Of a stretch of DNA of 64,000 bases, positions 1-64,000 are shown piece after piece; positions within the stretch are counted from its first letter, which is position 1, and each line of letters opens with the position of its first letter. The position numbers and the translations under genes are program-made. The notes beneath the pieces are model-generated. The model did no database searches. It worked only from the letters and a program-made list of their open reading frames with translations, and was not told where the DNA came from. The DNA comes from Modestobacter sp. DSM 44400. Its GTDB lineage: Bacteria > Actinomycetota > Actinomycetes > Mycobacteriales > Geodermatophilaceae. The stretch covers positions 62,001 through 126,000 of the forward strand of contig NZ_FNOZ01000004.1 of NCBI RefSeq assembly GCF_900107175.1. Reading direction: 5' to 3'.

Positions 1-798
1 GTCGCCCGACGGGACAACCGGCAGCGGGTGCAGCGGCGCAACGAGGAGTCCCCCGAGCTGCTGCTCGGTCGCAACCCGGTGCTCGAGGCGCTGCGCGCCC
101 AGATCCCGGCCACCGCGCTCTACGTCGTCACCGGCGACACCAGCCGGGGCGGCACCGACGAGCGGATCGCCGAGTCCGTGCAGCTGGCCGCCGACCGGGG
201 GCTCCCGCTGCTCGAGGTGGGCAAGGCCGAGTTCGACCGGATGAGCGACGGGTCGCTGCACCAGGGCATCGGCCTGATGGTGCCGCCCTACGATTACGCG
301 CACCCCGACGACCTGCTCGACATCGCCCGGAACTCCGGGCGCCCGCCGCTGCTCGTGGCCCTGGACGGCGTGACCGACCCGCGCAACCTGGGCGCCATCA
401 TCCGGTCGGCCGCGGCCTTCGACGCCCACGGCGTCCTGGTGCCGCAGCGCCGGGCGGTGGGCATGACCGGCTCGGCCTGGCGCACCAGCGCCGGTGCCGC
501 GGCCCGGCTGCGGGTCGCCCGGGCGGTCAACCTCGCCCGCTCGCTGGCCTCCTACCAGGAGGCCGGCCTGCAGACCATCGGCCTGGCCGCCGACGGGGAC
601 ATGGGCATCCACTCCTACGACGGGTTCGCCGACCCGATCGCGCTCGTCGTCGGGGCCGAGGGCGCCGGGCTGTCCCGGTTGGTCCGCGAGCGCTGCGACG
701 TGGTGCTGTCCATCCCGATCACCAAGGACACCGAGTCGCTGAACGTCAGCGTCGCGGCCGGGATCGCGCTCTACGCCGCCGCCTCCGCCCGCCGGTGA
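1..798 (+). CDS. rlmB: 23S rRNA 2'-O-ribose methyltransferase, TrmH/SpoU family (5' end outside window)
   Basis: SPOUT-class methyltransferase that uses S-adenosylmethionine to methylate a ribose in 23S rRNA. The reading frame is open from base 1 (basic residues precede the GTG at 28), so the gene very probably starts left of the window; actinobacterial homologues carry such a basic, disordered N-terminus. Visible: the substrate-binding domain opening with [12 protein letters not shown], then the SPOUT knot motifs NLGAIIRSA (motif 1), [12 protein letters not shown] (motif 2) and [13 protein letters not shown] (motif 3). In many actinobacteria the gene follows cysS; that cannot be checked here. 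It ends 5 bp before a perfect palindrome that separates it from the convergent ABC ATPase gene. Family assignment is firm; the exact target nucleotide (G2251-type) is inferred. Confidence 0.9.
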
Positions 799-802
799 CC
801 GG

Positions 803-830
803 TTCCGCAGAAATGGCCATTTCTGCGGAA
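803..830. terminator. 28-bp perfect palindrome between convergent genes
   Basis: Bases 803-816 and 817-830 are exact reverse complements with no spacer. The site lies between the stop of rlmB (+) and the stop of the ABC ATPase gene (-), which suggests a bidirectional terminator. Its 20-bp core GCAGAAATGGCCATTTCTGC recurs at 17396-17415 inside a coding region, so it may instead be a repeated palindromic unit or a protein-binding site. Confidence 0.6.
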
Positions 831-846
831 CGGAGGAGAGCCGGCG

Positions 847-1929
<1,083 letters not shown>

Positions 1930-1999
1930 GGGCGGGACTGTAATGGCACGAACGGGCCGCCGGAGCACGATCCGGTGACGATGGGGCCGGCCCGGGAGC

Positions 2000-3280
2000 T
2001 CAGGACAGCAACTGGCCCACCGTGTAGATGACCAGCCCGGCCAGGCCGCCGACGACGGTGCCGTTCACCCGGATCCACTGCAGATCCCGGCCCACCTGCA
2101 GCTCGATCCGCCGGCTGGTCTCCTCGGTGTCCCAGCGGGCCACGGTGGCGCCGACCAGGTCGGCGACGTCGCCGGAGAAGCGCTCGACGGCGTACCCCGC
2201 GGCCCGGCGGCTCTGCCGCTGTACCAGCTCGCGGATCGTCGGGTCCTCCACCAGCAGCTTCGCGGCGTGCCGGATCAGCCCGGCCATCCGCGCCCGCAGC
2301 ACCGAGTCGGGGTCGGCCGCGGCGGCGACGACAGTGGTCTTGACGGTGCTCCACAGCGACCCCGACCAGGTGCGCACCGCCGGGTGGTCGAGCAGCTCGT
2401 CCTTGAGCTGCTCGACCCGGGCGGCCGCGACGGGGTCGGTGCGCAGCGAGTGGACGTAGGCGCGTAACCGGAGGTCGTAGGCGCGCCGCAGCTCGTGCCG
2501 GGGATCGTCGCCGACCTCCTCGAGGAAGCCCTGCAGCCCGCTGAAGACCCGGTCGAACACCCGGTCGTCGACCCAGTCCGGCACCCAGGACGGCGAGGCG
2601 TCGCCCAGCTGGGCGCGGAAGACGACCCGGTTCTCCTCCAGGAACCGGGCCAGGCCGGTCAGCGCCGCCGACAGCACCTCCTGGTGCCGGTCGCCGTCCA
2701 CGACCAGCTCCAACGCCCGGGCGACGGCCGGCGCGGCGGGGGTCTCGCGGAGCTTCCGGTCCACGAGGGCGGCGACGGCGGGCTGCAGGTCGTCGTCCTT
2801 GAGCAGGTCGGTCAGCGCACCCAGCGCCGCGCCGGCGTCCCCGGCGAGCCGCTCGGCCCGGCCCGGGGCGGCGAGGAAGGTGCCCAGCCGGCCGGGCACG
2901 TCGACGGCGGCCAGCCGCTCGTCGACCACCGCGCGGGTCAGGAAGTTGTCCTGCACGAAGGTGCCCAGGCTGGTGCCGATCTGGTCCTTCTTGCGCGGGA
3001 TGATCGCGGTGTGTGGGATCGGCAGTCGCATGGGGTGCCGAAACAGTGCAGTGACGGCGAACCAGTCGGCGAGGGCGCCGACCATGGACGCCTCGGCGGT
3101 GGCCCGTACGTAGCGCACCCAGGCCCCGAGGTTGTCGCCGGCAAGCACGCAGACCAGGAACACGACGGCGGCGAAGAGGAACAGCGCCAGCGCCAGGCGC
3201 TTCATCCGGGCCAGATCGCGGGCGCGGGCCGGATCGTCGAGGGAGCCGGCCAGGGGGACGGTCAGCGGGGAGGCCGGCAC
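2000..3280 (-). CDS. DUF445 family membrane-anchored protein
   Basis: 426 aa. An N-terminal transmembrane helix (about residues 28-47, LALALFLFAAVVFLVCV) is followed by the conserved ALADWFAVTALFRHPMRLPIPHTAIIP block typical of DUF445 (YjiN/COG2733), a long mostly helical region, and a second hydrophobic helix at the extreme C-terminus (GTVVGGLAGLVIYTVG). This predicts a large soluble domain held between two membrane anchors. Function unknown in the family. The GTG at 3280 has GGAGGA directly before it and TACCCT 6 nt upstream, so it is probably leaderless. It lies downstream of the htrA-like gene on the same strand but is separated from it by a strong hairpin, so it is likely transcribed independently. 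Confidence 0.88.
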   Translation of the reverse strand: MPASPLTVPLAGSLDDPARARDLARMKRLALALFLFAAVVFLVCVLAGDNLGAWVRYVRATAEASMVGALADWFAVTALFRHPMRLPIPHTAIIPRKKDQIGTSLGTFVQDNFLTRAVVDERLAAVDVPGRLGTFLAAPGRAERLAGDAGAALGALTDLLKDDDLQPAVAALVDRKLRETPAAPAVARALELVVDGDRHQEVLSAALTGLARFLEENRVVFRAQLGDASPSWVPDWVDDRVFDRVFSGLQGFLEEVGDDPRHELRRAYDLRLRAYVHSLRTDPVAAARVEQLKDELLDHPAVRTWSGSLWSTVKTTVVAAAADPDSVLRARMAGLIRHAAKLLVEDPTIRELVQRQSRRAAGYAVERFSGDVADLVGATVARWDTEETSRRIELQVGRDLQWIRVNGTVVGGLAGLVIYTVGQLLS

Positions 3281-3307
3281 TCCTCCAGGGTAGGGGCCCC
3301 GGACGTG

Positions 3308-3345
3308 CGACGACCCGGCACCTCGGGGGCGGTGCCGGGTCGTCG
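3308..3345 (-). terminator. 15-bp stem hairpin downstream of the HtrA-like gene
   Basis: Arms 3308-3322 and 3331-3345 are perfectly complementary with an 8-nt loop. The hairpin starts 13 bp past the protease stop codon on the minus strand and precedes the DUF445 promoter. There is no T tract, as is usual in high-GC actinobacteria. Confidence 0.7.
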
Positions 3346-3358
3346 GTCCAGGGGGCGG

Positions 3359-4747
3359 TCAGTTGGCGGCGGCGTCCAGCGTCACGTCGACCGTCGAGGA
3401 TTTGCCGTCCCGACGGACGGTCAGCGTCACCTGGTCGCCCGGCTTCGCGCTGCGCACCGCGGCGGTGAGCTCGGTGGCGGTGGTCACCGCGCGGTCGCCG
3501 ACGGCGGTCACCACGTCACCGGCCTGCAGGCCGGCGTCGGCGGCCGCACTGCCGGCCTGCACCTGCACCACCTCGGCGCCGGTGCCGACGGCCGAGCTCT
3601 GCGCCGCCGTCCGGGCGCTGACGCCGAGCAGGGCGTGGGTGGCCGAGCCGTTGGCGATGATCTCGTCGGCGATCCGCTTGGCGGTGTTCGACGGGATGGC
3701 GAAGCCGACGCCGATGTTGCCGCTCTGGCCCGAGTCCTGGCCCGGTACGGCGGTAGCCACCGTGGCGATCGCAGTGTTGATGCCGATCACCTGACCGGCG
3801 GCGTCGACGAGCGCGCCGCCGGAGTTGCCGGGGTTGATGGCGGCGTCGGTCTGCAGCGCGTCGATGACCGTCTGCTCGGTGTTCGAGCCGGTGGACACCG
3901 CCCGGTTGGTGGCGCTGATGATGCCGTCGGTGACCGTGTTCGACAGGCCCAGCGGCGCACCGATGGCGATGGCCAGGTCACCGACCTGCACCTCGGTGGA
4001 GTCGGCGAAGGTGGCGGCGGTCAGGCCGTCGGCGTTGTCGAGCTTCACCACGGCGAGGTCCGACGTCGGGTCGGTGCCCACGACGCTCGCGTCGTAGAGC
4101 GTGCCGTCGGCCGTGCGGACCTGGACCGTTGCGTCCTCGGTGCTGCTGTCCAGGGTGACTACGTGGTTGTTGGTCAGCACGTAGCCGTCCGCGGTCAGCA
4201 CCACCCCGGAGCCCGACCCGCCGCTGGATCCCGAGCTTACGTAGATGGTGACCACGCTGGGCGCGGCCTTGGCGGCCGCGGCAGTGGCGGAGGTGGCCGA
4301 TTCCGGATCCTTGATGACGACGCTCTGCGCGCTGGCCGCCGAGGAACCGGCGCCGCCGTCGTTGCCGACCAGGGTGGCTACCCCTGCGCCGGTGCCGCCC
4401 CCGATCAGCGCCCCGGCGACCAGGCCGGCGGCCCCGAGCCGCCAGCGGCCGGCCCGGCGGACCGGCTGCACCGGCGCGGCGGCCGGCTGGAAGGCGGGAA
4501 AGCCGGGGTGCCCCGCGGCCTGGTGCGGTGCGCCGGCCGGCTGACCCCAGCCGGCCGGCGGCCAGCCCTGGTGCGCGGTGTCACCGGCGTGCGGCGGGAA
4601 CTGTGCGGTCGGCTGCTGTGGGTTCGCGTACGGGTTCGGCACGGGCTGCGGCTGCTGGGCCTGCGGTGGCGCCCAGGAGCTGCCGGCGTCTCCGGGCCGG
4701 TCGGTGCCGTGTCCGGTCTCATCGCCCGGTCGGTTCTGCTCAGTCAC
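3359..4747 (-). CDS. Membrane-anchored HtrA/DegP-like trypsin serine protease with PDZ domain
   Basis: Extracytoplasmic quality-control protease of the S1C family, 462 aa from GTG 4747 (ribosome site GGGGAGG 7 nt upstream). Layout: proline/glutamine-rich cytoplasmic N-terminus (about 1-95), one transmembrane helix (LGAAGLVAGALIGGGTGAG), an Ser/Ala linker, the trypsin domain with catalytic His in LTNNHVV, Asp in SDLAVVKLD and Ser in NPGNSGGALVD, then a C-terminal PDZ domain (VVQVQAGSAAADAGLQAGDV). All triad residues are present, so activity is expected. Same architecture as mycobacterial HtrA/PepD proteins. No sensor kinase lies next to it, so regulation cannot be inferred. Confidence 0.92.
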   Translation of the reverse strand: MTEQNRPGDETGHGTDRPGDAGSSWAPPQAQQPQPVPNPYANPQQPTAQFPPHAGDTAHQGWPPAGWGQPAGAPHQAAGHPGFPAFQPAAAPVQPVRRAGRWRLGAAGLVAGALIGGGTGAGVATLVGNDGGAGSSAASAQSVVIKDPESATSATAAAAKAAPSVVTIYVSSGSSGGSGSGVVLTADGYVLTNNHVVTLDSSTEDATVQVRTADGTLYDASVVGTDPTSDLAVVKLDNADGLTAATFADSTEVQVGDLAIAIGAPLGLSNTVTDGIISATNRAVSTGSNTEQTVIDALQTDAAINPGNSGGALVDAAGQVIGINTAIATVATAVPGQDSGQSGNIGVGFAIPSNTAKRIADEIIANGSATHALLGVSARTAAQSSAVGTGAEVVQVQAGSAAADAGLQAGDVVTAVGDRAVTTATELTAAVRSAKPGDQVTLTVRRDGKSSTVDVTLDAAAN

Positions 4748-4864
4748 TGGTCGTCCTCCCCTACCTCGCGTCGGGCCGTCCCCGCCGCGATGGACACCAC
4801 TGTGCGGGAGCGGACTGGGCCGCAACTGGAGGTGGGCTGTGAGGTTCCTGCATGCGCCGGCCGG

Positions 4865-5638
4865 TCAGCGTCGCAGTACGCCGCGGGCCACGAGCTCCAG
4901 GGTCACCCACACCGCAAGGCCCTGCGCCGCCAGCAGCCCGACGAGCACCAGCAGCTGAGCCGCCCCGGCCTCCACGGCGCTGCCTCCGCCCAGCAGGACG
5001 CCGACGAAGGCCCCGGGGAGGGTCACCAGCCCGACGGTGCGGGTCTGGTCCAGCCCCGGCACCAGGGCGGTGGCAGCGACCGGGCGGGCGATCTCCAGGA
5101 CGGCGTCCCGCGGCAGGAAGCCGAGCGCCAGTGCGGCGTCCACCTCGCCGCGGCGCTGGTCCAGCTCGTCAAACAGTCGCCGCCCGGCCAGCGAGGTCGC
5201 CGTCATGGCCCCGCCGATCACGATGCCGGCCACCGGGATGACCGCCACCCCGCGCAGCGGGACCGAGCCACTGGCCAGCACCAGGGCGACCACCGGGACG
5301 ACGCCGGTGAGGACGGCGGCGCCGGCGGCGGCGACCCGTCGCACCCGGCCCGGAGCGTGCACCGGCAACCGGGTCACCCGCCCGGCCGCGGTGGCGGCCG
5401 CGACGGTGAGCATGAGCAGGACGAACAGCGTCGACAGCGCCAGTGAACCCAGGACGGCGGCCAGCACGGTGGAGACGACGGCCAGCTGGACCGCCGCCCG
5501 CAGTGCTGCGACGGCCACCGGGCGCTGCTGGCCCAGCCCGGACGTCCAGCCGACCGCCACGGCCAGCGCGGTCAGCGCGACCGCCGCGAGGGCGAGCCCG
5601 GGACCCACCTGCACGACGGAGTTGCCCACGGCGCACAT
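4865..5638 (-). CDS. FetB/YbbM-like ABC transporter permease (UPF0014)
   Basis: Integral membrane protein of 257 aa with about seven hydrophobic segments. Conserved UPF0014 blocks are visible: LRAAVQLAVVSTVL, PVAGIVIGGAMTATSLAGRRL, LALGFLPRDA and TVGLVTLPGAFVGVLLGG. In Escherichia coli the FetA-FetB pair is linked to iron export and peroxide resistance, but no ATPase gene is adjacent here, so the substrate is unproven. The ATG at 5638 places the first helix correctly; an internal GTG four codons later is a possible alternative. Confidence 0.85.
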   Translation of the reverse strand: MCAVGNSVVQVGPGLALAAVALTALAVAVGWTSGLGQQRPVAVAALRAAVQLAVVSTVLAAVLGSLALSTLFVLLMLTVAAATAAGRVTRLPVHAPGRVRRVAAAGAAVLTGVVPVVALVLASGSVPLRGVAVIPVAGIVIGGAMTATSLAGRRLFDELDQRRGEVDAALALGFLPRDAVLEIARPVAATALVPGLDQTRTVGLVTLPGAFVGVLLGGGSAVEAGAAQLLVLVGLLAAQGLAVWVTLELVARGVLRR

Positions 5639-5770
5639 CGTGCCTGGTCCATCCCCCCAGGACGGGCGGGATCGGCCGCGGAGGAGGACTCTCTGTACAC
5701 GGGGGACGCCGCTGAGCTGATGCTCGGCGGCAGGGGTCTCCCTCGTTGCTCGCCAGCCAGGGAGGTGCCG

Positions 5771-6592
5771 GTGTCCGCGCACAGTCTGCTCAGCCGGTGC
5801 TCGACGGTGGTCGCCCTGATCCTGACCGGGGGACTCGCGCTCGTCGGGGGCGTCTCGTTGCACGGTACGGGCGTGGCCGCCGTGGGCCTGGCCGGGGCGA
5901 TGGGCGCCTGTCTGACAGCCGGCATCGCTCGGGAGTCCGCCACCGGGTCCGCGCGCGCCACGACCGTCGAGGCGGCCTGGCGGACCGGGGTGGGCGTGGT
6001 GGCAGTCCTGCTGGTGCTGAGCGGCTCGGCGGCGCTGGCCGGCGGGGCCGCCCTGGTGGTGGTTGCACCCTGGGCCGCCGTGGTCGCGCTCGCCTGGTGG
6101 TCCCGCGGCGCCGACGCCCGCCCTGCGGGCCCGCCACACCCCTCCGGGAGCAGCCGGCCCGGCGCGGGACCCGCGGCGCCGGCCCGGCCCGCTGCCCGCC
6201 CGCCGTCGGCCCGGCGGGAACGACACCCCTCCTCGCGCGGCCCCGGCCACCCGCCCCTCCAGGATCCCGCCCACCCGGCGACCTCCCGGCCGGAGCCCGC
6301 GGCCAGGCCGGCCGCGGTGCCCGGTGTGCCGCCGGTCGCCGCCACCGACCTGTCGCGGCTGTCGATGGAGGCGCTGGGCCGGGAGTGGCTGCGCACGGGT
6401 TCGGCGCTGGAGGCCGCGGTAGACCCGGCCGTCCGGGCGCAGGTCGCGCACCGGCGGCGTGAGGCCCTCGACGAGCTGGAGCGCCGCGACCCGGTCGGGT
6501 TCGCCCGCTGGCTCGCCGCCGGGGCGACGGCGGACAGCAACCCCGCGCAGTACCTGCGCGGCGACTGGTCGGCGGGGTCGGGCACCGCCTGA
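5771..6592 (+). CDS. Hypothetical membrane protein with Pro-rich middle and helical C-terminal domain
   Basis: Not recognised as a named family. From GTG 5771 (AGGGAGG 7 nt upstream) the 273-aa product has three or four N-terminal hydrophobic segments (about residues 8-115), then a Pro/Arg/Ala-rich disordered linker (about 118-190), then a compact charged domain with RLSMEALGREWLRTG, AHRRREALDELERRDP and FARWLAAG. The C-terminal part looks like a small folded cytoplasmic helical domain. It is divergent from the FetB-like permease and convergent with the broken dehydrogenase gene. Confidence 0.65.
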   Translation: MSAHSLLSRCSTVVALILTGGLALVGGVSLHGTGVAAVGLAGAMGACLTAGIARESATGSARATTVEAAWRTGVGVVAVLLVLSGSAALAGGAALVVVAPWAAVVALAWWSRGADARPAGPPHPSGSSRPGAGPAAPARPAARPPSARRERHPSSRGPGHPPLQDPAHPATSRPEPAARPAAVPGVPPVAATDLSRLSMEALGREWLRTGSALEAAVDPAVRAQVAHRRREALDELERRDPVGFARWLAAGATADSNPAQYLRGDWSAGSGTA

Positions 6593-6602
6593 GCCGGCCG
6601 GC

Positions 6603-7474
6603 TCAGTCCCGGTCCGGCGCCAGCCCGGCGATCAGCGCGCTGACGTCGACCGCCCCGGGGTCGGGGAGCTGTCGCGCCGCGGCGTCCATGGTCTCCAGCA
6701 CCGCGGCGTCCAGCCGGTCGGGGACGCCGGCCGCCTGCAGCGCCTCCCGGATCAGCCGGGCATCCTTGGCCGCGCCGGTCAGCCCGAAGCTCACCGGGTG
6801 CTCCCCGCCGATCATGTTCGCGCCCTTTAGCTGCGCGTAAGGGGTGTCCAGCGGGCCGCCCGCTATCGCGTCCAGGAAGTGCTGCGGGTCCAGCCCCAGT
6901 CCGCGCGCGAGCGCGATCGACTGCGCGGCGCCGGCGGTGACCATGAACAGCCAAGCGTTGCAAGCCATCTTCAGCCGGCTCCCGGCGCCGGCCCCGCCCA
7001 GCCAGAGCGTCCGGCTGCCCAACGCGTCGAACACCGGGGCCAGCTGCTCGCGCGCGCCCTCGTCCCCAGAGGCCAGCAGCACCAGCGAGCCGTCCTCGGC
7101 CGGCTTCTTCGTGCCCAGCACCGGGCAGTCGACGAGGACCAGGCCCAGCTCGCCGGCGGTGGCGATGGTCGCGTCAGCACCGGCCATGCCGACGGTGGTG
7201 CACTGCAGCCACACACCGTGCCCGGCGCCGGCGCGGCCTGCCGGACGACGTCGACCGCGGCGTCCGCATCGAAGACCGTCGTCAACACGACGTGGGCACC
7301 GGTGGCAGCCTCCACCGGGGAGTCCAGGGTCTCCGCGCCGGTACCGGTCAGCGCTCGGGCCTTCGCCGCGTCGCGGTTCCACATCCGCACCGGGATGCCG
7401 GCCCGCCGCAGCGAGCCGACCATCCCTGCGCCCATCGTGCCGGTGCCGAGGACGGCGACCACGGGGAGCGTCAT
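6603..7474 (-). pseudogene. NAD(P)-dependent oxidoreductase (3-hydroxyisobutyrate dehydrogenase family), frameshifted
   Basis: The N-terminal Rossmann part (GTGTMGAGMVGSLRRAG; frame from 7474) and the rest of the enzyme (TTVGMAGADATIATAGELGL through SRLKMACNAWLFMVTAGAAQ to DVSALIAGLAPDRD) lie in two frames. They join near 7220-7226, where the coding strand reads GTGTGTGGCTGCAG; removing one TG repeat restores GTV-WLQCTTVG and a 289-aa protein of normal family length. The catalytic Lys region (SRLKMACNAW) is intact. Either a two-base slippage in a TG repeat has inactivated the gene, or the assembly is wrong there. The upstream frame preserves the G-x-G-x-x-G nucleotide motif, so the loss looks recent. 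Confidence 0.8.
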
Positions 7475-7541
7475 GTCTCCGATCCTGCAGCTCCCGGACC
7501 GCAGCGGCAGTGCGGGAGACCGGTAGCCTCGCCCGGAGCCC

Positions 7542-7613
7542 GCCCCATTAGCTCAGTGGTAGAGCACTCGCCTTGTAAGCGAAAGGTCGTCCGTTCAATC
7601 CGGACATGGGGCT
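7542..7613 (+). tRNA. tRNA-Thr (anticodon TGT)
   Basis: Acceptor stem 7542-7548 pairs with 7606-7612; the D arm is GCTCAGTGGTAGAGC; the anticodon loop CTTGTAA at 7572-7578 contains TGT; the T arm has GTTCAATCC. It reads codon ACA. CCA is not encoded (discriminator T, then CCG). It lies upstream of the monooxygenase gene on the same strand. Confidence 0.95.
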
Positions 7614-7674
7614 CCGCCCGGCGCTCCGGCGTCGCCACCTGGCCGAGCCGGAGGTGACATACGACACTGCTGCC

Positions 7675-9486
7675 ATGACCACCACCCTCGAGCAGAGCCC
7701 GGCCGCGACCGCCGTCCGGGGCTGGCTGTCCGACTTCGACGCCGCGCTCACCGCCGGTGACGCGGCGGCCGCCGCCGCGCTGTTCACCGAGGACTGCTAC
7801 TGGCGCGACCTGATCTCCTTCACCTGGAACATCACGACCGCCGAGGGGCGGCCGGCCATCGCCGACATGCTCGAGCAGACGCTGACCGGGACCCGCCCGC
7901 GCAACTGGACGATCACCCCCGGGGAAGAGCCGGCCGAGGCCGACGGGGTCACCGAAGCCTGGATCCAGTTCGAGACGGCGGTCGGTCGTGGCCGGGGGCA
8001 GCTGCGGCTGCGCGACGGCCGTGCCTGGACGCTGCTCACCACGCTCTACGAGCTCACCGGGCACGAGGAGCCGACGCGGGACCGGCGGCCCAAGGGCGCC
8101 GAGCACGGGATCCACCGCGACCGCGAGTCGTGGCTGGACCGGCGGGAGCGCGAGGCGCGCGAGCTCGGCTACGAGACCCAGCCGTACGTTCTGGTCGTAG
8201 GGGGAGGACAGGGCGGCATCGCCCTCGGTGCGCGGCTGCGCCAGCTCGACGTCCCGACCATCGTCATCGACAAGCACCCGCGGCCCGGGGACCAGTGGCG
8301 CAGCCGGTACAAGTCGCTGTGCCTGCACGACCCGGTCTGGTACGACCACCTGCCCTACGTCAAGTTCCCGGACAACTGGCCGGTGTTCGCCCCCAAGGAC
8401 AAGATCGCCGACTGGCTCGAGTCCTACACCCGGGTCATGGAACTCAACTACTGGTCCAACACGCGGGCCGTGAACGCCGCCTACGACGAGTCCACCGGGG
8501 AGTGGACAGTGACCGTTGAGCGCGACGGCATCCCGGTCGTCCTGCGCCCGCAGCAGCTCGTGCTGGCCACCGGGATGTCGGGCAAGCCCAACGTCCCCGA
8601 CTTCCCCGGCATGGACGTCTTCCGCGGCGACCAGCACCACTCGTCCGCGCACCCCGGCCCGGACGCCTACCGCGGCAAGAAGTGCGTCGTCGTGGGCTCG
8701 AACAACTCCGCCTTCGACATCTGCGGGGCACTGTGGGAGAACGGCGCGGACGTGACGATGGTGCAGCGCTCCTCAACGCACATCGTGCGCTCGGACTCGC
8801 TGATGGACATCGGACTGGGCGCCCTGTACTCCGAAGACGCCGTCGCCGCGGGCATGACCACGGAGAAGGCCGACCTGGTCTTCGCGTCGCTGCCCTACCG
8901 GATCATGCACGAGTTCCAGATCCCGCTGTACGACCAGATGCGGGAACGCGACAAGGACTTCTATGGGCGGCTGGAGGCTGCCGGCTTCGACCACGACTGG
9001 GGCGAGGACGGCTCGGGGCTGTTCATGAAGTACCTGCGCCGGGGCTCGGGCTACTACATCGACGTCGGCGCCGCGGACCTGGTGGCCAACGGCGACGTCG
9101 CCCTGGTCAGGGGCCAGGTCGACCACCTGACCGAGCACTCGGTGGTGCTCACCGACGGCACCGAGATGCCGGCCGACCTCGTCGTCTACGCCACCGGGTA
9201 CGGCTCGATGAACGGCTGGGCGGCGGACCTGATCTCCCAGGAGGTCGCCGACCGCGTCGGCAAGGTGTGGGGGCTGGGCTCGGACACCACCAAGGACCCC
9301 GGCCCGTGGGAGGGCGAGCAGCGCAACATGTGGAAGCCCACCCAGCAGGAGGCGCTGTGGTTCCACGGTGGCAACCTGCACCAGTCGCGGCACTACTCCC
9401 TGTACCTCGCGCTGCAGCTCAAGGCGCGCAAGGAGGGCCTCCCGACCCCGGTGTACGGGCTCCAGGAGGTTCACCACCGCAGCTGA
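7675..9486 (+). CDS. NTF2-like domain fused to flavin-containing monooxygenase
   Basis: 603 aa from ATG 7675. Residues about 1-140 form an NTF2/SnoaL-like domain (LSDFDAALTAGDAAAAAALFTEDCYWRDL). It is followed by an FAD-binding Rossmann fold with VVGGGQGGIALGARL (about residue 174) and RPGDQWRSRYKSLCLHDP, then an NADPH-binding motif VVVGSNNSAFDICGAL, and ATGY near the end. The stretch FRGDQHHSSAH resembles the FxGxxxH fingerprint of FMO/Baeyer-Villiger enzymes. The fused layout is a known subfamily of class B monooxygenases; the substrate is unknown. The ATG gives a natural start to the NTF2 domain, whereas an in-frame upstream ATG would fall inside the tRNA gene. Confidence 0.88.
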   Translation: MTTTLEQSPAATAVRGWLSDFDAALTAGDAAAAAALFTEDCYWRDLISFTWNITTAEGRPAIADMLEQTLTGTRPRNWTITPGEEPAEADGVTEAWIQFETAVGRGRGQLRLRDGRAWTLLTTLYELTGHEEPTRDRRPKGAEHGIHRDRESWLDRREREARELGYETQPYVLVVGGGQGGIALGARLRQLDVPTIVIDKHPRPGDQWRSRYKSLCLHDPVWYDHLPYVKFPDNWPVFAPKDKIADWLESYTRVMELNYWSNTRAVNAAYDESTGEWTVTVERDGIPVVLRPQQLVLATGMSGKPNVPDFPGMDVFRGDQHHSSAHPGPDAYRGKKCVVVGSNNSAFDICGALWENGADVTMVQRSSTHIVRSDSLMDIGLGALYSEDAVAAGMTTEKADLVFASLPYRIMHEFQIPLYDQMRERDKDFYGRLEAAGFDHDWGEDGSGLFMKYLRRGSGYYIDVGAADLVANGDVALVRGQVDHLTEHSVVLTDGTEMPADLVVYATGYGSMNGWAADLISQEVADRVGKVWGLGSDTTKDPGPWEGEQRNMWKPTQQEALWFHGGNLHQSRHYSLYLALQLKARKEGLPTPVYGLQEVHHRS

Positions 9487-9579
9487 CCGGCCGGTGTGCC
9501 CGCTCGGTCGCGGGCGCGGCGGGACCGTGCCAGGGTCGGGGTCCCGCTGCCGTCCGGGCAGCCGCCCCGAGGAGTCCCG

Positions 9580-9789
9580 TTGAGCGACCACGTCTACCGG
9601 CTGAGCGAGATCGTCGGCACGTCCACCACCAGCGTCGACGACGCCATCCGCACCGCGGTGCGGAAGGCCTCGCAGACCGTGCGCAACATCGAGTGGTTCC
9701 AGACCTCGGAGGTCCGCGGCCAGGTCGTCGACGGCGAGGTCGCCTACTTCCAGGTCACCATGAAGATCGGCTTCCGCGTCGAGGACTGA
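9580..9789 (+). CDS. Dodecin family flavin-binding protein
   Basis: 69-aa protein forming hollow dodecamers that store flavin or CoA-type ligands. Visible family pattern: HVYRLSEIVGTSTTSVDDAI, then KASQTVRNIEWFQTSEVRG and FQVTMKIGFRVED; the Trp in IEWFQ is the flavin-stacking residue. The start is TTG at 9580, supported by GAGGAG 6-7 nt upstream and by the family N-terminus; upstream ATG-like starts would add an unrelated basic tail. It lies 93 bp downstream of the flavin monooxygenase on the same strand, a plausible link through flavin supply. Confidence 0.93.
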   Translation: MSDHVYRLSEIVGTSTTSVDDAIRTAVRKASQTVRNIEWFQTSEVRGQVVDGEVAYFQVTMKIGFRVED

Positions 9790-9791
9790 CC

Positions 9792-10211
9792 TCACACCAG
9801 GACGACGTCGTTCCCGCGGACCGTCACCCCGACCGGAATCAGCGGGGACGTCGCCGGCCCCTCCCGCACCTCACCGGTGGCCGGGTCGAACGCCGACCCG
9901 TGGCAGGGGCAGCCCAGCCCGTCACCGGTGGGCCGCACCGTGCACCCCGCGTGCGGGCACGTGGCGTCGAACGCGGCCACGGTGCCGGCCGACGGCTGGG
10001 TGATGACCACCCGGCGTCCGTCGACCTCGAGCAGGTAGCCGCCCTCGACGGGGACGTCGGCCAGCGCCACCAGCACGTCGCCGCTGGCGACCCCGGTCAG
10101 CTCTGGGAGGTCGATACCGCCTCCGCAGCCGGCCAGCGCGAGCGCGCAGAGGCCGGCACCGCCGGCGATGAGCAGGCTCCGGCGGGACACGCAGGGATGC
10201 ACGGCCTGCAT
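9792..10211 (-). CDS. Rieske [2Fe-2S] lipoprotein with Tat signal
   Basis: 139-aa exported electron-transfer protein. The N-terminus has a twin-arginine motif (SRRSLLIAGG) and a lipobox LAGC with the lipidated Cys near residue 29. The Rieske cluster ligands are in CPHAGC and CPCHGSAF. The domain resembles QcrA-like or arsenite-oxidase-like small Rieske proteins, but no bc1 or oxidase genes flank it, so the partner is unknown. The ATG at 10211 is chosen because it directly precedes the signal; longer frames run into the tandem repeat. The gene ends 2 bp from the convergent dodecin gene. Confidence 0.9.
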   Translation of the reverse strand: MQAVHPCVSRRSLLIAGGAGLCALALAGCGGGIDLPELTGVASGDVLVALADVPVEGGYLLEVDGRRVVITQPSAGTVAAFDATCPHAGCTVRPTGDGLGCPCHGSAFDPATGEVREGPATSPLIPVGVTVRGNDVVLV

Positions 10212-10248
10212 CTTCCATGAGGGCAGCGCCTCGAAGCTGCACGAGCCC

Positions 10249-10488
10249 GCGCTCCGGAGGAGCGCTGTGTCCTGAGGGTGCGGGGGCCGGAGGCTCTCCA
10301 CCTGGGGGACACGCAACGGCTCCACGGAAGCCCGGGAAAGAACCGGGACCGCGGTGGAGTCCGTGGTGGATCTGCGCTCCGGAGGAGCGCTGTGTCCTGA
10401 GGGTGCGGGGGCCGGAGGCTCTCCACCTGGGGGACACGCAACGGCTCCGCGGAAGCCCGGGAACGGCTCGTGGCCGCGGTGGAGTCCG
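10249..10488. repeat. Two tandem copies of a ~125-bp direct repeat in non-coding DNA
   Basis: Bases 10249-10338 recur at 10374-10463 with a single mismatch (10324 versus 10449), and 10349-10363 recurs at 10474-10488, all with a period of 125. Each unit begins with an inverted repeat, GCGCTCC-GGA-GGAGCGC, able to form a hairpin. The repeat fills most of the 293-bp gap between the Rieske gene and DUF5313, both on the minus strand, so it sits in the Rieske leader region. No convincing ORF was found in it. Confidence 0.85.
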
Positions 10489-10504
10489 GAGGACGACAGT
10501 CAAC

Positions 10505-10903
10505 TTAGTCGAAGCTGCCGGAGCCGCCGTCCCGGTAGCGGGCCCGCCTCTCCAGCCGCTCGCGTTCGGCCCGCTCGGCGCGCACCCGGGCGGTGGTCCC
10601 CGACGGGTGGCCGGCCTTGACCGCGCGGTGCTCGGTGGTCTCGGTCATGTACGCCAGGGAGAAGAGCAGCCCGATCAGCGTCCCGCCAATGGCCGCGCTC
10701 ACCCGGAACCCCATCGGCACCGGCGGGACGAGCAGGCACAGCACGATCACGGGGGACAGTTGGACCAGCGCCCGAGCCAGGTGGCGCAGCACCCAGCTGC
10801 GCCGCGTGGTGTCCTCGAGCACCCATCCCGACAGGCGCTGGGGGAGGCCGCCGCCGAGGGCGTACCAGACCCACTGTGCCGGGTTCGGCCGTGCAGCTGA
10901 CAC
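10505..10903 (-). CDS. DUF5313 family small membrane protein
   Basis: 132 aa from GTG 10903. The N-terminus RPNPAQWVWYALGGGLPQR, followed by WVLEDTTRRSWVLRHLARALVQL, is diagnostic of this actinobacterial family. Two hydrophobic helices follow (VIVLCLLVPPVPMGF and AAIGGTLIGLLFSLAYM), then a highly charged Arg/Glu tail. Function unknown. The longer open frame reaching over the CBS gene on the other strand is rejected because its residues carry no family similarity. It is divergent from the CBS protein gene with 88 bp between starts. Confidence 0.82.
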   Translation of the reverse strand: MSAARPNPAQWVWYALGGGLPQRLSGWVLEDTTRRSWVLRHLARALVQLSPVIVLCLLVPPVPMGFRVSAAIGGTLIGLLFSLAYMTETTEHRAVKAGHPSGTTARVRAERAERERLERRARYRDGGSGSFD

Positions 10904-10991
10904 ACAGGAGACGGTAGGCGTCGCAGGCCGTTGCCGTGGGGGACGAGCTGCGCCACACTCCGCACGCGGGGGACGAGCCCGAGGAGGCACC

Positions 10992-11429
10992 GTGCGGGTC
11001 GAGGACGTGCTGCGGCACAAGGTCGGCGGGGGAGCGGTCGCCACCGTCCCCGGCGACGCAACGGTCGGCGAGGCGCTCGCCCAGCTGGTCGAGCGCAACG
11101 TCGGCGCACTGGTGGTGAGCGCGGATGGGGAGCACGTGGACGGCGTCGTCTCCGAGCGGGACGTCGCCCGCGGGCTGCACGCGCGGGGCGGGGACGTGCT
11201 CGGCGACCTGGTCGGCACGTTGATGACCGCACAGGTGCACACGTGCACTCCGGCCACCGCCGTGACCGACCTGACCCGGCTGATGACCGAGCACCGGGTG
11301 CGCCACGTGCCGGTGCTGGTGGCCGGCCGGCTCGCCGGGATCGTCTCCATCGGCGACGTCGTCAAGGCCCGGCTCGACGAGCTGGAGACCGAGCGCGAGC
11401 AGCTGGTGGACTACATCCAGACCAGCTGA
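10992..11429 (+). CDS. Tandem CBS-domain protein
   Basis: 145 aa from GTG 10992 with GAGGAGG 4 nt upstream. Two CBS motifs fill the protein: the first around ATVGEALAQLVERNVGALVVSADGEHVDGVVSERDVARGL and the second around TAVTDLTRLMTEHRVRHVPVLVAGRLAGIVSIGDVVKARL. Stand-alone CBS pairs bind adenosine nucleotides and act as energy sensors; in actinobacteria related proteins are hypoxia- or stress-linked. A perfect hairpin follows 3 bp after the stop. Confidence 0.9.
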   Translation: MRVEDVLRHKVGGGAVATVPGDATVGEALAQLVERNVGALVVSADGEHVDGVVSERDVARGLHARGGDVLGDLVGTLMTAQVHTCTPATAVTDLTRLMTEHRVRHVPVLVAGRLAGIVSIGDVVKARLDELETEREQLVDYIQTS

Positions 11430-11431
11430 CA

Positions 11432-11460
11432 CCGACGCCGCCTGGCCCTGGCGGCGTCGG
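11432..11460 (+). terminator. Hairpin after the CBS gene
   Basis: 11-bp perfect arms 11432-11442 and 11450-11460 with a 7-nt loop, 3 bp after the stop codon and just before the rarD promoter. No T tract. Confidence 0.7.
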
Positions 11461-11475
11461 ACGTAGGGTCCCGGC

Positions 11476-12396
11476 GTGGACGAACGTCGTGTCGGGGTGG
11501 TCGCCGGGCTCGCGGCCTACGTCCTCTGGGGTTTGTTCCCGCTCTACTTCCCCCTGCTCGAGCCGGCCGGGGGCCTGGAGATCGTCGCCCACCGCGTGGT
11601 CTGGTCGTTGCTGTTCATCGGGCTGCTGCTCAGCGTCCGCCGCGGCTGGCCGCAGGTCCGCGCCGCCTTCGCCGACCGCCGCACGCTGCTCGTGCTCGCC
11701 GCGGCAGCCGTGTTGATCGTCGTCAACTGGCTGGTCTTCGTCTACGGCGTCAACTCCGGCCACGTCGTGGAGATCTCGCTGGGCTATTTCATCCATCCGC
11801 TGGTCAGCGTGCTGCTCGGCGTCCTGGTGTTCCGGGAGCGACTGCGCCGGCTGCAGTGGGTCGCCGTTGGTACCGCCGCGCTCGCGGTCATCGTCCTCAC
11901 CGTCGACTACGGCCGCCCGCCCTGGATCGCGCTGGCCCTGGCCGGCTCCTTCGGCCTGTACGGGCTGATGAAGAAGCTGGTCCGGGTGGAGGCGGCGCCG
12001 GGGCTGTTCGTGGAGACGGCGCTGGTCTTCCTCCCGGCCCTCGTGGTCCTCGTCGTCCTCGAGGCGACCGGCTCGGGCGCGTTCGGCCACGAGGGCACGG
12101 GCAGCGCGCTGCTGCTTGCCTTCTCCGGCGTGGCCACCGCCGTGCCGCTGCTCCTCTTCGCCGCAGCGGCCCGGCGGGTGCCGCTGTCGACGGTGGGGCT
12201 GCTGCAGTACATCAACCCGCTGATGCAGCTGGCGATCGCCGTCCTCGTCCTCGGCGAGCCCATGCCGCCGGCTCGGCTGGCCGGCTTCGCCATCGTCTGG
12301 CTGGCGCTGGCCGTCTTCACCCTCGACACCCTGCGCGCCGCCCACGGCAACCGCCGGGCCGTCGCCGCGGCGGACGCCGTCCCCGTCGCCCCGTGA
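11476..12396 (+). CDS. rarD: RarD/EamA family permease (chloramphenicol-sensitive protein)
   Basis: 306-aa inner-membrane DMT-superfamily transporter with about ten helices. Diagnostic opening: GVVAGLAAYVLWGLFPLYFPLL, then HRVVWSLLF, GYFIHPLVSVLLGVLVFRERL and LLQYINPLMQLAIAVLVLGEP. Substrate not established for the family. GTG 11476 is preceded by TAGGGT and 6 nt, the leaderless promoter pattern seen repeatedly in this window. Confidence 0.9.
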   Translation: MDERRVGVVAGLAAYVLWGLFPLYFPLLEPAGGLEIVAHRVVWSLLFIGLLLSVRRGWPQVRAAFADRRTLLVLAAAAVLIVVNWLVFVYGVNSGHVVEISLGYFIHPLVSVLLGVLVFRERLRRLQWVAVGTAALAVIVLTVDYGRPPWIALALAGSFGLYGLMKKLVRVEAAPGLFVETALVFLPALVVLVVLEATGSGAFGHEGTGSALLLAFSGVATAVPLLLFAAAARRVPLSTVGLLQYINPLMQLAIAVLVLGEPMPPARLAGFAIVWLALAVFTLDTLRAAHGNRRAVAAADAVPVAP

Positions 12397-12517
12397 GGCC
12401 GACCGCCTGGGCGGGGATTCCACCTCCAACCGCCCGGCGCGACTACCGTCGGAGGGGTCCGTCCGGGGCCGGCCCCGCCGCCGGCCGGTCCGACCCGCGC
12501 CCATCGGAGGCCCGCAG

Positions 12518-12880
12518 ATGACCAGCGACCCCGCACCCGACGAGGTGGCTGGCCCACCATCCGGCGAGGCCGCGAGCGAGACGCCCGTGACGGGTGGGGC
12601 GGGCGGGACGACCGCAGCTGTGAACCTTCCCGCACGCGACCGCGAGGTGCTCGCGTTCGAACGGCAGTGGTGGCGGTTCCCGGGGGCCAAGGAGACCGCC
12701 ATCCGCGAGCGGTTCGGGCTCTCGGCAACCCGCTACTACCAAGTGCTCAACAGCGTGATCGACCGCCCCGAGGCGCTGGCCGCCGACCCGCTGCTGGTGC
12801 GCCGGTTGCGGCGGATGCGCTCCGCGCGACAGCGGCAGCGCTCCGGGCGAACGCTGGGCACGGACCCTTCGGCCGACTAG
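12518..12880 (+). CDS. DUF3263 domain protein
   Basis: 120 aa. A low-complexity N-terminus is followed by the family core REVLAFERQWWRFPGAKETAIRERFGLSATRYYQVLNSVIDRPEALAADPLLVRRLRRMR, which looks like a winged-helix or HTH fold. ATG 12518 has GGAG about 10 nt upstream. Family members are restricted to actinobacteria and often precede a LytR_C gene, as here (12 bp downstream). A DNA-binding role is inferred from the fold only. Confidence 0.88.
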   Translation: MTSDPAPDEVAGPPSGEAASETPVTGGAGGTTAAVNLPARDREVLAFERQWWRFPGAKETAIRERFGLSATRYYQVLNSVIDRPEALAADPLLVRRLRRMRSARQRQRSGRTLGTDPSAD

Positions 12881-12891
12881 CCTTCCTCACC

Positions 12892-14442
12892 GTGGGGAGG
12901 CATGCGCAATCAGGTGGTGACGGCACCCGCCCGGACGGCGAGGTCGCCTCCCGGTTCCCGGACGACGCACCCCCGACCGCAGCCCAGCCCCCGGCCCGCC
13001 CGCCGGCCGGTGTCCAGCCCCCGGCCGCGCGTCGCCCGGCAGCTTCGGCAGCGCCTCCTGTGGCGCCCCGGCCCCAACCCCGCCCGGTCCGCTCCGGCCC
13101 GGACACCGAGGGCGACGCGATGACCATGCCGCGCCGCAGCCGGGCCGAGCGCCGCCGGGAGGGGCTGCTCCCGGCCGGTGAGGACCCGCTGCTCCGCCGT
13201 CCCCCGACCGCCGGTCGGCCCGGCCCGGCCGTGCCGCCCGTCACCGGACGACGCCGCACCGACCAGCCCGGCCCCGCCCCCTCGCCGGCCGACGTGCCCA
13301 CCTCCGCGACGCTGTCGACGTCCGACGGCGCTGCCCGGATCGGCGCGGACCGCAGCCGCCTGGCCGCTCCCGCGACGCCCAGCCCCGCGACCCGGGCGCC
13401 GCAGACGACGAACCTGCCGTTCACGCCCGGCCTGCCCGCCTCGGCACCGGACGCCGACCCGTTCCCGTTCGACGACCAGCCGGATCGCCGCTCCGCCGCG
13501 GCCGCCGCGGCCGCCCCGGCCGGCCGACGTGCCGCGGAGCCGGCGCCACCGGCGGCCCCGGCTGCCTGGACCCCGGCTGAGCCGGCGGCCCGGCCGGCGC
13601 GTACGCCCGCGGCGCCGCGCGCCGCAGCTCCCGACCTGCGGAGCCCCGCCGTCGAGCGGGAGACCACGGCGCTCCCGCCGCTGGCCTGGGGCGAGGAACC
13701 GGCCGAGGCGCCGGTGCACGAGGGGGCCCCCGCACGCGTCCCCGGGCCGGGGAGCGGACCCGTGGGTGGCCGGGCTGCCGCCCGACTCGAACGCCAGGCG
13801 GCCGAGGCTGCGGCGCGCAAGGGTGGTCGGCGGGGGAGTACCGCTGCTGGCCCGCTCGCCCGTCCGGGTGGCCCGCCCGCGCCCCCGTCCGGTTCCGAGC
13901 GGGAGGCGGCGACCGACGGCCAGCGCGGCCGCGGGGCTCCCCGGCGTGCCGTCCAGCTCGTGCTGGCGACGGTCGTGGTGGCCCTGGCAGTGCTGGGCGT
14001 CTGGTCCTTCACCTCACCGCGCACCGAGGAGACCTCCGCACGGACCCCGGCAGCCACCGGTGCGCCGCCGTCCTCGGCGGCGGCGCCCGCGGTCGAGGCG
14101 ACCCCCTCGGCCGAGGCGACTCCCAGCGTGCCGGCGGGCCCGGTCCGAGCCCCGATCACCGTGCTGAACAGCACCCGCATCACCGGCCTGGCCGCCGACA
14201 TCGGCGACCAGTTCAGCGTCGGCGGTTGGCAGGTCAACGAGCCCGGCGCCTACGGCGCTGCGGACGTAGCCATCACCACCGTCTACTACACCGCTGGCAA
14301 CTCGGTGCAGCAAGACGCGGCCAATCAGCTCAGGGAACAGTTCCCCGACCTCGCCGGGGGCCCGGCGGAGCGGTTCTTCGACGTCCCCGGCGTGCCCGAC
14401 CCCGGCCTGGTCGTCGTCGTGACGGGGGACTGGCGGCCCTGA
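12892..14442 (+). CDS. LytR_C-domain cell-envelope protein with long disordered N-terminus
   Basis: About 516 aa from GTG 12892. A long Pro/Ala/Arg-rich cytoplasmic segment (about residues 1-350) leads to one transmembrane helix (VQLVLATVVVALAVLGVWSF), a Thr/Ala/Ser-rich linker, and a C-terminal LytR_C domain (ITVLNSTRITGLAADIGDQF ... TTVYYTAGNSVQQDAANQL). LytR_C domains are found outside the cell in wall-associated proteins. Start choice is uncertain: GTG 12892 has a TAGCCT hexamer 8 nt upstream and good coding character follows; ATG 13120 is the alternative and would shorten the disordered part by 76 residues. Confidence 0.8.
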   Translation: MGRHAQSGGDGTRPDGEVASRFPDDAPPTAAQPPARPPAGVQPPAARRPAASAAPPVAPRPQPRPVRSGPDTEGDAMTMPRRSRAERRREGLLPAGEDPLLRRPPTAGRPGPAVPPVTGRRRTDQPGPAPSPADVPTSATLSTSDGAARIGADRSRLAAPATPSPATRAPQTTNLPFTPGLPASAPDADPFPFDDQPDRRSAAAAAAAPAGRRAAEPAPPAAPAAWTPAEPAARPARTPAAPRAAAPDLRSPAVERETTALPPLAWGEEPAEAPVHEGAPARVPGPGSGPVGGRAAARLERQAAEAAARKGGRRGSTAAGPLARPGGPPAPPSGSEREAATDGQRGRGAPRRAVQLVLATVVVALAVLGVWSFTSPRTEETSARTPAATGAPPSSAAAPAVEATPSAEATPSVPAGPVRAPITVLNSTRITGLAADIGDQFSVGGWQVNEPGAYGAADVAITTVYYTAGNSVQQDAANQLREQFPDLAGGPAERFFDVPGVPDPGLVVVVTGDWRP

Positions 14443-14510
14443 CCGGCCCGGGCGGGCGTACAGCCGGCGCACAGTGGAACGCCGGAGTCCCCTCGGCCGT
14501 TGCCGCCTGC

Positions 14511-17381
14511 GTGCGCCCTCCCTCCGGGTCCGTGCTGCCCGGTCCGCGCTCCGGTGCGCGATTCCTGACCGCCGTCCTGCTCACTGCCCTCTCCTTCGCC
14601 GCGCTGCTCGTCGTCGCCCCGGCCGCGCCGGCGCGCGCAGCCGAGGACGTCACCACCACCGATGCCACGGTGCCCTCCGGGCAGGGCGCGGACGCCGTCG
14701 AGCTGGACACCACGCTCTACATGCCGTCGTCGGCCACCGCCGACGACCCGGCCGCCGCGGTGCTCATCGCGCATGGGTTCGGCGGCAGCAAGGAGTCCGT
14801 CGCCGCCGACGCCCGGGACCTGGCGGGCCACGGCTTCGTCGTCCTCACCTGGTCCGCGCGCGGCTTCGGCCGCAGCACCGGGCAGATCGGCCTGGACGAC
14901 CCCCGGTACGAGGTGGCCGACGTCAGCACCCTGATCGACCTGCTCGCCGCCCGCGACGACGTGCGGCTCGACGGTCCCGGTGACCCGAGCGTGGGCCTCA
15001 CCGGCGCCTCCTACGGCGGCGCGGTGTCGCTACTGGCGGCAGGCTACGACGACCGGATCGACGCCATCGCCCCGGAGATCACCTGGAACTCGCTGACCTC
15101 GGCGCTGTTCCCGGAGAACGCCGGCATCGTCGACGCGGACACCGTGGCGGCCGGCCCGGTCAGCACCGATGCGGGGGTGTTCAAGCGGTCCTGGGCCGGG
15201 CTCTTCTTCGGCGTTGGCTCGGTGCCCACCGGCGACGGGCTGCTGGGCGCGCTGACCGGCGGCAGCGCCGGTGACGGGACCGGCGTTCCGGACGAGTCCG
15301 CTCTCGACCCGGGCGCGGTGACCCAGGCGCTGACCTGCGGCCGATTCCGGGCCGACGTCTGCGCGGCCTACCAGTCGGCCGCCGCCACCGGGACGCTGAC
15401 ACCGGAGGTCGCCGCGGTGCTCGACCGCAGCAGCCCGGCCGCGGTGCTGGACCGGATCAGCGCCCCGACGCTGCTGGTGCAGGGCACCCAGGACTCCCTC
15501 TTCGGGCTCGGCGAGGCGGACGCGAACGCCCGCGGCATCGCTGCGAACGGCACGCCGGTGCAGGTCGTCTGGTACGCCGGTGGGCACGACACGCAGGCCT
15601 CCGACCGGGTCACCGCCGACCTGCGCGACCGGGTCGCCGGCTGGTTCGGCACCCACCTGCTCGGCGCGGACCCGGCGCCGGGCACCGGCGGCTTCAGCTA
15701 CCCCGCGCCCACCGGCCTGGTCAGCGGCGTGGGCAGCGTGCAGGACGGCGGCCAGACCGTCACCGCCGCCGCCTACCCGGGCCTGGCCGGCGGCGACCCG
15801 GCGCAGCGGACGACGGTCGCGCTCGGCGGGATGACCCAGCCGGTGGTCACCCCCGCCGGCGGCAGCCCCGCCGCCCTGACCACCGTGCCCGGCCTCGGCG
15901 CGGTCACCTCGGCACTCGGCGGCACGACCGTGGAGATCCCCGGCCAGTTCGCCGCCTTCGACAGCGCCGCGCTCGACGTCGGCACCGACGCGGTCGGTGC
16001 CGCGACCACCACGCTGGCCGTCTCCTCGCCCAGCGGGACGGCGACGCTGTTCGCCAAGCTCTACGACGTCGCCCCCGACGGCACGATGACGCTGCCCGCC
16101 GGGCTGGTGGCCCCGCTGCGGCTGACCGCGCTGTCGACCGACCCGGCCGCTCCCACGGCGGTGCCGGTCACGCTGCCGGGCATCGTGCACCGCTTCGAGG
16201 CTGGGCACAGGATGCGGCTGCTGGTCTCCTCGACCGACCAGGCATTCGCCCTCCCCTCGACGGCGGCGGTGTACTCGGTGGGGCTGCCCGTCGGCGAGAC
16301 GTCGATCGCCGTCCCGCAGGCGCCGGGCACCGTGGCCGGCTCGGGGGGATCGGCGCGCTGGTGGGTGCTGCTAGCCGTTCTGGCCGCCGTGGGAGCGCTC
16401 GGCTGGCTGGCCGCGAAGCTGTGGGGACGGCGCCGGGACCGGCGGCTGTCGGCCGTCGAGCCGAACGGCGAGGACGTGCCGTTGCGATTCGAGGGGGTCA
16501 CCAAGGCCTACAACGACGGCTTCGTCGCCGTCCGGGACCTGTCCTTCGAGGTCCGCCGCGGTCAGGTGCTCGGCCTGCTCGGGCCCAACGGCGCCGGCAA
16601 GACCACCTCGCTGCGCATGCTGATGGGCCTCATCCGTCCCACCGAGGGCCGGATCTCGGTGTTCGGGCACGCCGCGCGGCCCGGGGCGCCGGTGCTGTCC
16701 CGGCTCGGCTCGTTCGTCGAGGGCACCGGCCTGCAGCCGCACCTGTCCGGCCGGGACAACCTGACCCTGTACTGGGCGGCCACCGGCCGCCCGCTGGCCG
16801 ACGCGCACCTGGACGAGGCGATGGAGGTCGCCGGACTCGGGACGGCGATCGACAAGCGGGTGCGCAGCTACAGCCAGGGCATGCGCCAGCGGGTCGCCAT
16901 CGCCCAGGCCATGCTCGGGCTGCCCGACCTGCTGGTCCTCGACGAGCCCACCAACGGGCTGGACCCGCCGCAGATCCACGCGATGCGTGAGGTGCTCCGG
17001 TCCTACGCGCAGACCGGCCGCACGGTCATCGTCTCCAGCCACCTGCTGTCGGAGATCGAGCAGACCTGCAGCCACGTCGTGGTCATGGCGAAAGGACAGA
17101 AGATCGCCCAGGGCACGGTCGAGGAGATCATCGGTGCCGGTGGTGCGGTGCTCGTGGGCTTGGCCGACGAGGCCGACACCGACCGGGCGGCCGTCCTGCT
17201 GGCCGGGTTGCCGGGGGCGGGGCCGGTCGAGCGCACCGAGGAGGGCCTGGTCGTCGACCTCGGCCCGACCGGGCGCGCCGCGGCGCTGTCCGCGTTGGTC
17301 GCGGCGGGCATCGGGGTGGACCAGCTGACCCCGCGGCGCCGGCTGGAGGACGCGTTCCTGTCGTTGGTGGAGTCGTCATGA
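14511..17381 (+). CDS. Secreted CocE/X-Pro-type alpha/beta hydrolase fused to an ABC ATPase
   Basis: 956 aa. Order: signal peptide or N-terminal anchor ending near APARAAED (about residue 43); alpha/beta hydrolase with HGFGGSK (oxyanion region), nucleophile elbow GASYGG (Ser near 167), acid in GTQDSLFG (near 326) and His in GGHDTQ (near 359); a beta-rich C-terminal region like that of CocE/PepX enzymes; one transmembrane helix RWWVLLAVLAAVGALGWLAA (about 615-635); then a complete ABC ATPase with Walker A GPNGAGKTT, signature YSQGMRQR, Walker B LLVLDEPTNGLDPP and switch His (SSHLLSE). Topology implies hydrolase outside and ATPase inside. The next gene overlaps by 4 bp and encodes the permease. 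Start GTG 14511 or 14532. Confidence 0.88.
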   Translation: MRPPSGSVLPGPRSGARFLTAVLLTALSFAALLVVAPAAPARAAEDVTTTDATVPSGQGADAVELDTTLYMPSSATADDPAAAVLIAHGFGGSKESVAADARDLAGHGFVVLTWSARGFGRSTGQIGLDDPRYEVADVSTLIDLLAARDDVRLDGPGDPSVGLTGASYGGAVSLLAAGYDDRIDAIAPEITWNSLTSALFPENAGIVDADTVAAGPVSTDAGVFKRSWAGLFFGVGSVPTGDGLLGALTGGSAGDGTGVPDESALDPGAVTQALTCGRFRADVCAAYQSAAATGTLTPEVAAVLDRSSPAAVLDRISAPTLLVQGTQDSLFGLGEADANARGIAANGTPVQVVWYAGGHDTQASDRVTADLRDRVAGWFGTHLLGADPAPGTGGFSYPAPTGLVSGVGSVQDGGQTVTAAAYPGLAGGDPAQRTTVALGGMTQPVVTPAGGSPAALTTVPGLGAVTSALGGTTVEIPGQFAAFDSAALDVGTDAVGAATTTLAVSSPSGTATLFAKLYDVAPDGTMTLPAGLVAPLRLTALSTDPAAPTAVPVTLPGIVHRFEAGHRMRLLVSSTDQAFALPSTAAVYSVGLPVGETSIAVPQAPGTVAGSGGSARWWVLLAVLAAVGALGWLAAKLWGRRRDRRLSAVEPNGEDVPLRFEGVTKAYNDGFVAVRDLSFEVRRGQVLGLLGPNGAGKTTSLRMLMGLIRPTEGRISVFGHAARPGAPVLSRLGSFVEGTGLQPHLSGRDNLTLYWAATGRPLADAHLDEAMEVAGLGTAIDKRVRSYSQGMRQRVAIAQAMLGLPDLLVLDEPTNGLDPPQIHAMREVLRSYAQTGRTVIVSSHLLSEIEQTCSHVVVMAKGQKIAQGTVEEIIGAGGAVLVGLADEADTDRAAVLLAGLPGAGPVERTEEGLVVDLGPTGRAAALSALVAAGIGVDQLTPRRRLEDAFLSLVESS

Positions 17382-18271
17382 GCGCTACCGAGAGGGCAGA
17401 AATGGCCATTTCTGCCCACGACAGGACCGGTGCGGCGGCCGGCTACCGGCCCGGGCGCACCCTGCGGCTGGGCGTGGAGCTGCGCCGCCAGTTCAAGCGG
17501 CGCCGCACGCTGGGCGTCTTCGTGGCGATGGTGGCGCTGCCGCTGATCCTGATCGCCGCGCTGAAGCTGGGCGCCTCCGCGGAGGCGCAGGCGAACGGCC
17601 GGGTCAATCTGGTCGACGTGGCCACCGCCAGCGGGCTCAACTTCACCCTGTTCGTGCTGTTCGCCGCCACCAGCTTCTTCCTGGTCGTGGTGTTCGCGCT
17701 GTTCTTCGGCGACACCGTGGCCAGCGAAGCGCAGTGGGGGTCGCTGCGCTACGCGCTGGCCACGCCGATCCCGCGGCTCCGGCTGCTGCGGCAGAAGTGG
17801 TACGCCGCGCTGGTGCTGTCGGTCAGCGCCCTGGTCACCGTCACCGTCGTCTCGGTGGTAGCCGGTGGCATCGCCTTCGGCTTCGGCGATGTGCAGACCC
17901 CGGTCGGGCTGTCCATCCCGCAGGGCAGTGGCCTGCTGCGGCTGGCCGGGATCGTCGGCTACCTCGCCGTCCACCTGCTCGTCGTGGGCACGCTGGCGAT
18001 CTGGCTGTCCACGGTCACCGACGCGCCGCTGGCCGCCGTCGGCGGGGCGATCTTCACGATGTTCGTCTTCGCGATCCTCGACCAGGTCGAGCAGCTGGGC
18101 AGCCTGCGCGACTGGTTCCCGACCGCCGGCGAGTTCGCCTGGACCGACCTGCTGCAGACACCGGTGGACTCCGCCGACCTCTTCCGTGGCGTGGTGCAGT
18201 CGCTGGTCTACGCCGCGCTGTTCACCGCGCTGGCCTTCCGGCACTTCGCCCGCCGCGACGTCACCTCCTGA
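17378..18271 (+). CDS. ABC-2 type permease partnered with the hydrolase-ATPase fusion
   Basis: 297 aa with six hydrophobic segments: TLGVFVAMVALPLILIAALK, LNFTLFVLFAATSFFLVVVF, SALVTVTVVSVVAGGIAFGF, LAGIVGYLAVHLLVVGTLAI, LAAVGGAIFTMFVFAILDQV and LVYAALFTALAFRHF. The Glu/Ala-rich motif FFGDTVASEAQWGSLRYALATPIPR is typical of ABC-2/NatB-like exporters (type V). ATG 17378 overlaps the ATPase stop (ATGA), implying translational coupling. Together the two genes form an exporter whose ATPase carries an external hydrolase. A 24-bp palindrome falls within codons 6-13. Confidence 0.87.
   Translation: MSATERAEMAISAHDRTGAAAGYRPGRTLRLGVELRRQFKRRRTLGVFVAMVALPLILIAALKLGASAEAQANGRVNLVDVATASGLNFTLFVLFAATSFFLVVVFALFFGDTVASEAQWGSLRYALATPIPRLRLLRQKWYAALVLSVSALVTVTVVSVVAGGIAFGFGDVQTPVGLSIPQGSGLLRLAGIVGYLAVHLLVVGTLAIWLSTVTDAPLAAVGGAIFTMFVFAILDQVEQLGSLRDWFPTAGEFAWTDLLQTPVDSADLFRGVVQSLVYAALFTALAFRHFARRDVTS
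17394..17417. repeat. 24-bp perfect palindrome inside the permease gene
   Basis: Arms 17394-17405 and 17406-17417 are exact complements. The central 20 bp GCAGAAATGGCCATTTCTGC is identical to the centre of the palindrome at 803-830. Here it encodes part of the cytoplasmic N-terminus of the permease (RAEMAISAH), so it cannot be a terminator for the operon. Confidence 0.8.
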
Positions 18272-18273
18272 GT

Positions 18274-18312
18274 GGAGTCGCTGGGTGACGGTTCCCGTCA
18301 CCCAGCGACTCC
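18274..18312. terminator. 18-bp perfect stem between convergent genes
   Basis: Arms 18274-18291 and 18295-18312 are fully complementary with a TTC loop. It starts 3 bp after the permease stop and ends 3 bp before the HAD stop on the other strand, so it most likely terminates both transcripts. Confidence 0.85.
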
Positions 18313-18314
18313 GT

Positions 18315-19136
18315 TCACAGGCTGGCGAGGACCGCCTGGGCCCAGCCCGAGCCCATCGGCTCCTCGGTCACGGTCGCGTTCGGGACGGCGGTGAGCAGCT
18401 CGGCCATCCCCGGGACGGCGGCCCCGTTGGCGGTGACCCACAACCGGCCGACCGCCGGGGCCATCTCCAGGTCGCTGACGCTGTCCCCGATCGCGACCGC
18501 GTCGGCCGGGGACAGCCCACGACGGGCGAGGTCCCAGGCGATGGCCGCGCCCTTGGAGATGCCCCGCGGCATGAGGTGGTAGACCCGCGGCGGCAGGGCC
18601 TCGGGCGCCAGCGTCATCCGGGACGTCGCCGGGATGGCGCCGTTGTCCTTGCATGTCAGCCACCCCCACCCCTGTCCGGCCAGCCAGGCGTCGACGGCGG
18701 CGGGGCCGACCCGGCCGCGCAGCAGGGCGTCGGCGGAGTGGGTGACATGCCAGGGCTCGTGCCACTCGAGTCGTCCGGCGTTGGCCGCCACCAGCGCGTC
18801 GACGACGCCCTGTTCGGCCATTACGGCCATCGGCGTGCGGCCGATGTGCTCGGCGGGCAGGTCGCCGGTGAGCAGGTGGGTCTGCCGGCCGCCGGCCCAG
18901 CTCACCAGCGAGCCCAGCTCGGCGATCGACCCGTCGGCGCCGAAGATCCGGGCGGCCTCGACCAACTGGTCGTGGGTGCGCCCGCTGACCAGCACCAACG
19001 GGACGCCGGCGCGGTGAAGTTCCAACAGCGCGGTGGCCGGGGAGGCGGTCGGCGTGCGCTCCGCGGTGTGCCAGAAGGAGCCGCGCGGGCCGACCATGGT
19101 CCCGTCGAGGTCGGTGTAGACGATGCCGGTGGCCAC
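18315..19136 (-). CDS. HAD-superfamily phosphatase (mannosyl-3-phosphoglycerate phosphatase/Cof-like)
   Basis: 273 aa. HAD motif I YTDLDGTMVG near the N-terminus, motif II LVLVSGRTHDQL, motif III Lys in RGISKGAAIAWDL, and motif IV AIGDSVSDLEMAPAVG are all present; the insert between II and III is a C2B-type cap as in MPGP, Cof and sucrose phosphatases. Substrate not assignable. GTG 19136 is chosen because CAGGAT lies 6 nt upstream and motif I then starts at the usual position; the longer frame adds a low-complexity leader. Confidence 0.85.
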   Translation of the reverse strand: MATGIVYTDLDGTMVGPRGSFWHTAERTPTASPATALLELHRAGVPLVLVSGRTHDQLVEAARIFGADGSIAELGSLVSWAGGRQTHLLTGDLPAEHIGRTPMAVMAEQGVVDALVAANAGRLEWHEPWHVTHSADALLRGRVGPAAVDAWLAGQGWGWLTCKDNGAIPATSRMTLAPEALPPRVYHLMPRGISKGAAIAWDLARRGLSPADAVAIGDSVSDLEMAPAVGRLWVTANGAAVPGMAELLTAVPNATVTEEPMGSGWAQAVLASL

Positions 19137-19285
19137 CCGCCCATCCTGACTGCTCCCGGCCGCAGCGCCCGACCCCGGGGGATGCTCGATCGCGCGGCGG
19201 CAGCCGCACCGCTCCGTCACCGAGGTGGGTGGGGTGTGCTTTCAGCACGGCGTAGCCGTTCCGCTCCTGCACGGAGGTGGGTGGG

Positions 19286-19291
19286 TAGAGT
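19286..19291 (+). promoter_or_regulatory. Probable -10 box of the thrC transcript
   Basis: TAGAGT matches the actinobacterial TANNNT -10 pattern and places the transcript start around 19297-19300, immediately before the SAM aptamer. Confidence 0.5.
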
Positions 19292-19302
19292 TACCAGCGT
19301 TC

Positions 19303-19432
19303 CACTCATCCAGAGGGGCAGGGGGACACGGCCCGACGAAGCCCCGGCAACCGCCATTCGCACTCCTGCGGAGGGAAGGTGCCAATTCCGTCCCGCGCGG
19401 CTCGACGGCCCGGCGCGGGGAAGATGAGGAGG
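19303..19432 (+). promoter_or_regulatory. SAM-I (S-box) riboswitch controlling threonine synthase
   Basis: All hallmark segments are in order: P1 5' strand CTCATC (19305-19310) followed by CAGAGGGG; GGCCCGACGAAGCC (from 19330); GGCAACC (19346-19352); GGTGCCAATTCC (19379-19390); and the 3' P1 strand GATGAG (19423-19428). The ribosome site GAGGAGG (19426-19432) overlaps the 3' strand of P1 and lies 10 nt from ATG 19443, so SAM-stabilised P1 would hide it. This points to translational repression by SAM without a separate terminator hairpin. Confidence 0.88.
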
Positions 19433-19442
19433 TAGTCGTCGC

Positions 19443-20744
19443 ATGACCCTGACCGCTCCCGGTTCTGCCCAGGCCGATGTCACTGAGGGGGGTCCGGTCC
19501 CGCCGAACCCGGCCCGCGGCCTCATCTGCCGCAACTGCGGTGCCACCTTCGGCCTCATCGCCGAGCACGCCTGCGCGGAGTGCTTCGGCCCGCTGGAGGT
19601 CGACTACGACCCCGAGCTGATGCGGGCGGTGACCCGGCAGCAGATCGAGGCCGGTCCGCAGAACATCTGGCGCTACGCCGCCCTTCTGCCGGTGGGTCAG
19701 GACCCGGCCGACCGGGTGACGCTGGACCCGGGGATGACCCCGCTGGTGCGCGCCGACCGGCTCGCCGCCGAGCTGGGCATCACCGGCGGGCTCTGGGTGA
19801 AGGACGACTCGGCCAACCCCACCCACTCCTTCAAGGACCGGGTGGTCAGCCTGGCCGCCACCGCGGCCAGAGGCTTCGGCTACGCCAAGATCGCCTGCGC
19901 CTCCACCGGCAACCTGGCCAACTCCGTGGCCGCGCACGCCGCCCGGATGGGGCTGCCCTCCTTCGTGTTCGTCCCCAGTGACCTGGAGCCGGGGAAGATC
20001 GTGCAGTCCGCGGTCTACGGCCAGGCGCTGATCGCCGTCGACGGCTCCTACGACGACGTCAACCGGCTGACCAGCGAACTCGCCGAGACCGACGAGTTCG
20101 AGGACACCGCCTTCGTCAACCAGAACGTGCGGCCGTACTACGCCGAGGGTTCCAAGACGATGGGCTACGAGATCGCCGAGCAGCTCGGCTGGCGGATCCC
20201 CGCCCAGATCGTCATCCCGATGGCGTCGGGGTCGCTGCTGACCAAGGTCGACAAGGCCTGGCGGGAGCTGGTGGCCGCCGGCATCGTCGAGGACACCGGG
20301 TGGAAGGTGTTCGGAGCGCAGTCGGCCGGCTGCGACCCGATCGCCACCGCCTTCGACAACGGCTGGGACGTCGTCAAGCCGGTCAAGCCCACCGGCATTG
20401 CCAAGTCGCTGAACATCGGCAATCCCGCCGACGGCCCCTACGCGCTGGACGCCATCCGGCGCACCGGAGGTGCCGTCGGCCGGGTTGGCGACGACGAGAT
20501 CGTGGCCGGCATCCGCGACCTGGCGCGCACCACCGGAATCTTCGCCGAGACCGCGGGCGGGGTCACCACCGCGGTGCTGCGCAAGCTGGTCGAGGGCGGC
20601 CTGCTCGACCCGGCGAAGGAGACCGTCGTCCTCAACACCGGCGAGGGCCTCAAGACGCTGGACCCGCTGCTGACCGTCGTCGGCCCGTCGCACCACGTGC
20701 AGCCCTCGCTGTCGTCGCTGCGCGAGGCCGGCCTGATCGGCTGA
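19443..20744 (+). CDS. thrC: Threonine synthase with N-terminal zinc ribbon
   Basis: PLP enzyme converting O-phosphohomoserine to threonine; 433 aa. Four Cys in CRNCGATF and CAECFGPLE (residues 29, 32, 44, 47) form a predicted zinc ribbon absent from the short mycobacterial ThrC. The PLP Lys is in [13 protein letters not shown] (about residue 130), phosphate-binding [14 protein letters not shown] follows, then the Gly-rich [14 protein letters not shown] and [14 protein letters not shown]. Expression is expected to be controlled by the SAM-I riboswitch directly upstream, unusual for threonine rather than methionine biosynthesis. No other Thr pathway genes (hom, thrB) are adjacent. Confidence 0.93.
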
Positions 20745-20907
20745 CGAGGCCCGTCACAGTCCGGTCACGGCTGCTCGGCGGGGCTGCGACGTCCGCGGCT
20801 ATACCGTTCCGCGCGGTTCGTGGTTCACGTTCGTGATCGGCGGGAGGAAGAGCGAGATCCCGACCCCCAGCAGACGGGGGCCGACCGACGCACGCGTGGG
20901 AGCACAC

Positions 20908-21107
20908 GTGGCACAGGGCACCGTGAAGTGGTTCGACGCCGAGAAGGGCCTCGGCTCCATCACCGCCGACGCCGGGCAGGACGTCTTCGTCCACTACTCG
21001 GCCACCCAGATGGACGGGTAAAGAGCCTCGACGAGGGCCAGCGGGTCGGCTTCGAGGTCATGCAGGGCGAGAAGGGCCCGCAGGCCGACGGCGTCACCGC
21101 CGCCTGA
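20908..21107 (+). pseudogene. Cold-shock protein (CspA family), frameshifted
   Basis: From GTG 20908 the product reads [20 protein letters not shown] then [13 protein letters not shown] and stops at TAA 21019-21021. The remaining family residues (SLDEGQRVGFEVMQGEKGPQ) continue in the next frame to the TGA at 21105-21107. Inserting one C to change GGGTAAAGAGC into GGGTACAAGAGC restores the typical DGYKSL and a 66-aa protein. The RNP1 motif is also atypical: KGLGSI instead of KGFGFI or KGYGFI, losing two nucleic-acid-stacking aromatics. Both defects together favour a genuine decaying copy over a mere assembly error; a second, intact cold-shock gene lies at 51277. Confidence 0.85.
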
Positions 21108-21117
21108 TCGGCTCTGG

Positions 21118-21152
21118 CAGAGGCCGGTCCCCTTCGGGGGGCCGGGCCTCTG
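21118..21152 (+). terminator. Hairpin with TTCG loop after the cold-shock pseudogene
   Basis: Outer arms 21118-21125 and 21145-21152 and an inner stem closing on a TTCG tetraloop at 21133-21136, with one bulged base. It begins 11 bp after the pseudogene stop, so the transcription unit architecture is preserved. Confidence 0.75.
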
Positions 21153-21258
21153 TCGTCTGGGCGCCCGTGCGGGACACGGACAGCGGCGCAGCGGCGGCCG
21201 GGGACGACTCCTGGGCGCGGTGGAGGCCGGTAGGCCGACCGGGTGATCGACCCCCGTT

Positions 21259-21285
21259 CTTGCACTCGCCTGGGTCGAGTGCCAG
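21259..21285 (+). promoter_or_regulatory. CIRCE operator 1 (HrcA site) with overlapping promoter
   Basis: CTTGCACTC-N9-GAGTGCCAG matches the CIRCE consensus TTAGCACTC-N9-GAGTGCTAA. A plausible promoter is embedded: TTGCAC (21260-21265), 17 bp, CAGACT (21283-21288). HrcA binding here would block RNA polymerase; heat would derepress groEL. Confidence 0.88.
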
Positions 21286-21292
21286 ACTCGTC

Positions 21293-21319
21293 CTGGCACT
21301 CGGAGCACCTGAGTGCCAA
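21293..21319 (+). promoter_or_regulatory. CIRCE operator 2 (HrcA site)
   Basis: CTGGCACTC-N9-GAGTGCCAA, 7 bp downstream of operator 1 and about 120 bp before groEL. It lies in the transcribed leader, giving tandem HrcA control. Confidence 0.88.
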
Positions 21320-21336
21320 CCAGGTCGGAACGGTGA

Positions 21337-23067
<1,731 letters not shown>

Positions 23068-23128
23068 GTCCCGCCGTCAGCGCCAGCTGACACGCACCAC
23101 CAGCAACACTGCACGACCAGCACTGCCC

Positions 23129-23166
23129 GGCAGGGGCGGTTCCGCACACGCGGGGCCGCCCCTGTC
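23129..23166 (+). terminator. groEL terminator hairpin
   Basis: 11-bp stem (23129-23139 with 23156-23166, one G-T pair) and a 16-nt loop, 62 bp after the groEL stop and before the convergent VOC gene. Confidence 0.65.
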
Positions 23167-23200
23167 GGCGTTCCCGGGCCGAGGCGTCGACGACGGGGAC

Positions 23201-23641
23201 TCAGCTCTCGGGCTGGGGGAAGGCGTGCCGCCGGGGGGCGAAGCAGCAGAACTCGTTGCCCTCCGGGTCGACCAGCACGTCCCAGCTGACCTCCCCGGCG
23301 GCGAAGTCCGCCTCGTGGCCGGGGCGGTCGTCGCTGGCCCGGACGACGGTGGCCCCGAGCGTGACCAGCGCCTGGGTGTCGCCGACGACGTCGTGGTGCA
23401 TCCGGTTCTTGACCGTCTTGCCCTCGGGCACCGGGATGACCCAGATCAGCGGGCCGTGCCCGGCCGGGTCGGCGATCGGCACCGGCCAGTCCAGCGGGCG
23501 GGTCCACTCGTGCTCGGTCTGCCGCGGTCCGAGGGTGTCCCGCCGGACGTACCCCATCGCCGCGCACCACCAGTCGGCGAGCGCCTGGTGGTCGTGGGCG
23601 TCCAGGCAGATGTCCTTGAAGCGCGCGGGGGAGTCGGTCAT
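23201..23641 (-). CDS. VOC/glyoxalase-like domain protein
   Basis: 146 aa, a single vicinal-oxygen-chelate module. RFKDICLDAHDHQALADWWCAAMGY at the N-terminus and DVLVDPEGNEFCCFAP at the C-terminus are typical of the actinobacterial glyoxalase_6-like group, which usually lacks an assigned substrate. Residue pattern RMHHDVVGDTQALV provides a metal-ligand-like His-His. ATG 23641 has TACCCT 8 nt upstream, so expression may be leaderless. Only 24 bp separate it from the divergent DUF72 gene. Confidence 0.82.
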   Translation of the reverse strand: MTDSPARFKDICLDAHDHQALADWWCAAMGYVRRDTLGPRQTEHEWTRPLDWPVPIADPAGHGPLIWVIPVPEGKTVKNRMHHDVVGDTQALVTLGATVVRASDDRPGHEADFAAGEVSWDVLVDPEGNEFCCFAPRRHAFPQPES

Positions 23642-23665
23642 GGCCGAGCAGGGTAGGCGGGCGGG

Positions 23666-24490
23666 GTGACGGTGATCATCGGGACGTCCGGGTGGCAGTA
23701 CCGCGACTGGCGCGGCCGCTTCTACCCGCCGAAGCTGCCCCAGCGGCTGTGGCTCGAGCACCACGCCGCGCACTTCGCCACCGTCGAGAGCAACAACGCC
23801 TTCTACCGGCTGCCCGAGAAGACCACCTTCGGGGCGTGGCGGGAGCGCACCCCGCCGGACTACCGGTGGGCGGTGAAGGCCAGCCGCTTCCTGACCCACA
23901 TCAAGCGGATGCGCGAACCCGAGGAGCCGGTCGGTCGGCTGATGGAGCGGGCCGCCGGGCTCGGTGACCGGCTGGACGCGATCCTGCTGCAGCTGCCGCC
24001 CACCCTGCGCGCCGACGTGGACCTGCTGCGGGACTGCCTGGCGCAGTTCCCCGCCGGCACCCGGGTGGCCGTGGAGCCGCGACACGAGAGCTGGTGGACC
24101 GACGAGGTGCGGGCACTGCTGGAGCGGTACGGGGCGGCGCTGTGCTGGGCCGACCGAGACGAGCAGCCGCTGACCCCGCTGTGGCGCACCACCGACTGGG
24201 GCTACCTCCGCCTGCACACCGGGGCCGCCGAACCGTGGCCCCGCTACCGGCCGGGGACCCTCCAGTTGTGGGCCGAGCGGCTCGCGGCCGGCTACGGCGC
24301 GGACTCGGACGTCCTCGTGTACCTCAACAACGACCCGGGCGGCGCGGCCGTCATCGACGCCGTGGTCTTCGCCGAGGCGGTGCAGCGCACCGGCCGGCCG
24401 GCCACCCGGGTGCCCACGATGGCGCAGGCGACCGGGTCGGCCTGGCCGGCGCCGGAGCCACCAGCCGCGCGGCGGAAAGCAGCCGGCTAG
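23666..24490 (+). CDS. DUF72 family protein (YecE-like TIM barrel)
   Basis: 274 aa. Opens with IIGTSGWQYRDWRGRFYPPKLPQRLWL, then NNAFYRLPEKTTFGAWRERTPPDYRWAVKASRFLTHIKRM, and contains AVEPRHESWW and the late DVLVYLNNDPGGAAV, all diagnostic. Structures of the family are TIM barrels with an unknown enzymatic role. GTG 23666 is the only start compatible with the family N-terminus. Its last 4 bp overlap the convergent Gfo/Idh gene. Confidence 0.88.
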   Translation: MTVIIGTSGWQYRDWRGRFYPPKLPQRLWLEHHAAHFATVESNNAFYRLPEKTTFGAWRERTPPDYRWAVKASRFLTHIKRMREPEEPVGRLMERAAGLGDRLDAILLQLPPTLRADVDLLRDCLAQFPAGTRVAVEPRHESWWTDEVRALLERYGAALCWADRDEQPLTPLWRTTDWGYLRLHTGAAEPWPRYRPGTLQLWAERLAAGYGADSDVLVYLNNDPGGAAVIDAVVFAEAVQRTGRPATRVPTMAQATGSAWPAPEPPAARRKAAG

Positions 24491-25482
24491 AGGTCGACAG
24501 GAGCCTCCGCGTGGTGCACGCCCAGCTGCTCGGCGGCCTGCTGCAGAACTGCCTGGACGGCGAGGGTGTCGGCCAGCGGCATGACCGTGCTCTCCGTGCG
24601 GCCGGCCTGCAGGCACTCGGTGACCTCGAACAGCTCGTGGGCGTAGCCGCTGCCGAGCTGCGGGCGGGAGATGGTCTCCGGCTCGGCGTCCCCGCGGTGC
24701 AGCACAAACGTCTGCGGGTGGTGGAACCGCGGCAGGACGTCGATCCACCCCTGCGTGCCGAACACCCGGGCCTGGCCGGGCAACGCGTTGCGCAGCGAGG
24801 TCATCAGCGCGGCCGAGCGCCCGTCGGCGTAGCCGAGCAGCAGCGAGGCCTCGGCGTCGACCCCGGTGGGGAACTGGGAGCCGACGGCGCTGACCGTGTC
24901 GGGGGAGCCGAGCAGCATCTGGGCGAAGGAGACGACGTACACCCCGAGGTCGAGCAGCGCGCCGCCGCCGAGCTCGTGGCTGAACAGCCGATCCTCGGGG
25001 TCGAACTCGCGCTGTACCCCCAGATCGGCCTGCACGGAGCGGACCTTCCCGATCGCGCCGTCGGCGATCAGCTCCCGCAGGGCGACCACGGCCGGCTGGA
25101 ACCGGGTCCACATGGCCTCCATGACGAACACGCCGTGCTGCCGGGCCAGGTCGACCACCTCGATGGCGCCGGCGCTCGTGGCGGTGAAGGACTTCTCCAC
25201 CAGCAGCGCCTTGCCCGCTTCGATGGCGGCGCGGGCGATCGCGGCGTGCTGGGGGTGCGGGGTGGCGACGTAGAGGACGTCGACCTCCGGGTCGGCGATC
25301 ACCTCGGCGTAGGAGCCGTAGGACCGCTCCAGCCCGTGGCGGGAAGCGAAGTCGCGGGCGCGGTCCAGCGAACGCGAGGCCACCGCGACCGCCCGGGCGC
25401 CGTTCACCACCGAGAAGTCCTCGACCACCTGCTCCGCGATCCGGCCCGGCCCGACGACTCCCCAGCGGATCTCAGTGGTCAC
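24487..25482 (-). CDS. Gfo/Idh/MocA family oxidoreductase
   Basis: 331 aa. NAD(P)-binding GVVGPGRIAEQVVEDF at the N-terminus, then VLYVATPHPQHAAIARAAIEAGKALLVEKSFT with the conserved Glu-Lys of the family, and FVMEAMWTRFQPAV; the C-terminal half is the alpha/beta dimerisation domain. Closest in look to trans-1,2-dihydrobenzene-1,2-diol or xylose dehydrogenase-like members; substrate uncertain. GTG 25482 has TAGCGT 7 nt upstream, the local leaderless pattern; longer frames run across the DUF4031 gene on the other strand. Confidence 0.88.
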   Translation of the reverse strand: MTTEIRWGVVGPGRIAEQVVEDFSVVNGARAVAVASRSLDRARDFASRHGLERSYGSYAEVIADPEVDVLYVATPHPQHAAIARAAIEAGKALLVEKSFTATSAGAIEVVDLARQHGVFVMEAMWTRFQPAVVALRELIADGAIGKVRSVQADLGVQREFDPEDRLFSHELGGGALLDLGVYVVSFAQMLLGSPDTVSAVGSQFPTGVDAEASLLLGYADGRSAALMTSLRNALPGQARVFGTQGWIDVLPRFHHPQTFVLHRGDAEPETISRPQLGSGYAHELFEVTECLQAGRTESTVMPLADTLAVQAVLQQAAEQLGVHHAEAPVDL

Positions 25483-25533
25483 CGGGAAGACGCTAGCCGG
25501 ACCGCCGTGCCCGCCGGCGGGCAGACTGGCCCG

Positions 25534-25824
25534 GTGCCCGTGCTGATCGACACCCCCGTGTGGCCCTGGCGTGGCCGGCGCTGGTCGCACCTGGTCAGCG
25601 ACGTCAGCCACCAGGAGCTGCACGCCTTCGCCGCCGCGCTGGACATCCCGCGGCGGGCCTTCCAGGGCGATCACTACGACGTCCCGGAGGAGCTCTACGA
25701 CCGGGCGGTGTCCGCCGGCGCCGAGCCGGTCGGCTGTCGCGAGCTGCTGCAGCGGCTGCTGGCCGCCGGGTTGCGGGTCAGGAAACCGCGGGTCGCGGCG
25801 GCGCCGGGCGGATCAGATCAGTAG
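25534..25824 (+). CDS. DUF4031 domain protein
   Basis: 96 aa. Family core VLIDTPVWPWRGRRWSHLVSD followed by ELHAFAAALDIPRRAFQGDHYDVPEELYDRAVSAGAEPV is intact. Function unknown. GTG 25534 is preceded by CAGACT and 6 nt, so probably leaderless. It overlaps the end of the convergent DUF6458 gene by 7 bp. Confidence 0.85.
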   Translation: MPVLIDTPVWPWRGRRWSHLVSDVSHQELHAFAAALDIPRRAFQGDHYDVPEELYDRAVSAGAEPVGCRELLQRLLAAGLRVRKPRVAAAPGGSDQ

Positions 25825-26066
25825 CTCTCGTCGGTGGTCGTCCGCCGGGCGGGCGCGCCGTCCGGAGTGCTCCCGCGGGCCTCGGTCTGGACGGTCCGGC
25901 GCCGACGCGGAGCCCAGACGGCCAGCTCCACGAGCACGCCGAGCACGCCGGCGGCCATCAGGATCCAGCCCACGACCCGCAGGTCCACGCCGCTGACCTG
26001 TACGTCGACGGCGAAGGTCAGGATGGCGCCGAGGGCGATCAGGAAGATGCCGGTACCGAGCCGCAT
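25818..26066 (-). CDS. DUF6458-like small membrane protein
   Basis: 82 aa with two transmembrane helices (IFLIALGAILTFAVDV and VGWILMAAGVLGVLVELAVW) and a charged Arg/Thr tail ending TDESY. This short two-helix pattern with LGTGIFLIALGAILTFAV is common in actinobacteria. Function unknown. Confidence 0.8.
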   Translation of the reverse strand: MRLGTGIFLIALGAILTFAVDVQVSGVDLRVVGWILMAAGVLGVLVELAVWAPRRRRTVQTEARGSTPDGAPARRTTTDESY

Positions 26067-26178
26067 GGGAACTCCCTCTCCAGGCGGCCGTGCCGGGCCC
26101 GGTCGGATGACCGGCGGTGCGACCGCAGCCCGACAGTGGGTGCTGCCCGCGGGTGCGGCTACCCCAGGTCTGCCGGTG

Positions 26179-26808
26179 TCACCCGATGGGGTGAGCCCGG
26201 TTCCGCAGCAGGCCGAGTTCGGCCGTCAGGTTGGCCCGCGCCCGGTCGGTCCACTGCGCCGCGGTCTCCGGTAGCCGGTAGAGCGCCGGCAGCGCCAGCA
26301 ACTGCTGCAGGACGGCGGTGCGACCGGCGGTGAAGACCTCGTCGGACAGGTGCCCGTACTCCTCCCGCACCGCCGACGCGTAGGCGGCGTAGGCCTCGGC
26401 CGGTCCGGCCAGCACGGCGAGGTCGGCGTCGCAGAGCACCGCACCGTTGGCGTCGCCGGGCGCCGGGTCGTGCCCGGCGGTCAGCAGCACCAGCCGCTCG
26501 ACCTCCGTGCGCGTCGCGTCGTCCACCAGCCCGAGCAGGCCGATCCGGGCGCGGGCGGCGCTGACCCGCTCGTTGTCCTCGCGCGTCGGGTCGTAGGCGA
26601 CGTCGTGGTACCAGGCGGCGAGCCGGACGGCGGCCGGGTCGGCGGCGTGCCCGGCAAGCTCCCCGACGATGCCGAGCACTGCCGCCAGGTGAGCCAGGAC
26701 GTGGTAGCGGCGGTGCGGCTCGGACCACGAGCCAACGACCGCGGCCCACTCGGTCCGCGAGGTGGGGGAGTCGCCGGCGAGCTGAGCCCAGGTTGCGAAC
26801 GAGATCAT
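26179..26808 (-). CDS. HD-domain metal-dependent phosphohydrolase
   Basis: 209 aa. RRYHVLAHLAAVL provides the first His, RLAAWYHDVAYDP the His-Asp doublet, TAGHDPA a further His and CDADLAVLAG the distal Asp, matching the HD superfamily metal site of the predicted COG4339 group. Substrate unknown. ATG 26808 overlaps the stop of the upstream peptidase gene (ATGA), so the two form an operon and are translationally coupled. Confidence 0.88.
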   Translation of the reverse strand: MISFATWAQLAGDSPTSRTEWAAVVGSWSEPHRRYHVLAHLAAVLGIVGELAGHAADPAAVRLAAWYHDVAYDPTREDNERVSAARARIGLLGLVDDATRTEVERLVLLTAGHDPAPGDANGAVLCDADLAVLAGPAEAYAAYASAVREEYGHLSDEVFTAGRTAVLQQLLALPALYRLPETAAQWTDRARANLTAELGLLRNRAHPIG

Positions 26809-28076
26809 GCGACACCACAGCTGCGGACGGCGGTGAGCGCCAGCGCCCGGGCCACGTGTACCACCTCGGCGATCGGCACGTTCTCCCGAGGCGCGTGGGC
26901 CAGCCGCAGGTCACCGGGACCCAGGTGCAGCGTCGGAATGCCCGCGGCCGCGTAGAGCCGCAGGTCGGTGCCGGCCGGGAGTGCCTTCTCCACCGGGCGC
27001 GGACCGCCGGCGTCCACCGCCGCCTGCTGCACCCGCGGCAGCAGCGGGGAGTCCTGGAGGAGCTGTCCGCTGGCGAAGCTGCCGCCGACCCACTCGACCC
27101 GCACCGGGTGCCCGGACAGCCACGGGTGGTCGGCGCAGGCCCGGGCCACGGTCGACTCGAACTCCGCGCGCGCCTCCGACACCGCCTCGCCGACCCGGAC
27201 CCCGTAGCGGCCCTCGGCCACCAGCCGGTCGGGGACGGTGCTCGCCCAGTCGCCGGCCCGCAGCAGCCCGATGGAGATCCCGTAGGGCAGCTCGGTGCCG
27301 ACGAACCGGCCTTCGGTGCCGCGCTGCCGCTCGGCCTCGAACTGCCGCAGCGCCGCGTGCACGCGCTCGAACAGGGTGACCGCGCTGATCCCGGCGTCCC
27401 GCATCGCGCCGTGCGCGGCCAGCCCGATGACGGTCAGCCGGAAGGTCAGCGCCCCGGCGTTGGCGGTCATCACCGTGCCGGCGGTCGGCTCGGGGATGAT
27501 GCAGGCGGCACCCCGGTGCCCGCGGGCTAGGGTCGCCCAGGCGCCCAGCCCGCCGTCCTCCTCGCCGACGACGCTGTGCACCGCCAGCGGCCGGACCAGC
27601 CGCACGCCGGCGGCCTGCACCGCGCGGACGGCGCCGAGCGCGGCGACCAGCCCGCCCTTCATGTCGCAGGCGCCGCGTCCGTGCAGCAGCCCATCGGTGA
27701 CCCGCGGGGTGAACGGGTCGGCCGGCCACAGCGTCGGGTCGCCGGCCGGGACGACGTCCGTGTGCCCGCACAGCACCAGGCCGGGCTCGCCGTCCTCGAC
27801 GCCGGCCAGCGTGCCCACCACACCCCAGGCCTCAGTCCGGGTGACCTCCTGGCCGGGGGCGTCCTCGGCGCCCGCGGCCGCGAGCAGGTCGATCGGCCAG
27901 GCGTCGACGTCGGCGCCGTCCGCGGTCAGCCAGCCGGCGACCAGGTGCTGGGCCTCGGACTCCGCGGCCGTACCGCCGACCGACGGGACGGCGACCAGCT
28001 CGCGCAGCCGGTCGACCAGCCATTGTTCGTCCACGCACTCCAGGACCCGGGCCTCGGCGTCGGTCAGGTCCGCCAC
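26805..28076 (-). CDS. M20 family metallopeptidase/deacylase (ArgE/DapE-like)
   Basis: 423 aa. Zinc-site motifs: LVLCGHTDVVPAGD (first His and Asp), GRGACDMKGGLVA (bridging Asp), VVGEEDGGLGAW (catalytic Glu and ligand), CIIPEPT (Glu), and the late LGPGDLRLAHAPRE with His. The dimerisation domain sits in the middle (GLAAHGAMRDAGISA). Acetylornithine deacetylase-like, but several subfamilies share this pattern. GTG 28076 has CAGACT 6 nt upstream. It is the first gene of an operon with the HD protein. Confidence 0.9.
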   Translation of the reverse strand: MADLTDAEARVLECVDEQWLVDRLRELVAVPSVGGTAAESEAQHLVAGWLTADGADVDAWPIDLLAAAGAEDAPGQEVTRTEAWGVVGTLAGVEDGEPGLVLCGHTDVVPAGDPTLWPADPFTPRVTDGLLHGRGACDMKGGLVAALGAVRAVQAAGVRLVRPLAVHSVVGEEDGGLGAWATLARGHRGAACIIPEPTAGTVMTANAGALTFRLTVIGLAAHGAMRDAGISAVTLFERVHAALRQFEAERQRGTEGRFVGTELPYGISIGLLRAGDWASTVPDRLVAEGRYGVRVGEAVSEARAEFESTVARACADHPWLSGHPVRVEWVGGSFASGQLLQDSPLLPRVQQAAVDAGGPRPVEKALPAGTDLRLYAAAGIPTLHLGPGDLRLAHAPRENVPIAEVVHVARALALTAVRSCGVA

Positions 28077-28141
28077 GCCGGGAGTCTGGCACGGCCCCGC
28101 GGGCGGCCGGCCCGGACGCCGAACCCGCTACCGTCCCCGCC

Positions 28142-28387
28142 ATGTCTGCTCCACCGCCTCCACTCGGCTCGTACCGGAACCCCGCCGGGAGCGCCGGCAC
28201 CTACTGGCGGGACGGGCGGACTGGACCGGACACCTGCAGCAGCCAGGCCGAGACCTGGGCCTGGGACTCCGGGATCACCGACGGGCCGGGCCGCGAGGCG
28301 TCCAGGATCACAACAAGATGGGGGCAGCGCCCTCGAAGAGCGCGAGGGCGGTTCAACCGGGGTCACGCTCATCGGAGAGGTGATTGA
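28142..28387 (+). CDS. Small uncharacterised ORF, possibly a truncated gene
   Basis: 81 aa starting MSAPPPPLGSYRNPAGSAG; ATG 28142 has TACCGT 7 nt upstream, the leaderless pattern used by genuine genes here. The first 50 residues have acceptable GC3 coding character, whereas the Arg-rich tail (TTRWGQRPRRARGRF) looks like readthrough of non-coding DNA. The N-terminus resembles the Pro-rich start of actinobacterial membrane proteins. It may be the remnant of a gene broken near 28310, at the left edge of the 28.3-32 kb unit. No function assigned. Confidence 0.35.
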   Translation: MSAPPPPLGSYRNPAGSAGTYWRDGRTGPDTCSSQAETWAWDSGITDGPGREASRITTRWGQRPRRARGRFNRGHAHRRGD

Positions 28388-28448
28388 GAGTGAGACGCCA
28401 CGATTCGACTCGTTCGGTCACCGACCCGTCCCCTGGGGTGACAACGGC

Positions 28449-29177
28449 GTGGACCTAGGGCGATGGACAGCGCTGTTCCCCGCCGACGCGGCCCTGACGC
28501 CTCGGGACGTACAAATCCGTGACGCTGCGTGGGTCGCTCGATGCGTCGGTCGGGGCAGCGCGTCCCCGCTCGGCCCGCAGGACGTGACTGCGCTGGCCGA
28601 CCGGATCACCCCGACCCGGTTCCGGCGGGACGAGCCGGTATTCGGCGGCGCCGCCGGTGACCGCCCTGGCGTGTGGATCGTCCGTTCCGGTCACGTCGAG
28701 CTCGGCGTCGCGACACCGCGCGGAGGGGTGGTGATCGGGTTGCGGCGCCCCGGTGACGTCGAGGGCGACATCCCCCTGCTGCTCGGGATCCCCACCCCGT
28801 ACTCGGCCCGTGCGCTCGCCGACACCGTGTGCCTGTACCTGTCGCCGACCGCCTTCGAGGAGTTGCTCGGCCGGCACCCGGCATTGGCCCGGCGTTGGTT
28901 GTCGAGCGTGGCGCAGCGGCTGGCCACCAGCCACGGCCGACTGATCTCCCTGCTCGGCCGCCCCCTGGTGGCGCAGCTGGCCGGCCTTCTGGTCGACGAG
29001 TCCGAGGACGGGACGGTCGAGCTGCCCCAGCGCACTCTGGCGGCGATGCTCGGCGTGGCGCGGCCCTCACTCAACAAGGTGCTCAAGGAACTGGAGCGGC
29101 GAGGCCTCGTGGCACTCGGCTACGCCTCGATCCGGCTCCTCGACGAGGACGGCCTCCGGGGGGTGGCCGACGGCTGA
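28449..29177 (+). CDS. Crp/Fnr family transcription regulator
   Basis: 242 aa. A cyclic-nucleotide-binding-like beta barrel (FRRDEPVFGGAAGDRPGVWIVRSGHVELGV ... GDVEGDIPLLLGIP) is followed by a long dimer helix and a C-terminal winged HTH (LPQRTLAAMLGVARPSLNKVLKELERRGLV). No FNR-type N-terminal Cys cluster is seen, so an iron-sulfur sensor is unlikely. The start is uncertain: GTG 28449 (GGGGTGA 7 nt before it) or GTG 28380, which adds 23 residues. It converges on the AhpD/radical SAM/DoxX operon and is its probable regulator by position. Confidence 0.85.
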   Translation: MDLGRWTALFPADAALTPRDVQIRDAAWVARCVGRGSASPLGPQDVTALADRITPTRFRRDEPVFGGAAGDRPGVWIVRSGHVELGVATPRGGVVIGLRRPGDVEGDIPLLLGIPTPYSARALADTVCLYLSPTAFEELLGRHPALARRWLSSVAQRLATSHGRLISLLGRPLVAQLAGLLVDESEDGTVELPQRTLAAMLGVARPSLNKVLKELERRGLVALGYASIRLLDEDGLRGVADG

Positions 29178-29244
29178 GGCAACCGCCCCGCCCCGCCCAC
29201 GAGAGCCGCCCACTCGATCACCAGGTCGTACCTTCGCTGCTGGT

Positions 29245-29676
29245 CTATCGCTCGCCTCGCACATCTGGCGATTCCGGTTGCGGCTGGTCGGTCCTGGCCC
29301 CCCGTGAGCGGGCCACGGCGACGTGACAGAGCGCGCCGAAGCCGATCGCCAGGGCGGCGAAGAAGGCGGCGGTGGAACCGTTGCCGCCCAGCCAGTTCCA
29401 GCTGCGGCCTGCCTGGACCAGTTGCAGGAGGCTCACCGCACCGCTGAGGCCGCTGGCGGCGGCGAGGAGCGACGCGCGTCCGAGGCGGGTGCCGAGAACC
29501 CCGAGGAGGGCCACCACCACCAGTGCCGCGACAGCGGCCGGGGGCACCGTGACGAAGCGCACCGCGTCGTTGCCGGGCACCACGGCGGACACGGTCGCCA
29601 CCCCGGCGGCGGCACTGAGGCCGTAGCCGGCCTGGAAGAGCTGGCGCCGTCCCGTCTCTGGGTCGGGGGCGTTCAC
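29245..29676 (-). CDS. Small four-helix membrane protein, last gene of the radical SAM operon
   Basis: 143 aa, not recognised. Four hydrophobic segments: LSAAAGVATVSAVV, PAAVAALVVVALLGVLG, LLAAASGLSGAVSLLQLV and STAAFFAALAIGFGALCHVAVA, with a charged C-terminal tail. GTG 29676 overlaps the DoxX stop codon by 4 bp (GTGA), so it is translationally coupled to DoxX and probably acts with it in the membrane. Confidence 0.72.
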   Translation of the reverse strand: MNAPDPETGRRQLFQAGYGLSAAAGVATVSAVVPGNDAVRFVTVPPAAVAALVVVALLGVLGTRLGRASLLAAASGLSGAVSLLQLVQAGRSWNWLGGNGSTAAFFAALAIGFGALCHVAVARSRGARTDQPQPESPDVRGER

Positions 29677-30224
29677 GACACCCTCAGCAGCACGCGTGCC
29701 ACCCGGCCCGGCGATCGCCGCCACACCGGTCGCAGCTGGCCGTCCATGCCGGCGCTCCGACCGGCCGCCGTGGTCAGCACGACGACGTGGGCCGCGAACA
29801 TCAGGTAGTACGACCACGGCCACTCGTTCGGCGCGTTCAGCACCGACAGGGTGATGGCTGTGGTCTGGACGATGCCCATGGCGGCCCAGAACCGGGTGGC
29901 CAGTCCGACCAGGAGAAAGGCCCCGATGCTGGCTTCGAGCAGCAAGGTCAGGTAGCCGAAGAAGACGAAGTGAGGGAGCACGAGGTTCTCGATCAACCAA
30001 CTGAACGGCGGCAGGACGGGGTGGTCGACCGCGTACCTGGTGTACCTGAACAGTCCCCGGCCCGCTTCCTGCCCGAAGTCCGGCGGGGTCTTCCAGCCCA
30101 CGCCCTGGATCCACAGCAGACCGAGTGCGATCCGGACGGCCGCGAGCGTCGCCCGGGCGGCCTTCCCTTGGTCAGGCCCCTCGACGGCTGGGGCTGTCAT
30201 CGGGTCGCTCGTCGCTCTGGCCAT
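29673..30224 (-). CDS. DoxX-like membrane protein
   Basis: 183 aa. ALGLLWIQGVGWKTPPDFG, then FGYLTLLLEASIGAFLLVGLATRFWAAMGIVQTTAITLSV and WPWSYYLMFAAHVVVLTTAAGR give the four-helix DoxX/TQO small-subunit pattern. Family members interact with thiosulfate-quinone chemistry or membrane redox complexes; mycobacterial DoxX works with superoxide dismutase and a thiol protein. Third gene of the operon, 66 bp downstream of the radical SAM gene. ATG 30224 with GAGG upstream. Confidence 0.82.
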   Translation of the reverse strand: MARATSDPMTAPAVEGPDQGKAARATLAAVRIALGLLWIQGVGWKTPPDFGQEAGRGLFRYTRYAVDHPVLPPFSWLIENLVLPHFVFFGYLTLLLEASIGAFLLVGLATRFWAAMGIVQTTAITLSVLNAPNEWPWSYYLMFAAHVVVLTTAAGRSAGMDGQLRPVWRRSPGRVARVLLRVS

Positions 30225-30290
30225 GGGACCTCGCCGATCGGGGTGGAAGAGGGTGGTGCAGACACCCGACCGGGTGCCGCTGGATCACGC

Positions 30291-31118
30291 CTAACGGATG
30301 TTGAGGGTGCTGTCCGCGCCCTCCGGCCGGGCGCCGAGGACCGTCAGCATCGCCTGCACCGGCCGCTGGAGCGGGCGGACCGTCCGGGTGAGCAGCAGGT
30401 CGGTGTCGAGCACACCACCGGTGACCGTCGGCCCGAAGGGGGACCAGAATGCGCCGTCCGCGGTGACGGTGAGTTCGGGGGGGAGATCCAGGTACCGGGC
30501 GACCACGCCCATGTCCCCGGTCCGCGCGCGACCACGCCGGAGGATCGGACGGACGATGTGGTCGTCGTCGGTGATACCGAGGTTCCGGTGTAGCGCGCAG
30601 AGCCGGGCGAGGTCGTCGGCGTCCGGGTCCTCGACTGTGGTGGCGATGCGCACGCCGATGCCGTGCCGCAGGAGAGCTGGTACCGCGTCGACCACCTTGC
30701 GGAAGTTCTGCGGCCCGCGCATGACGTCGTTGGCCACGGGGTCGGGGTGGTCCAGCGAGATCTGCAGGGTGACATCGGCGTCGGCAAGCGGAGCCATCCG
30801 GTCGAGCAGCGCCCGCCGGAACAGCGTGCCGTTGGTAAGGACGAGGACGGGCAGCACGCGGGAGAGCTCGAGCAGCAGCTCGGGCATGTGCGGGATGAGA
30901 AAGGGTTCGCCGCCGGTGATCCCCAGCTGGGTGAACCCGAGTGCGCGGGCCTCGTGCGCGAGGTCGACCATGGTGTCCGGGTCGAGTTCGCGCCGGCTGA
31001 CCAGTGGGCCAGACTCGGTGAGGCAGTAGGTGCAGGTCAGGTTGCAGTGGTAGTTGCTGTAGAGCCACAGTCGGTTGCCGAGGGATCCCTTGGCCAGGGC
31101 CTGCGCAAGGGCGGTCAC
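30291..31118 (-). CDS. Radical SAM protein, single [4Fe-4S] cluster, no SPASM domain
   Basis: 275 aa. The CxxxCxxC cluster CNLTCTYC is at residues 25-32, the GGE motif in GITGGEPFLIP near 68, and the SAM/strand motifs VLVLTNGTLF and LQISLDHPDP follow. The C-terminal region has no further Cys cluster, so it differs from SPASM/Twitch peptide-modifying enzymes such as PqqE and MftC. Substrate unknown; no precursor peptide was found next to it. GTG 31118 overlaps the stop of the AhpD-like gene (GTGA), a tightly coupled pair. Confidence 0.88.
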   Translation of the reverse strand: MTALAQALAKGSLGNRLWLYSNYHCNLTCTYCLTESGPLVSRRELDPDTMVDLAHEARALGFTQLGITGGEPFLIPHMPELLLELSRVLPVLVLTNGTLFRRALLDRMAPLADADVTLQISLDHPDPVANDVMRGPQNFRKVVDAVPALLRHGIGVRIATTVEDPDADDLARLCALHRNLGITDDDHIVRPILRRGRARTGDMGVVARYLDLPPELTVTADGAFWSPFGPTVTGGVLDTDLLLTRTVRPLQRPVQAMLTVLGARPEGADSTLNIR

Positions 31119-31708
31119 AGGTCCTCCCGGAGCAGGCGTTCCCGCACGTCCAGCGACGTCGGCAGGGCCAACGCGGTGGCGTAGCGGTTGAGCATCACCG
31201 TGGTGGCGACCAGCAGGGTCAGCTCGACCAGGCGGGCATCGTCGACGTCGAGCACCTGCCGCGCCTGCCTGATGTCGGCCTCGGCCCCCTGCGCCACGGC
31301 GTCGCACCAGGCGACGAGAGCCCGCTCCTCCTCGGCGGTGAACACGTCACCGACCGGCAGCTCTCCGCGGAGTGCTCGAACTTCCCGCACGTTCAACCCC
31401 GAGTCCAGCGCCACGACGCTGTGCGCCTCGGTGCAGTAACGGCAGCCCATCACCGCAGAGGTGCGCAGGATGACTATTTCCTTCTCGCGCGCCGGTATCC
31501 ACGACGGCCCGAGCACCGCACCGAGGAAGGGAAGGGTGGGGCCCACCAGCTCTGGCACGTGAGCCAGCGAGGCTATGACCGGTCCGGGATCGCCGGAGGA
31601 GAAGTGCTGGCGCAGGAGCAGGCCCGCCGACGCCGCGTCGATGAGCGTGATCCGCGGCGCGCCGCCCGGCCGCGTCGGCACGTCCACGGGCGGTACGGCA
31701 GCGCTCAT
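31115..31708 (-). CDS. AhpD/carboxymuconolactone decarboxylase-like protein
   Basis: 197 aa. The thiol centre CRYCTEAH (Cys89, Cys92, His96) is the AhpD-type CxxCxxxH active site, used in peroxide reduction or disulfide exchange rather than lactone decarboxylation. Flanks REKEIVILRTSAVMG and ALDSGLNVREVRAL fit the family. First gene of a four-gene operon (AhpD-like, radical SAM, DoxX, membrane protein); ATG 31708 has GACGAGGAG 8 nt upstream. Context suggests redox chemistry at or near the membrane. Confidence 0.88.
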   Translation of the reverse strand: MSAAVPPVDVPTRPGGAPRITLIDAASAGLLLRQHFSSGDPGPVIASLAHVPELVGPTLPFLGAVLGPSWIPAREKEIVILRTSAVMGCRYCTEAHSVVALDSGLNVREVRALRGELPVGDVFTAEEERALVAWCDAVAQGAEADIRQARQVLDVDDARLVELTLLVATTVMLNRYATALALPTSLDVRERLLREDL

Positions 31709-32049
31709 GCTCTGACTCCTCGTCCCGGTGACTCCCCATCATCGCCGGGCCGGCGGTGTGCGCGGCACCGGACAGTCAGCTGGATGACCATCCGAGGGCC
31801 GGCCGGTCATGGTGTCCGACCGGCTGCGCCGCGCTGACAGGTACATGGACGTGTCCTGCGGACCGCCGGCGCATGGCTCCGCCATCCGCCGGGAGAGTAC
31901 TCTGGGGATGTCCGGACCGGGCGACCTGTGTCCCCGGGCTCCACTAGTAACTGCCGCCGCGGAACACCGCCCCGACCTCGGTCGGGGGCCTGGAGCTGCG
32001 GATGTGCAAACCGCCGCGAGGCGACCAGCGTCCGGTCCGGACCCGAACG
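31709..32049. other. Intergenic region upstream of the AhpD-like operon
   Basis: 341 bp separate the divergent operon start from the zwf terminator hairpin. I see no convincing ORF: frames open here are Arg/Pro/Gly-rich and lack supported starts. It must hold the promoter of the AhpD-like operon, and any Crp/Fnr box, but no clear Crp-like palindrome could be picked by eye. Confidence 0.5.
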
Positions 32050-32087
32050 CACGAGAGCCCCGTCCATGCGTGGACGGGGCTCTCGTG
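32050..32087 (-). terminator. zwf terminator, 17-bp perfect stem
   Basis: Arms 32050-32066 and 32071-32087 are fully complementary with a TGCG loop. On the minus strand the hairpin starts 15 bp after the zwf stop codon. Confidence 0.85.
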
Positions 32088-32101
32088 CTTTCGGCGGTGG
32101 C

Positions 32102-33523
32102 TCAGCCCTCGGTCTGGCCCAGCAGCCAGCCGCACGGGCCGGGCAGCTCGTTGGCGGCCACCGGCCCCCACGAACCTCCGGCGTAGGGCTGCACCGCCGG
32201 CCGGTCGTCGAGCACCGGCTGGATCGCGGCCCAGGCCGCGGACAGTCCTGCACTGGTGGTGAACAGCGACCGGTCGCCGGTGATCACGTCGTGGATCAGC
32301 GAGACGTAGGGCGGGAGTGGATCGCCACCCGGGATGTCCGCCAGGTCCAGGCTGGTGGTGGCCTCGGCCAGCGACAGGTCTGGCCCGGGCTCCTTGGCGA
32401 TCAGGTGCAGGTCCAGCGATCCGGCGCCGGACAGCGACAGCGACACCACGTTGCCGTACCCGGGCAGCTGGGTGACCGGGCCGTCGGGCTTGTGCAGCAG
32501 CAGGCTCACCCGCTGCTCGCCGGCGGCCAGCTTCTTACCGGTGCGCAGCAGGAAAGGCACGTCCCGCCACCGATCGGTGTCGATCATCAGCCTGGCGGCC
32601 ACGAAGGTGTCGGTCTGCGAGTCGTCGGCCACGCCGTCGATGTCGGTGTAGCCCTCGAACTGCCCCAGGACGACGTCCTGGGGCGTCAGCGGCCGGAAGG
32701 CCGCCAGCACCGACTCGCGGGCGTCCTGCAGGTCGGCCGGCCGCAGCGACACCGGCGGCTCCATGGCCACCTCGGCGGCGACCTGGAACAGGTGGGTGAC
32801 CAGCATGTCCAGGGTGGCGCCGGTGGCGTCGCAGAACTCCGCCCGCTGGGCGACGTCCAGGGTCTCCGGGACGTCGATCTGCACCTGGCGGATGTGCTCG
32901 CGACTCCAGATGTGCTCGAACAGCCCGTTCGCGAAGCGCAGCACGTGCAGGTCCTGGGTGCCCTCCTTGCCCAGGAAGTGGTCGATCCGGAAGACCTGCT
33001 CCTCCTCGAGCACCGACAGCACGAGCTCGTCGAGTTCGCGGAAGGACTCCGGGGAGGTGCCGTAGGGCTTCTCGTAGACCACGCGCGACCCCTTGGCCAG
33101 GCCGTGCTCGGCCAGGCCCCGGGTGATACCGGCGAACGCGGTCGGTGGGATGGCCAGGTAGTGGACCAGCTGCGCCTCCTCGCCGAGGTCCTCGCGGGCC
33201 TCGGCCAGCACGTCGAGCAGGCTGCCGGGGTCGTCGGAGGCGAACCCGCCGCCGGCGAACCGGAGCCGGGAGCTGAACTCGTCCCACGGGCCCTCGTCGG
33301 GGTGCGGGCCGAACTCGGCCAGCGAGTCGTGCACCCGTCCGGCGAAGTCCTCGTGGGACACGTCGCCGCGGCCGTTGCCGACCAGCCGCCAGTCGGCGGG
33401 CAGCAGGCCGTGCTGGGCGAGCTGGTAGAAGGCCGGCAGGACCATCCGGTGCGCGAGGTCGCCGGTGGCCCCGTAGAGCACGAAGACGGTGGGGGGCAGG
33501 TCGGTGCTGCCGTTGTCGGGCAC
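32102..33523 (-). CDS. zwf: Glucose-6-phosphate 1-dehydrogenase
   Basis: 473 aa; oxidises glucose-6-phosphate to 6-phosphogluconolactone, first step of the oxidative pentose phosphate pathway. Coenzyme fold VLYGATGDLAHRMVLPAFYQL, substrate/active-site RIDHFLGKEG with the catalytic His, and YEKPYG are present. It is slightly shorter than the usual 490-515 aa, which fits the second, more divergent actinobacterial G6PD group. GTG 33523 with GAGGAG 5 nt upstream. Stand-alone: no tal, opcA or pgl gene adjacent. Confidence 0.92.
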   Translation of the reverse strand: MPDNGSTDLPPTVFVLYGATGDLAHRMVLPAFYQLAQHGLLPADWRLVGNGRGDVSHEDFAGRVHDSLAEFGPHPDEGPWDEFSSRLRFAGGGFASDDPGSLLDVLAEAREDLGEEAQLVHYLAIPPTAFAGITRGLAEHGLAKGSRVVYEKPYGTSPESFRELDELVLSVLEEEQVFRIDHFLGKEGTQDLHVLRFANGLFEHIWSREHIRQVQIDVPETLDVAQRAEFCDATGATLDMLVTHLFQVAAEVAMEPPVSLRPADLQDARESVLAAFRPLTPQDVVLGQFEGYTDIDGVADDSQTDTFVAARLMIDTDRWRDVPFLLRTGKKLAAGEQRVSLLLHKPDGPVTQLPGYGNVVSLSLSGAGSLDLHLIAKEPGPDLSLAEATTSLDLADIPGGDPLPPYVSLIHDVITGDRSLFTTSAGLSAAWAAIQPVLDDRPAVQPYAGGSWGPVAANELPGPCGWLLGQTEG

Positions 33524-33770
33524 GGTGCTCCTCTCAGCGCGGCGGGCAGTCGCCGGGGCGCTCGCGCTGAGGTGTTCCCCGCGGGCGGCGCGGCTATCCC
33601 TGCCGCGGCCAGGATCGTCCCCGCGCCTGTCTGCGGTGCCTGAGGTCCCTCAGGTCGGTGTGAGGTGCCCACCGGCCGCGGGACTGCGTGACCGACCGGT
33701 GCGGCCGACCCCACCTCAGGACGGACGACCGTCCTCCACGTCCCCACCGGACGACACAAAGGTGACGGTC

Positions 33771-33899
33771 ATGACGCTGCGTTACCCCAACGAGGCGCTG
33801 GAAGCCGAACTGGCCTACCGGCGCGAGCTCATCCAGACGGCGGCGCGGCACGGCGGCCGGCGCGGCTCCTGGCTGCCCGGCCGGCGACGGCAGCACTGA
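33771..33899 (+). CDS. Small basic protein of 42 aa
   Basis: MTLRYPNEALEAELAYRREL continues to a Gly/Arg-rich end (LPGRRRQH). ATG 33771 has AAAGGTGA 5-7 nt upstream, codons are strongly GC3-biased, and a 64-bp palindromic terminator lies downstream in the right place. These three signs support a real gene. An amphipathic helix followed by a basic tail is the only structural statement possible; function unknown. Confidence 0.6.
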   Translation: MTLRYPNEALEAELAYRRELIQTAARHGGRRGSWLPGRRRQH

Positions 33900-33963
33900 G
33901 CACGTCGGCGCCGTGCGAGCCGGACCTGTCGCGAGGCCGTGCCACGATCGGTGACGTGCCGCA

Positions 33964-34027
33964 TTGCACGCTCTTCTGCTGCCTTGCACGCGGTGCACCA
34001 CGTGCAAGGTGTCCGAAGAGCGTGCAA
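33964..34027. terminator. 64-bp nested palindrome between convergent genes
   Basis: Outer arms TTGCACGCTCTTC (33964-33976) and GAAGAGCGTGCAA (34015-34027) and an inner 28-bp near-perfect palindrome (33982-34009) share the same axis at 33995/33996; only 33977-33981 and one inner pair do not match. It lies between the 42-aa gene (+) and the helicase (-). Likely a bidirectional terminator or a cruciform-forming repeat. Confidence 0.75.
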
Positions 34028-34077
34028 GGCGAGGGAGCGAGCGGCGAAGCGGCTCAGCGGTCCGGAGGACCGCAGTG

Positions 34078-35898
34078 TCACAGCATCGTGCGCAGGCGCT
34101 CCCGCCGGGCGCGGAGCACGTCCACCGGCGCCGAGGCGGACGGCGGTCCGGGCACCGACTGGCGCAGTTGGGTGTGCACCACCGCGTGCGGGGTCGAGGT
34201 CCGCGCCGACACCTTGCTGACCAGCCGGTTGATCTCCCGGCGCAGCTCTGCGGCGTCGCGCCACGATCCGCCGGTCTCGACCTCGGGCAGTTCCTCGACC
34301 AGGTGGCCGTCGTCGTCGGAGTCGTCGGTGTGCCGGTGCTGCGCGATGCGCACTCTCAGCTCGTCGTCACGCTTGGCCAGCAGTTCGGCGGTCTGGGCGG
34401 GGGTGAGTAGCCCGGGGATGCCCAGGAACTCCTCCTCCTCGGCGCCCAGCGGCGCCAGGGTCACCGCCGGGGTGCCCTCGCCGGTGTGCGCCGTCCCGCC
34501 GTGCAGCACGTGCGCGAACCGGGCGTCGGCCTCCAGCGCCTCCCACTGCGGCGCGGCGCCCTCGCGCTCCTCGCGCGGCGGCAGGTCCAGCGCCTCCAGA
34601 TCGTCGTCCTGGGCCGTCTTCGGCGGCGGCAGAACGTGGTTGCGTTCTTCCTCCAGCGACGCGGCCAGCGTCAGGAGCGGCCGCACCGCGGGCAGGAACA
34701 CCGTCGCGGACTCCTGCGGATTGCGTGCCCGCACCACGCGGCCGACGGCCTGGGCGAAGAACAGCGGCGTCCGGTAGGAGGTCATCCAGGCCAGGACCGC
34801 GGCGCGGGGGATGTCCACGCCCTCGGACACCATCCGCACGCAGACCGCGATCCGCGCCGACCCGGTGGCGAAGCGCTCGATCTTCTTCGACGCCTTCGGG
34901 TCGTCGGAGAGGATCAGCTCCGGGGCCTTGCCGGTCACCCGGCGGACGATCTTGGCGTAGGCCCGGGCGTCGTCCTGGTCGCTGGCCAGCACCAGCCCGG
35001 CCGCGTCCGGGACGCCGGTCTCGCGCAGGTGGGTGATCCGGTCGTCCATCGCCGCGATGACGTGCGGCACCCACTGGCCCTTGGGGTCCAGCGCTGTCCG
35101 CCAGGCCTGCATCTCCACCGACCGGGTGGCGGCCTCCGACAGCGATGCGGCGACCACCTCGCCGGCGGAGTTCCGCCAGCGGGAGGTGCCGGTGTAGGCG
35201 GCGAACACGACCGGCCGGACGACGGCGTCGGCCAGCGCCTCCTTGTAGCCGTAGGTGTAGTCCGCCCGGCTGGCCAGCCCCACGCCGCCCGTGCCGTCGT
35301 CGCCCTCGAAGGTGTCCTCCTCGTAGCGCACGAAGGGGATCCGCTCGTCGGCCTTGGTGCGGAACGGCGTCCCGGTCAGGCACAGCCGGCGGGCGGCGAA
35401 GCTGAACGCCTCCTCGATGGCCTCACCCCAGGACAGGCCGTCACCGGCGTGGTGCACCTCGTCCAGGATGATCAGCGACTTTCCGGCCGTGGCCCGCGCC
35501 GCGTGCAGCATCGGCTTGCCGGCGACCTGCGCGTAGGTGGTCACGTAGCCCTGCGTGCCGGCCCGCACCGGGCCGACCGCGTTGGTCAGCCCGGGGTCCA
35601 GCACGATGCCCATCCGGTCGGCGGCGTCGGCCCACTGCAGCCGCAGGTGGTCGGTCGGGCAGACCACGACCACCCGGGCGACCTCCCGCTTGGCGAGCAG
35701 TCGCTGGGCAAGGGTCAGCGCGAACGTCGTCTTGCCCGCCCCCGGGGTGGCGGTGACCAGGAAGTCCTTGGGCTGCTGCTCCTCGTACTGCGTCAGCGCA
35801 GTCGCCTGCCAGGCCCGCAGGGGCCGGGCCGAGTCGGACTGGGCGGTGGCTGCCGGTGTTGCGCGCGCCAGTGCTGTGTCTCCCATCGCGTGGTCCAT
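34078..35898 (-). CDS. Superfamily 2 DEAD/DEAH-box helicase
   Basis: About 606 aa. Motif I ATPGAGKTTFAL, Ia VVVCPTDHLRLQW, II IILDEVHHAGD (DEVH), III LTGTPFRTK, V RIAVCVRMVSEGVDIPRAAVLAW and VI AQAVGRVVRARN are all visible, followed by a charged C-terminal tail. It resembles the ComFA/UvrB-like and type III restriction group of SF2 and the actinobacterial helicases annotated only by domain. Start ATG 35898 or 35886; 35898 lies 3 bp from an operator-like palindrome. DNA substrate and role unknown. Confidence 0.85.
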   Translation of the reverse strand: MDHAMGDTALARATPAATAQSDSARPLRAWQATALTQYEEQQPKDFLVTATPGAGKTTFALTLAQRLLAKREVARVVVVCPTDHLRLQWADAADRMGIVLDPGLTNAVGPVRAGTQGYVTTYAQVAGKPMLHAARATAGKSLIILDEVHHAGDGLSWGEAIEEAFSFAARRLCLTGTPFRTKADERIPFVRYEEDTFEGDDGTGGVGLASRADYTYGYKEALADAVVRPVVFAAYTGTSRWRNSAGEVVAASLSEAATRSVEMQAWRTALDPKGQWVPHVIAAMDDRITHLRETGVPDAAGLVLASDQDDARAYAKIVRRVTGKAPELILSDDPKASKKIERFATGSARIAVCVRMVSEGVDIPRAAVLAWMTSYRTPLFFAQAVGRVVRARNPQESATVFLPAVRPLLTLAASLEEERNHVLPPPKTAQDDDLEALDLPPREEREGAAPQWEALEADARFAHVLHGGTAHTGEGTPAVTLAPLGAEEEEFLGIPGLLTPAQTAELLAKRDDELRVRIAQHRHTDDSDDDGHLVEELPEVETGGSWRDAAELRREINRLVSKVSARTSTPHAVVHTQLRQSVPGPPSASAPVDVLRARRERLRTML

Positions 35899-35901
35899 CG
35901 T

Positions 35902-35921
35902 GTGTCGGATCGGTCCGACAC
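35902..35921 (-). promoter_or_regulatory. Operator-like 20-bp inverted repeat before the helicase gene
   Basis: GTGTCGGA-TCGG-TCCGACAC: 8-bp perfect arms with a 4-bp spacer, ending 3 bp before ATG 35898. The position over the expected transcription or translation start suggests binding by a dimeric repressor. No regulator gene of obvious match is adjacent. Confidence 0.55.
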
Positions 35922-36071
35922 GCCCAGCCACCCGGGGCACCCGGGTGTGCCGGGATCGGTGTGGCAGGGGGGTCCGCTCAGTCTCCCAGGGCAGCCCCCG
36001 ACGCAGCGGTGCCCGGGGGTGGGAGACGTCACCCTGCCTTCGACCGGCCGGGTGCAGCGGTGACGGGCCGG

Positions 36072-36860
36072 TTACAGCACCTTGGACAGGAAGGCCTGTG
36101 TCCGCTGGTGCTGGGGATCGGTCAGCACCACCTTGGGATCGCCGGCCTCGACGACAGCGCCGTCGTCCATGAACACCAGCGTGTCGCCCACCTCGCGCGC
36201 GAAGCCCATCTCGTGGGTGACGACCACCATGGTCATGCCGTCGGCGGCCAGGCCCCGCATCACGTCCAGGACCTCGCCGACGAGTTCGGGGTCCAGCGCC
36301 GACGTCGGCTCGTCGAACAGCATCAGCTTGGGTTCCATGGCCAGCGCCCGGGCGATCGCCACCCGCTGCTGCTGACCCCCGGAGAGCTGGTTCGGGTAGG
36401 CGTGGACGCGGTCACCCAGCCCCACCCGCTCCAGCAGTTCCTGTCCGCGTGCGCGGGACTCCTGCTTGCCGACGCGCTTGACCCGGGTCGGTGCCTCGAT
36501 GACGTTCTGCAACGCGGTCATGTGCGGAAAGAGGTTGAAGCGCTGGAACACCATGCCGATGTCGCGGCGCTGCGCGGAGACCTCGCGGTCCGGGAGCTCG
36601 TGCAGCTTGCCGCCCCGTTCTCGGTAGCCGACCAGGTGATCGTCCACCCACAGTCGGCCGGAGTTGATCTTCTCCAGGTGGTTGATGCAACGCAGGAAGG
36701 TCGACTTCCCGGACCCGGACGGGCCGATCACGCACAGCACCTCGCGTGCCGCGACCTCCAGGTCGATGCCCTTGAGCACCTCCACATGCCCGAAGCTCTT
36801 GCGGACGCCCTCCGCCTTGACCATCGGCGGACCGACCGGTGCGTCGACGACGTCTCTCAA
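36072..36860 (-). CDS. Polar amino acid ABC transporter ATP-binding protein (GlnQ/HisP type)
   Basis: 262 aa. Walker [17 protein letters not shown]-loop [15 protein letters not shown], signature [15 protein letters not shown] and Walker [17 protein letters not shown] follow the GlnQ pattern. TTG 36860 overlaps the permease stop (TTGA) with GGGGAG upstream; ATG 36824 is an alternative giving 250 aa. Third gene of the operon binding protein-permease-ATPase. Confidence 0.92.
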
Positions 36861-37813
36861 TGGGTGCTCCCCACGGCGTCGGCCTCCCGTGCGGCCCGCT
36901 GGGCCCGGGTCTCCCGAGAGCCGAATCCCCGGCTGAATCGCTTCTCCAGGAAGTGCTGGCCCACCATGAGCAGGCTGGACAAGGCCACGTACCAGAGGAT
37001 CGAGGCCACGGCGAGCGGAATGATCTGGAAGGTCCGGCTGCCGATCGCCCGCAGCTGGAAGTTCAGTTCGGAGGTCACCGGTACCGCGATCAGCAGCGAG
37101 GTGTCCTTCAGCATGGCGATGGTCTCGTTGCCGGTCGGCGGAATGATGACGCGCATCGCCTGCGGGAGCACGATGCGGCGCATCGTCGTGCTGCGGCTCA
37201 TGCCGAGGGCCCCGGCCGCCTCGGTCTGCCCGGGGTCCACCGCCTGGATCCCGGCCCGGACGATCTCGGCCATGTACGCGGCCTCGGACAGGACCAGTCC
37301 GATCAGGCCGGCGGTGAACCCGGCGAAGATCTGGTTGCCGTCGAGGCCGAGGAACCGCAGGTCGCCGTCGAGGCCGAGGGCGCCCATCAGCTGACGGTCG
37401 AACGGGATGCCCAGCTCGTAGGTCGCGTACAGCGCGCCGAGGTTGGCGCAGAAGAAGAGCAGCACGATGCGCGGGATGGCGCGGAAGAACCACACGTAGG
37501 TCCAGGCCGCCGCCGACACCACCGGGTTCGGCGACAGCCGCATGACCGCGACCCCGATGCCGAGCACCACGCCGAGCACCATGGCGAGCACGGTCATCAG
37601 CAGCGTCGTCCGGGCACCGCGCAGGACCGGCGGGGCGAACATGTTGTCGACCATGAACCCCCACTGGAACACCGGGTTGGTGACCAGCATGTGGACGAAC
37701 ATCGCGGCCAACACCGCGATGACCGCGGCCGCGACCCACCGGCCGGCGTGCCGGACGGGCACCGCCCGGATCTGCTCGGGCGGTGCCGGTCTGGGGATCG
37801 TGTCGGCGGCCAT
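36857..37813 (-). CDS. Polar amino acid ABC transporter permease (HisM/GlnP type)
   Basis: 318 aa. Amphipathic N-terminus, then helices including [69 protein letters not shown] (the EAA loop contacting the ATPase) and [26 protein letters not shown]. The periplasmic insert [18 protein letters not shown] is longer than usual. Lies 3 bp downstream of the binding-protein gene and overlaps the ATPase gene by 4 bp. Confidence 0.92.
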
Positions 37814-37816
37814 CGG

Positions 37817-38746
37817 TCAGCCGACGGTGGGGTTCACCGTGGGGTCGGGAATGGCGCCGTCCAGCACGCCCCAGTTCTCCAGCACCTTCTCGTAGGACCC
37901 GTCGGCGATGAGTGCCTGCACCGCGTCCGCGATCGCCTGCGCGAATTCGGTCTGGTCCTTGGGCACCACGTAGCCGTAGGGCGCGGCGTCGTAGACGTCG
38001 CCGAGCAGCTCCAGCTGACCGTTGGTCTGCTGGACCGCGTAGGCCATGACCGGGGAGTCAGCCAGGCCCGCGACGTCCTTTCCGGACACGACGGCGGCGG
38101 TGGCGTCGCTCTGGGCCTCGTACTGGTCGATCGTGATGGCGGGCTTGCCGGCGTCCGTGCAGGCCCGGGAGCGGGCGGTGACGTCGTCGACCTGGACGGT
38201 CGCCTTCTGCACCGCGATGGCCAGACCGCAGGCGTTCTCCGGGTCGACGCCCTCCGGGTTGCCCTTCTTCGTCGACCACTGGGTGCCGGCGGCGTAGTAG
38301 CTGACCATGTTGACCTGGGCCAGCCGCTCGGGGTTGATGGTGAAGGAGGAGACGCCGGCCTCGTACTTGCCCGAGCCGACCCCGGCGATGATCGAGTCGA
38401 ACGGTGCGGTCGTGAACTCCGCCTCGAGGCCCAGCTTCTGTGCCACCAGCGTGAACAGGTCCACATCGAACCCGACGATCGTGCTGCCGTCCTCGGCGAT
38501 GAACTCACTCGGCGCGTACGTCGTGTCGCTGCCGACCGAGAGCACCCCGTCGGCGGCGATGCTGTCGGGCACCCGGGCGGCCAGCGCGTCGTCGGCCGAC
38601 ACGCTCGGCAGCGGCGACGCGCTGCTGCCCGCGGCGCCGCCGGTCGCGGAGCTGGAGGTGTCGCCCCCACAACCGGCAAGTGCAAAGACGGCGGTGGTCA
38701 GGACTGCGGTGACTGCCGTACGGCGGGTCGGCGTTCTCACGAGCAC
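37817..38746 (-). CDS. Extracellular amino acid-binding lipoprotein
   Basis: 309 aa. Signal peptide with lipobox LAGC (Cys near residue 26), Ser/Ala-rich linker, then an SBP_bac_3 domain ([41 protein letters not shown] ... [17 protein letters not shown]). Delivers an amino acid to the two downstream permease components. Specificity cannot be read from sequence. GTG 38746 with GGAG about 9 nt upstream; first gene of the operon. Confidence 0.92.
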
Positions 38747-38996
38747 GGGTGTGATTCTCCTTCACGGTGGCCGGACCGCACGATCCTGCCCTGCCTGCCC
38801 TCGCTGTGGGGAATCGGCCGTTCCCCGAAGCCTCGGCCCCGGGCACGGCGGCGGGTCCAGCGGCGGCGCGAGTCCGGGCGCAGTCGAGCAGCGGTCCGGC
38901 TGCCCGATCCATTAGTCCGACGGTTCGTACCGGGTGTCGCTGGGCAGTGCGCCAGGCGTGCGTTCCGGATCGGACGCAGGGACGAGGGGGGATCGG

Positions 38997-39806
38997 ATGC
39001 AGCGTCAGCAGGTGGACGTGGACGGGATCGAGCTGTCCTACCTGGAGGCCGGCGACCTGGAGGCCCCGCCGCTGGTGCTGCTGCACGGCACGTTCTGGAG
39101 CCGGGTGTGGCAGCCGGTCCTGGACGAGCTGGGGAAGACCCGGCACTGCATCGCCCTGGACCTGCCCGGGTTCGGTCGCAGCGGTGGCGAGCTCGATCTC
39201 GCCGCGGCGACCGCGCCGGCGCTGGCCGGCACGGTGCTGGGCGCCGCGGACGCGCTCGGGGTGCAGGAGTTCGACCTGGCCGCGCACGACATCGGCGGCG
39301 CGATCGCCCAGCACCTGGTGGTGCACCAGCCGGCCCGGGTGCGCAGCCTGGTGATGATGAACGCGGTGCTGCTCGACTCGTGGCCGGTGCCGGCCGTCGA
39401 ACGGTTCCGCGACGCCGCCGTGCGGAGCACGACGACCGTGGACGACCTGCTCGCCGCGCGTCGGCAGAGCACCCGTGCGGCGGTGGGGCGGCAGCTGTCG
39501 GACGCCGAGGTCGAGGACTACGTCTCGCCGTGGCACGACGAGGTGCGGGTGCGGTCCTGGACGGCGATGGCCGCGGCCGCCGACGCCCGGTTCACCCTGG
39601 ATTTGGTCCCCGGCCTGGTGGAGCGGGCGCTGCCCACCCGCCTGGTCTGGGGCCGGGACGACGAGTTCCAGAAGCTCGAGTTCGCTCAGCGCTACGTCGA
39701 CCAGGTGCCCGGCGCCGACCTCGTCGAGGTGCCGGGCAAGCACATTCCGACGGAGGACTCGCCGGACCAGGTCACCGCCGCCATCCGGGAACACCTGGGC
39801 GGGTGA
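38997..39806 (+). CDS. Alpha/beta hydrolase with Asp nucleophile (epoxide hydrolase/haloalkane dehalogenase-like)
   Basis: 269 aa. LVLLHGTFWSRVW carries the oxyanion HG motif; the nucleophile elbow is AAHDIGGAIAQHL, with Asp in place of Ser, as in epoxide hydrolases and haloalkane dehalogenases; VWGRDDEF supplies a late acid and GKHIPTEDSP the catalytic His. Substrate unknown. ATG 38997 has GAGGGGG 6 nt upstream; the longer frame has no such signal. Confidence 0.87.
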   Translation: MQRQQVDVDGIELSYLEAGDLEAPPLVLLHGTFWSRVWQPVLDELGKTRHCIALDLPGFGRSGGELDLAAATAPALAGTVLGAADALGVQEFDLAAHDIGGAIAQHLVVHQPARVRSLVMMNAVLLDSWPVPAVERFRDAAVRSTTTVDDLLAARRQSTRAAVGRQLSDAEVEDYVSPWHDEVRVRSWTAMAAAADARFTLDLVPGLVERALPTRLVWGRDDEFQKLEFAQRYVDQVPGADLVEVPGKHIPTEDSPDQVTAAIREHLGG

Positions 39807-39852
39807 TCCGCGGAGGCGGGCCGGTCGGTCGACCCGCTGCCGGACTCCCGGG

Positions 39853-40402
39853 GTGACCGTGCGCTCCGGGGCGTCCTTGCGCTGGTACACCGCCCCGGGC
39901 GAGGTGGCCGGTCCGCTGCGACAGGCCCTCACGGTCTGCTGGCGGGACGTGGCCAACGCCGGCGGCGCGGTCGGCTTCGCCGAGCTGCTCCCGGTCACCG
40001 ATGACGACGTCGCGCCCGCGGTCGACGGCGTCGTCGCAGCTCTCGACCCGCGGCTCGGGCGGCTGTTGGTGGCCGAGCGGGACGGCGCGCTGGCCGGCTG
40101 GCTGGTGCTCACCGGCAACGCGAACCCGGTTCTGGCGCACTGGGGCCGGGTGACCCGGGTGCAGACCGCACTGGCTGCGCGCGGCACCGGTGTCGCACGG
40201 GCCCTGATGACCGAGGTCCACCGGGCTGCGCACGACCTCGGGCTCGAACTGCTCCGCCTGGAGGTACGCGGCGGGATGGGACTCGAGGACTTCTACGCCC
40301 GGTTCGGCTGGACGGTGGCGGGGCCGGTGGCCCGGGGCGCTGCAGGTCACCCCGGGCGACCGGCGCGACGAGGTGCTGATGTCCCTCGATCTCCGCCGCT
40401 GA
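39853..40402 (+). pseudogene. GNAT acetyltransferase, frameshifted near the C-terminus
   Basis: From GTG 39853 (CGGACT 6 nt upstream) the protein reads LRWYTAPGEVAGPLRQALTV ... AWLVLTGN, the acetyl-CoA loop region TRVQTALAARGTGVARALMTEVHRAAHDLGL and LEDFYARFGWTVAG. It then shifts frame in GGGG at 40320-40323. Removing one G continues as RWPGALQVTPGDRRDEVLMSLDLRR to the TGA at 40400-40402, a natural family ending of about 183 aa. As written, the frame runs on to 40431 with an unrelated Pro/Arg tail. Only the last strand is affected, so partial function is possible if the indel is real. Confidence 0.78.
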
Positions 40403-40414
40403 CCCCGTCCGCCG

Positions 40415-40807
40415 TCACGAGGGGCGGGTGACGGGGAGCCCTGCGTCGACGGCGGCCCCGGCCAGTCGGTGGTCGTAGACCACGAAGGCCTCCAGCTCCG
40501 GGCCCAGGATCGTGGCCGTCGCCAGATGGATCGCGTCCAGACTGCGCAGCGAGGACGGACCCGCTCCCGCTGCCAGCTCCAGCAGATCCGTCGTCACGGG
40601 CACCAAGTAGAGGCCGGCGAGCAACGCCCGGGCGGTCGGTACTGCGCCCGGCTCCAGCCGGGCGACCGCCCGAACCACCTCCACGCGAACCAGGTCGCTG
40701 GCCACGACGGTGAGTTCTGTCCGGGCCGACAGCCAGGCCTCGAGCGCGTCGGACTCGGGCTCGGCGAGAACGAGCTTCGCCAGCGCCGAGGAATCGAGCT
40801 GGATCAC
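40415..40807 (-). CDS. vapC: PIN-domain toxin (VapC-like ribonuclease)
   Basis: 130 aa. MIQLDSSALAKLVLAEPES holds the first acidic residue (Asp5), RVEVVRAVARL the Glu, SLDAIHLATATIL the second Asp and VVYDHRLAGAA the fourth acidic residue, so the metal-dependent RNase site is complete. GTG 40807 overlaps the antitoxin stop by 4 bp. Usually cleaves specific RNAs when freed from its antitoxin. Confidence 0.9.
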   Translation of the reverse strand: MIQLDSSALAKLVLAEPESDALEAWLSARTELTVVASDLVRVEVVRAVARLEPGAVPTARALLAGLYLVPVTTDLLELAAGAGPSSLRSLDAIHLATATILGPELEAFVVYDHRLAGAAVDAGLPVTRPS

Positions 40808-41079
40808 AGCCGCTCGGCGCGAAGCTCGTCCAGGACCGTCCCGCTGTCCGGACTGCCGGCGGGGGGCTGGACTCGCCGTGGGAACCGGAACGGCGCGCTC
40901 GCCGGAACGAGGCGCCCCTCGGCGATGAGCCGCTCGCGGGCGGTGGTAGCAGGGGATGGCGGGACGAGCACCGCGACCAACTCGCCGCGCTCCGTGACCT
41001 CGACCGTCTCGCCCGCCTTGACCAGAGCGAGGTAGGCGCTCGCATTCTGCCGGAGTTCACGGACGCCGATCCTGGTCAT
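40804..41079 (-). CDS. Phd/YefM-type antitoxin of the PIN toxin
   Basis: 91 aa from ATG 41079. MTRIGVRELRQNASAYLALV and VKAGETVEVTERGELVAVLVP are the conserved DNA-binding part of the Phd/YefM fold; the C-terminal half (FRFPRRVQPPAGSPDSGTVL) is the flexible toxin-binding segment. The pairing of Phd antitoxin with PIN toxin is common in actinobacteria. The gene is leaderless (TACGGT 6 nt upstream) and its promoter is overlapped by a palindrome. Confidence 0.9.
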   Translation of the reverse strand: MTRIGVRELRQNASAYLALVKAGETVEVTERGELVAVLVPPSPATTARERLIAEGRLVPASAPFRFPRRVQPPAGSPDSGTVLDELRAERL

Positions 41080-41088
41080 AGGGTCACC

Positions 41089-41107
41089 GTAGCACGTCAA
41101 GTGCTAC
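41089..41107 (-). promoter_or_regulatory. Autoregulatory operator of the toxin-antitoxin pair
   Basis: GTAGCAC-GTCAA-GTGCTAC, 7-bp perfect arms. One half overlaps the -10 box TACGGT (41091-41086, minus strand). Binding of the antitoxin complex would block transcription. Confidence 0.65.
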
Positions 41108-41112
41108 CACGG

Positions 41113-42804
41113 TCAGTCGGCGGGCTCGTCCACCCAGTCCGGGCCGTTGACCTCGCCGGGCCCGGCCAGGTCGGCGGCGTCCACGATCGTGTACGCGTAG
41201 CCCTGCTCGGCGAGGAAGCGCTGCCGGTGGGCGGCGTACTCGCTGTCCAGGGTGTCCCGGCTGACGACGGTGTAGAAGTGCGCCTGCCGTCCGTCGGCCT
41301 TGGGGCGCAGCACCCGGCCCAGGCGCTGGGCCTCCTCCTGCCGCGAGCCGAACGTCCCCGACACCTGGACGGCGACCGCGGCCTCCGGCAGGTCGATGGA
41401 GAAGTTGGCCACCTTGGACACCACGAGGGTGCGGATCTCGCCGGTGCGGAAGGCCTGATACAGCCGCTCGCGCTCCTTGTTGGTCGTCGATCCCTGGATG
41501 ACCGGGGCGTCGAGCGCGGCGCCGAGCTCTTCGAGTTGGTCGAGGTAGGCGCCGATCACCAGCGACGGCTCGTCGGGGTGGCGCTCCAGCACCCGGCGGA
41601 TCACCGGCAGCTTCGACTGCGCGGTGGCGGCGATCCGGTAGCGCTCCTCGGGTTCGGCGACCGCGTAGGTCATCCGTTCCTCGTCGTCGAGGGAGACCCG
41701 CACCTCGATGCACTCGGCCGGCGCGATGTAGCCCTGCGCCTCGATGTCCCGCCACGGTGCGTCGTACCGCTTCGGGCCGATGAGGGAGAAGACGTCGTCC
41801 TCGCGCCCGTCCTCGCGCACCAGCGTGGCGGTCAGGCCGAGCCGGCGGCGGGACTGCAGGTCGGCGGTCAGCCGGAAGATCGGCGCCGGCAGCAGGTGCA
41901 CCTCGTCGTAAATGATCAGGCCCCAGTCCTGGGCGTCGAAGAGGTCCAGGTGCCGGTACTCGCCCTTCCGGCGGGTGGTGATCACCTGGTAGGTCGCGAT
42001 GGTGACCGGCCGGATCTCCTTGCGCTCCCCGGAGTACTCGCCGATCTCCTCCTCGGTCAGCGTCGTGCGGGCGATGAGCTCGCGCTTCCACTGCCGGCCG
42101 GCAACGGTGTTGGTGACCAGGATCAGCGTGGTGGCCTTGGCCTCGGCCATCGCCGCGGCACCGACCAAAGTCTTGCCCGCACCACAGGGCAGCACGACCA
42201 CGCCCGAGCCACCGGCCCAGAAGCCGTCGACGGCCTGCTGCTGGTAGTCGCGCAGATGCCAGTCTGCCTGGTCGAGCTCGATCTGGTGGGCCTGCCCGTC
42301 GACGTAGCCCGCGAGGTCCTCGGCCGGCCAGCCGATCTTCAGCAGCGCCTGCTTGAGCCGGCCGCGCTCGGAGGGGTGCACGACGACGGAGTCGGTGTCG
42401 ATCCGTGCGCCGAGCATCGGACCCACCCGCTTGCTGCGGACGACCTCCTCGAGCACGGCGCGGTCGGTGCTGCTCAGCACCAGGCCGTGCACCGGGTTGT
42501 TGGCCAGGGTCAGCCGGCCGTAGCGGTCCATCGTGTCGGCGATGTCGACCAGCAGCGCGTGCGGCACGGGGTAGCGCGAGTAGCGCACCAGTGCATCGAC
42601 GACCTGCTCCGCGTCGTGCCCGGCGGCGCGCGCGTTCCACAGCGCCAGCGGGGTGACCCGGTAGGTGTGCACGTGCTCGGGGGAGCGTTCCAGCTCCGCG
42701 AACGGCGCGATCGCCGCGCGACACTCCTTGGAGAGCGGGTGGTCGACCTCGAGCAGCAGGGTCTTGTCCGACTGGACGATCAGGGGGCCGTCGCTCACGC
42801 GCAT
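41113..42804 (-). CDS. XPB/Ssl2-type DNA repair helicase
   Basis: 563 aa. N-terminal XPB domain (GPLIVQSDKTLLLEVDHPLSKECRAAIAPFAELERSPEHVHTYRVTPLALWNARAAG), then SF2 motifs I LPCGAGKTLVGA, II IIYDEVHLLPA, III GLTATLVREDGREDD, and the C-terminal RecA lobe with GSTTNKERERLYQAF and QRLGRVLRPK. Homologous to mycobacterial Ercc3, a 3'-5' DNA translocase acting with a nuclease partner. The 754-aa helicase-associated protein gene lies two genes upstream, as in other actinobacteria. Confidence 0.93.
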   Translation of the reverse strand: MRVSDGPLIVQSDKTLLLEVDHPLSKECRAAIAPFAELERSPEHVHTYRVTPLALWNARAAGHDAEQVVDALVRYSRYPVPHALLVDIADTMDRYGRLTLANNPVHGLVLSSTDRAVLEEVVRSKRVGPMLGARIDTDSVVVHPSERGRLKQALLKIGWPAEDLAGYVDGQAHQIELDQADWHLRDYQQQAVDGFWAGGSGVVVLPCGAGKTLVGAAAMAEAKATTLILVTNTVAGRQWKRELIARTTLTEEEIGEYSGERKEIRPVTIATYQVITTRRKGEYRHLDLFDAQDWGLIIYDEVHLLPAPIFRLTADLQSRRRLGLTATLVREDGREDDVFSLIGPKRYDAPWRDIEAQGYIAPAECIEVRVSLDDEERMTYAVAEPEERYRIAATAQSKLPVIRRVLERHPDEPSLVIGAYLDQLEELGAALDAPVIQGSTTNKERERLYQAFRTGEIRTLVVSKVANFSIDLPEAAVAVQVSGTFGSRQEEAQRLGRVLRPKADGRQAHFYTVVSRDTLDSEYAAHRQRFLAEQGYAYTIVDAADLAGPGEVNGPDWVDEPAD

Positions 42805-42891
42805 CCTTCGCTTGGGGGCTTCGGCGCAGCTCCGCGCCGGACTCTCCACGGTAACGCGGGACGGCGACAGTCCCTTCCGGCTGCAACCCGC

Positions 42892-43651
42892 GTGACGCGC
42901 CCGGAAGGCTGACAGGTTCTATACCGGCATCGTTGCGGAGCTCTACCAGCCGCTGAAGTCCACCGCGCAGGACGCCGCGCCCTATGCCGACTTCATCGCG
43001 CGGCACGGCGAGTCGGCCCTGGAACTCGGCTGCGGGGACGGCGAGCCACTGCTCGACCTGCGCCGTCGGGGTTTGGACGTCGAGGGCGTCGACTCGTCGG
43101 CCGACATGCTCGACCGCTGCCGGAGGGCGGTCGCTGACGCCGGGCTCGACGTCGTCCTGCACCACCAGCGGATGGAGGAGCTGAACCTGCCGCGCCGGTA
43201 CTCCTCGATCTTCCTGGCTGGCCCGACCTTCATCCTGCTGCCGGACGACACCACCGCGCTGCGTTCCTTGCGCGGCATCCGGGCACACCTGGCTGACGAC
43301 GGTGCCGCGCTGGTGCCGCTGTTCGTCCCCGCGCCGACACCGGAGCACCGGTTCGGCGAGATGCACGAGGCGCTGGCCGCAGAGGGCGCCCTGCTGCGGT
43401 TCTCCCTGCGCTCCGAGGAGCGTGACGAGGGCAGTCGGACGCGGCGCGCGGAGCTCCGGTACGAGCGGCACGCGGGAACCGACCGCACCGTCGTCGACCG
43501 CACCTGGACGCTGCACCGGCACACGCAGAACGGGTTCCGGCGGCTGGTGACCGCGGCCGGACTGCGCACCGAGGCGGTGCAGGACGCCGCCGGGCGACCC
43601 GCGGCCGACGACGCCACGGCGTTCGCCTTCCTGCTGCGGGCCGCCGGCTGA
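42892..43651 (+). pseudogene. Class I SAM-dependent methyltransferase, frameshifted near the start
   Basis: A methyltransferase frame runs from 42896 to 43651 (RFYTGIVAELYQPLKSTAQD ... ALELGCGDGEPLLDLRRRG ... VDSSADMLDRCRR, SAM-binding motifs complete) but has no ATG, GTG or TTG before motif I. GTG 42892 in another frame would give VTRPE then stop; deleting one G at 42907-42908 joins it as VTRPEADRFYTGIV, an ordinary N-terminus, and yields about 252 aa. So a one-base insertion or sequencing error is likely. An internal TTG at 43073 would remove the SAM site and is not credible. Confidence 0.75.
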
Positions 43652-43676
43652 CCGCAGGCCGTCGTCCCGGCCCGGG

Positions 43677-44957
43677 TCACACCCAGTCGGTGCGCCGCAG
43701 CGGCGGCTCCTCGCCGCCCGGCTTGCGCAGCAGCACCTGGTTCACGCCCATGTTCCCGGCCTCGAAGGCCAGCGCGCAGGCGGCCATGTACAGCCGCCAG
43801 ACCCGGGCCCGGCCCTCGCTGGTCAGCTCGACGGCGGCATCCCAGTCCTCCTCCAGTCGCTGCACCCAGGCCCGCAGAGTCAGGGCGTAGTGCCGACGCA
43901 GCGCCTCCACGTCGAGCACCTCGAGCCCGCCGCCCTCCAGCCGGCCGACCATCTCGCCGATGCTGAGCAGCTCGCCGTCCGGAAAGACGTAGCGGGCGAT
44001 GAAGGTGTCGGGGTTCCACGTCGCCTCGCCGTCGTTCCAGGCGATCGCGTGGTTGAGCAGCCGGCCACCGGGGCGCAGGAGCGCGGTGAGCCGGGCGACG
44101 TACTCGGGCATCTGCGCCCGCCCGACGTGCTCGGCCATGCCGATGGAACTGATCGCGTCGAAGGGCCCGTCGTCCACGGCGCGGTAGTCCTGCACCCGGA
44201 TGTCGACCTTGTCGGTCAGCCCGGCCTCGGCCACCCGCTTGCGGGCCATCCGGGCCTGCTCCTCCGACAGCGTGATGCCCACGACCGTCACGCCGTAGCG
44301 CTGCGCGGCGTGGATCGCCATGCTGCCCCAGCCGCAGCCGACGTCCAGCAGTCGGGCGCCGGGGATGAGCCCGAGCTTGCGGCAGACCAGGTCGAGCTTG
44401 GCCTCCTGGGCGGCCTCCAGTCCGGCGTCCGGGGACTCCCAGACCGCGCAGGAGTAGACCATCGAGGGCCCGAGCACCAGGGAGTAGAAGTCGTTGCCGA
44501 CGTCGTAGTGGTGGGCGATCGCCGCGGCGTCCCGGGAGCGGGAGTGTCGGCCCCCGGCCCGGCCGAGGTCGGCCTCCTCCGCCGGCGGCACCGGCTCGGG
44601 GCCGATCGCGCCCAGGCGCAGTGCGGTGCCGACCAGCCCGAGCCGCTCGCGCAGCGTGGGGGCGGCCATCGGCCCGGTCTCGGACAGCCGGCCGACGGAG
44701 CTCACCGCAGAGAAGGTGGCGAAGACGTCGTCCTCGACGTCGATCTCGCCGGCGACGTAGGCCCGGCCCAGCCCGAGCTGCCCGGGCGACCACACCAGCC
44801 GCCGCAACGCCCGCCGGGACCGGACGGCCACCACCGGGGCTCCCGGAGGGCCGGCGAGGGAGCCATCCCAGCCGCGCAGCCGCAGGGGAAGCTCCGAGGT
44901 GCCCAGGACGGCGCCGAGCGCCGTCGCCAACCGGTCCGCGACCGTCTGCCGTGCCAT
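43677..44957 (-). CDS. Cyclopropane-fatty-acid synthase-like methyltransferase
   Basis: 426 aa. N-terminal CFA domain, then HHYDVGNDFYSLVLGPSMVYSCAVW, SAM motif LLDVGCGWGSMAIHAAQRYGV, GITLSEEQARMA and EHVGRAQMPEYV; SIGEMVGRLEGGGLEVLDVEALRRHYALTLRAW holds the bicarbonate-site region (EALRRHY). Adds a methylene to unsaturated lipid chains using SAM. Length and motifs are normal. Mycobacterial Ufa and CfaA-like enzymes are close relatives; ring formation versus methylation cannot be decided. Confidence 0.9.
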   Translation of the reverse strand: MARQTVADRLATALGAVLGTSELPLRLRGWDGSLAGPPGAPVVAVRSRRALRRLVWSPGQLGLGRAYVAGEIDVEDDVFATFSAVSSVGRLSETGPMAAPTLRERLGLVGTALRLGAIGPEPVPPAEEADLGRAGGRHSRSRDAAAIAHHYDVGNDFYSLVLGPSMVYSCAVWESPDAGLEAAQEAKLDLVCRKLGLIPGARLLDVGCGWGSMAIHAAQRYGVTVVGITLSEEQARMARKRVAEAGLTDKVDIRVQDYRAVDDGPFDAISSIGMAEHVGRAQMPEYVARLTALLRPGGRLLNHAIAWNDGEATWNPDTFIARYVFPDGELLSIGEMVGRLEGGGLEVLDVEALRRHYALTLRAWVQRLEEDWDAAVELTSEGRARVWRLYMAACALAFEAGNMGVNQVLLRKPGGEEPPLRRTDWV

Positions 44958-45034
44958 GTCCGCCCACCCCGTCCAGGTCAGCCAGTGCGCGACCCTGAGG
45001 GCGACGGTGACCGGGTCAGGCGCTGGTTGCGAAA

Positions 45035-45072
45035 ATCAACTACGTCCGCCCCAAGTCTGGCGGATGGTTGAT
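45035..45072 (-). terminator. Hairpin plus TTTT tail after the helicase-associated gene
   Basis: ATCAAC and TCCGCC (45035-45050) pair with GGCGGA and GTTGAT (45059-45072) with a small asymmetric bulge. On the minus strand TTTTC follows, a classical intrinsic terminator, rare in this window. It starts 20 bp after the stop codon at 45093. Confidence 0.7.
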
Positions 45073-45092
45073 CATTCCCGGTAGCGGGGTGT

Positions 45093-47357
45093 TCAGGAGC
45101 TCGCGGCGCGTCCCGGTTCGTCGTCCTCGACGACGGCGACCGAGGTGATGCGGTGAACGGCGAAGGTGCGGCTCTCCCCGCGGCCCTCGTCGAACCCCTG
45201 CAGGAAGCCGCCCATCAGCGACACCGGCTGCACGATCCGCTGGCTCCCGCTGCCCTGGGCGTCGACGTAGCCCAGCCAGATCGGCAACCCGTCGCGGACG
45301 GCGCGGGTGAGCAGCTCCAGGGTGTTGGCGGTGGTGACCCCGGGGACCTGGCGCACCGGGTCGGTGCGGCGCGCGGCCAGCGCCGCGTCGCCGGCCCGGA
45401 TCTCCCGGACGGTCGCTGCGACGTCGTCCCGGGCCAGCGGGCGCGGCCCGGACACCGGCGCCGCGCCCGGCCGGCGGCCCACCGCCCGGGGCCGGGCCGG
45501 AGGACGGGTGAGGACGGCGCCCCCCGCGGACTCACCGGCCGGGGCGTACCCGGCCGACCGCAGCACGCTGAGCACCTCGTCGGCCGGCAGGCCGCTGACG
45601 AGCACGCCCGGAGCCAGCCGGCGCAGCTCCGCGTGGGCGGTGCGCCGGTCGTTGACCACCTGGGAGAGCAGCCCGTGGTCGTCGGAGCGGACGTAGCACT
45701 CGATCGCACCCACCCGGAGCCGACCGTGCTGACGAGCGACGTCGTCGACGAGGTAGTCCAGCGCCTGTGGCACCGGGGTGCGGGAGGCGCGGGTGAAGAA
45801 GTCGTGCAGGTCGGTGGCCGACCAGCCGTTGTCCAGCGCGCGGCGGATGCTGCCGTCGGTCACCCGGTAGACCGTGGCCCCGCCGGAGGACTCGACATCG
45901 GCCAGCACGGCCAGCGAGCCGGCCAACTCGGCGACGAGCGGGCCGGGGGCGATCAGCGACAGGTCGGGTTGGGCGAGCACGTGGTCGACCGGGGCGGGCA
46001 GCAGGTCGCGCATGCTCATCGCGGCGCCGTCCGCACCGCTGCGCAGCAGCCCGCGGCCGCCGCTGCCCAGCACGCCCTGGACGACGATGCCCAGCCGTTC
46101 GGCCTCCGCCAGCAGCGCCGGCACCGGCGCCAGCCGGTCGGCCCGCCGCGGGGTGCGCCAGCGCAGCAGCGCGACGAGCTCGTCGGCGCGCAACCCGGTG
46201 CCGACCGGGTACTCGGCCAGCACCGCCAGGGCCGAGCCGCGCAGCGCCGGGGCGCTCTGCCGCACGACGTCGGGGGAGAGCACGTTGACCGCCTTGCCGG
46301 CGATGTCGCGCTGGCCCACCAGCGAGATGAGCCGGACGCTGGTCAGCCAGCACTCGGCCAGCACCGCCCACCGGTCGGGGAGGTCCTGCTCGCGCCAGGC
46401 GTCGTACTCGCGGGTGGGCAGCCACTCGTCGCGATGCGCACCGCCGACGTCCAGCAGGCCGGCGCAGTGCGCCAGCTCCGCCAGAAAGGCGATGTCTGCC
46501 TCGCTCACCTTGAGGTCGCGGGCCAGCCGCTTCTGGTCGCGGACGCCGAGCCCGCCGCTGCGCAGCAGGCCGGCCGGCTCTTCCTCCAGCGCGGTGAGGA
46601 CGTCGGCCACCCGGCCCAGCACCTCCAGCGCCGCGCCGGCCGCCTGCTGGTCGACCGTCGCCCGGTCCCGCCGGCTGACCTCGGCGTCCGGGCGCAGCCG
46701 CGGGGGCCCGTAGGGCTGATCGCCGCGCAGGGCCAGGCCGATCTCGCGGGGGAGCTCGACGTTGACCGCGTCGATGCGGGTCAGCAGGCCGCGCTGCAGC
46801 AGCCGGCGGGCCGGGGTGAGCGGGCCGTTGCCGGTGTCGGGCAGGTGACCGAGCGGCCGGTCGCCGGCCAACCGCTCGAGGACCGTGCGCTCCTCGGTGT
46901 CCAGCCCGTCGAGGGCGGCGGGCAGGTCGCGGGGGAGCGTGATCCGCAGGTCGACCGCCCGGCGGCCGAGCCCCGCCGGGTAACGGACCGACCGACGCAC
47001 CTGGTCAGGGGCGTGCAGCTCGTCATCGCCCCACAGCAGCGCGCGGGTGGTCAGCGCCTCGACCGCGGCGTCCAGGACACCGGCGGGCACGCCCGGGAGC
47101 AGCGCGGGCAGGTCGGCGCGGGCCACGCCGTCGGTGGGGGCGAGCAGGACGACGTCGAGCACCTGGAGGGTGGCGGCGTCCAGTTCGTCGAGCGCGCGGT
47201 CGACCGACACCGGAACCGCCAGGCGGGTGGCCAGCGCGACGACGTCCGACGGTGCGGGACGGGCGACGTCGGGGCGGGCGACCAGCAGCGCGCCCAACTG
47301 CTCGTCGGAGCGGGTGCGCAGCCAGGCGGCCAGCGTGGCGGGCGGGTCGGCAGGCAT
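45093..47357 (-). CDS. Helicase C-terminal/helicase-associated domain protein (XPB partner)
   Basis: 754 aa. Winged-helix segments at the N-terminus (LAAWLRTRSDEQLGALLVARPDVA), a long helical middle, a helicase-associated region (PAPVDHVLAQPDLSLIAPGPL ... RTPVPQALDYLVDDVARQHG) and a C-terminal WYL-like module (IWLGYVDAQGSGSQRIVQPVSL). No Walker motifs, so it is not itself a helicase. In actinobacteria it sits beside the XPB gene and is thought to act with it. ATG 47357. Confidence 0.88.
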   Translation of the reverse strand: MPADPPATLAAWLRTRSDEQLGALLVARPDVARPAPSDVVALATRLAVPVSVDRALDELDAATLQVLDVVLLAPTDGVARADLPALLPGVPAGVLDAAVEALTTRALLWGDDELHAPDQVRRSVRYPAGLGRRAVDLRITLPRDLPAALDGLDTEERTVLERLAGDRPLGHLPDTGNGPLTPARRLLQRGLLTRIDAVNVELPREIGLALRGDQPYGPPRLRPDAEVSRRDRATVDQQAAGAALEVLGRVADVLTALEEEPAGLLRSGGLGVRDQKRLARDLKVSEADIAFLAELAHCAGLLDVGGAHRDEWLPTREYDAWREQDLPDRWAVLAECWLTSVRLISLVGQRDIAGKAVNVLSPDVVRQSAPALRGSALAVLAEYPVGTGLRADELVALLRWRTPRRADRLAPVPALLAEAERLGIVVQGVLGSGGRGLLRSGADGAAMSMRDLLPAPVDHVLAQPDLSLIAPGPLVAELAGSLAVLADVESSGGATVYRVTDGSIRRALDNGWSATDLHDFFTRASRTPVPQALDYLVDDVARQHGRLRVGAIECYVRSDDHGLLSQVVNDRRTAHAELRRLAPGVLVSGLPADEVLSVLRSAGYAPAGESAGGAVLTRPPARPRAVGRRPGAAPVSGPRPLARDDVAATVREIRAGDAALAARRTDPVRQVPGVTTANTLELLTRAVRDGLPIWLGYVDAQGSGSQRIVQPVSLMGGFLQGFDEGRGESRTFAVHRITSVAVVEDDEPGRAASS

Positions 47358-47439
47358 CCGGTCCACGTTACGTCGCCGCGCTGCGAGGGCGCTGCTGAGG
47401 CGGGAAGGCGCGCACTCACTTCTCTGCGACCATTCCCCC

Positions 47440-47961
47440 GTGCCCGCCCTCGACGACCCGCAGACCCGCGCCGCGCTGGCCGCGCTCCGGGTGGGTGCGC
47501 TGCGCTGGCTCGGGGGCGGGGTGGTCGCCGTCGTCCTCGGGGCGCTGCTGACCGTGGCCGCCGTCCGGATCGCCCGGGATAGTGGAGAGCCGCTCCCCGG
47601 CGTCGGGCTCGCGGTGGTCGCCCTGGTCTTCGGCGGCCTGGCCGCCGCCGTCGTCGGGCTGGGCTCGCTGCTGCGCGCCCGCCGCTGGACCGCGGCGCTG
47701 TCGGGCACCTCCTGGCGGCTCGGCCGGCTGCGGGTGGCCGGCGCGGCCGCGCTGGCGATCGAGCCGCTCGGCTTCGACGAGCTGAGCGACGTGCCGCTGC
47801 GTGTGCAGCTCCTGTCCACCGCCGTCTGGCGGACCCGCGCGGTACAGCGGCTGGCCGAGGCCACCGTCTCCTACGCCCCGGTCTCGGCCCGGGAGTGGGT
47901 GCTCACCGCCGACGGCGCCGGCACCGTCTTCGGGGCCCGGACGGCCGGTCGGAAGCGCTGA
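47440..47961 (+). CDS. Membrane protein with two N-terminal helices and a cytoplasmic domain
   Basis: 173 aa from GTG 47440, not recognised. Two transmembrane helices (LGGGVVAVVLGALLTVAAVRI and LAVVALVFGGLAAAVVGLGSLL) are followed by a soluble part (RRWTAALSGTSWRLGRLRVAGAAALAIEPLGFDE ... VLTADGAGTVFGAR). GACCAT lies 6 nt before the GTG, consistent with leaderless expression. It is divergent from the helicase-associated gene. Confidence 0.7.
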   Translation: MPALDDPQTRAALAALRVGALRWLGGGVVAVVLGALLTVAAVRIARDSGEPLPGVGLAVVALVFGGLAAAVVGLGSLLRARRWTAALSGTSWRLGRLRVAGAAALAIEPLGFDELSDVPLRVQLLSTAVWRTRAVQRLAEATVSYAPVSAREWVLTADGAGTVFGARTAGRKR

Positions 47962-48078
47962 CCGCAACTCGCGGACGACACGGTCTGGTGGACATCGCGC
48001 GTGCCTGGTGGACTGCACGGGAAGATGGACGCCGATGCGCCCCGGCGGACCGGGCAGCGCGCGGCAACTGGAGGCGAC

Positions 48079-48300
48079 ATGGCAAAGCGCAAGGACAAGC
48101 ACGCTCACCTGGTCGAGCCCACCTGGGGCGAGTCCGAGGGTGGCGGCCCGCCGCTGACCGAACTGGTCAGCGAGATGGCCGGTGGGCCCTCGCCGTTCGG
48201 CGAGGATCACGCCTTTCCGCTCCCGCCGGACAAGCTGCGCTACGCCCACCCGACCGACAAGCCCAACCGGGCCGGCCTGATGGCGGGCGAGGGCGCGTGA
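48079..48300 (+). CDS. Small conserved-looking hydrophilic protein
   Basis: 73 aa: [21 protein letters not shown], then [34 protein letters not shown] 48079 with GGAGG 7 nt upstream. The regular codon bias and hydrophilic, Pro/His-rich composition indicate a real gene, but no family was recognised. It overlaps the next short ORF by 4 bp and so heads an operon with the acyl-CoA synthetase. Confidence 0.65.
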
Positions 48301-48380
48301 GCGCGAAGACGACGCCCTCGCGAACATCGCAGGGAGCGCCAGCAACCGAGGAGCGGAACGAGGGCGGAGTCGAGCAATGA
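48297..48380 (+). CDS. Putative 27-aa coupling peptide between two genes
   Basis: GTG 48297 overlaps the stop of the 73-aa gene (GTGA), and its own stop overlaps the ATG of the acyl-CoA synthetase (ATGA at 48377). The peptide [20 protein letters not shown] is hydrophilic. Unbroken overlap at both ends argues for a translated coupling ORF, but it could equally be chance. Confidence 0.35.
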
Positions 48381-50035
48381 GCAAGGCCCCCGCGCTGCCG
48401 TCCTACAGCAGCGGAACCTCCACCGTGCCGCTGCTCGGCGACACGATCGGGGCGAATCTCGACCGGACGGCGGCGCGGGTGGGCGACCACGAGGCGCTGG
48501 TCGAGTGCTCCACCGGCCGCCGCTGGAGCTATCCCGAGCTGGTCGCCGAGGTCGACGCATGCGCGCTGGGCCTCGATGCGCTCGGTGTCGGCAAGGGCGA
48601 CCGGGTCGGCATCTGGGCACCGAACTGCGCCGAGTGGGTCTTCGTCCAGTACGGGACGGCGAAGCTCGGCGCGGTGATGGTCAACATCAACCCCGCCTAC
48701 CGCACACACGAACTCGGGTTCGTGCTGCGTCAGGCCGGCATCTCGCTGCTCGTGGCCGCCCCGGCTCACCGGACCAGCGACTACCGGGCGATGGTCGACG
48801 AGGTGCGCGGCGAGTGCCCCGAGCTGCGCACGGTGGTCTACCTCGGCGAGCCGGAGTGGCAGCAGCTGTTGGAGACCGGCCGCGCCGGCGACCGGGCCCG
48901 GCTGGCCGAGCGGGAGACCCAGCTGTCGGCCGACGACCCGATCAACATCCAGTACACGTCAGGGACGACGGGTTTCCCCAAGGGCGCCACGCTCACCCAC
49001 CACAATTTGCTCAACAACGGGTTCTTCGTGGGCGAGGGCTGCGGCTACACCGAGGCCGACCGGGTGTGCATCCCGGTGCCCTTCTACCACTGCTTCGGCA
49101 TGGGCATGGGCAACATCGGCTGCACCTCGCACGGCGCGACGATGGTCATCCCGGCCCCGGCCTTCGACCCGGTCGCGACCCTGCGGGCGGTGCAGGAGGA
49201 GCGGTGCACGTCGCTCTACGGCGTCCCGACGATGTTCATCGCCGAACTCGCGCTGCCCGACTTCGCCTCCTACGACCTGTCCAGCCTGCGCACCGGGATC
49301 ATGGCCGGCTCATCGTGCCCGGTGGAAGTGATGAAGCGGGTGGTCGACGAGATGGGCATGGCGGAGGTGGCCATCTGCTACGGCATGACCGAGACCTCGC
49401 CGGTGTCCACCCAGACCGGCGCGGACGACGACCTTGATCGCCGCACCGCCACGGTCGGTCGGGTGCACCCGCACCTGGAAGTGAAGGTCGTCGATCCCGG
49501 CACCGGCCTGACAGTTCCGCGGGGAGAGACCGGTGAGTTCTGCACCCGCGGCTACTCGGTGATGCTGGGCTACTGGCAGGAACCGGAGAAGACCGCCGAG
49601 GTGCTCGACGCCGCGCGCTGGATGCACACCGGCGACCTGGCGGTGATGGACGAGGAGGGCTACCTCAACATCGTCGGGCGGATCAAGGACATGGTCATCC
49701 GCGGCGGGGAGAACCTCTACCCGCGGGAGATCGAGGAGTTCCTCTACACCCACCCCGACGTCGTCGACGCGCAGGTGATCGGCGTCCCCGACGAGCGGTA
49801 CGGTGAGGAGCTGATGGCCTGGGTCCGGCTGCGTGAGGGCGCCGAGCCGATGACCGCCGAGTCGTTGCGCACCTGGTGCGCAGGCAAGCTGGCGCACTAC
49901 AAGGTCCCGCGTTACGTCAAGGTCGTCGAGGCCTTCCCGATGACGGTCACCGGCAAGGTGCGCAAGATCGAGATGCGCGAGGTCGCCGTCGGAGAGCTGG
50001 GGCTGCAATCGGCGGCCGCGCACCGCTTCGCCTGA
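48377..50035 (+). CDS. Acyl-CoA synthetase (AMP-binding, FadD-like)
   Basis: 552 aa; activates fatty acids to acyl-AMP and then acyl-CoA. P-loop-like [18 protein letters not shown], adenine-binding [13 protein letters not shown], hinge [41 protein letters not shown] and the late Lys in [11 protein letters not shown] (catalytic Lys) are all complete. The [13 protein letters not shown] region and overall length resemble the short/medium-chain FadD35-like group. ATG 48377 overlaps the short upstream ORF. Confidence 0.92.
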
Positions 50036-50038
50036 GGG

Positions 50039-50362
50039 TCAGATCTTCGCCCTGGCGCAGCCCGGGGCGAGCGTCGTGATCGCCTTGGACAGCAGGTTGC
50101 CGACCAGCACACAGACCACCGCGGCGAGCACCGCGTTGATCGTCTCGGCGATCTTCGGGTCCGCAGGGGTGAACAGGTCCTTGGTGAACCAGCCCAGCGA
50201 GTCGCGCACCCCCGAGGTGAACTCGACCAGCGGGTTCGTGGGGTTGGCCGCGAAGAACGTGAAGGCGGCGTAGACCACGATCAACCCGGCCACGAGCGAG
50301 GGCACCAGCCGGACGGCGGCGGCGAGCGGGGTCAGCAGCGAGGACGCAGCGCTGCGGATCAT
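50039..50362 (-). CDS. Small membrane protein, unknown
   Basis: 107 aa with two transmembrane helices (LVPSLVAGLIVVYAAFTFFA and TINAVLAAVVCVLVGNLLSKAI) separated by a hydrophilic loop (NPTNPLVEFTSGVRDSLGWFTKDLFTPADPKI). The ATG at 50362 precedes the first helix. No family recognised; the gene starts 58 bp downstream of the DUF202 pair on the same strand. Confidence 0.7.
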   Translation of the reverse strand: MIRSAASSLLTPLAAAVRLVPSLVAGLIVVYAAFTFFAANPTNPLVEFTSGVRDSLGWFTKDLFTPADPKIAETINAVLAAVVCVLVGNLLSKAITTLAPGCARAKI

Positions 50363-50420
50363 GGGGGCATCGTGCACCGGCGTGTGGCCCGGCACCAACG
50401 TCCCGGCGTCCGGGTGGATC

Positions 50421-50756
50421 TCAGCCCAGCCGCGCCAGCAGGTCGGCGCCGAGGGCACACACGGCGGCCAGCACGACCAGGCCGGTGCCCATCGCGGCGG
50501 TGCGCGGCGCGTGCCCCGGGCCGCCGGTCGTCGCCGCCCGCTGGCTGGAGCGCCGCCGGCGCGGGGTGAGCACGCCCAGCACGGTGAGGCCGGCGCCGGC
50601 GACCACGACCGTCGGGACGACGAGCACCAGTTCGCCCTGTGCGGCGGCGAGCCGCGCCAGCAGCCCGGCGACCAGCAGCACGCCCAGCCCGGTGCGTTGC
50701 CAGGCCAGCGCGGTACGGGCCGGCTGGGTCTCCCCGCCGCCCCGCGGCGCGCTCAT
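50421..50756 (-). CDS. DUF202 family membrane protein (second copy)
   Basis: 111 aa. RTALAWQRTGLGVLLVAGLLARLAAA is the YidH/DUF202 signature, followed by two further helices (VPTVVVAGAGLTVLGVL and GTGLVVLAAVCALGADLLA). It overlaps the upstream DUF202 gene by 4 bp, so the pair is coupled and may form a heteromer. Confidence 0.85.
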   Translation of the reverse strand: MSAPRGGGETQPARTALAWQRTGLGVLLVAGLLARLAAAQGELVLVVPTVVVAGAGLTVLGVLTPRRRRSSQRAATTGGPGHAPRTAAMGTGLVVLAAVCALGADLLARLG

Positions 50757-51121
50757 CCGCGCAACACCTCGGCCACGACCAGCACCAGCAGCGCCAGCAC
50801 CAGGACGGCGACCAGCCCGGTCACCCAGGCCGCGGCGGCGCTGACCGGCAGCGGCTGGTCCGCGACGATGGCCCGCTCGTTGCGCACGTAGCGGCGGTGG
50901 CCGGCCAGTGCGGTGACCAGCCCGCCCAGCAACAGGCCCACCGAGACGACCGGTCCACCGCCCGGGATCCCGAGATCGGGGACGAACTGGGTCATCGCCA
51001 CCCCACCGGCGACCAGGGCCAGCGCGGTGCGCAGCCACGCCAGCAGGGTGCGCTCGTTGGCCAGACTGAACCGGTAGTCCGGGTGCGGCGGGTGCGCGGG
51101 CGGGCCCGCCGGGGAGGACAC
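50753..51121 (-). CDS. DUF202 family membrane protein (YidH-like)
   Basis: 122 aa. FSLANERTLLAWLRTALALVAGGVAM is the diagnostic DUF202 opening; three helices in all (also VVSVGLLLGGLVTALAG and AWVTGLVAVLVLALLVLVVA). Function unknown. GTG 51121 has TACGCT 6 nt upstream, so leaderless. Longer than the second copy at its N-terminus. Confidence 0.88.
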   Translation of the reverse strand: MSSPAGPPAHPPHPDYRFSLANERTLLAWLRTALALVAGGVAMTQFVPDLGIPGGGPVVSVGLLLGGLVTALAGHRRYVRNERAIVADQPLPVSAAAAWVTGLVAVLVLALLVLVVAEVLRG

Positions 51122-51276
51122 CGCGTCAGCGTAGGTGTCCGCGGTGAAGCCCAGGCCCGGCAGCGGTCGTGCCGACTAACCTGGGGAGTGCGGCGACTGC
51201 GGGGGTTCCCCGGGTCGCCGCCGTCTCGGGCCACCCCGGTCCGGGGGTGGACGACGAGTGCGACCGAGGGATCAAC

Positions 51277-51660
51277 GTGCCCAGCGGCAAGGTGAAGTGG
51301 TTCAACGCGGAGAAGGGCTTCGGCTTCCTCGCCCACGACGGCGGCCCTGACGTGTTCGTGCACAGGGACGCCCTGCCGGCCGGGACCGCCGAGCTGAAGC
51401 CGGGTCAGCGGGTGGAGTTCGGCATCGTCCAGGGCCGTCGCGGTGACCAGGCGCTGCAGGTGCAGGTGCTGGACCCGCTGCCCTCGGCGGTCGCCGCCAC
51501 CCGCAAGAAGCCCGACGACCTGGTGCCGATCATCGAGGACCTGATCAAGCTGCTGGACGGCGTCTCCGAGGGTCTGCGCCACGGCCGGCACCCCGACAAG
51601 CAGATGGCCCGCAAGGTCGGCTCGGTGCTGCGCGCCGTCGCCGCCGACCTGGAGGGTTGA
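51277..51660 (+). CDS. Cold-shock domain protein with C-terminal helical extension
   Basis: 127 aa. GKVKWFNAEKGFGFLAHDGGPDVFVHRDALP carries intact RNP1 (KGFGFL) and RNP2 (VFVHRD). The extra 60 residues (DDLVPIIEDLIKLLDGVSEGLRHGRHPDKQMARKVGSVLRAVAADLE) are a predicted helical tail typical of the actinobacterial CspB group. GTG 51277 is chosen from the family start. Its neighbours DUF2771, MFS and DUF3027 form a conserved block. Contrast the broken copy at 20908. Confidence 0.93.
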   Translation: MPSGKVKWFNAEKGFGFLAHDGGPDVFVHRDALPAGTAELKPGQRVEFGIVQGRRGDQALQVQVLDPLPSAVAATRKKPDDLVPIIEDLIKLLDGVSEGLRHGRHPDKQMARKVGSVLRAVAADLEG

Positions 51661-51663
51661 GAA

Positions 51664-51820
51664 AGGACCTCCCTGCCCCCCACCGCTCGCAGGCTCGCGG
51701 CGGGACCCTGCAGGGAGGCCGCCTGCCCGCCACCGCTCGCAGGCTCGCGGCGGGACCCTGCAGGGAGGCCGCCGTCCTGCCCACCCCTCGCAGGCTCGGG
51801 GCGGACCCGGGACGGGGCCT
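51664..51820. repeat. Three tandem copies of the GC-rich hairpin repeat family
   Basis: A unit running from AAGGACC through CTCGCAGGCTCG to CCCTGCAGGGAGGCC (51664-51720) is followed by a nearly identical 50-bp copy (51721-51770) and a degenerate one (51771-51820). The same element appears singly at 59727-59782 and 61612-61669. Each unit has inner and outer complementary arms. It lies in the convergent gap between the cold-shock gene and DUF2771. Confidence 0.8.
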
Positions 51821-52313
51821 ACGGGCTGGTGCCCGTGGGAGTCCCGCCCCCGGCCCGGATGAAGCCCACCGGCCATGCCCCGGCCAGGCCGTTGCACGCG
51901 TCGGCGTCGCTGTCCTGGACGACGACCAGGTAGAAGGCCGATGGGGCGACGTCGGAGGTGTTGACCCCGTCGAACGCCGTGGTGTCCGGGTCGACCTCGA
52001 CCTCGCCGATCCGCTCCTTCAGCTTGTCGTCGAACACCTGCACGGCCCAGCCCGCCGCGGCCACCGCGTCGGACACGGTGAGGGTGATCGGGCTGTCCGG
52101 CGGGGCCTCGAGGATCGGCGGAGTGGTGTCGTAGCGCTGCCCGTCGCCGTTCAGGCAGTACTGCGTCGGGTCGACGTCCACGGTCTGGTCGCCCACCTGG
52201 ACGGTCACCGTCGGCGCGCCGGCCTCCGCGTCGTCCCCGGAGCCGCAGCCGCCGAGTGCGACGAGGCCGCCCAGCAGCACGACCCCGGCCAGCCCGCGTC
52301 CGGTCCCGGTCAC
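51819..52313 (-). CDS. DUF2771-like lipoprotein
   Basis: 164 aa. Signal peptide with lipobox LGGC (Cys near residue 22), then a single domain beginning PTVTVQVGDQTVDVDPTQYCLNGDGQRYDTTPPI and rich in aromatic/acidic positions. Family function unknown. GTG 52313 overlaps the MFS stop by 4 bp (GTGA), so it is coupled to the MFS gene upstream. Confidence 0.82.
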   Translation of the reverse strand: MTGTGRGLAGVVLLGGLVALGGCGSGDDAEAGAPTVTVQVGDQTVDVDPTQYCLNGDGQRYDTTPPILEAPPDSPITLTVSDAVAAAGWAVQVFDDKLKERIGEVEVDPDTTAFDGVNTSDVAPSAFYLVVVQDSDADACNGLAGAWPVGFIRAGGGTPTGTSP

Positions 52314-53893
52314 GCCCACCCCTCTTCCTCCTCGCGTGCCCGCCGGTCCGCCGCCGCGGCGGCGCGGTGCCGGCCCGCCAGGGTCACGCCCACGGCGAGC
52401 ACCAGCAGCGCCGCCGCCACGGTGAACCCCAGCCAGCCGATGGTCGGCAGGGCGATGCCCAGCACACCGCCGACGACCCAGGCCAGCTGGAGCGCCGTCT
52501 CGGAGCGGGCGAACGCAGATGCCCGCAGCAAATCGGACACCTCTCGCTGGATGATCGCATCCAGCGAGATCTTGCCCAGCGCGTTGGCCACTGCCGACAC
52601 CCCGGCGACCACGGCGGCCATCGGGAAGCTGTAGAGCGCCGCCGCCGCGACGGTCACCACGGCGGCACCGCCGGCCGACACCAGCACGACGGTGTCGGGG
52701 CTGACCGACTGCAGCCGCGAACCGACGGCGGTGCCGCCGAAGCTGCCCACGCCGGCCGCTGCGGCGATTCCCCCGAGCGCCGCGGTCGCCTCCCAGCCGT
52801 CGGCGACGGTGGCCTGCACCAGGAACGCGGAGAAGATGGTCAGGAAACCGCTGAGCCCACGCAGCGCCGCGGTCGCCCGCAACGCGGTGGCAACGTGCGG
52901 GCCGGCCGGCCGTCGGCGACGGCCTACCGTCGGGATCTCGGCGGTGGTGAAGACGTCGGCCGGCGCCTCGCCCACCGAGACGTCGACGTGCGCGGGCAGC
53001 CGGACGGCGAGCACGGTCGCGGTGGCGAACAGGGTGGCGGCGGCGCCGAGCTCCCATTCGAACCCGAGCACCGCTGCGAGGCCGGCGCCCAGCGCGCCCA
53101 GCACCGCGCCGGCGGCCAGGCCGAACACCGACAGCCGGGCGTTGGCCGAGGTGAGCGACAGCGCCCGGGGCAGCACGCGCGGAACCACCGCGGCGCGGAG
53201 CACGCTGAACCCCTTGGACAGCACCGGGACGCCGAGCGCCGCCGGGTACAGCGCCAGATCGTCGAAGTGGACGGCCATGAGCACCGCCAGCAGCGCCCGC
53301 CCGGCCAGGCTCGCGGCCAGCGCCCACCGCCGGCCGCGCTGCAGCCGGTCCAGCGCCGGGCCGATCACCGGCGCGAGCACGGCGAACGGCGCCATGGTGA
53401 CCAGCAGGTACAGGGCGACGTTGCCGCGTTGGGCGTCGGCGGGGGCGGCGAAGAAGAGCGTGCCGGCGAGCGACACGGCGATCATCGCGTCCCCGGCCGT
53501 GTGCAGAGCATTGACCCATACCAGCCCGGACAGCCCGCTCCCGCCGGCGCCGTCCGCCCGGCTGGCCGCCCGCACCCGGCGGACGGCGGCGCTGGTGAGC
53601 TCCCGGGTGCGGGCGGCCGCGACCCGGGTGACGGTGGGCGTGCGGGGTCTCGCACTCACGGCGGTGACAGCGGGCGGCACCGGATCTGCGGGCACCAAGG
53701 GCGGGACGGTCGGCACCCCGGCGAGCCTCGGGCTGTCGTCGCCGGGCGGTTGGGCGCCGGCGACCGGCAGCGGCCGGGTCCGGGGCCGCCGGACCCCCAG
53801 CGGCCGGGTCTCCGTCCCGGCCGCGGGGGCGCCCGGGGACCGGCGGGAGAGGCGGGGCCGCCGCCGTCCGCGCGGACCTGTGGACGGGCTCAC
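52310..53893 (-). CDS. MFS transporter with long cytoplasmic N-terminus
   Basis: 527 aa from GTG 53893 (CACGAT 6 nt upstream). About 120 Pro/Arg-rich residues precede twelve predicted helices (for example GNVALYLLVTMAPFAVLAPVIGPALDRL, the conserved MFS loop, and LSGFLTIFSAFLVQATVADG). Same position as a mycobacterial MFS gene next to DUF2771 and DUF3027. Substrate unknown. It is the first gene of a two-gene operon. Confidence 0.87.
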   Translation of the reverse strand: MSPSTGPRGRRRPRLSRRSPGAPAAGTETRPLGVRRPRTRPLPVAGAQPPGDDSPRLAGVPTVPPLVPADPVPPAVTAVSARPRTPTVTRVAAARTRELTSAAVRRVRAASRADGAGGSGLSGLVWVNALHTAGDAMIAVSLAGTLFFAAPADAQRGNVALYLLVTMAPFAVLAPVIGPALDRLQRGRRWALAASLAGRALLAVLMAVHFDDLALYPAALGVPVLSKGFSVLRAAVVPRVLPRALSLTSANARLSVFGLAAGAVLGALGAGLAAVLGFEWELGAAATLFATATVLAVRLPAHVDVSVGEAPADVFTTAEIPTVGRRRRPAGPHVATALRATAALRGLSGFLTIFSAFLVQATVADGWEATAALGGIAAAAGVGSFGGTAVGSRLQSVSPDTVVLVSAGGAAVVTVAAAALYSFPMAAVVAGVSAVANALGKISLDAIIQREVSDLLRASAFARSETALQLAWVVGGVLGIALPTIGWLGFTVAAALLVLAVGVTLAGRHRAAAAADRRAREEEEGWA

Positions 53894-53963
53894 CGGCCCA
53901 TCGTGCCGCACCGCCGGGACGGGGGTGGGCGCGCCGGCGGGGTCATCCGGGACACTGGAGTGC

Positions 53964-54794
53964 GTGTCCGACTCCCTGCACGCTGCTGCGCACGGCTCCA
54001 CCCCGGACGACGTCCTGGCTGCGGCCGTCGAACTGGCCCGCGCCGCCGCCGTCGACGTGGCCGGGGAGCCGGCCGGGGTGGGGGACCACCAGGGGGTGAC
54101 CGCCGAGCCGCTGGCCGACGACTTCGGGTTCGCGGCGGCGCTTCCGGCCGAGCAGTTCGGCGCGGTGGCCACGCACTCCTTCGCCGCCGCGCTGCCGGGC
54201 TACGTCGGTTGGCACTGGGCGGTCACCGTCGCCCGGGTACCCGGCGAGGACACCGTCACCGTCGACGAGGTCGTGCTGCTGCCCGGCGAGCAGGCGCTGC
54301 TGGCCCCGTCCTGGGTGCCCTGGCACGAGCGGCTGCGCCCCGGCGACCTGTCGGTGGGCGATGTCCTCCCCGCCACCGAGGACGACCCGCGGCTGGTGCC
54401 GGCCTACCTGGCCGACGACGACTCCGCCGACGACCCGGCCGGCCGGGTGGTCGCCCAGGAGATCGGCATCGGGCGCGAGCGGGTGCTGTCGGTCGAGGGC
54501 CGCGCCGAGGCGGTCGAGCGGTGGCGGGACGGCGACTTCGGGCCGGCCTCGGCCATGGCCCGGCATGCCCCCGCCCCGTGCGCGACCTGCGGGTTCTTCC
54601 TGCCGCTGGCCGGCTCCCTGCGGATGTCCATGGGCGCCTGCAGCAACGTCTACTCCCCGGCGGACGGGCGCGTCGTGACCGCCGACTACGGCTGCGGGGC
54701 GCACAGCCAGGCCAGCCTGGAGAACCCGGGTGAGCCGCCGGCCGAGGTCGTGACCTCCGCGCGCTACGACACCGCCGACTTCGACGTGCTCTGA
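53964..54794 (+). CDS. DUF3027 family protein
   Basis: 276 aa. PGYVGWHWAVTVARVPGEDTVTVDEVVLLPGEQALLAPSWVPWHERLRPGDLSVGDVLP and CATCGFFLPLAGSLRMSMGACSNVYSPADGRVV, with three conserved Cys, are the family landmarks. Soluble, possibly metal-binding; function unknown. GTG 53964 has GACACT 7 nt upstream. Divergent from the MFS gene and part of the conserved csp-DUF2771-MFS-DUF3027 block. Confidence 0.9.
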   Translation: MSDSLHAAAHGSTPDDVLAAAVELARAAAVDVAGEPAGVGDHQGVTAEPLADDFGFAAALPAEQFGAVATHSFAAALPGYVGWHWAVTVARVPGEDTVTVDEVVLLPGEQALLAPSWVPWHERLRPGDLSVGDVLPATEDDPRLVPAYLADDDSADDPAGRVVAQEIGIGRERVLSVEGRAEAVERWRDGDFGPASAMARHAPAPCATCGFFLPLAGSLRMSMGACSNVYSPADGRVVTADYGCGAHSQASLENPGEPPAEVVTSARYDTADFDVL

Positions 54795-54804
54795 CCCGCC
54801 CCCA

Positions 54805-54864
54805 GGCATAGGAAGCTCTACACCCAGTTTTGACCTCGAAAACGGGTGTAAAGCTTCCTATGCC
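54805..54864. terminator. 60-bp AT-richer palindrome between convergent genes
   Basis: Nested arms 54805-54817/54852-54864, 54819-54825/54844-54850 and GTTTT (54827-54831)/AAAAC (54839-54843) around a 7-nt loop. It lies between DUF3027 (+) and DUF2530 (-) and contrasts with the GC-rich surroundings. Probable bidirectional terminator. Confidence 0.75.
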
Positions 54865-54887
54865 TACACCCCGGGATCAGGCGACGG

Positions 54888-55097
54888 TCAGCGCTGGCCC
54901 TGCCGACGCATGATCAGCAGCCCCAGGCCGGCGAGGGCGATGGCGGCCACGCAGGTCCAGGTCCACACCGTGTCGACGCGGTCGCCGAGGACGAGCAGTA
55001 CCCCCAGGGCGAGGGCCCACAGCACGACGCCGGCCTGCACCACCCGGGCGGTGTCGACCTGCAGCGGCGGGGGAGACGGGCGGGACGGCGCGGGCAC
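54888..55097 (-). CDS. DUF2530 family small membrane protein
   Basis: 69 aa. PSPPPLQVDTARVVQAGVVLWALALGVLLVLGDRVDTVWTWTCVAAIALAGLGLLIMRRQ has the two-helix form of the family. GTG 55097 has TAAGGT 6 nt upstream. Function unknown; neighbour of the purine permease gene in many actinobacteria. Confidence 0.85.
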   Translation of the reverse strand: MPAPSRPSPPPLQVDTARVVQAGVVLWALALGVLLVLGDRVDTVWTWTCVAAIALAGLGLLIMRRQGQR

Positions 55098-55247
55098 GCC
55101 CCGACCTTAGGACGCCGCCGGGCGCCGGCGGGCCCTGCACCCCGCCACCGTGTGGCACGCTGTCGCCGCTCACAGCCGTCTGCGCGGTCGGTCCGGCGTG
55201 CTCAGTGCACGCCGGCACCGCCCATCCGCCGTTCCGGGGGTCCACCC

Positions 55248-56810
55248 ATGCCCGAGAAGTCCCGTCCCAGCGGCCGCAAGCCGGGGGGGCGCACCGGCTC
55301 CACCGCGGTCGCACCGAGCGCGCCGGCGGCCCCGACAGCGGGCACCGTGGACGAGGTCGTCGCCCCGCCGCGGCGCAGCCCCGGCCCGACGGTGCGCCCC
55401 AAGAACGGTCTGGACCGGTACTTCGAGGTCACCGCCCGCCGCTCCTCCCTGGGCCGCGAGCTGCGGGGCGGGCTCACCACGTTCTTCACGATGGCCTACA
55501 TCGTGGTGCTCAACCCGATCATCCTGTCCGGCGCCGACATCACCGGCGCCACGCTGCCCTTCGCCTCGGTCGCGGCGGTGACCGCGCTGGTCGCCGGAGT
55601 GCTGACCATCGCGATGGGCATCGTCGGGCGGTACCCCCTGGCCCTGGCGGCCGGGCTGGGCATCAACGCGATCGTCGCGGTCTTCGCCGCCACCCAGCTC
55701 ACCTGGCCCGAGATCATGGGCCTGGTCGTGCTGGAAGGGCTCCTCATCACCGTGCTGGTGCTCACCGGCTTCCGCCGGGCGGTGTTCACCGCCATCCCGG
55801 CGCAGCTGAAGACGGCGATCGCCGTGGGCATCGGCTTCTTCCTGACCATCATCGGGCTGGCCGACGCCGGCATCATCCGCCCGGGCACCCCGCTGATCGG
55901 GTTCGGTGTGGCCGGCCAGCTCGCCGGCTGGCCGATGCTCACCTTCGTCGTCGGCCTGCTGGTCACCAGCGTGCTCGTGGTGCGCAAGGTCCGGGGCGCG
56001 CTGCTCATCGGCATCGTCGTCACGACCGTGTTCGCCATCATCGTGGAGGCCATCGCGGACATCGGGCCCCGCATCGGCGCCGACGGCGCGGAGGCCGACG
56101 CGCACGGCTGGGCGCTGCAGGTGCCGACCTGGCCGGGGCAGGTCTTCGACGTCCCCGACCTGTCGCTGATCGGGCACTTCTCGCTGTTCGGCGGCTTCTC
56201 CCGGATCGGCGTCCTCGCCGCCGTCCTCATCATCTTCTCGATCATGATCGCCGACTTCTTCGACACCGTGGGCACGATCACCGCGGTGGGCGCCGAGGGC
56301 AACCTGCTCGACGAGGACCGCAACCTGCCCCGCTCCCAGCCGGTGCTGCTGGTCGACTCGCTGGCCGCCGCCGCGGGCGGAGCGAGCAGCATCTCGTCGA
56401 ACACGACCTACATCGAGAGCGCCGCCGGGGTGGGCGACGGCGCCCGCACCGGGCTGGCCAGCGTGGTCACCGGTGTGCTGTTCCTGATCGCCACGTTCTT
56501 CACCCCGCTGGTCCAGGTCGTGCCGTCGGAGGCAGCGGCGCCGGTGCTGGTCATCGTCGGCGCGATGATGATCGGCCAGATCCGCGACCTGGAGTGGGGC
56601 GACATGTCGCTGGTCATCCCCGCCTTCCTCACCATTGCGCTGATGCCGTTCACCTACTCGATCACCAACGGCATCGGCGCCGGGGTGGTCACCTTCGTGC
56701 TGCTCCGCGCGGCGGTCGGGCGGGCCCGGGAGGTCCATCCGCTGATGTGGGTGGTGGCGGTGGTCTTCGTCGTCTACTTCGCCCTCGAGCCGCTGCAACA
56801 GCTGCTCTGA
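55248..56810 (+). CDS. NCS2 family purine permease (AzgA-type)
   Basis: 520 aa. A ~50-residue Pro/Ala-rich N-terminus precedes FEVTARRSSLGRELRGGLTTFFTMAYIVVLNPIILSGAD, the AzgA family opening; ALAAGLGINAIVAVF and DFFDTVGTITAVG hold the conserved substrate-site residues, with VDSLAAAAGGASSISSNTTYIESAAGVGDGARTG near the second site. Proton-coupled uptake of adenine, guanine or hypoxanthine. A hairpin (55193-55201 with 55207-55215) lies 33 bp before ATG 55248; it is too small for a purine riboswitch. Confidence 0.9.
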   Translation: MPEKSRPSGRKPGGRTGSTAVAPSAPAAPTAGTVDEVVAPPRRSPGPTVRPKNGLDRYFEVTARRSSLGRELRGGLTTFFTMAYIVVLNPIILSGADITGATLPFASVAAVTALVAGVLTIAMGIVGRYPLALAAGLGINAIVAVFAATQLTWPEIMGLVVLEGLLITVLVLTGFRRAVFTAIPAQLKTAIAVGIGFFLTIIGLADAGIIRPGTPLIGFGVAGQLAGWPMLTFVVGLLVTSVLVVRKVRGALLIGIVVTTVFAIIVEAIADIGPRIGADGAEADAHGWALQVPTWPGQVFDVPDLSLIGHFSLFGGFSRIGVLAAVLIIFSIMIADFFDTVGTITAVGAEGNLLDEDRNLPRSQPVLLVDSLAAAAGGASSISSNTTYIESAAGVGDGARTGLASVVTGVLFLIATFFTPLVQVVPSEAAAPVLVIVGAMMIGQIRDLEWGDMSLVIPAFLTIALMPFTYSITNGIGAGVVTFVLLRAAVGRAREVHPLMWVVAVVFVVYFALEPLQQLL

Positions 56811-56861
56811 CGGCGTCCGGAAAGTCCTTAGGCATGCTTCGTATCGGTTAGAGTGGTCGCC

Positions 56862-57296
56862 GTGGCTCGGACGACGCTGGACACCGCGGCGCTGGCCCAC
56901 GACCTCCGGCTGGCCGTCATGCGGTTCTCCCGCCGGCTGCGCAACCAGCGGGTCGACACCACCGTCACGCTGACCCACCTCGCGGCGCTGTCGACGCTCA
57001 AGCGGCACGGCGCCATGAGCCCCGGTGAGCTCGCGGCGCACGAGCGCGTCCAGCCGCCCTCGATGACCCGCGTCGTCGTGGCCCTGGAGTCCCGGGGTCT
57101 GGTCACCCGCACACCGCACCCCACCGACGGGCGGCAGGTGGTCATCGACCTCACCCCGGCGGCCGAGGAGCTGCTCAGCGAGGAGGTGCGGGCCCGCGAG
57201 GCGTGGCTGTCCGGCCAGCTGCAGGAGCTGAGCGCCGAGGAGCGGGCCGTGCTGCGGGAGGCCGCGACGATCATGGAGAAGCTCGCCGGTGGGTGA
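56862..57296 (+). CDS. MarR family transcription regulator
   Basis: 144 aa. Winged HTH LTHLAALSTLKRHGAMSPGELAAHERVQPPSMTRVVVALESRGLVTRTPHPTDGRQVVIDLT flanked by dimer helices. GTG 56862 has TAGAGT 7 nt upstream, so leaderless; an in-frame GTG three codons earlier would overlap that box. It overlaps the MFS gene by 4 bp, so it very probably controls its own operon and the transporter, responding to a small ligand. Confidence 0.9.
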   Translation: MARTTLDTAALAHDLRLAVMRFSRRLRNQRVDTTVTLTHLAALSTLKRHGAMSPGELAAHERVQPPSMTRVVVALESRGLVTRTPHPTDGRQVVIDLTPAAEELLSEEVRAREAWLSGQLQELSAEERAVLREAATIMEKLAGG

Positions 57297-58696
57297 CGCA
57301 CACGCCTGACGCCGACGCACCGCACCGGACGGCGATGTTCGGTGCCCTCCGGGTGCGCAACTTCCGCCTGTACGTGTCGGCGAACCTGATCAGCCAGGTC
57401 GGCACGTGGATGCAGCGCATCGGCCAGGACTGGCTGGTGCTGCAGCTGTCCGGCGACAGCGGGGTGGCGCTGGGCATCACCACGGCGCTGCAGTTCGGGC
57501 CGACGCTGCTGTTCAGCTTCTACGGCGGGGTGCTGGCCGACCGGTACGACAAGCGCCGGGTGCTGGTCCTCACCCAGGTGGTGATGGGCGTGCTGGCGCT
57601 GGCCCTCGGGCTGCTGGTCACCACCGACGGCATCGCGCTGTGGCACGTCTATGTGTTCGCGGCCGCGCTCGGCGTGGTGGCCTCGCTGGACACCCCGGCC
57701 CGGCAGTCCTTCGTCTCGGAGATGGTCGGTCCGGAGTACCTGGCCAACGCGGTCAGCCTGAACTCCACCGCCTTCAACGCCGCGCGCCTGATCGGCCCGG
57801 CGGTCGCCGGAGCGATCATCGCCGTCTCGGGCGGCAGCACCGCGCCGGCCTTCCTGGTCAACGCGGCCAGCTTCGGCTTCACCATCGCCTCGCTGCTGGG
57901 CATGCGGGCCGGGGAGCTGCGGCCCAGCACGCGGGTGGCCCGGGCCGGTGGGCAGCTGCGCGCCGCGCTGGTCTACACCCGCCAGCACCCGGACCTGCAG
58001 TTGGCGATGCTGCTGGCCTTCACGATCGGCACCTTCGGGTTCAACTCCCAGATCACCATCGCCCTGATGGCCCGGGAGGTCTTCGGGCTGGGCGCCGGGG
58101 CCTTCGGCCTGCTGTCGACCTGTTACGCGATCGGCTCGCTGTCCGGCGCATTGCTGTCCACCCGGCGCAGCGCCCGCCCCTTGCAGCGGTTCCTGATCGT
58201 CTCGGCGGTGGTCTTCGGAGTGTTGCTGGTGATCAGCGGGCTGATGGGCAACTACTACGCCTTCGCCGTCATGCTGGTGCCCACCGGCGCCGCGGCACTG
58301 GTGTTCAGCGTGGCCTGCAACAGCTTCGTCCAGCTGGGCGTCGAGCCGCAGATGCGCGGGCGGATCCTGGCGCTGTACTTCATGGCCTTCATGGGCGGCA
58401 CGCCGGTGGGCGCCCCGATGATCGGCTGGGTGTCCGAGCGGTTCGGCGCGCCGTGGGGCCTGATCGGGGGCGGGCTGGTCTGCATCGTGGTCGCGGCGGG
58501 GGCCGGTGCGGTGCTCTCCCGCGGGCGTGGGGTGCGAGTGGAGGTGCACGTCGTCCCGCCCAGCGTGCAGCTGCACGTGGCGGCGGCGATGGGATCGGTG
58601 CCGGCCCAGGCACCGCCCGAGCGGGTCGCCGGGCTGGCCGAGGAGGCCGACGGCGAGGTGCCCGGCGAGCAGGTGGCCGGCGGTCCCGCCCGCTGA
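57293..58696 (+). CDS. MFS efflux transporter (EntS-like)
   Basis: 467 aa. MFGALRVRNFRLYVSANLISQVGTWMQRIGQDWLVLQLSG, the loop YGGVLADRYDKRRVLVLTQ, ATPSRQSF-like DTPARQSFVSEMVGPEYLANAVSLNS and MGGTPVGAPMIGWVSERFG are typical of the MFS_3/EntS group. Twelve helices and an Ala/Glu-rich C-terminal tail. Operon with the MarR gene, therefore a likely drug or metabolite exporter under its control. Confidence 0.9.
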   Translation: MTHTPDADAPHRTAMFGALRVRNFRLYVSANLISQVGTWMQRIGQDWLVLQLSGDSGVALGITTALQFGPTLLFSFYGGVLADRYDKRRVLVLTQVVMGVLALALGLLVTTDGIALWHVYVFAAALGVVASLDTPARQSFVSEMVGPEYLANAVSLNSTAFNAARLIGPAVAGAIIAVSGGSTAPAFLVNAASFGFTIASLLGMRAGELRPSTRVARAGGQLRAALVYTRQHPDLQLAMLLAFTIGTFGFNSQITIALMAREVFGLGAGAFGLLSTCYAIGSLSGALLSTRRSARPLQRFLIVSAVVFGVLLVISGLMGNYYAFAVMLVPTGAAALVFSVACNSFVQLGVEPQMRGRILALYFMAFMGGTPVGAPMIGWVSERFGAPWGLIGGGLVCIVVAAGAGAVLSRGRGVRVEVHVVPPSVQLHVAAAMGSVPAQAPPERVAGLAEEADGEVPGEQVAGGPAR

Positions 58697-58759
58697 GCTG
58701 GCGGACGAGACCCCGCGGGGCGTTGGCAACCGGCCGGTCGCGGGGCTAGCGTCGGGGCC

Positions 58760-59167
58760 GTGCCCCTGAACGGGTCGGTGTCCCCGGACGGCGCCCTGGT
58801 GCGCCTGGCCGTGATCACGGCGGTCCCGGTCGTCGTCTTCGGTGCGGTGAGCCTGCTCACCCGGTGGCTGTCCGGGCCGCATGCGCTCCGCCGTCGGCAC
58901 GCCGGGCCGGCCGTTCCGACCCGCCGCCCGCTCGAACTGGTCGCCGCGGACGTGCGCCGGCTGGCCCGTGAGCTCGCGATGGTGCCCAGCGGCACCCCGG
59001 TGGCTCGCCGGCGTGGCCTGCTCGCCGCTTACGACGACGTGCTGTGCGAGGCCGCCGCCGCGCTGGAGGTGCCCGAACACCTGGCCGACGTGCCCCTGGC
59101 CGGGCGCGAGGTGGAGCGGATCCGGCTGCTCGCCGCGCTCCGGTCGGCCGGTCTGGTGACCGACTGA
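58760..59167 (+). CDS. Hypothetical protein with one N-terminal membrane helix
   Basis: 135 aa, not recognised. One transmembrane helix (LAVITAVPVVVFGAVSLLTRWL) followed by a helical charged domain (RRPLELVAADVRRLARELAMVPSGTPVARRRGLLAAYDDVLCEAAAALEVPEHL). GTG 58760 has TAGCGT 7 nt upstream. It overlaps the RNA ligase gene by 4 bp. Confidence 0.7.
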   Translation: MPLNGSVSPDGALVRLAVITAVPVVVFGAVSLLTRWLSGPHALRRRHAGPAVPTRRPLELVAADVRRLARELAMVPSGTPVARRRGLLAAYDDVLCEAAAALEVPEHLADVPLAGREVERIRLLAALRSAGLVTD

Positions 59168-59775
59168 GCGAGCCGGACACCGGTGGCCGGCTGTTCCTCG
59201 CCGTCGACCCGCCGCCGGCGGCCGTCGCCGCCCTCGACGCCGCGCTGGCGCCGCTGCGGGGTGCGCCCGGTGCGCCGCGCTGGACGCCGCCGGAACGGTG
59301 GCACCTCACCCTGCTGTTCCTGGGCGACGTGCCCGCCCCAGACGTCGGACCGTTGTGCGCCGCCGTGGCCCCGGCAGTCGCCGCTGACCCGCCGATGACG
59401 CTGCAGCTGGCGGGCGGCGGCCGGTTCGGGTCGCGACGCCGTCCGGCCGTCTGCTGGGCCGGCGTGACCGGAGACGTCGATGAACTGACCGCACTGGCCG
59501 GCCGGCTGGCCGGAGCGGCCCGCACCGTCGGGCTGTCCGTGGAGGACCGGCCCTTCCGCGCGCACCTCACGCTGGGCCGGTGGCGGGCCGGGCAGCCGGC
59601 CGACGGCGACCTGTGCGACCGGCTCGCCGGCACCGCGGGGCCGACGTGGCCGGTCAGCGAGGTCGTGCTGTGGCGCAGCCACCTCGGACCGGCCCCGCGC
59701 TACGACCGGGTGTCCGCCTGGCCGTTGAAGGACCCCCTTCTCCCCACCCCTCGCAAGCTCGGGGCGGGACCCTGA
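59164..59775 (+). CDS. thpR: RNA 2',3'-cyclic phosphodiesterase (ThpR, 2'-5' RNA ligase family)
   Basis: 203 aa. The two catalytic HxT motifs are WHLTLLFLGD (about residue 45) and FRAHLTLGRW (about 138), with the correct spacing of the 2H phosphoesterase fold. No ATG, GTG or TTG fits before LSEPDTGGRLFLAVD; CTG 59164 overlaps the previous stop (CTGA), so a CTG start with translational coupling is proposed. The last 16 residues (LKDPLLPTPRKLGAGP) are encoded by a copy of the GC-rich repeat, so the natural C-terminus may have been replaced. Confidence 0.85.
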   Translation: MSEPDTGGRLFLAVDPPPAAVAALDAALAPLRGAPGAPRWTPPERWHLTLLFLGDVPAPDVGPLCAAVAPAVAADPPMTLQLAGGGRFGSRRRPAVCWAGVTGDVDELTALAGRLAGAARTVGLSVEDRPFRAHLTLGRWRAGQPADGDLCDRLAGTAGPTWPVSEVVLWRSHLGPAPRYDRVSAWPLKDPLLPTPRKLGAGP

Positions 59776-59782
59776 AGGGGGC
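59727..59782. repeat. GC-rich hairpin repeat, copy overlapping the thpR 3' end
   Basis: GAAGGACCCCCTTC opens the unit, CTCGCAAGCTCG forms the centre and CCCTGAAGGGGGCC closes it. It matches 61612-61669 and the tandem copies at 51664. It encodes the thpR tail and lies between convergent thpR and the aldo/keto reductase. Confidence 0.8.
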
Positions 59783-59786
59783 CGAA

Positions 59787-60755
59787 CTACCAGGCGTACT
59801 GCATCGGCGCCGGCTTCTTCCCCGGGAAGATGTCGTCGAGCGCGTCGAGCTGCTCGGTCGTCAGGGTCAGGGAGGCCGCGCCCAGCGAGCTCTCGAACTG
59901 GGCCATCGTGCGCGGACCGATGATCGGCGCGGTCACCGCCGGCTGGTGCAGCAGCCAGACCAGCCCGACGTCGGCCGGCGCCAGCCCCCACTCCGCACAG
60001 AGGTCCTCGTACCGCTGCAACTGCGGGCGCACCTCCGCCACCCGCTTCTGGTTGCGCTCGTTGTGCCGCCGGCTGCCATCCTGCTTCGCGAGCACGCCGG
60101 CGAGCAGGCCGCCCTGCAGCGGGCTCCACGGGATGATGCCGATGCCGTAGTGCTGCGCGGCCGGGAGAACCTCCAGCTCGATGTCCCGGGTGAGCAAGTT
60201 GTAGATGGACTGCTCGCTGACCAGGCCGGTGAAGTGGCGGGCGCGGGCGGCCTCGCTGCCGGCGGCGAGCTGCCAACCGGCGTGGTTGGACGAGCCCACG
60301 TAGAGCACCTTGCCCTGGGCGACCAGCGTCTCGCAGGCCTGCCAGATCTCGTCCCACGGGGTGGCGAGGTCGACGTGGTGGAACTGGTAGAGGTCGATCC
60401 AGTCGGTCTGCATCCGCCGCAGCGACTCGTCGGCGGACCGGACGAGGTTGCGGGCGGACAGGAACGTGTCGTTCGGCCAGTCGCTCATCGAGCCGTAGAC
60501 CTTGGTGGCCAGCACGGTGCGCTCCCGGCGTCCGCCGCCCGAGGCGAACCAGGTGCCGAGGATCTCCTCGGTGCGGCCCTTGCCGGCCGACTGACCGTAG
60601 ACGTTGGCGGTGTCGAAGAAGTTCACACCCTCGGTGTGGGCGCGGTCCATGATCTCGTGCGCGTCCTCCTCGGAGGTCTCCGGGCCGAAGTTCATGGTGC
60701 CGAGGCAGAGCCGGGAGACCGACAGTCCGCTGCGGCCGAGGTGGGTCTGGTCCAT
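59787..60755 (-). CDS. Aldo/keto reductase
   Basis: 322 aa. LGRSGLSVSRLCLGTMNFG opening; catalytic Asp and Tyr in FFDTANVYG, Lys in LATKVYG and His in YQFHHVDL form the tetrad; coenzyme site GPRTMAQFESSLGA near the end. NADPH-dependent carbonyl reductase of the YajO/Tas-like group; substrate unknown. ATG 60755 has CAGGGT 7 nt upstream; ATG 60764 is possible. Confidence 0.9.
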   Translation of the reverse strand: MDQTHLGRSGLSVSRLCLGTMNFGPETSEEDAHEIMDRAHTEGVNFFDTANVYGQSAGKGRTEEILGTWFASGGGRRERTVLATKVYGSMSDWPNDTFLSARNLVRSADESLRRMQTDWIDLYQFHHVDLATPWDEIWQACETLVAQGKVLYVGSSNHAGWQLAAGSEAARARHFTGLVSEQSIYNLLTRDIELEVLPAAQHYGIGIIPWSPLQGGLLAGVLAKQDGSRRHNERNQKRVAEVRPQLQRYEDLCAEWGLAPADVGLVWLLHQPAVTAPIIGPRTMAQFESSLGAASLTLTTEQLDALDDIFPGKKPAPMQYAW

Positions 60756-60782
60756 GCCACCCACCCTGGCACCCTGTTCGGC

Positions 60783-61610
60783 GTGCCGCCGACCGACGCC
60801 GTCCCGCTGTCCGACTTCGACGCCGCCACCGCTGTCTCCCGCGGCGAGGGCGGCGGCCTGACCGCCGTCCTGGACCCGGGCTGGGACGTCGGCAGCGGGG
60901 TGCTCAACGGCGGGTACCTGCTGTCGGTCGCCGCGCGGGCCGCGGTGCTCGAGTCACCGCACCCGCACCCGGTGGCGCTGTCGGCCAGCTACCTGCGGGT
61001 CACCGGCCCGGGCAGGACGACGCTCACCGTGACGCCCGGCCCGGCCGGCCGCACGCTGGCGCACGCGCAGGTGACGCTGGGGGACCCGGCCGGCCCCACG
61101 CTCGCCGTCCAGGCGACGACTGCCACGCTGGGCGAGGACGCCCCGGTGTTCTCCTCTCCGATGCCGGAGGTTCCTCCCGTCGAGCGGTGCCTGCCCGCGG
61201 ACGCCGGGGCCGACCTGGCCGGTCACCCGGTCCCCGTGGTCGGGCTGCGGGAGCGGGTGGAGACGCGGCTCGACCCGGCGACCGCCGGCTGGGCCGCCGG
61301 GCAGCCGTTGGGGGAGCCGGTGATGCGGGCGTGGGTCCGCCTGACCGGCGGCCGGGAGCCCGACCCGCTGGCGCTGGTCCTGTTCGCCGACGTGCTGCCG
61401 CCGACCAGCTGGGCGATCGGCCAGTACGGGTGGGCTCCCACGGTGCAGCTGCAGGTGCTCATCCGGGCGCTGCCGGCCCCGGGCTGGTGCCTGGTGGAGG
61501 CCCGGGCCAGCGAGGTCGCCGGTGGATGGCTCGACGAGGACTACCGGATCTGGGACTGCACCGGCCGGCTCGTCGCGCAGAGCCGACAACTCGCCCGCGC
61601 CCCGAGATGA
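60783..61610 (+). CDS. TesB-like acyl-CoA thioesterase family protein
   Basis: 275 aa. Two hot-dog-like halves: VLNGGYLLSVAARAAVLESPHPHPVALSASYLRVTGPG and AWVRLTGGREPDPLALVLFADVLPPTSWAIGQYGWAPTVQLQVLIRALPAPGWCLVEAR, ending in GGWLDEDYRIWDCTGRLVAQSRQLA. Matches the thioesterase_3-like actinobacterial family. GTG 60783 has CACCCT 7 nt upstream. Divergent from the aldo/keto reductase with 27 bp between starts. Confidence 0.87.
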   Translation: MPPTDAVPLSDFDAATAVSRGEGGGLTAVLDPGWDVGSGVLNGGYLLSVAARAAVLESPHPHPVALSASYLRVTGPGRTTLTVTPGPAGRTLAHAQVTLGDPAGPTLAVQATTATLGEDAPVFSSPMPEVPPVERCLPADAGADLAGHPVPVVGLRERVETRLDPATAGWAAGQPLGEPVMRAWVRLTGGREPDPLALVLFADVLPPTSWAIGQYGWAPTVQLQVLIRALPAPGWCLVEARASEVAGGWLDEDYRIWDCTGRLVAQSRQLARAPR

Positions 61611-61611
61611 T

Positions 61612-61669
61612 GAAGGACCTCCTCCTCCCCATCCCTCGCAAGCTCGGGGCGGGGCCCTGGAGGGGGCCT
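61612..61669. repeat. GC-rich hairpin repeat, third locus
   Basis: GAAGGACCTCCTCCTCCCC, then CCCTCGCAAGCTCGGGGCGGG and CCTGGAGGGGGCCTC: the same unit as at 59727-59782 with a few changes. It fills the 58-bp gap between the thioesterase stop (+) and the FtsX-like permease stop (-). Confidence 0.8.
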
Positions 61670-64000
61670 CAAGCGTCATCGCGCAGCACGGTCGCCGGGT
61701 CGGCGCGGTCGGCGGCGCGTTGGGCGTACAGCGCGGCCAGCCCGGCCACCACGACCGCTCCGGCGACCGTCGCGGCCACCGCCGTCCACGGGACGTCGAG
61801 CAGCGGGGTGGGCGGGCGCAGCCGGTCGACGTCCAGCCGCCGGTTGACCACCGCCACCGCACCGGCCGCCAGCACCGCGCCGAGCACGAGGCCGGCGACG
61901 GCGACCCCGGCCAACTCGACGACCAGCGAGCGCAGGTGGGCCGCCCGGGACAGCCCCAGCCGGCGGGCCATCACGTACCCCGACACCCGGGTGCGGGACC
62001 GGGCCTCCAGGTACAGCAGCAGGCCGCCGATCGCGATCACACCGACGAAGACGGCCAGCGCGGACAGGTAGCCGAAGGTCCAGGTGATCCCCAGGAAGTT
62101 CGCGTTGGTCTGCACCTGGTCCGGTTGCAGCTCCCGGCTGTCCACGCCGCCGGCGGCGACGAGGGAGTCGATGGCCGGGCCGATCGACCCGTCGGTCCAG
62201 ACCTCGGCCATCCGGCCCGCGCCGGCCGACCGCGGCACGTCCGGGACGCGGTCGGCGGCCACCATCACCACCGGGTCGGCGGAGCGGCGACCCGGCAGCA
62301 CCCGGGCCTCGGCGACCACCTGGGCGGGCAGCGCCTGGCTGCCCAGCCACAGGTCGGGATCGCCGGCGGACAGTCCGGCGGCCACCACCGGCACCCGTCC
62401 GTCGACCTCGGGCCCGTCCAGCGCGGCGAGCAGTTCCGCCAGCGGCTGGTCGGCGAAGGAGTCGTCCCAGAAGGCGGTGCCGGCGAAGTCGTCGGGGTCC
62501 ACGGCGAGCACCTGGACGTCGGTGCGGTCGCCGCTGCCACCGTCCTGGGAGGGGGCCAGCGCGCTCCCGTCGTACCGGACGACGTAGGTGCCCACCGCGT
62601 CGATCGCGGCGGTCGACTGGAACCGGCTCACCGAGATGACCGCCCGGGTCGCGCCGATCTGCACCCCGACCTTGGCGTCCAGAGTCGTCTGCGAGCTGGC
62701 GGTCAGCGTGGCGGTGTAACCGAGCACGGCGACCGGCAGGGCGACCGCGACCAGCAGTGTCGCGGTTGCCAGCCGGGCCGCGGTCAGCCGGTTGACCGCG
62801 AGGAACACCGCCGGTGCCCGGCGGCCCGCCCAGCCGCGCAGCCGCGGCAGCAGGGCGGTGACCAGCCGGGCAAGCAGCACCGCGGCGCCGGCGATGCCCA
62901 GCAGCGGGAAGGCCACCAGCAGCCCGTTGACCTGGGCCACCCCGCCGGTGCTCACGATGGCGTCCCGGCCCTCCAACAGCGCCCAGCACCAGGCGGCGGC
63001 CGCGAGCAGGGCCAGCTCCCACGGCACCTGCGCCGGCCACCGCGGTGTCGCGCCCAGCGGACGCTCCGCGGTGCCGCGGGCCCGCAGCCCGGCGACCACG
63101 GAGGCAGCGCCCAGCCCGACGACGAACGCGGCGACACCGGCCCACACCGCCGCACTGGTGGCCGCCGGGTCGAGGTCGTCGGCCGGCCCGAGGCCGGCGA
63201 TCAGCAGCCGGGACGCCGCCCAGCCCAGCGCCGCGCCGGCCAGCGCGGGCAGCCCGAGCTCCAGGGCCGCCTTCCCGGCCAGCGGCACCGGGCCCACCCC
63301 GCGGGCGGCCAGCAGCCGGACCTCACTCGCCCGCCGGTCGGCCCAGAAGCTGCCGGCGGCCGCGACCAGGAGCAGCGCGAGCAGGGCACCGGCGACGGCC
63401 ACCGGGATGACCGGCCCACGCAGCCCGGACTCGATCAGCTGCGCGCGGTCGGCGGCGGTGGCGAGACGTTGGTTGGTGAGGCTGAACGTGCGTCCGTCGT
63501 CGGCCAGCGCGAAGGCCCGCTGCTGGGCACGCTCCTGCTCGGCCCGCACCGCCCGGGCGTCGGTGAGGGAGAGACGGTCGGCGTCCAGTGGCACCTGGGC
63601 GATCTGCTCGACCACGGTGTAGCCGGCGGCCAGTCGGTGGAAGGTCGCCGGGTCGGGCACGATCCCCAGTGCCGGTGGAGGCGTGTTGGAGCTCGTGTCG
63701 TTGGCGTAGAGCAGTCGGTAGTCGCACCAGTAGGCGCCCGGGTCCACGGTGAAGAGATCGGTGTAGAGGCCGACGACGTCCACCGGCCGGTCGGCCACGG
63801 TGATCGTGTCCCCGAGGGCGATGCCCGAGTTCTGCGCGTACCCGGCCGGCAACCAGATGCCCTCGCCGGGCTGCTGGTCGACGACCTGCACATGCTCGGT
63901 CGCGCCGGGCCGGGAGAACAGGCTCAGCTGGATCGACACCGGCTCTCCCGAGGGCGCGACCACGGTGGCGCCGTCCGGTCCGCGGTACCGCCCGACCAGC
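61669..64000 (-). CDS. FtsX-like ABC transporter permease (5' end beyond window)
   Basis: The frame is open past base 64000, so at least the N-terminal part, including the first MacB-like domain, is missing. Seen: an extracytoplasmic domain (SIQLSLFSRPGATEHVQVVDQQPGEGIWLPAGYAQNSGIALGDTITVA), then FtsX helices (VPVAVAGALLALLLVAAAGSFWADRR, LAARGVGPVPLAGKAALELGLPALAG, VNGLLVAFPLLGIAGAAVLLARLVTALLP, LATATLLVAVALPVAVLGY and FGYLSALAVFVGVIAIGGLLLYLEARSRTRVSGYVMARRLGLSRAAHLRSLVVELAGVAVAGLVLGA). Predicted lipoprotein- or drug-related ABC system; the ATPase gene lies outside the window. Confidence 0.88.
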   Translation of the reverse strand, partial: LVGRYRGPDGATVVAPSGEPVSIQLSLFSRPGATEHVQVVDQQPGEGIWLPAGYAQNSGIALGDTITVADRPVDVVGLYTDLFTVDPGAYWCDYRLLYANDTSSNTPPPALGIVPDPATFHRLAAGYTVVEQIAQVPLDADRLSLTDARAVRAEQERAQQRAFALADDGRTFSLTNQRLATAADRAQLIESGLRGPVIPVAVAGALLALLLVAAAGSFWADRRASEVRLLAARGVGPVPLAGKAALELGLPALAGAALGWAASRLLIAGLGPADDLDPAATSAAVWAGVAAFVVGLGAASVVAGLRARGTAERPLGATPRWPAQVPWELALLAAAAWCWALLEGRDAIVSTGGVAQVNGLLVAFPLLGIAGAAVLLARLVTALLPRLRGWAGRRAPAVFLAVNRLTAARLATATLLVAVALPVAVLGYTATLTASSQTTLDAKVGVQIGATRAVISVSRFQSTAAIDAVGTYVVRYDGSALAPSQDGGSGDRTDVQVLAVDPDDFAGTAFWDDSFADQPLAELLAALDGPEVDGRVPVVAAGLSAGDPDLWLGSQALPAQVVAEARVLPGRRSADPVVMVAADRVPDVPRSAGAGRMAEVWTDGSIGPAIDSLVAAGGVDSRELQPDQVQTNANFLGITWTFGYLSALAVFVGVIAIGGLLLYLEARSRTRVSGYVMARRLGLSRAAHLRSLVVELAGVAVAGLVLGAVLAAGAVAVVNRRLDVDRLRPPTPLLDVPWTAVAATVAGAVVVAGLAALYAQRAADRADPATVLRDDA

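What the first reader, a model, noticed from the sequence alone, without database searches (positions are those of the whole stretch)
28142..32049. Candidate undescribed redox system: Crp/Fnr regulator facing an AhpD-like / radical SAM / DoxX / small membrane protein operon
Four minus-strand genes are tightly packed (two 4-bp overlaps, one 66-bp gap) in the order thiol protein with CxxCxxxH, radical SAM enzyme without SPASM, DoxX, unknown four-helix protein. A Crp/Fnr regulator converges on them. DoxX and AhpD families are linked to membrane and thiol redox defence. A radical SAM partner with no peptide precursor in sight does not fit known AhpD or DoxX units.
Basis: partly seen in the sequence, partly recalled or inferred. 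Interest (0 to 1): 0.68.

Follow-up and report, generated by a model that had tools for sequence, protein, structure and literature searches.

The report
Conserved AhpD-like/radical-SAM operon with DoxX
Four adjacent genes in a soil actinobacterium form a real, scattered gene set built around an AhpD-like thiol protein and a radical enzyme, distantly related to an unexplained gene cluster of tuberculosis bacteria and more likely to make or modify a small molecule than to be a plain redox-defence system.

Summary
In detail: four minus-strand genes (29245-31708) with two 4-bp overlaps and one 66-bp gap encode a CMD/AhpD-like protein (CxxCxxxH), a single-cluster radical SAM enzyme (rSAM), DoxX and a small membrane protein. 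The Crp/Fnr regulator does not belong: close orthologues sit in two same-genus genomes without the operon. The core is CMD-rSAM. Of 396 phylum genomes (own included) the same 9 hold both; at 34 tabulated loci the two adjoin in 29, 27 with a 4-bp overlap. DoxX lies within 6 kb in 27 of 34, the membrane protein or a look-alike in 14. The membrane protein passes the NCBIfam 'Rv1678 family' cut-off; the rSAM falls below the 'Rv1681 family' cut-off. One locus (L122) joins rSAM, DoxX and membrane protein to FadE16- and Rv1680-like genes, linking the set to the unexplained Rv1678-Rv1681 cluster. A TIGR04282 ('arsenosugar biosynthesis') transferase lies within 6 kb at 12 of 34 loci and is fused to CMD at one more, but not at the window. 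I favour a small-molecule modification pathway with a membrane redox partner, at about even odds. The substrate is unknown; arsenic fits some hosts only.

The parts
31115..31708 (-). CMD/AhpD-like thiol protein, 197 aa, CxxCxxxH; first gene of the operon
   Evidence: PF02627 40.5 bits over cut-off 23; C89, C92, H96 invariant in 27 aligned sequences; nearest solved chains are CMD/AhpD family
30291..31118 (-). Single-cluster radical SAM enzyme, 275 aa (GTG start overlapping the CMD stop by 4 bp); relative of the Rv1681 family, below its cut-off
   Evidence: PF04055 75.7 bits; NF049973 210 bits, cut-off 380; tree; model pLDDT 87.7
29673..30224 (-). DoxX/DoxD-family membrane protein, 183 aa
   Evidence: PF04173 28.7 over 22.7 and PF07681 24.2 over 23.6 bits
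29245..29676 (-). Small four-helix membrane protein of the Rv1678 C-terminal family (GTG start overlapping the DoxX stop by 4 bp)
   Evidence: NF049986 61.7 bits over cut-off 50 (scanned from 29679); four helices in the model

Best explanation
The four genes are one operon. Shown: its core is a nearly always paired AhpD-like dithiol protein (CMD) and a single-cluster rSAM enzyme, usually with a DoxX protein nearby and often with an Rv1678-type membrane protein. Inferred: the rSAM uses a 5'-deoxyadenosyl radical to modify a small molecule, probably one bearing a thiol or another soft heteroatom. The CMD CxxCxxxH dithiol keeps that substrate or product reduced, or reduces an oxidised intermediate. 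DoxX plus the membrane partner exchange electrons between this chemistry and the quinone pool. In part of the hosts a TIGR04282 transferase and a GT2 glycosyltransferase act in the same pathway. The Crp/Fnr gene is an unrelated neighbour.
For: CMD and rSAM of this type occur in the same 9 of 396 phylum genomes, own included; in G417 the rSAM is a 100-residue piece at a contig end. CMD adjoins rSAM at 29 of 34 loci, 27 with a 4-bp overlap; of the 5 misses 2 are cut by contig ends and 2 (L061, L065) are second rSAM copies in genomes with a complete pair elsewhere. DoxX lies within 6 kb at 27 of 34; the membrane protein at 9 and its look-alike c8 at 5 more. TIGR04282-type genes lie within 6 kb at 12 of 34 and one is fused to CMD in L069 (158 bits, cut-off 134); in the 9 phylum genomes, not picked for it, TIGR04282 lies within 4 kb in 5. 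GT2 lies within 8 kb at 11 of 34. In G175 and G143 a sister-branch rSAM is next to TIGR04282 (about 80 bp between matches; 7 bp between called genes in L170). No shared small peptide gene found. The fold is near rSAM enzymes of several kinds, among them BlsE and viperin, which act on small molecules.
Against: No substrate or product is known and nothing was measured. No TIGR04282 or GT2 gene was found near the window operon or the other Geodermatophilaceae loci tabulated. The fold comparison does not separate small-molecule from peptide-modifying enzymes (SkfB Z 19.6, SuiB 19.1, BlsE 19.1, viperin 18.3). The quinone role of DoxX is family knowledge, recalled. The genome of L063 has the rSAM but no CMD of this type (best 45.6 bits), and G256 has an rSAM piece at a contig end with no CMD found in a 340-contig assembly. 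DoxX is not within 6 kb at 7 of 34 loci, two of them cut just after the rSAM start. Searches scored only the best 6 or 8 candidates per genome.
Confidence: 0.5

Rival explanations
1. Redox-defence unit: CMD is a peroxidase, DoxX a membrane redox partner, and the rSAM makes or repairs a component of that defence.
For: CMD keeps the AhpD-type CxxCxxxH residues and its profile matches solved AhpD chains. In M. tuberculosis, Cmr, rv1676 (peroxiredoxin-like domain) and dsbF (rv1677) lie together, and Cmr loses DNA binding on nitrosation (PMC5499769, passages seen); by locus number these adjoin Rv1678.
Against: Recurrent neighbours are sugar-transfer genes and one is fused to CMD. The window's Crp regulator is not part of the unit. 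Patchy occurrence (9 of 396 genomes) does not suit a general defence.
Confidence: 0.25
2. Organoarsenical (arsenosugar-like) biosynthesis: the rSAM attaches an adenosyl or sugar carbon to methylated arsenic as ArsS does, CMD keeps arsenic trivalent, and transferases finish the sugar.
For: TIGR04282 near or fused at some loci. In the sister rSAM branch an ArsM-like methyltransferase (NF040538, 342 bits, cut-off 500) is the next gene at L043. ArsM-type genes occur in 11 of 16 genomes searched. ArsS adenosylates arsenic (PMC12159101, passages seen).
Against: The rSAM scores 44.8 bits against the ArsS model with cut-off 300. No ArsM match at E 1e-20 in G334, G260, G075, G028 or G206. ArsM lies on the contig of the CMD-rSAM pair only in G126, about 7 kb away; assemblies are fragmented. 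Nucleoside-phosphorylase genes were found only at L066, L068 and L070, and the L066 one is an ordinary MTA phosphorylase.
Confidence: 0.15
3. Maturation of a ribosomal peptide: the rSAM modifies a precursor peptide.
For: Nearest folds include the peptide-modifying enzymes SkfB and SuiB, and SkfB is the best solved match by sequence; the DoxX protein has a weak HvfX (copper RiPP) match, 17.8 bits against cut-off 80.
Against: No SPASM domain reported by Pfam and no small ORF shared between loci.
Confidence: 0.06
4. Chance grouping of independent genes.
For: DoxX and the membrane protein change position and strand between loci, DoxX being on the other strand at 7 of 27.
Against: The same 9 of 396 genomes hold CMD and rSAM, and the 4-bp overlap is kept at 27 of 34 loci.
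Confidence: 0.02

Closest known systems
M. tuberculosis Rv1678-Rv1681 cluster (NCBIfam NF049986, NF049984, NF049985, NF049973)
   Same: DoxX plus the Rv1678 C-terminal membrane domain (NF049986 over cut-off) near an rSAM of the same larger group. L122 carries a window-type rSAM piece, DoxX, the membrane protein, and FadE16-like and Rv1680-like genes in a row.
   Different: The window rSAM lacks the N-terminal extension that in three Rv1681-type proteins matches TusA below cut-off (PF01206), and scores under the Rv1681 cut-off. DoxX and the membrane domain are separate genes here but one gene in L123, a genome I take for a mycobacterium. A CMD gene is present, and no FadE16- or Rv1680-like gene was found beside it.
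Arsenosugar-type rSAM clusters (ArsS TIGR04167, AhpD-like TIGR04169, transferases TIGR04282/TIGR04283)
   Same: AhpD-like protein plus rSAM; TIGR04282 near or fused at some loci. That ArsS and TIGR04169 proteins go with these transferases is taken from the model names and recall.
   Different: rSAM 44.8 bits against cut-off 300; CMD 23 bits against TIGR04169 cut-off 120; the one GT2 scored reaches 48 of 182 bits against TIGR04283; ArsM mostly not linked.
AhpD / CMD enzymes (AhpD; debrominase Bmp8)
   Same: CMD family and CxxCxxxH
   Different: Tied to this rSAM type in all 9 phylum genomes that hold it; the AhpD-domain model TIGR00778 is narrowly missed (25.5 against 27.8)
DoxX-SodA-SseA complex and thiosulfate:quinone oxidoreductase (recalled, no call)
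   Same: DoxX/DoxD-family membrane subunit
   Different: The partners here are CMD and rSAM; the DoxD equivalog NF041179 is not met (24.5 against 300)

Membership tests
Rv1681 family radical SAM protein (NF049973) | Score over curated cut-off 380 | tested here: not met
   210.4 bits, profile 67-308 of 326
Rv1681 family radical SAM protein (NF049973) | Same larger rSAM group as Rv1681-type proteins | tested here: inconclusive
   44 rows (window, Rv1681 and metallophosphatase types) lie apart from 3 own-search outgroup rSAMs at 87/94, below the strong-support mark; Rv1681 plus metallophosphatase types form a branch of their own (97/100); outgroup branches are long
Rv1678 family membrane protein (NF049986) | Score over curated cut-off 50 | tested here: met
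   61.7 bits
DoxX / DoxD (PF07681, PF04173) | Score over gathering cut-offs | tested here: met
   24.2 over 23.6 and 28.7 over 22.7
CMD family (PF02627) | Score over gathering cut-off 23 | tested here: met
   40.5 bits
AhpD-type dithiol enzyme | CxxCxxxH conserved | tested here: met
   C89, C92, H96 invariant in 27 aligned sequences
AhpD family core domain (TIGR00778) | Score over curated cut-off 27.8 | tested here: not met
   25.5 bits
Alkylhydroperoxidase AhpD | Peroxidase activity | not testable with these tools
   needs purified protein
ArsS arsenosugar rSAM (TIGR04167) | Score over curated cut-off 300 | tested here: not met
   44.8 bits
ArsS-associated AhpD-like protein (TIGR04169) | Score over curated cut-off 120 | tested here: not met
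   23 bits
Arsenosugar-type gene cluster | TIGR04282 transferase linked | tested here: inconclusive
   12 of 34 loci plus one fusion, but not at the window itself
Arsenosugar-type gene cluster | ArsM in the host genome | tested here: inconclusive
   11 of 16 genomes at E 1e-20, 8 of 16 over cut-off; none in 5; in the window's own genome 3 matches, none over cut-off
RiPP maturation system | Conserved precursor peptide gene | tested here: not met
   none of 144 small ORFs at 14 loci shared at E 1e-4; very short or diverged peptides could be missed
RiPP maturation system | SPASM or auxiliary-cluster cysteines in the rSAM | tested here: not met
   only C174 beyond CX3CX2C; no SPASM domain reported by Pfam
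Crp/Fnr-regulated five-gene unit | Regulator conserved with the operon | tested here: not met

The most novel reading that the evidence does not exclude
CMD-rSAM-DoxX-membrane protein is the shared core of an unrecognised pathway that builds a heteroatom-bearing (sulfur, selenium or arsenic), often glycosylated small molecule, and the unexplained M. tuberculosis Rv1678-Rv1681 cluster is a derived form of it.
Probability: 0.25. Interest if true: 0.75.

Novelty: new variant of a known kind. Interest (0 to 1): 0.52.

Why it matters
It gives an uncharacterised conserved gene family a defined two-enzyme core that can be tested in a harmless soil bacterium. It also ties that core to a cluster of the tuberculosis bacterium for which the paper listings seen here showed no biochemical function (the Rv1681 papers were not opened). 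A TIGR04282-CMD fusion and repeated linkage to glycosyltransferases turn 'unknown redox operon' into a specific prediction: a modified, perhaps sugar-linked metabolite.

Tried and rejected
Crp/Fnr as part of the system: rejected. RiPP: no shared small ORF. Direct membership in ArsS or Rv1681 families: cut-offs not met. Arsenic as the sure substrate: no ArsM match in 5 of 16 genomes. Membrane protein fold: no Foldseek match at E 0.001 or better; VIA-align shows generic four-helix bundles, best Z 11.6, where up to about 13 may mean nothing for helical bundles. Promoter and terminator scan: none found, as expected from shuffles (0.3 and 0.8). Paper searches that listed no description of the CMD-rSAM-DoxX grouping; on Rv1681, Rv1678 and neighbours; on the TIGR models: (listings only). 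My first crude gene callers missed genes and were replaced by a codon-model caller, which still missed the Crp gene. Weak membrane-protein matches inside longer DoxX genes (L049, L066) were not counted. I did not compare CMD and rSAM trees, nor look at where the Crp orthologues lie in G008 and G021.
Full report
Observation. The window holds four minus-strand genes: CMD/AhpD-like (31115-31708), radical SAM (30291-31118), DoxX (29673-30224) and small membrane protein (29245-29676), with two 4-bp overlaps and a 66-bp gap. A Crp/Fnr gene (about 28380-29177, +) converges on them. A glucose-6-phosphate dehydrogenase gene (32102-33523) lies upstream, and an M20 peptidase gene (26805-28076) beyond the regulator.

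The genes. The first protein passes the CMD cut-off (PF02627) and keeps CxxCxxxH, invariant in 27 aligned sequences. The second has CX3CX2C and one further cysteine; Pfam reports no SPASM domain. It matches the NCBIfam Rv1681 family at 210 bits, cut-off 380. DoxX passes two Pfam cut-offs. The small membrane protein passes NF049986, 'Rv1678 family membrane protein'.

Is it a unit? The search of named genomes with the rSAM alignment found 27 loci. One (L074, 32% identity over residues 5-71) is probably another rSAM and was left out, leaving 26: mostly Actinomycetota (Geodermatophilaceae, Pseudonocardiales, Thermoleophilaceae, Solirubrobacteraceae, Acidimicrobiia), with one MAG each labelled Rhodospirillales and Eremiobacterota. 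In 396 phylum genomes, own included, the window-type rSAM scores at least 395 bits in 8, and G417 has a 100-residue piece at a contig end. The window-type CMD scores at least 264 bits in 9, the same 9; the next score is 79.7. These searches scored only the best 6 or 8 candidates per genome. Of the 10 genomes over the NF049986 cut-off, 7 are among the 9. An eighth, G256, has a short rSAM piece at a contig end (L119), and no CMD was found in it. G206 has an Rv1681-type rSAM (197 bits) and G324 none at E 1e-30. Of the 9, G099 and G436 have no NF049986 match.

I tabulated 34 loci: the window, L039-L041, 24 of the 26 (L053 and L057 dropped as copies of L040 and L041), and six from the phylum searches (L115, L117, L119, L122, L125, L126). 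CMD adjoins rSAM in 29 of 34, with the 4-bp overlap in 27, and in the order CMD then rSAM in 28; L126 has the reverse order. The five misses are L119 and L122 (rSAM cut by the contig end) and L061, L063, L065. The genomes of L061 and L065 hold a complete CMD-rSAM pair elsewhere (L173, L174); that of L063 has no CMD of this type (best 45.6 bits). DoxX lies within 6 kb in 27 of 34, on the other strand in 7; the L062 call is weak (17 bits) and the L049 one is beside the Rv1681-type copy. The membrane protein lies within 6 kb in 9, its look-alike c8 in 5 more. That c8 is homologous is my reading of an alignment, not a test.

The regulator. Its profile matched only the window's own DNA among the loci. 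Among 58 relatives it has close orthologues in G008 (81%) and G021 (76%); the next match is 38%. In neither genome was a window-type rSAM found, nor in any of the 22 other same-genus genomes, some of them incomplete. Of 12 other genomes of the family, G029 and G031 have the rSAM and G028 keeps a remnant. So the operon is patchy and the regulator independent.

Links to known clusters. L122 carries an rSAM piece, DoxX, the membrane protein, a FadE16-like gene (NF049984, 406 bits, cut-off 600) and an Rv1680-like gene (NF049985, 227 bits, cut-off 400). L123, from a genome I take for a mycobacterium, has a DoxX gene that carries the Rv1678 domain (74 bits over 50), genes 50% and 42% identical to the L122 FadE16-like and Rv1680-like genes, and an rSAM that I call Rv1681-type from tree and context. 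Of the three proteins so called only the L042 one was scored: 351 bits, cut-off 380. Both rSAM types sit together in L049, and G028 has the Rv1681 type beside the remnant. In the tree the window, Rv1681 and metallophosphatase types lie apart from 3 outgroup rSAMs (87/94, not strong); Rv1681 and metallophosphatase types form a branch (97/100). The window type is not shown to be one clade, and long branches are flagged. One row, L111, was labelled metallophosphatase by score alone and falls with the Rv1681 type. The N-terminus of the three Rv1681-type proteins matches TusA under the cut-off (14.5 to 21.7 against 28.6).

Neighbours. A TIGR04282-type gene (cluster c1 without CMD) lies within 6 kb at 12 of 34 loci and a GT2 gene within 8 kb at 11. 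Membership rests on clustering, a BLAST check that found 11 of the 12, not L067, and profile searches that hit these places in L059, L060, L063, L064, L066 and G099, G260, G276, G334, some below the 134-bit cut-off (L060, L064, L066, G276). In L059 TIGR04282 scores 139.5 bits; its GT2 only 48 of 182 against TIGR04283. In L069 TIGR04282 and CMD are one protein (158 bits over 134 plus PF02627 48.9), followed by the rSAM. In the 9 phylum genomes, not picked for this, TIGR04282 lies within 4 kb of CMD or rSAM in 5 (G099, G260, G276, G334, G417), and these genomes hold one or two full-length copies. I estimate about 0.5% per genome by chance, a rough figure that ignores shared ancestry. In ten further genomes that I picked, it is at the locus in 6. 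The sister rSAM branch is next to TIGR04282 in G175 and G143. L170 also has GT2 and phosphorylase genes and, read by eye, MFS and MerA-like genes. At L043 the next gene is ArsM-like.

Arsenic test. ArsM-type genes (NF008823, E 1e-20) occur in 11 of 16 genomes, over the cut-off in 8, and were not found in G028, G206, G334, G260, G075. Only in G126 is one on the contig of the pair, about 7 kb away. So arsenic fits some hosts, not all.

Structure. The rSAM model (pLDDT 87.7) is nearest to SkfB, SuiB, BlsE and viperin (Z 19.6 to 18.3), so the fold does not decide between peptide and small molecule. By sequence the best solved match is SkfB (4e-17), then 8wm2 (7e-12), named AbmM (Z 14.7), which I recall as a thiosugar enzyme. 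The membrane protein gave only generic helical bundles.

Literature. PMC5499769 (passages seen): Cmr binds the cmr-rv1676 intergenic region, activates rv1676 and is impaired by nitrosation. PMC12159101 (passages seen): rSAM enzymes form carbon-arsenic bonds in arsenosugar and arsinothricin biosynthesis. Other papers were seen as listings only; two searches listed none.

Verdict. A real, conserved operon and a new variant of the Rv1678/Rv1681-type gene set. The regulator should be dropped and the 'redox defence' label held open; small-molecule modification is the best reading at about even odds.

Noticed in passing
L042 (G028) 9995-10279: A window-type rSAM has lost its catalytic 5' part; about 62 C-terminal residues remain (87% identical) beside DoxX and membrane genes, and no CMD is seen in the locus: a decaying operon.
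   Followed up: partly
L044 (own genome, G000:C113), rSAM 7037-8728: The window's genome carries a paralogue of the metallophosphatase-linked rSAM branch near a GT2 gene and, read by eye, MFS and MerA-like genes; a weak ArsM match (80 bits) lies about 5.5 kb away.
   Followed up: partly
G276:C115, G417:C368, G126:C250, G256:C92: ArsM-type matches with one in-frame TGA, which would fit selenoproteins.
   Followed up: no
G000:C103:4118-4768: ArsM-type match (207 bits, below cut-off) in the window's own genome with one in-frame TAG.
   Followed up: no
window 28380-29177: The Crp/Fnr protein has two cysteines, as M. tuberculosis Cmr does (PMC5499769); whether they correspond was not tested.
   Followed up: no
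L042 6050-7051, L049 11803-12762, L062 9595-10503: PhnD-type substrate-binding genes next to ABC ATPase genes beside rSAM loci; the L062 one matches the 'selenate' model at 144 bits against cut-off 250.
   Followed up: partly
window 30291-31118, C-terminus: Most of the 28 aligned rSAMs end in a similar tail such as DSTLNIR or DTTLGIR.
   Followed up: no
L055 2-622 and G126:C250:2182-2841: An arsenite-methyltransferase-like gene piece at the contig edge about 7 kb from a CMD-rSAM-DoxX-membrane operon.
   Followed up: partly
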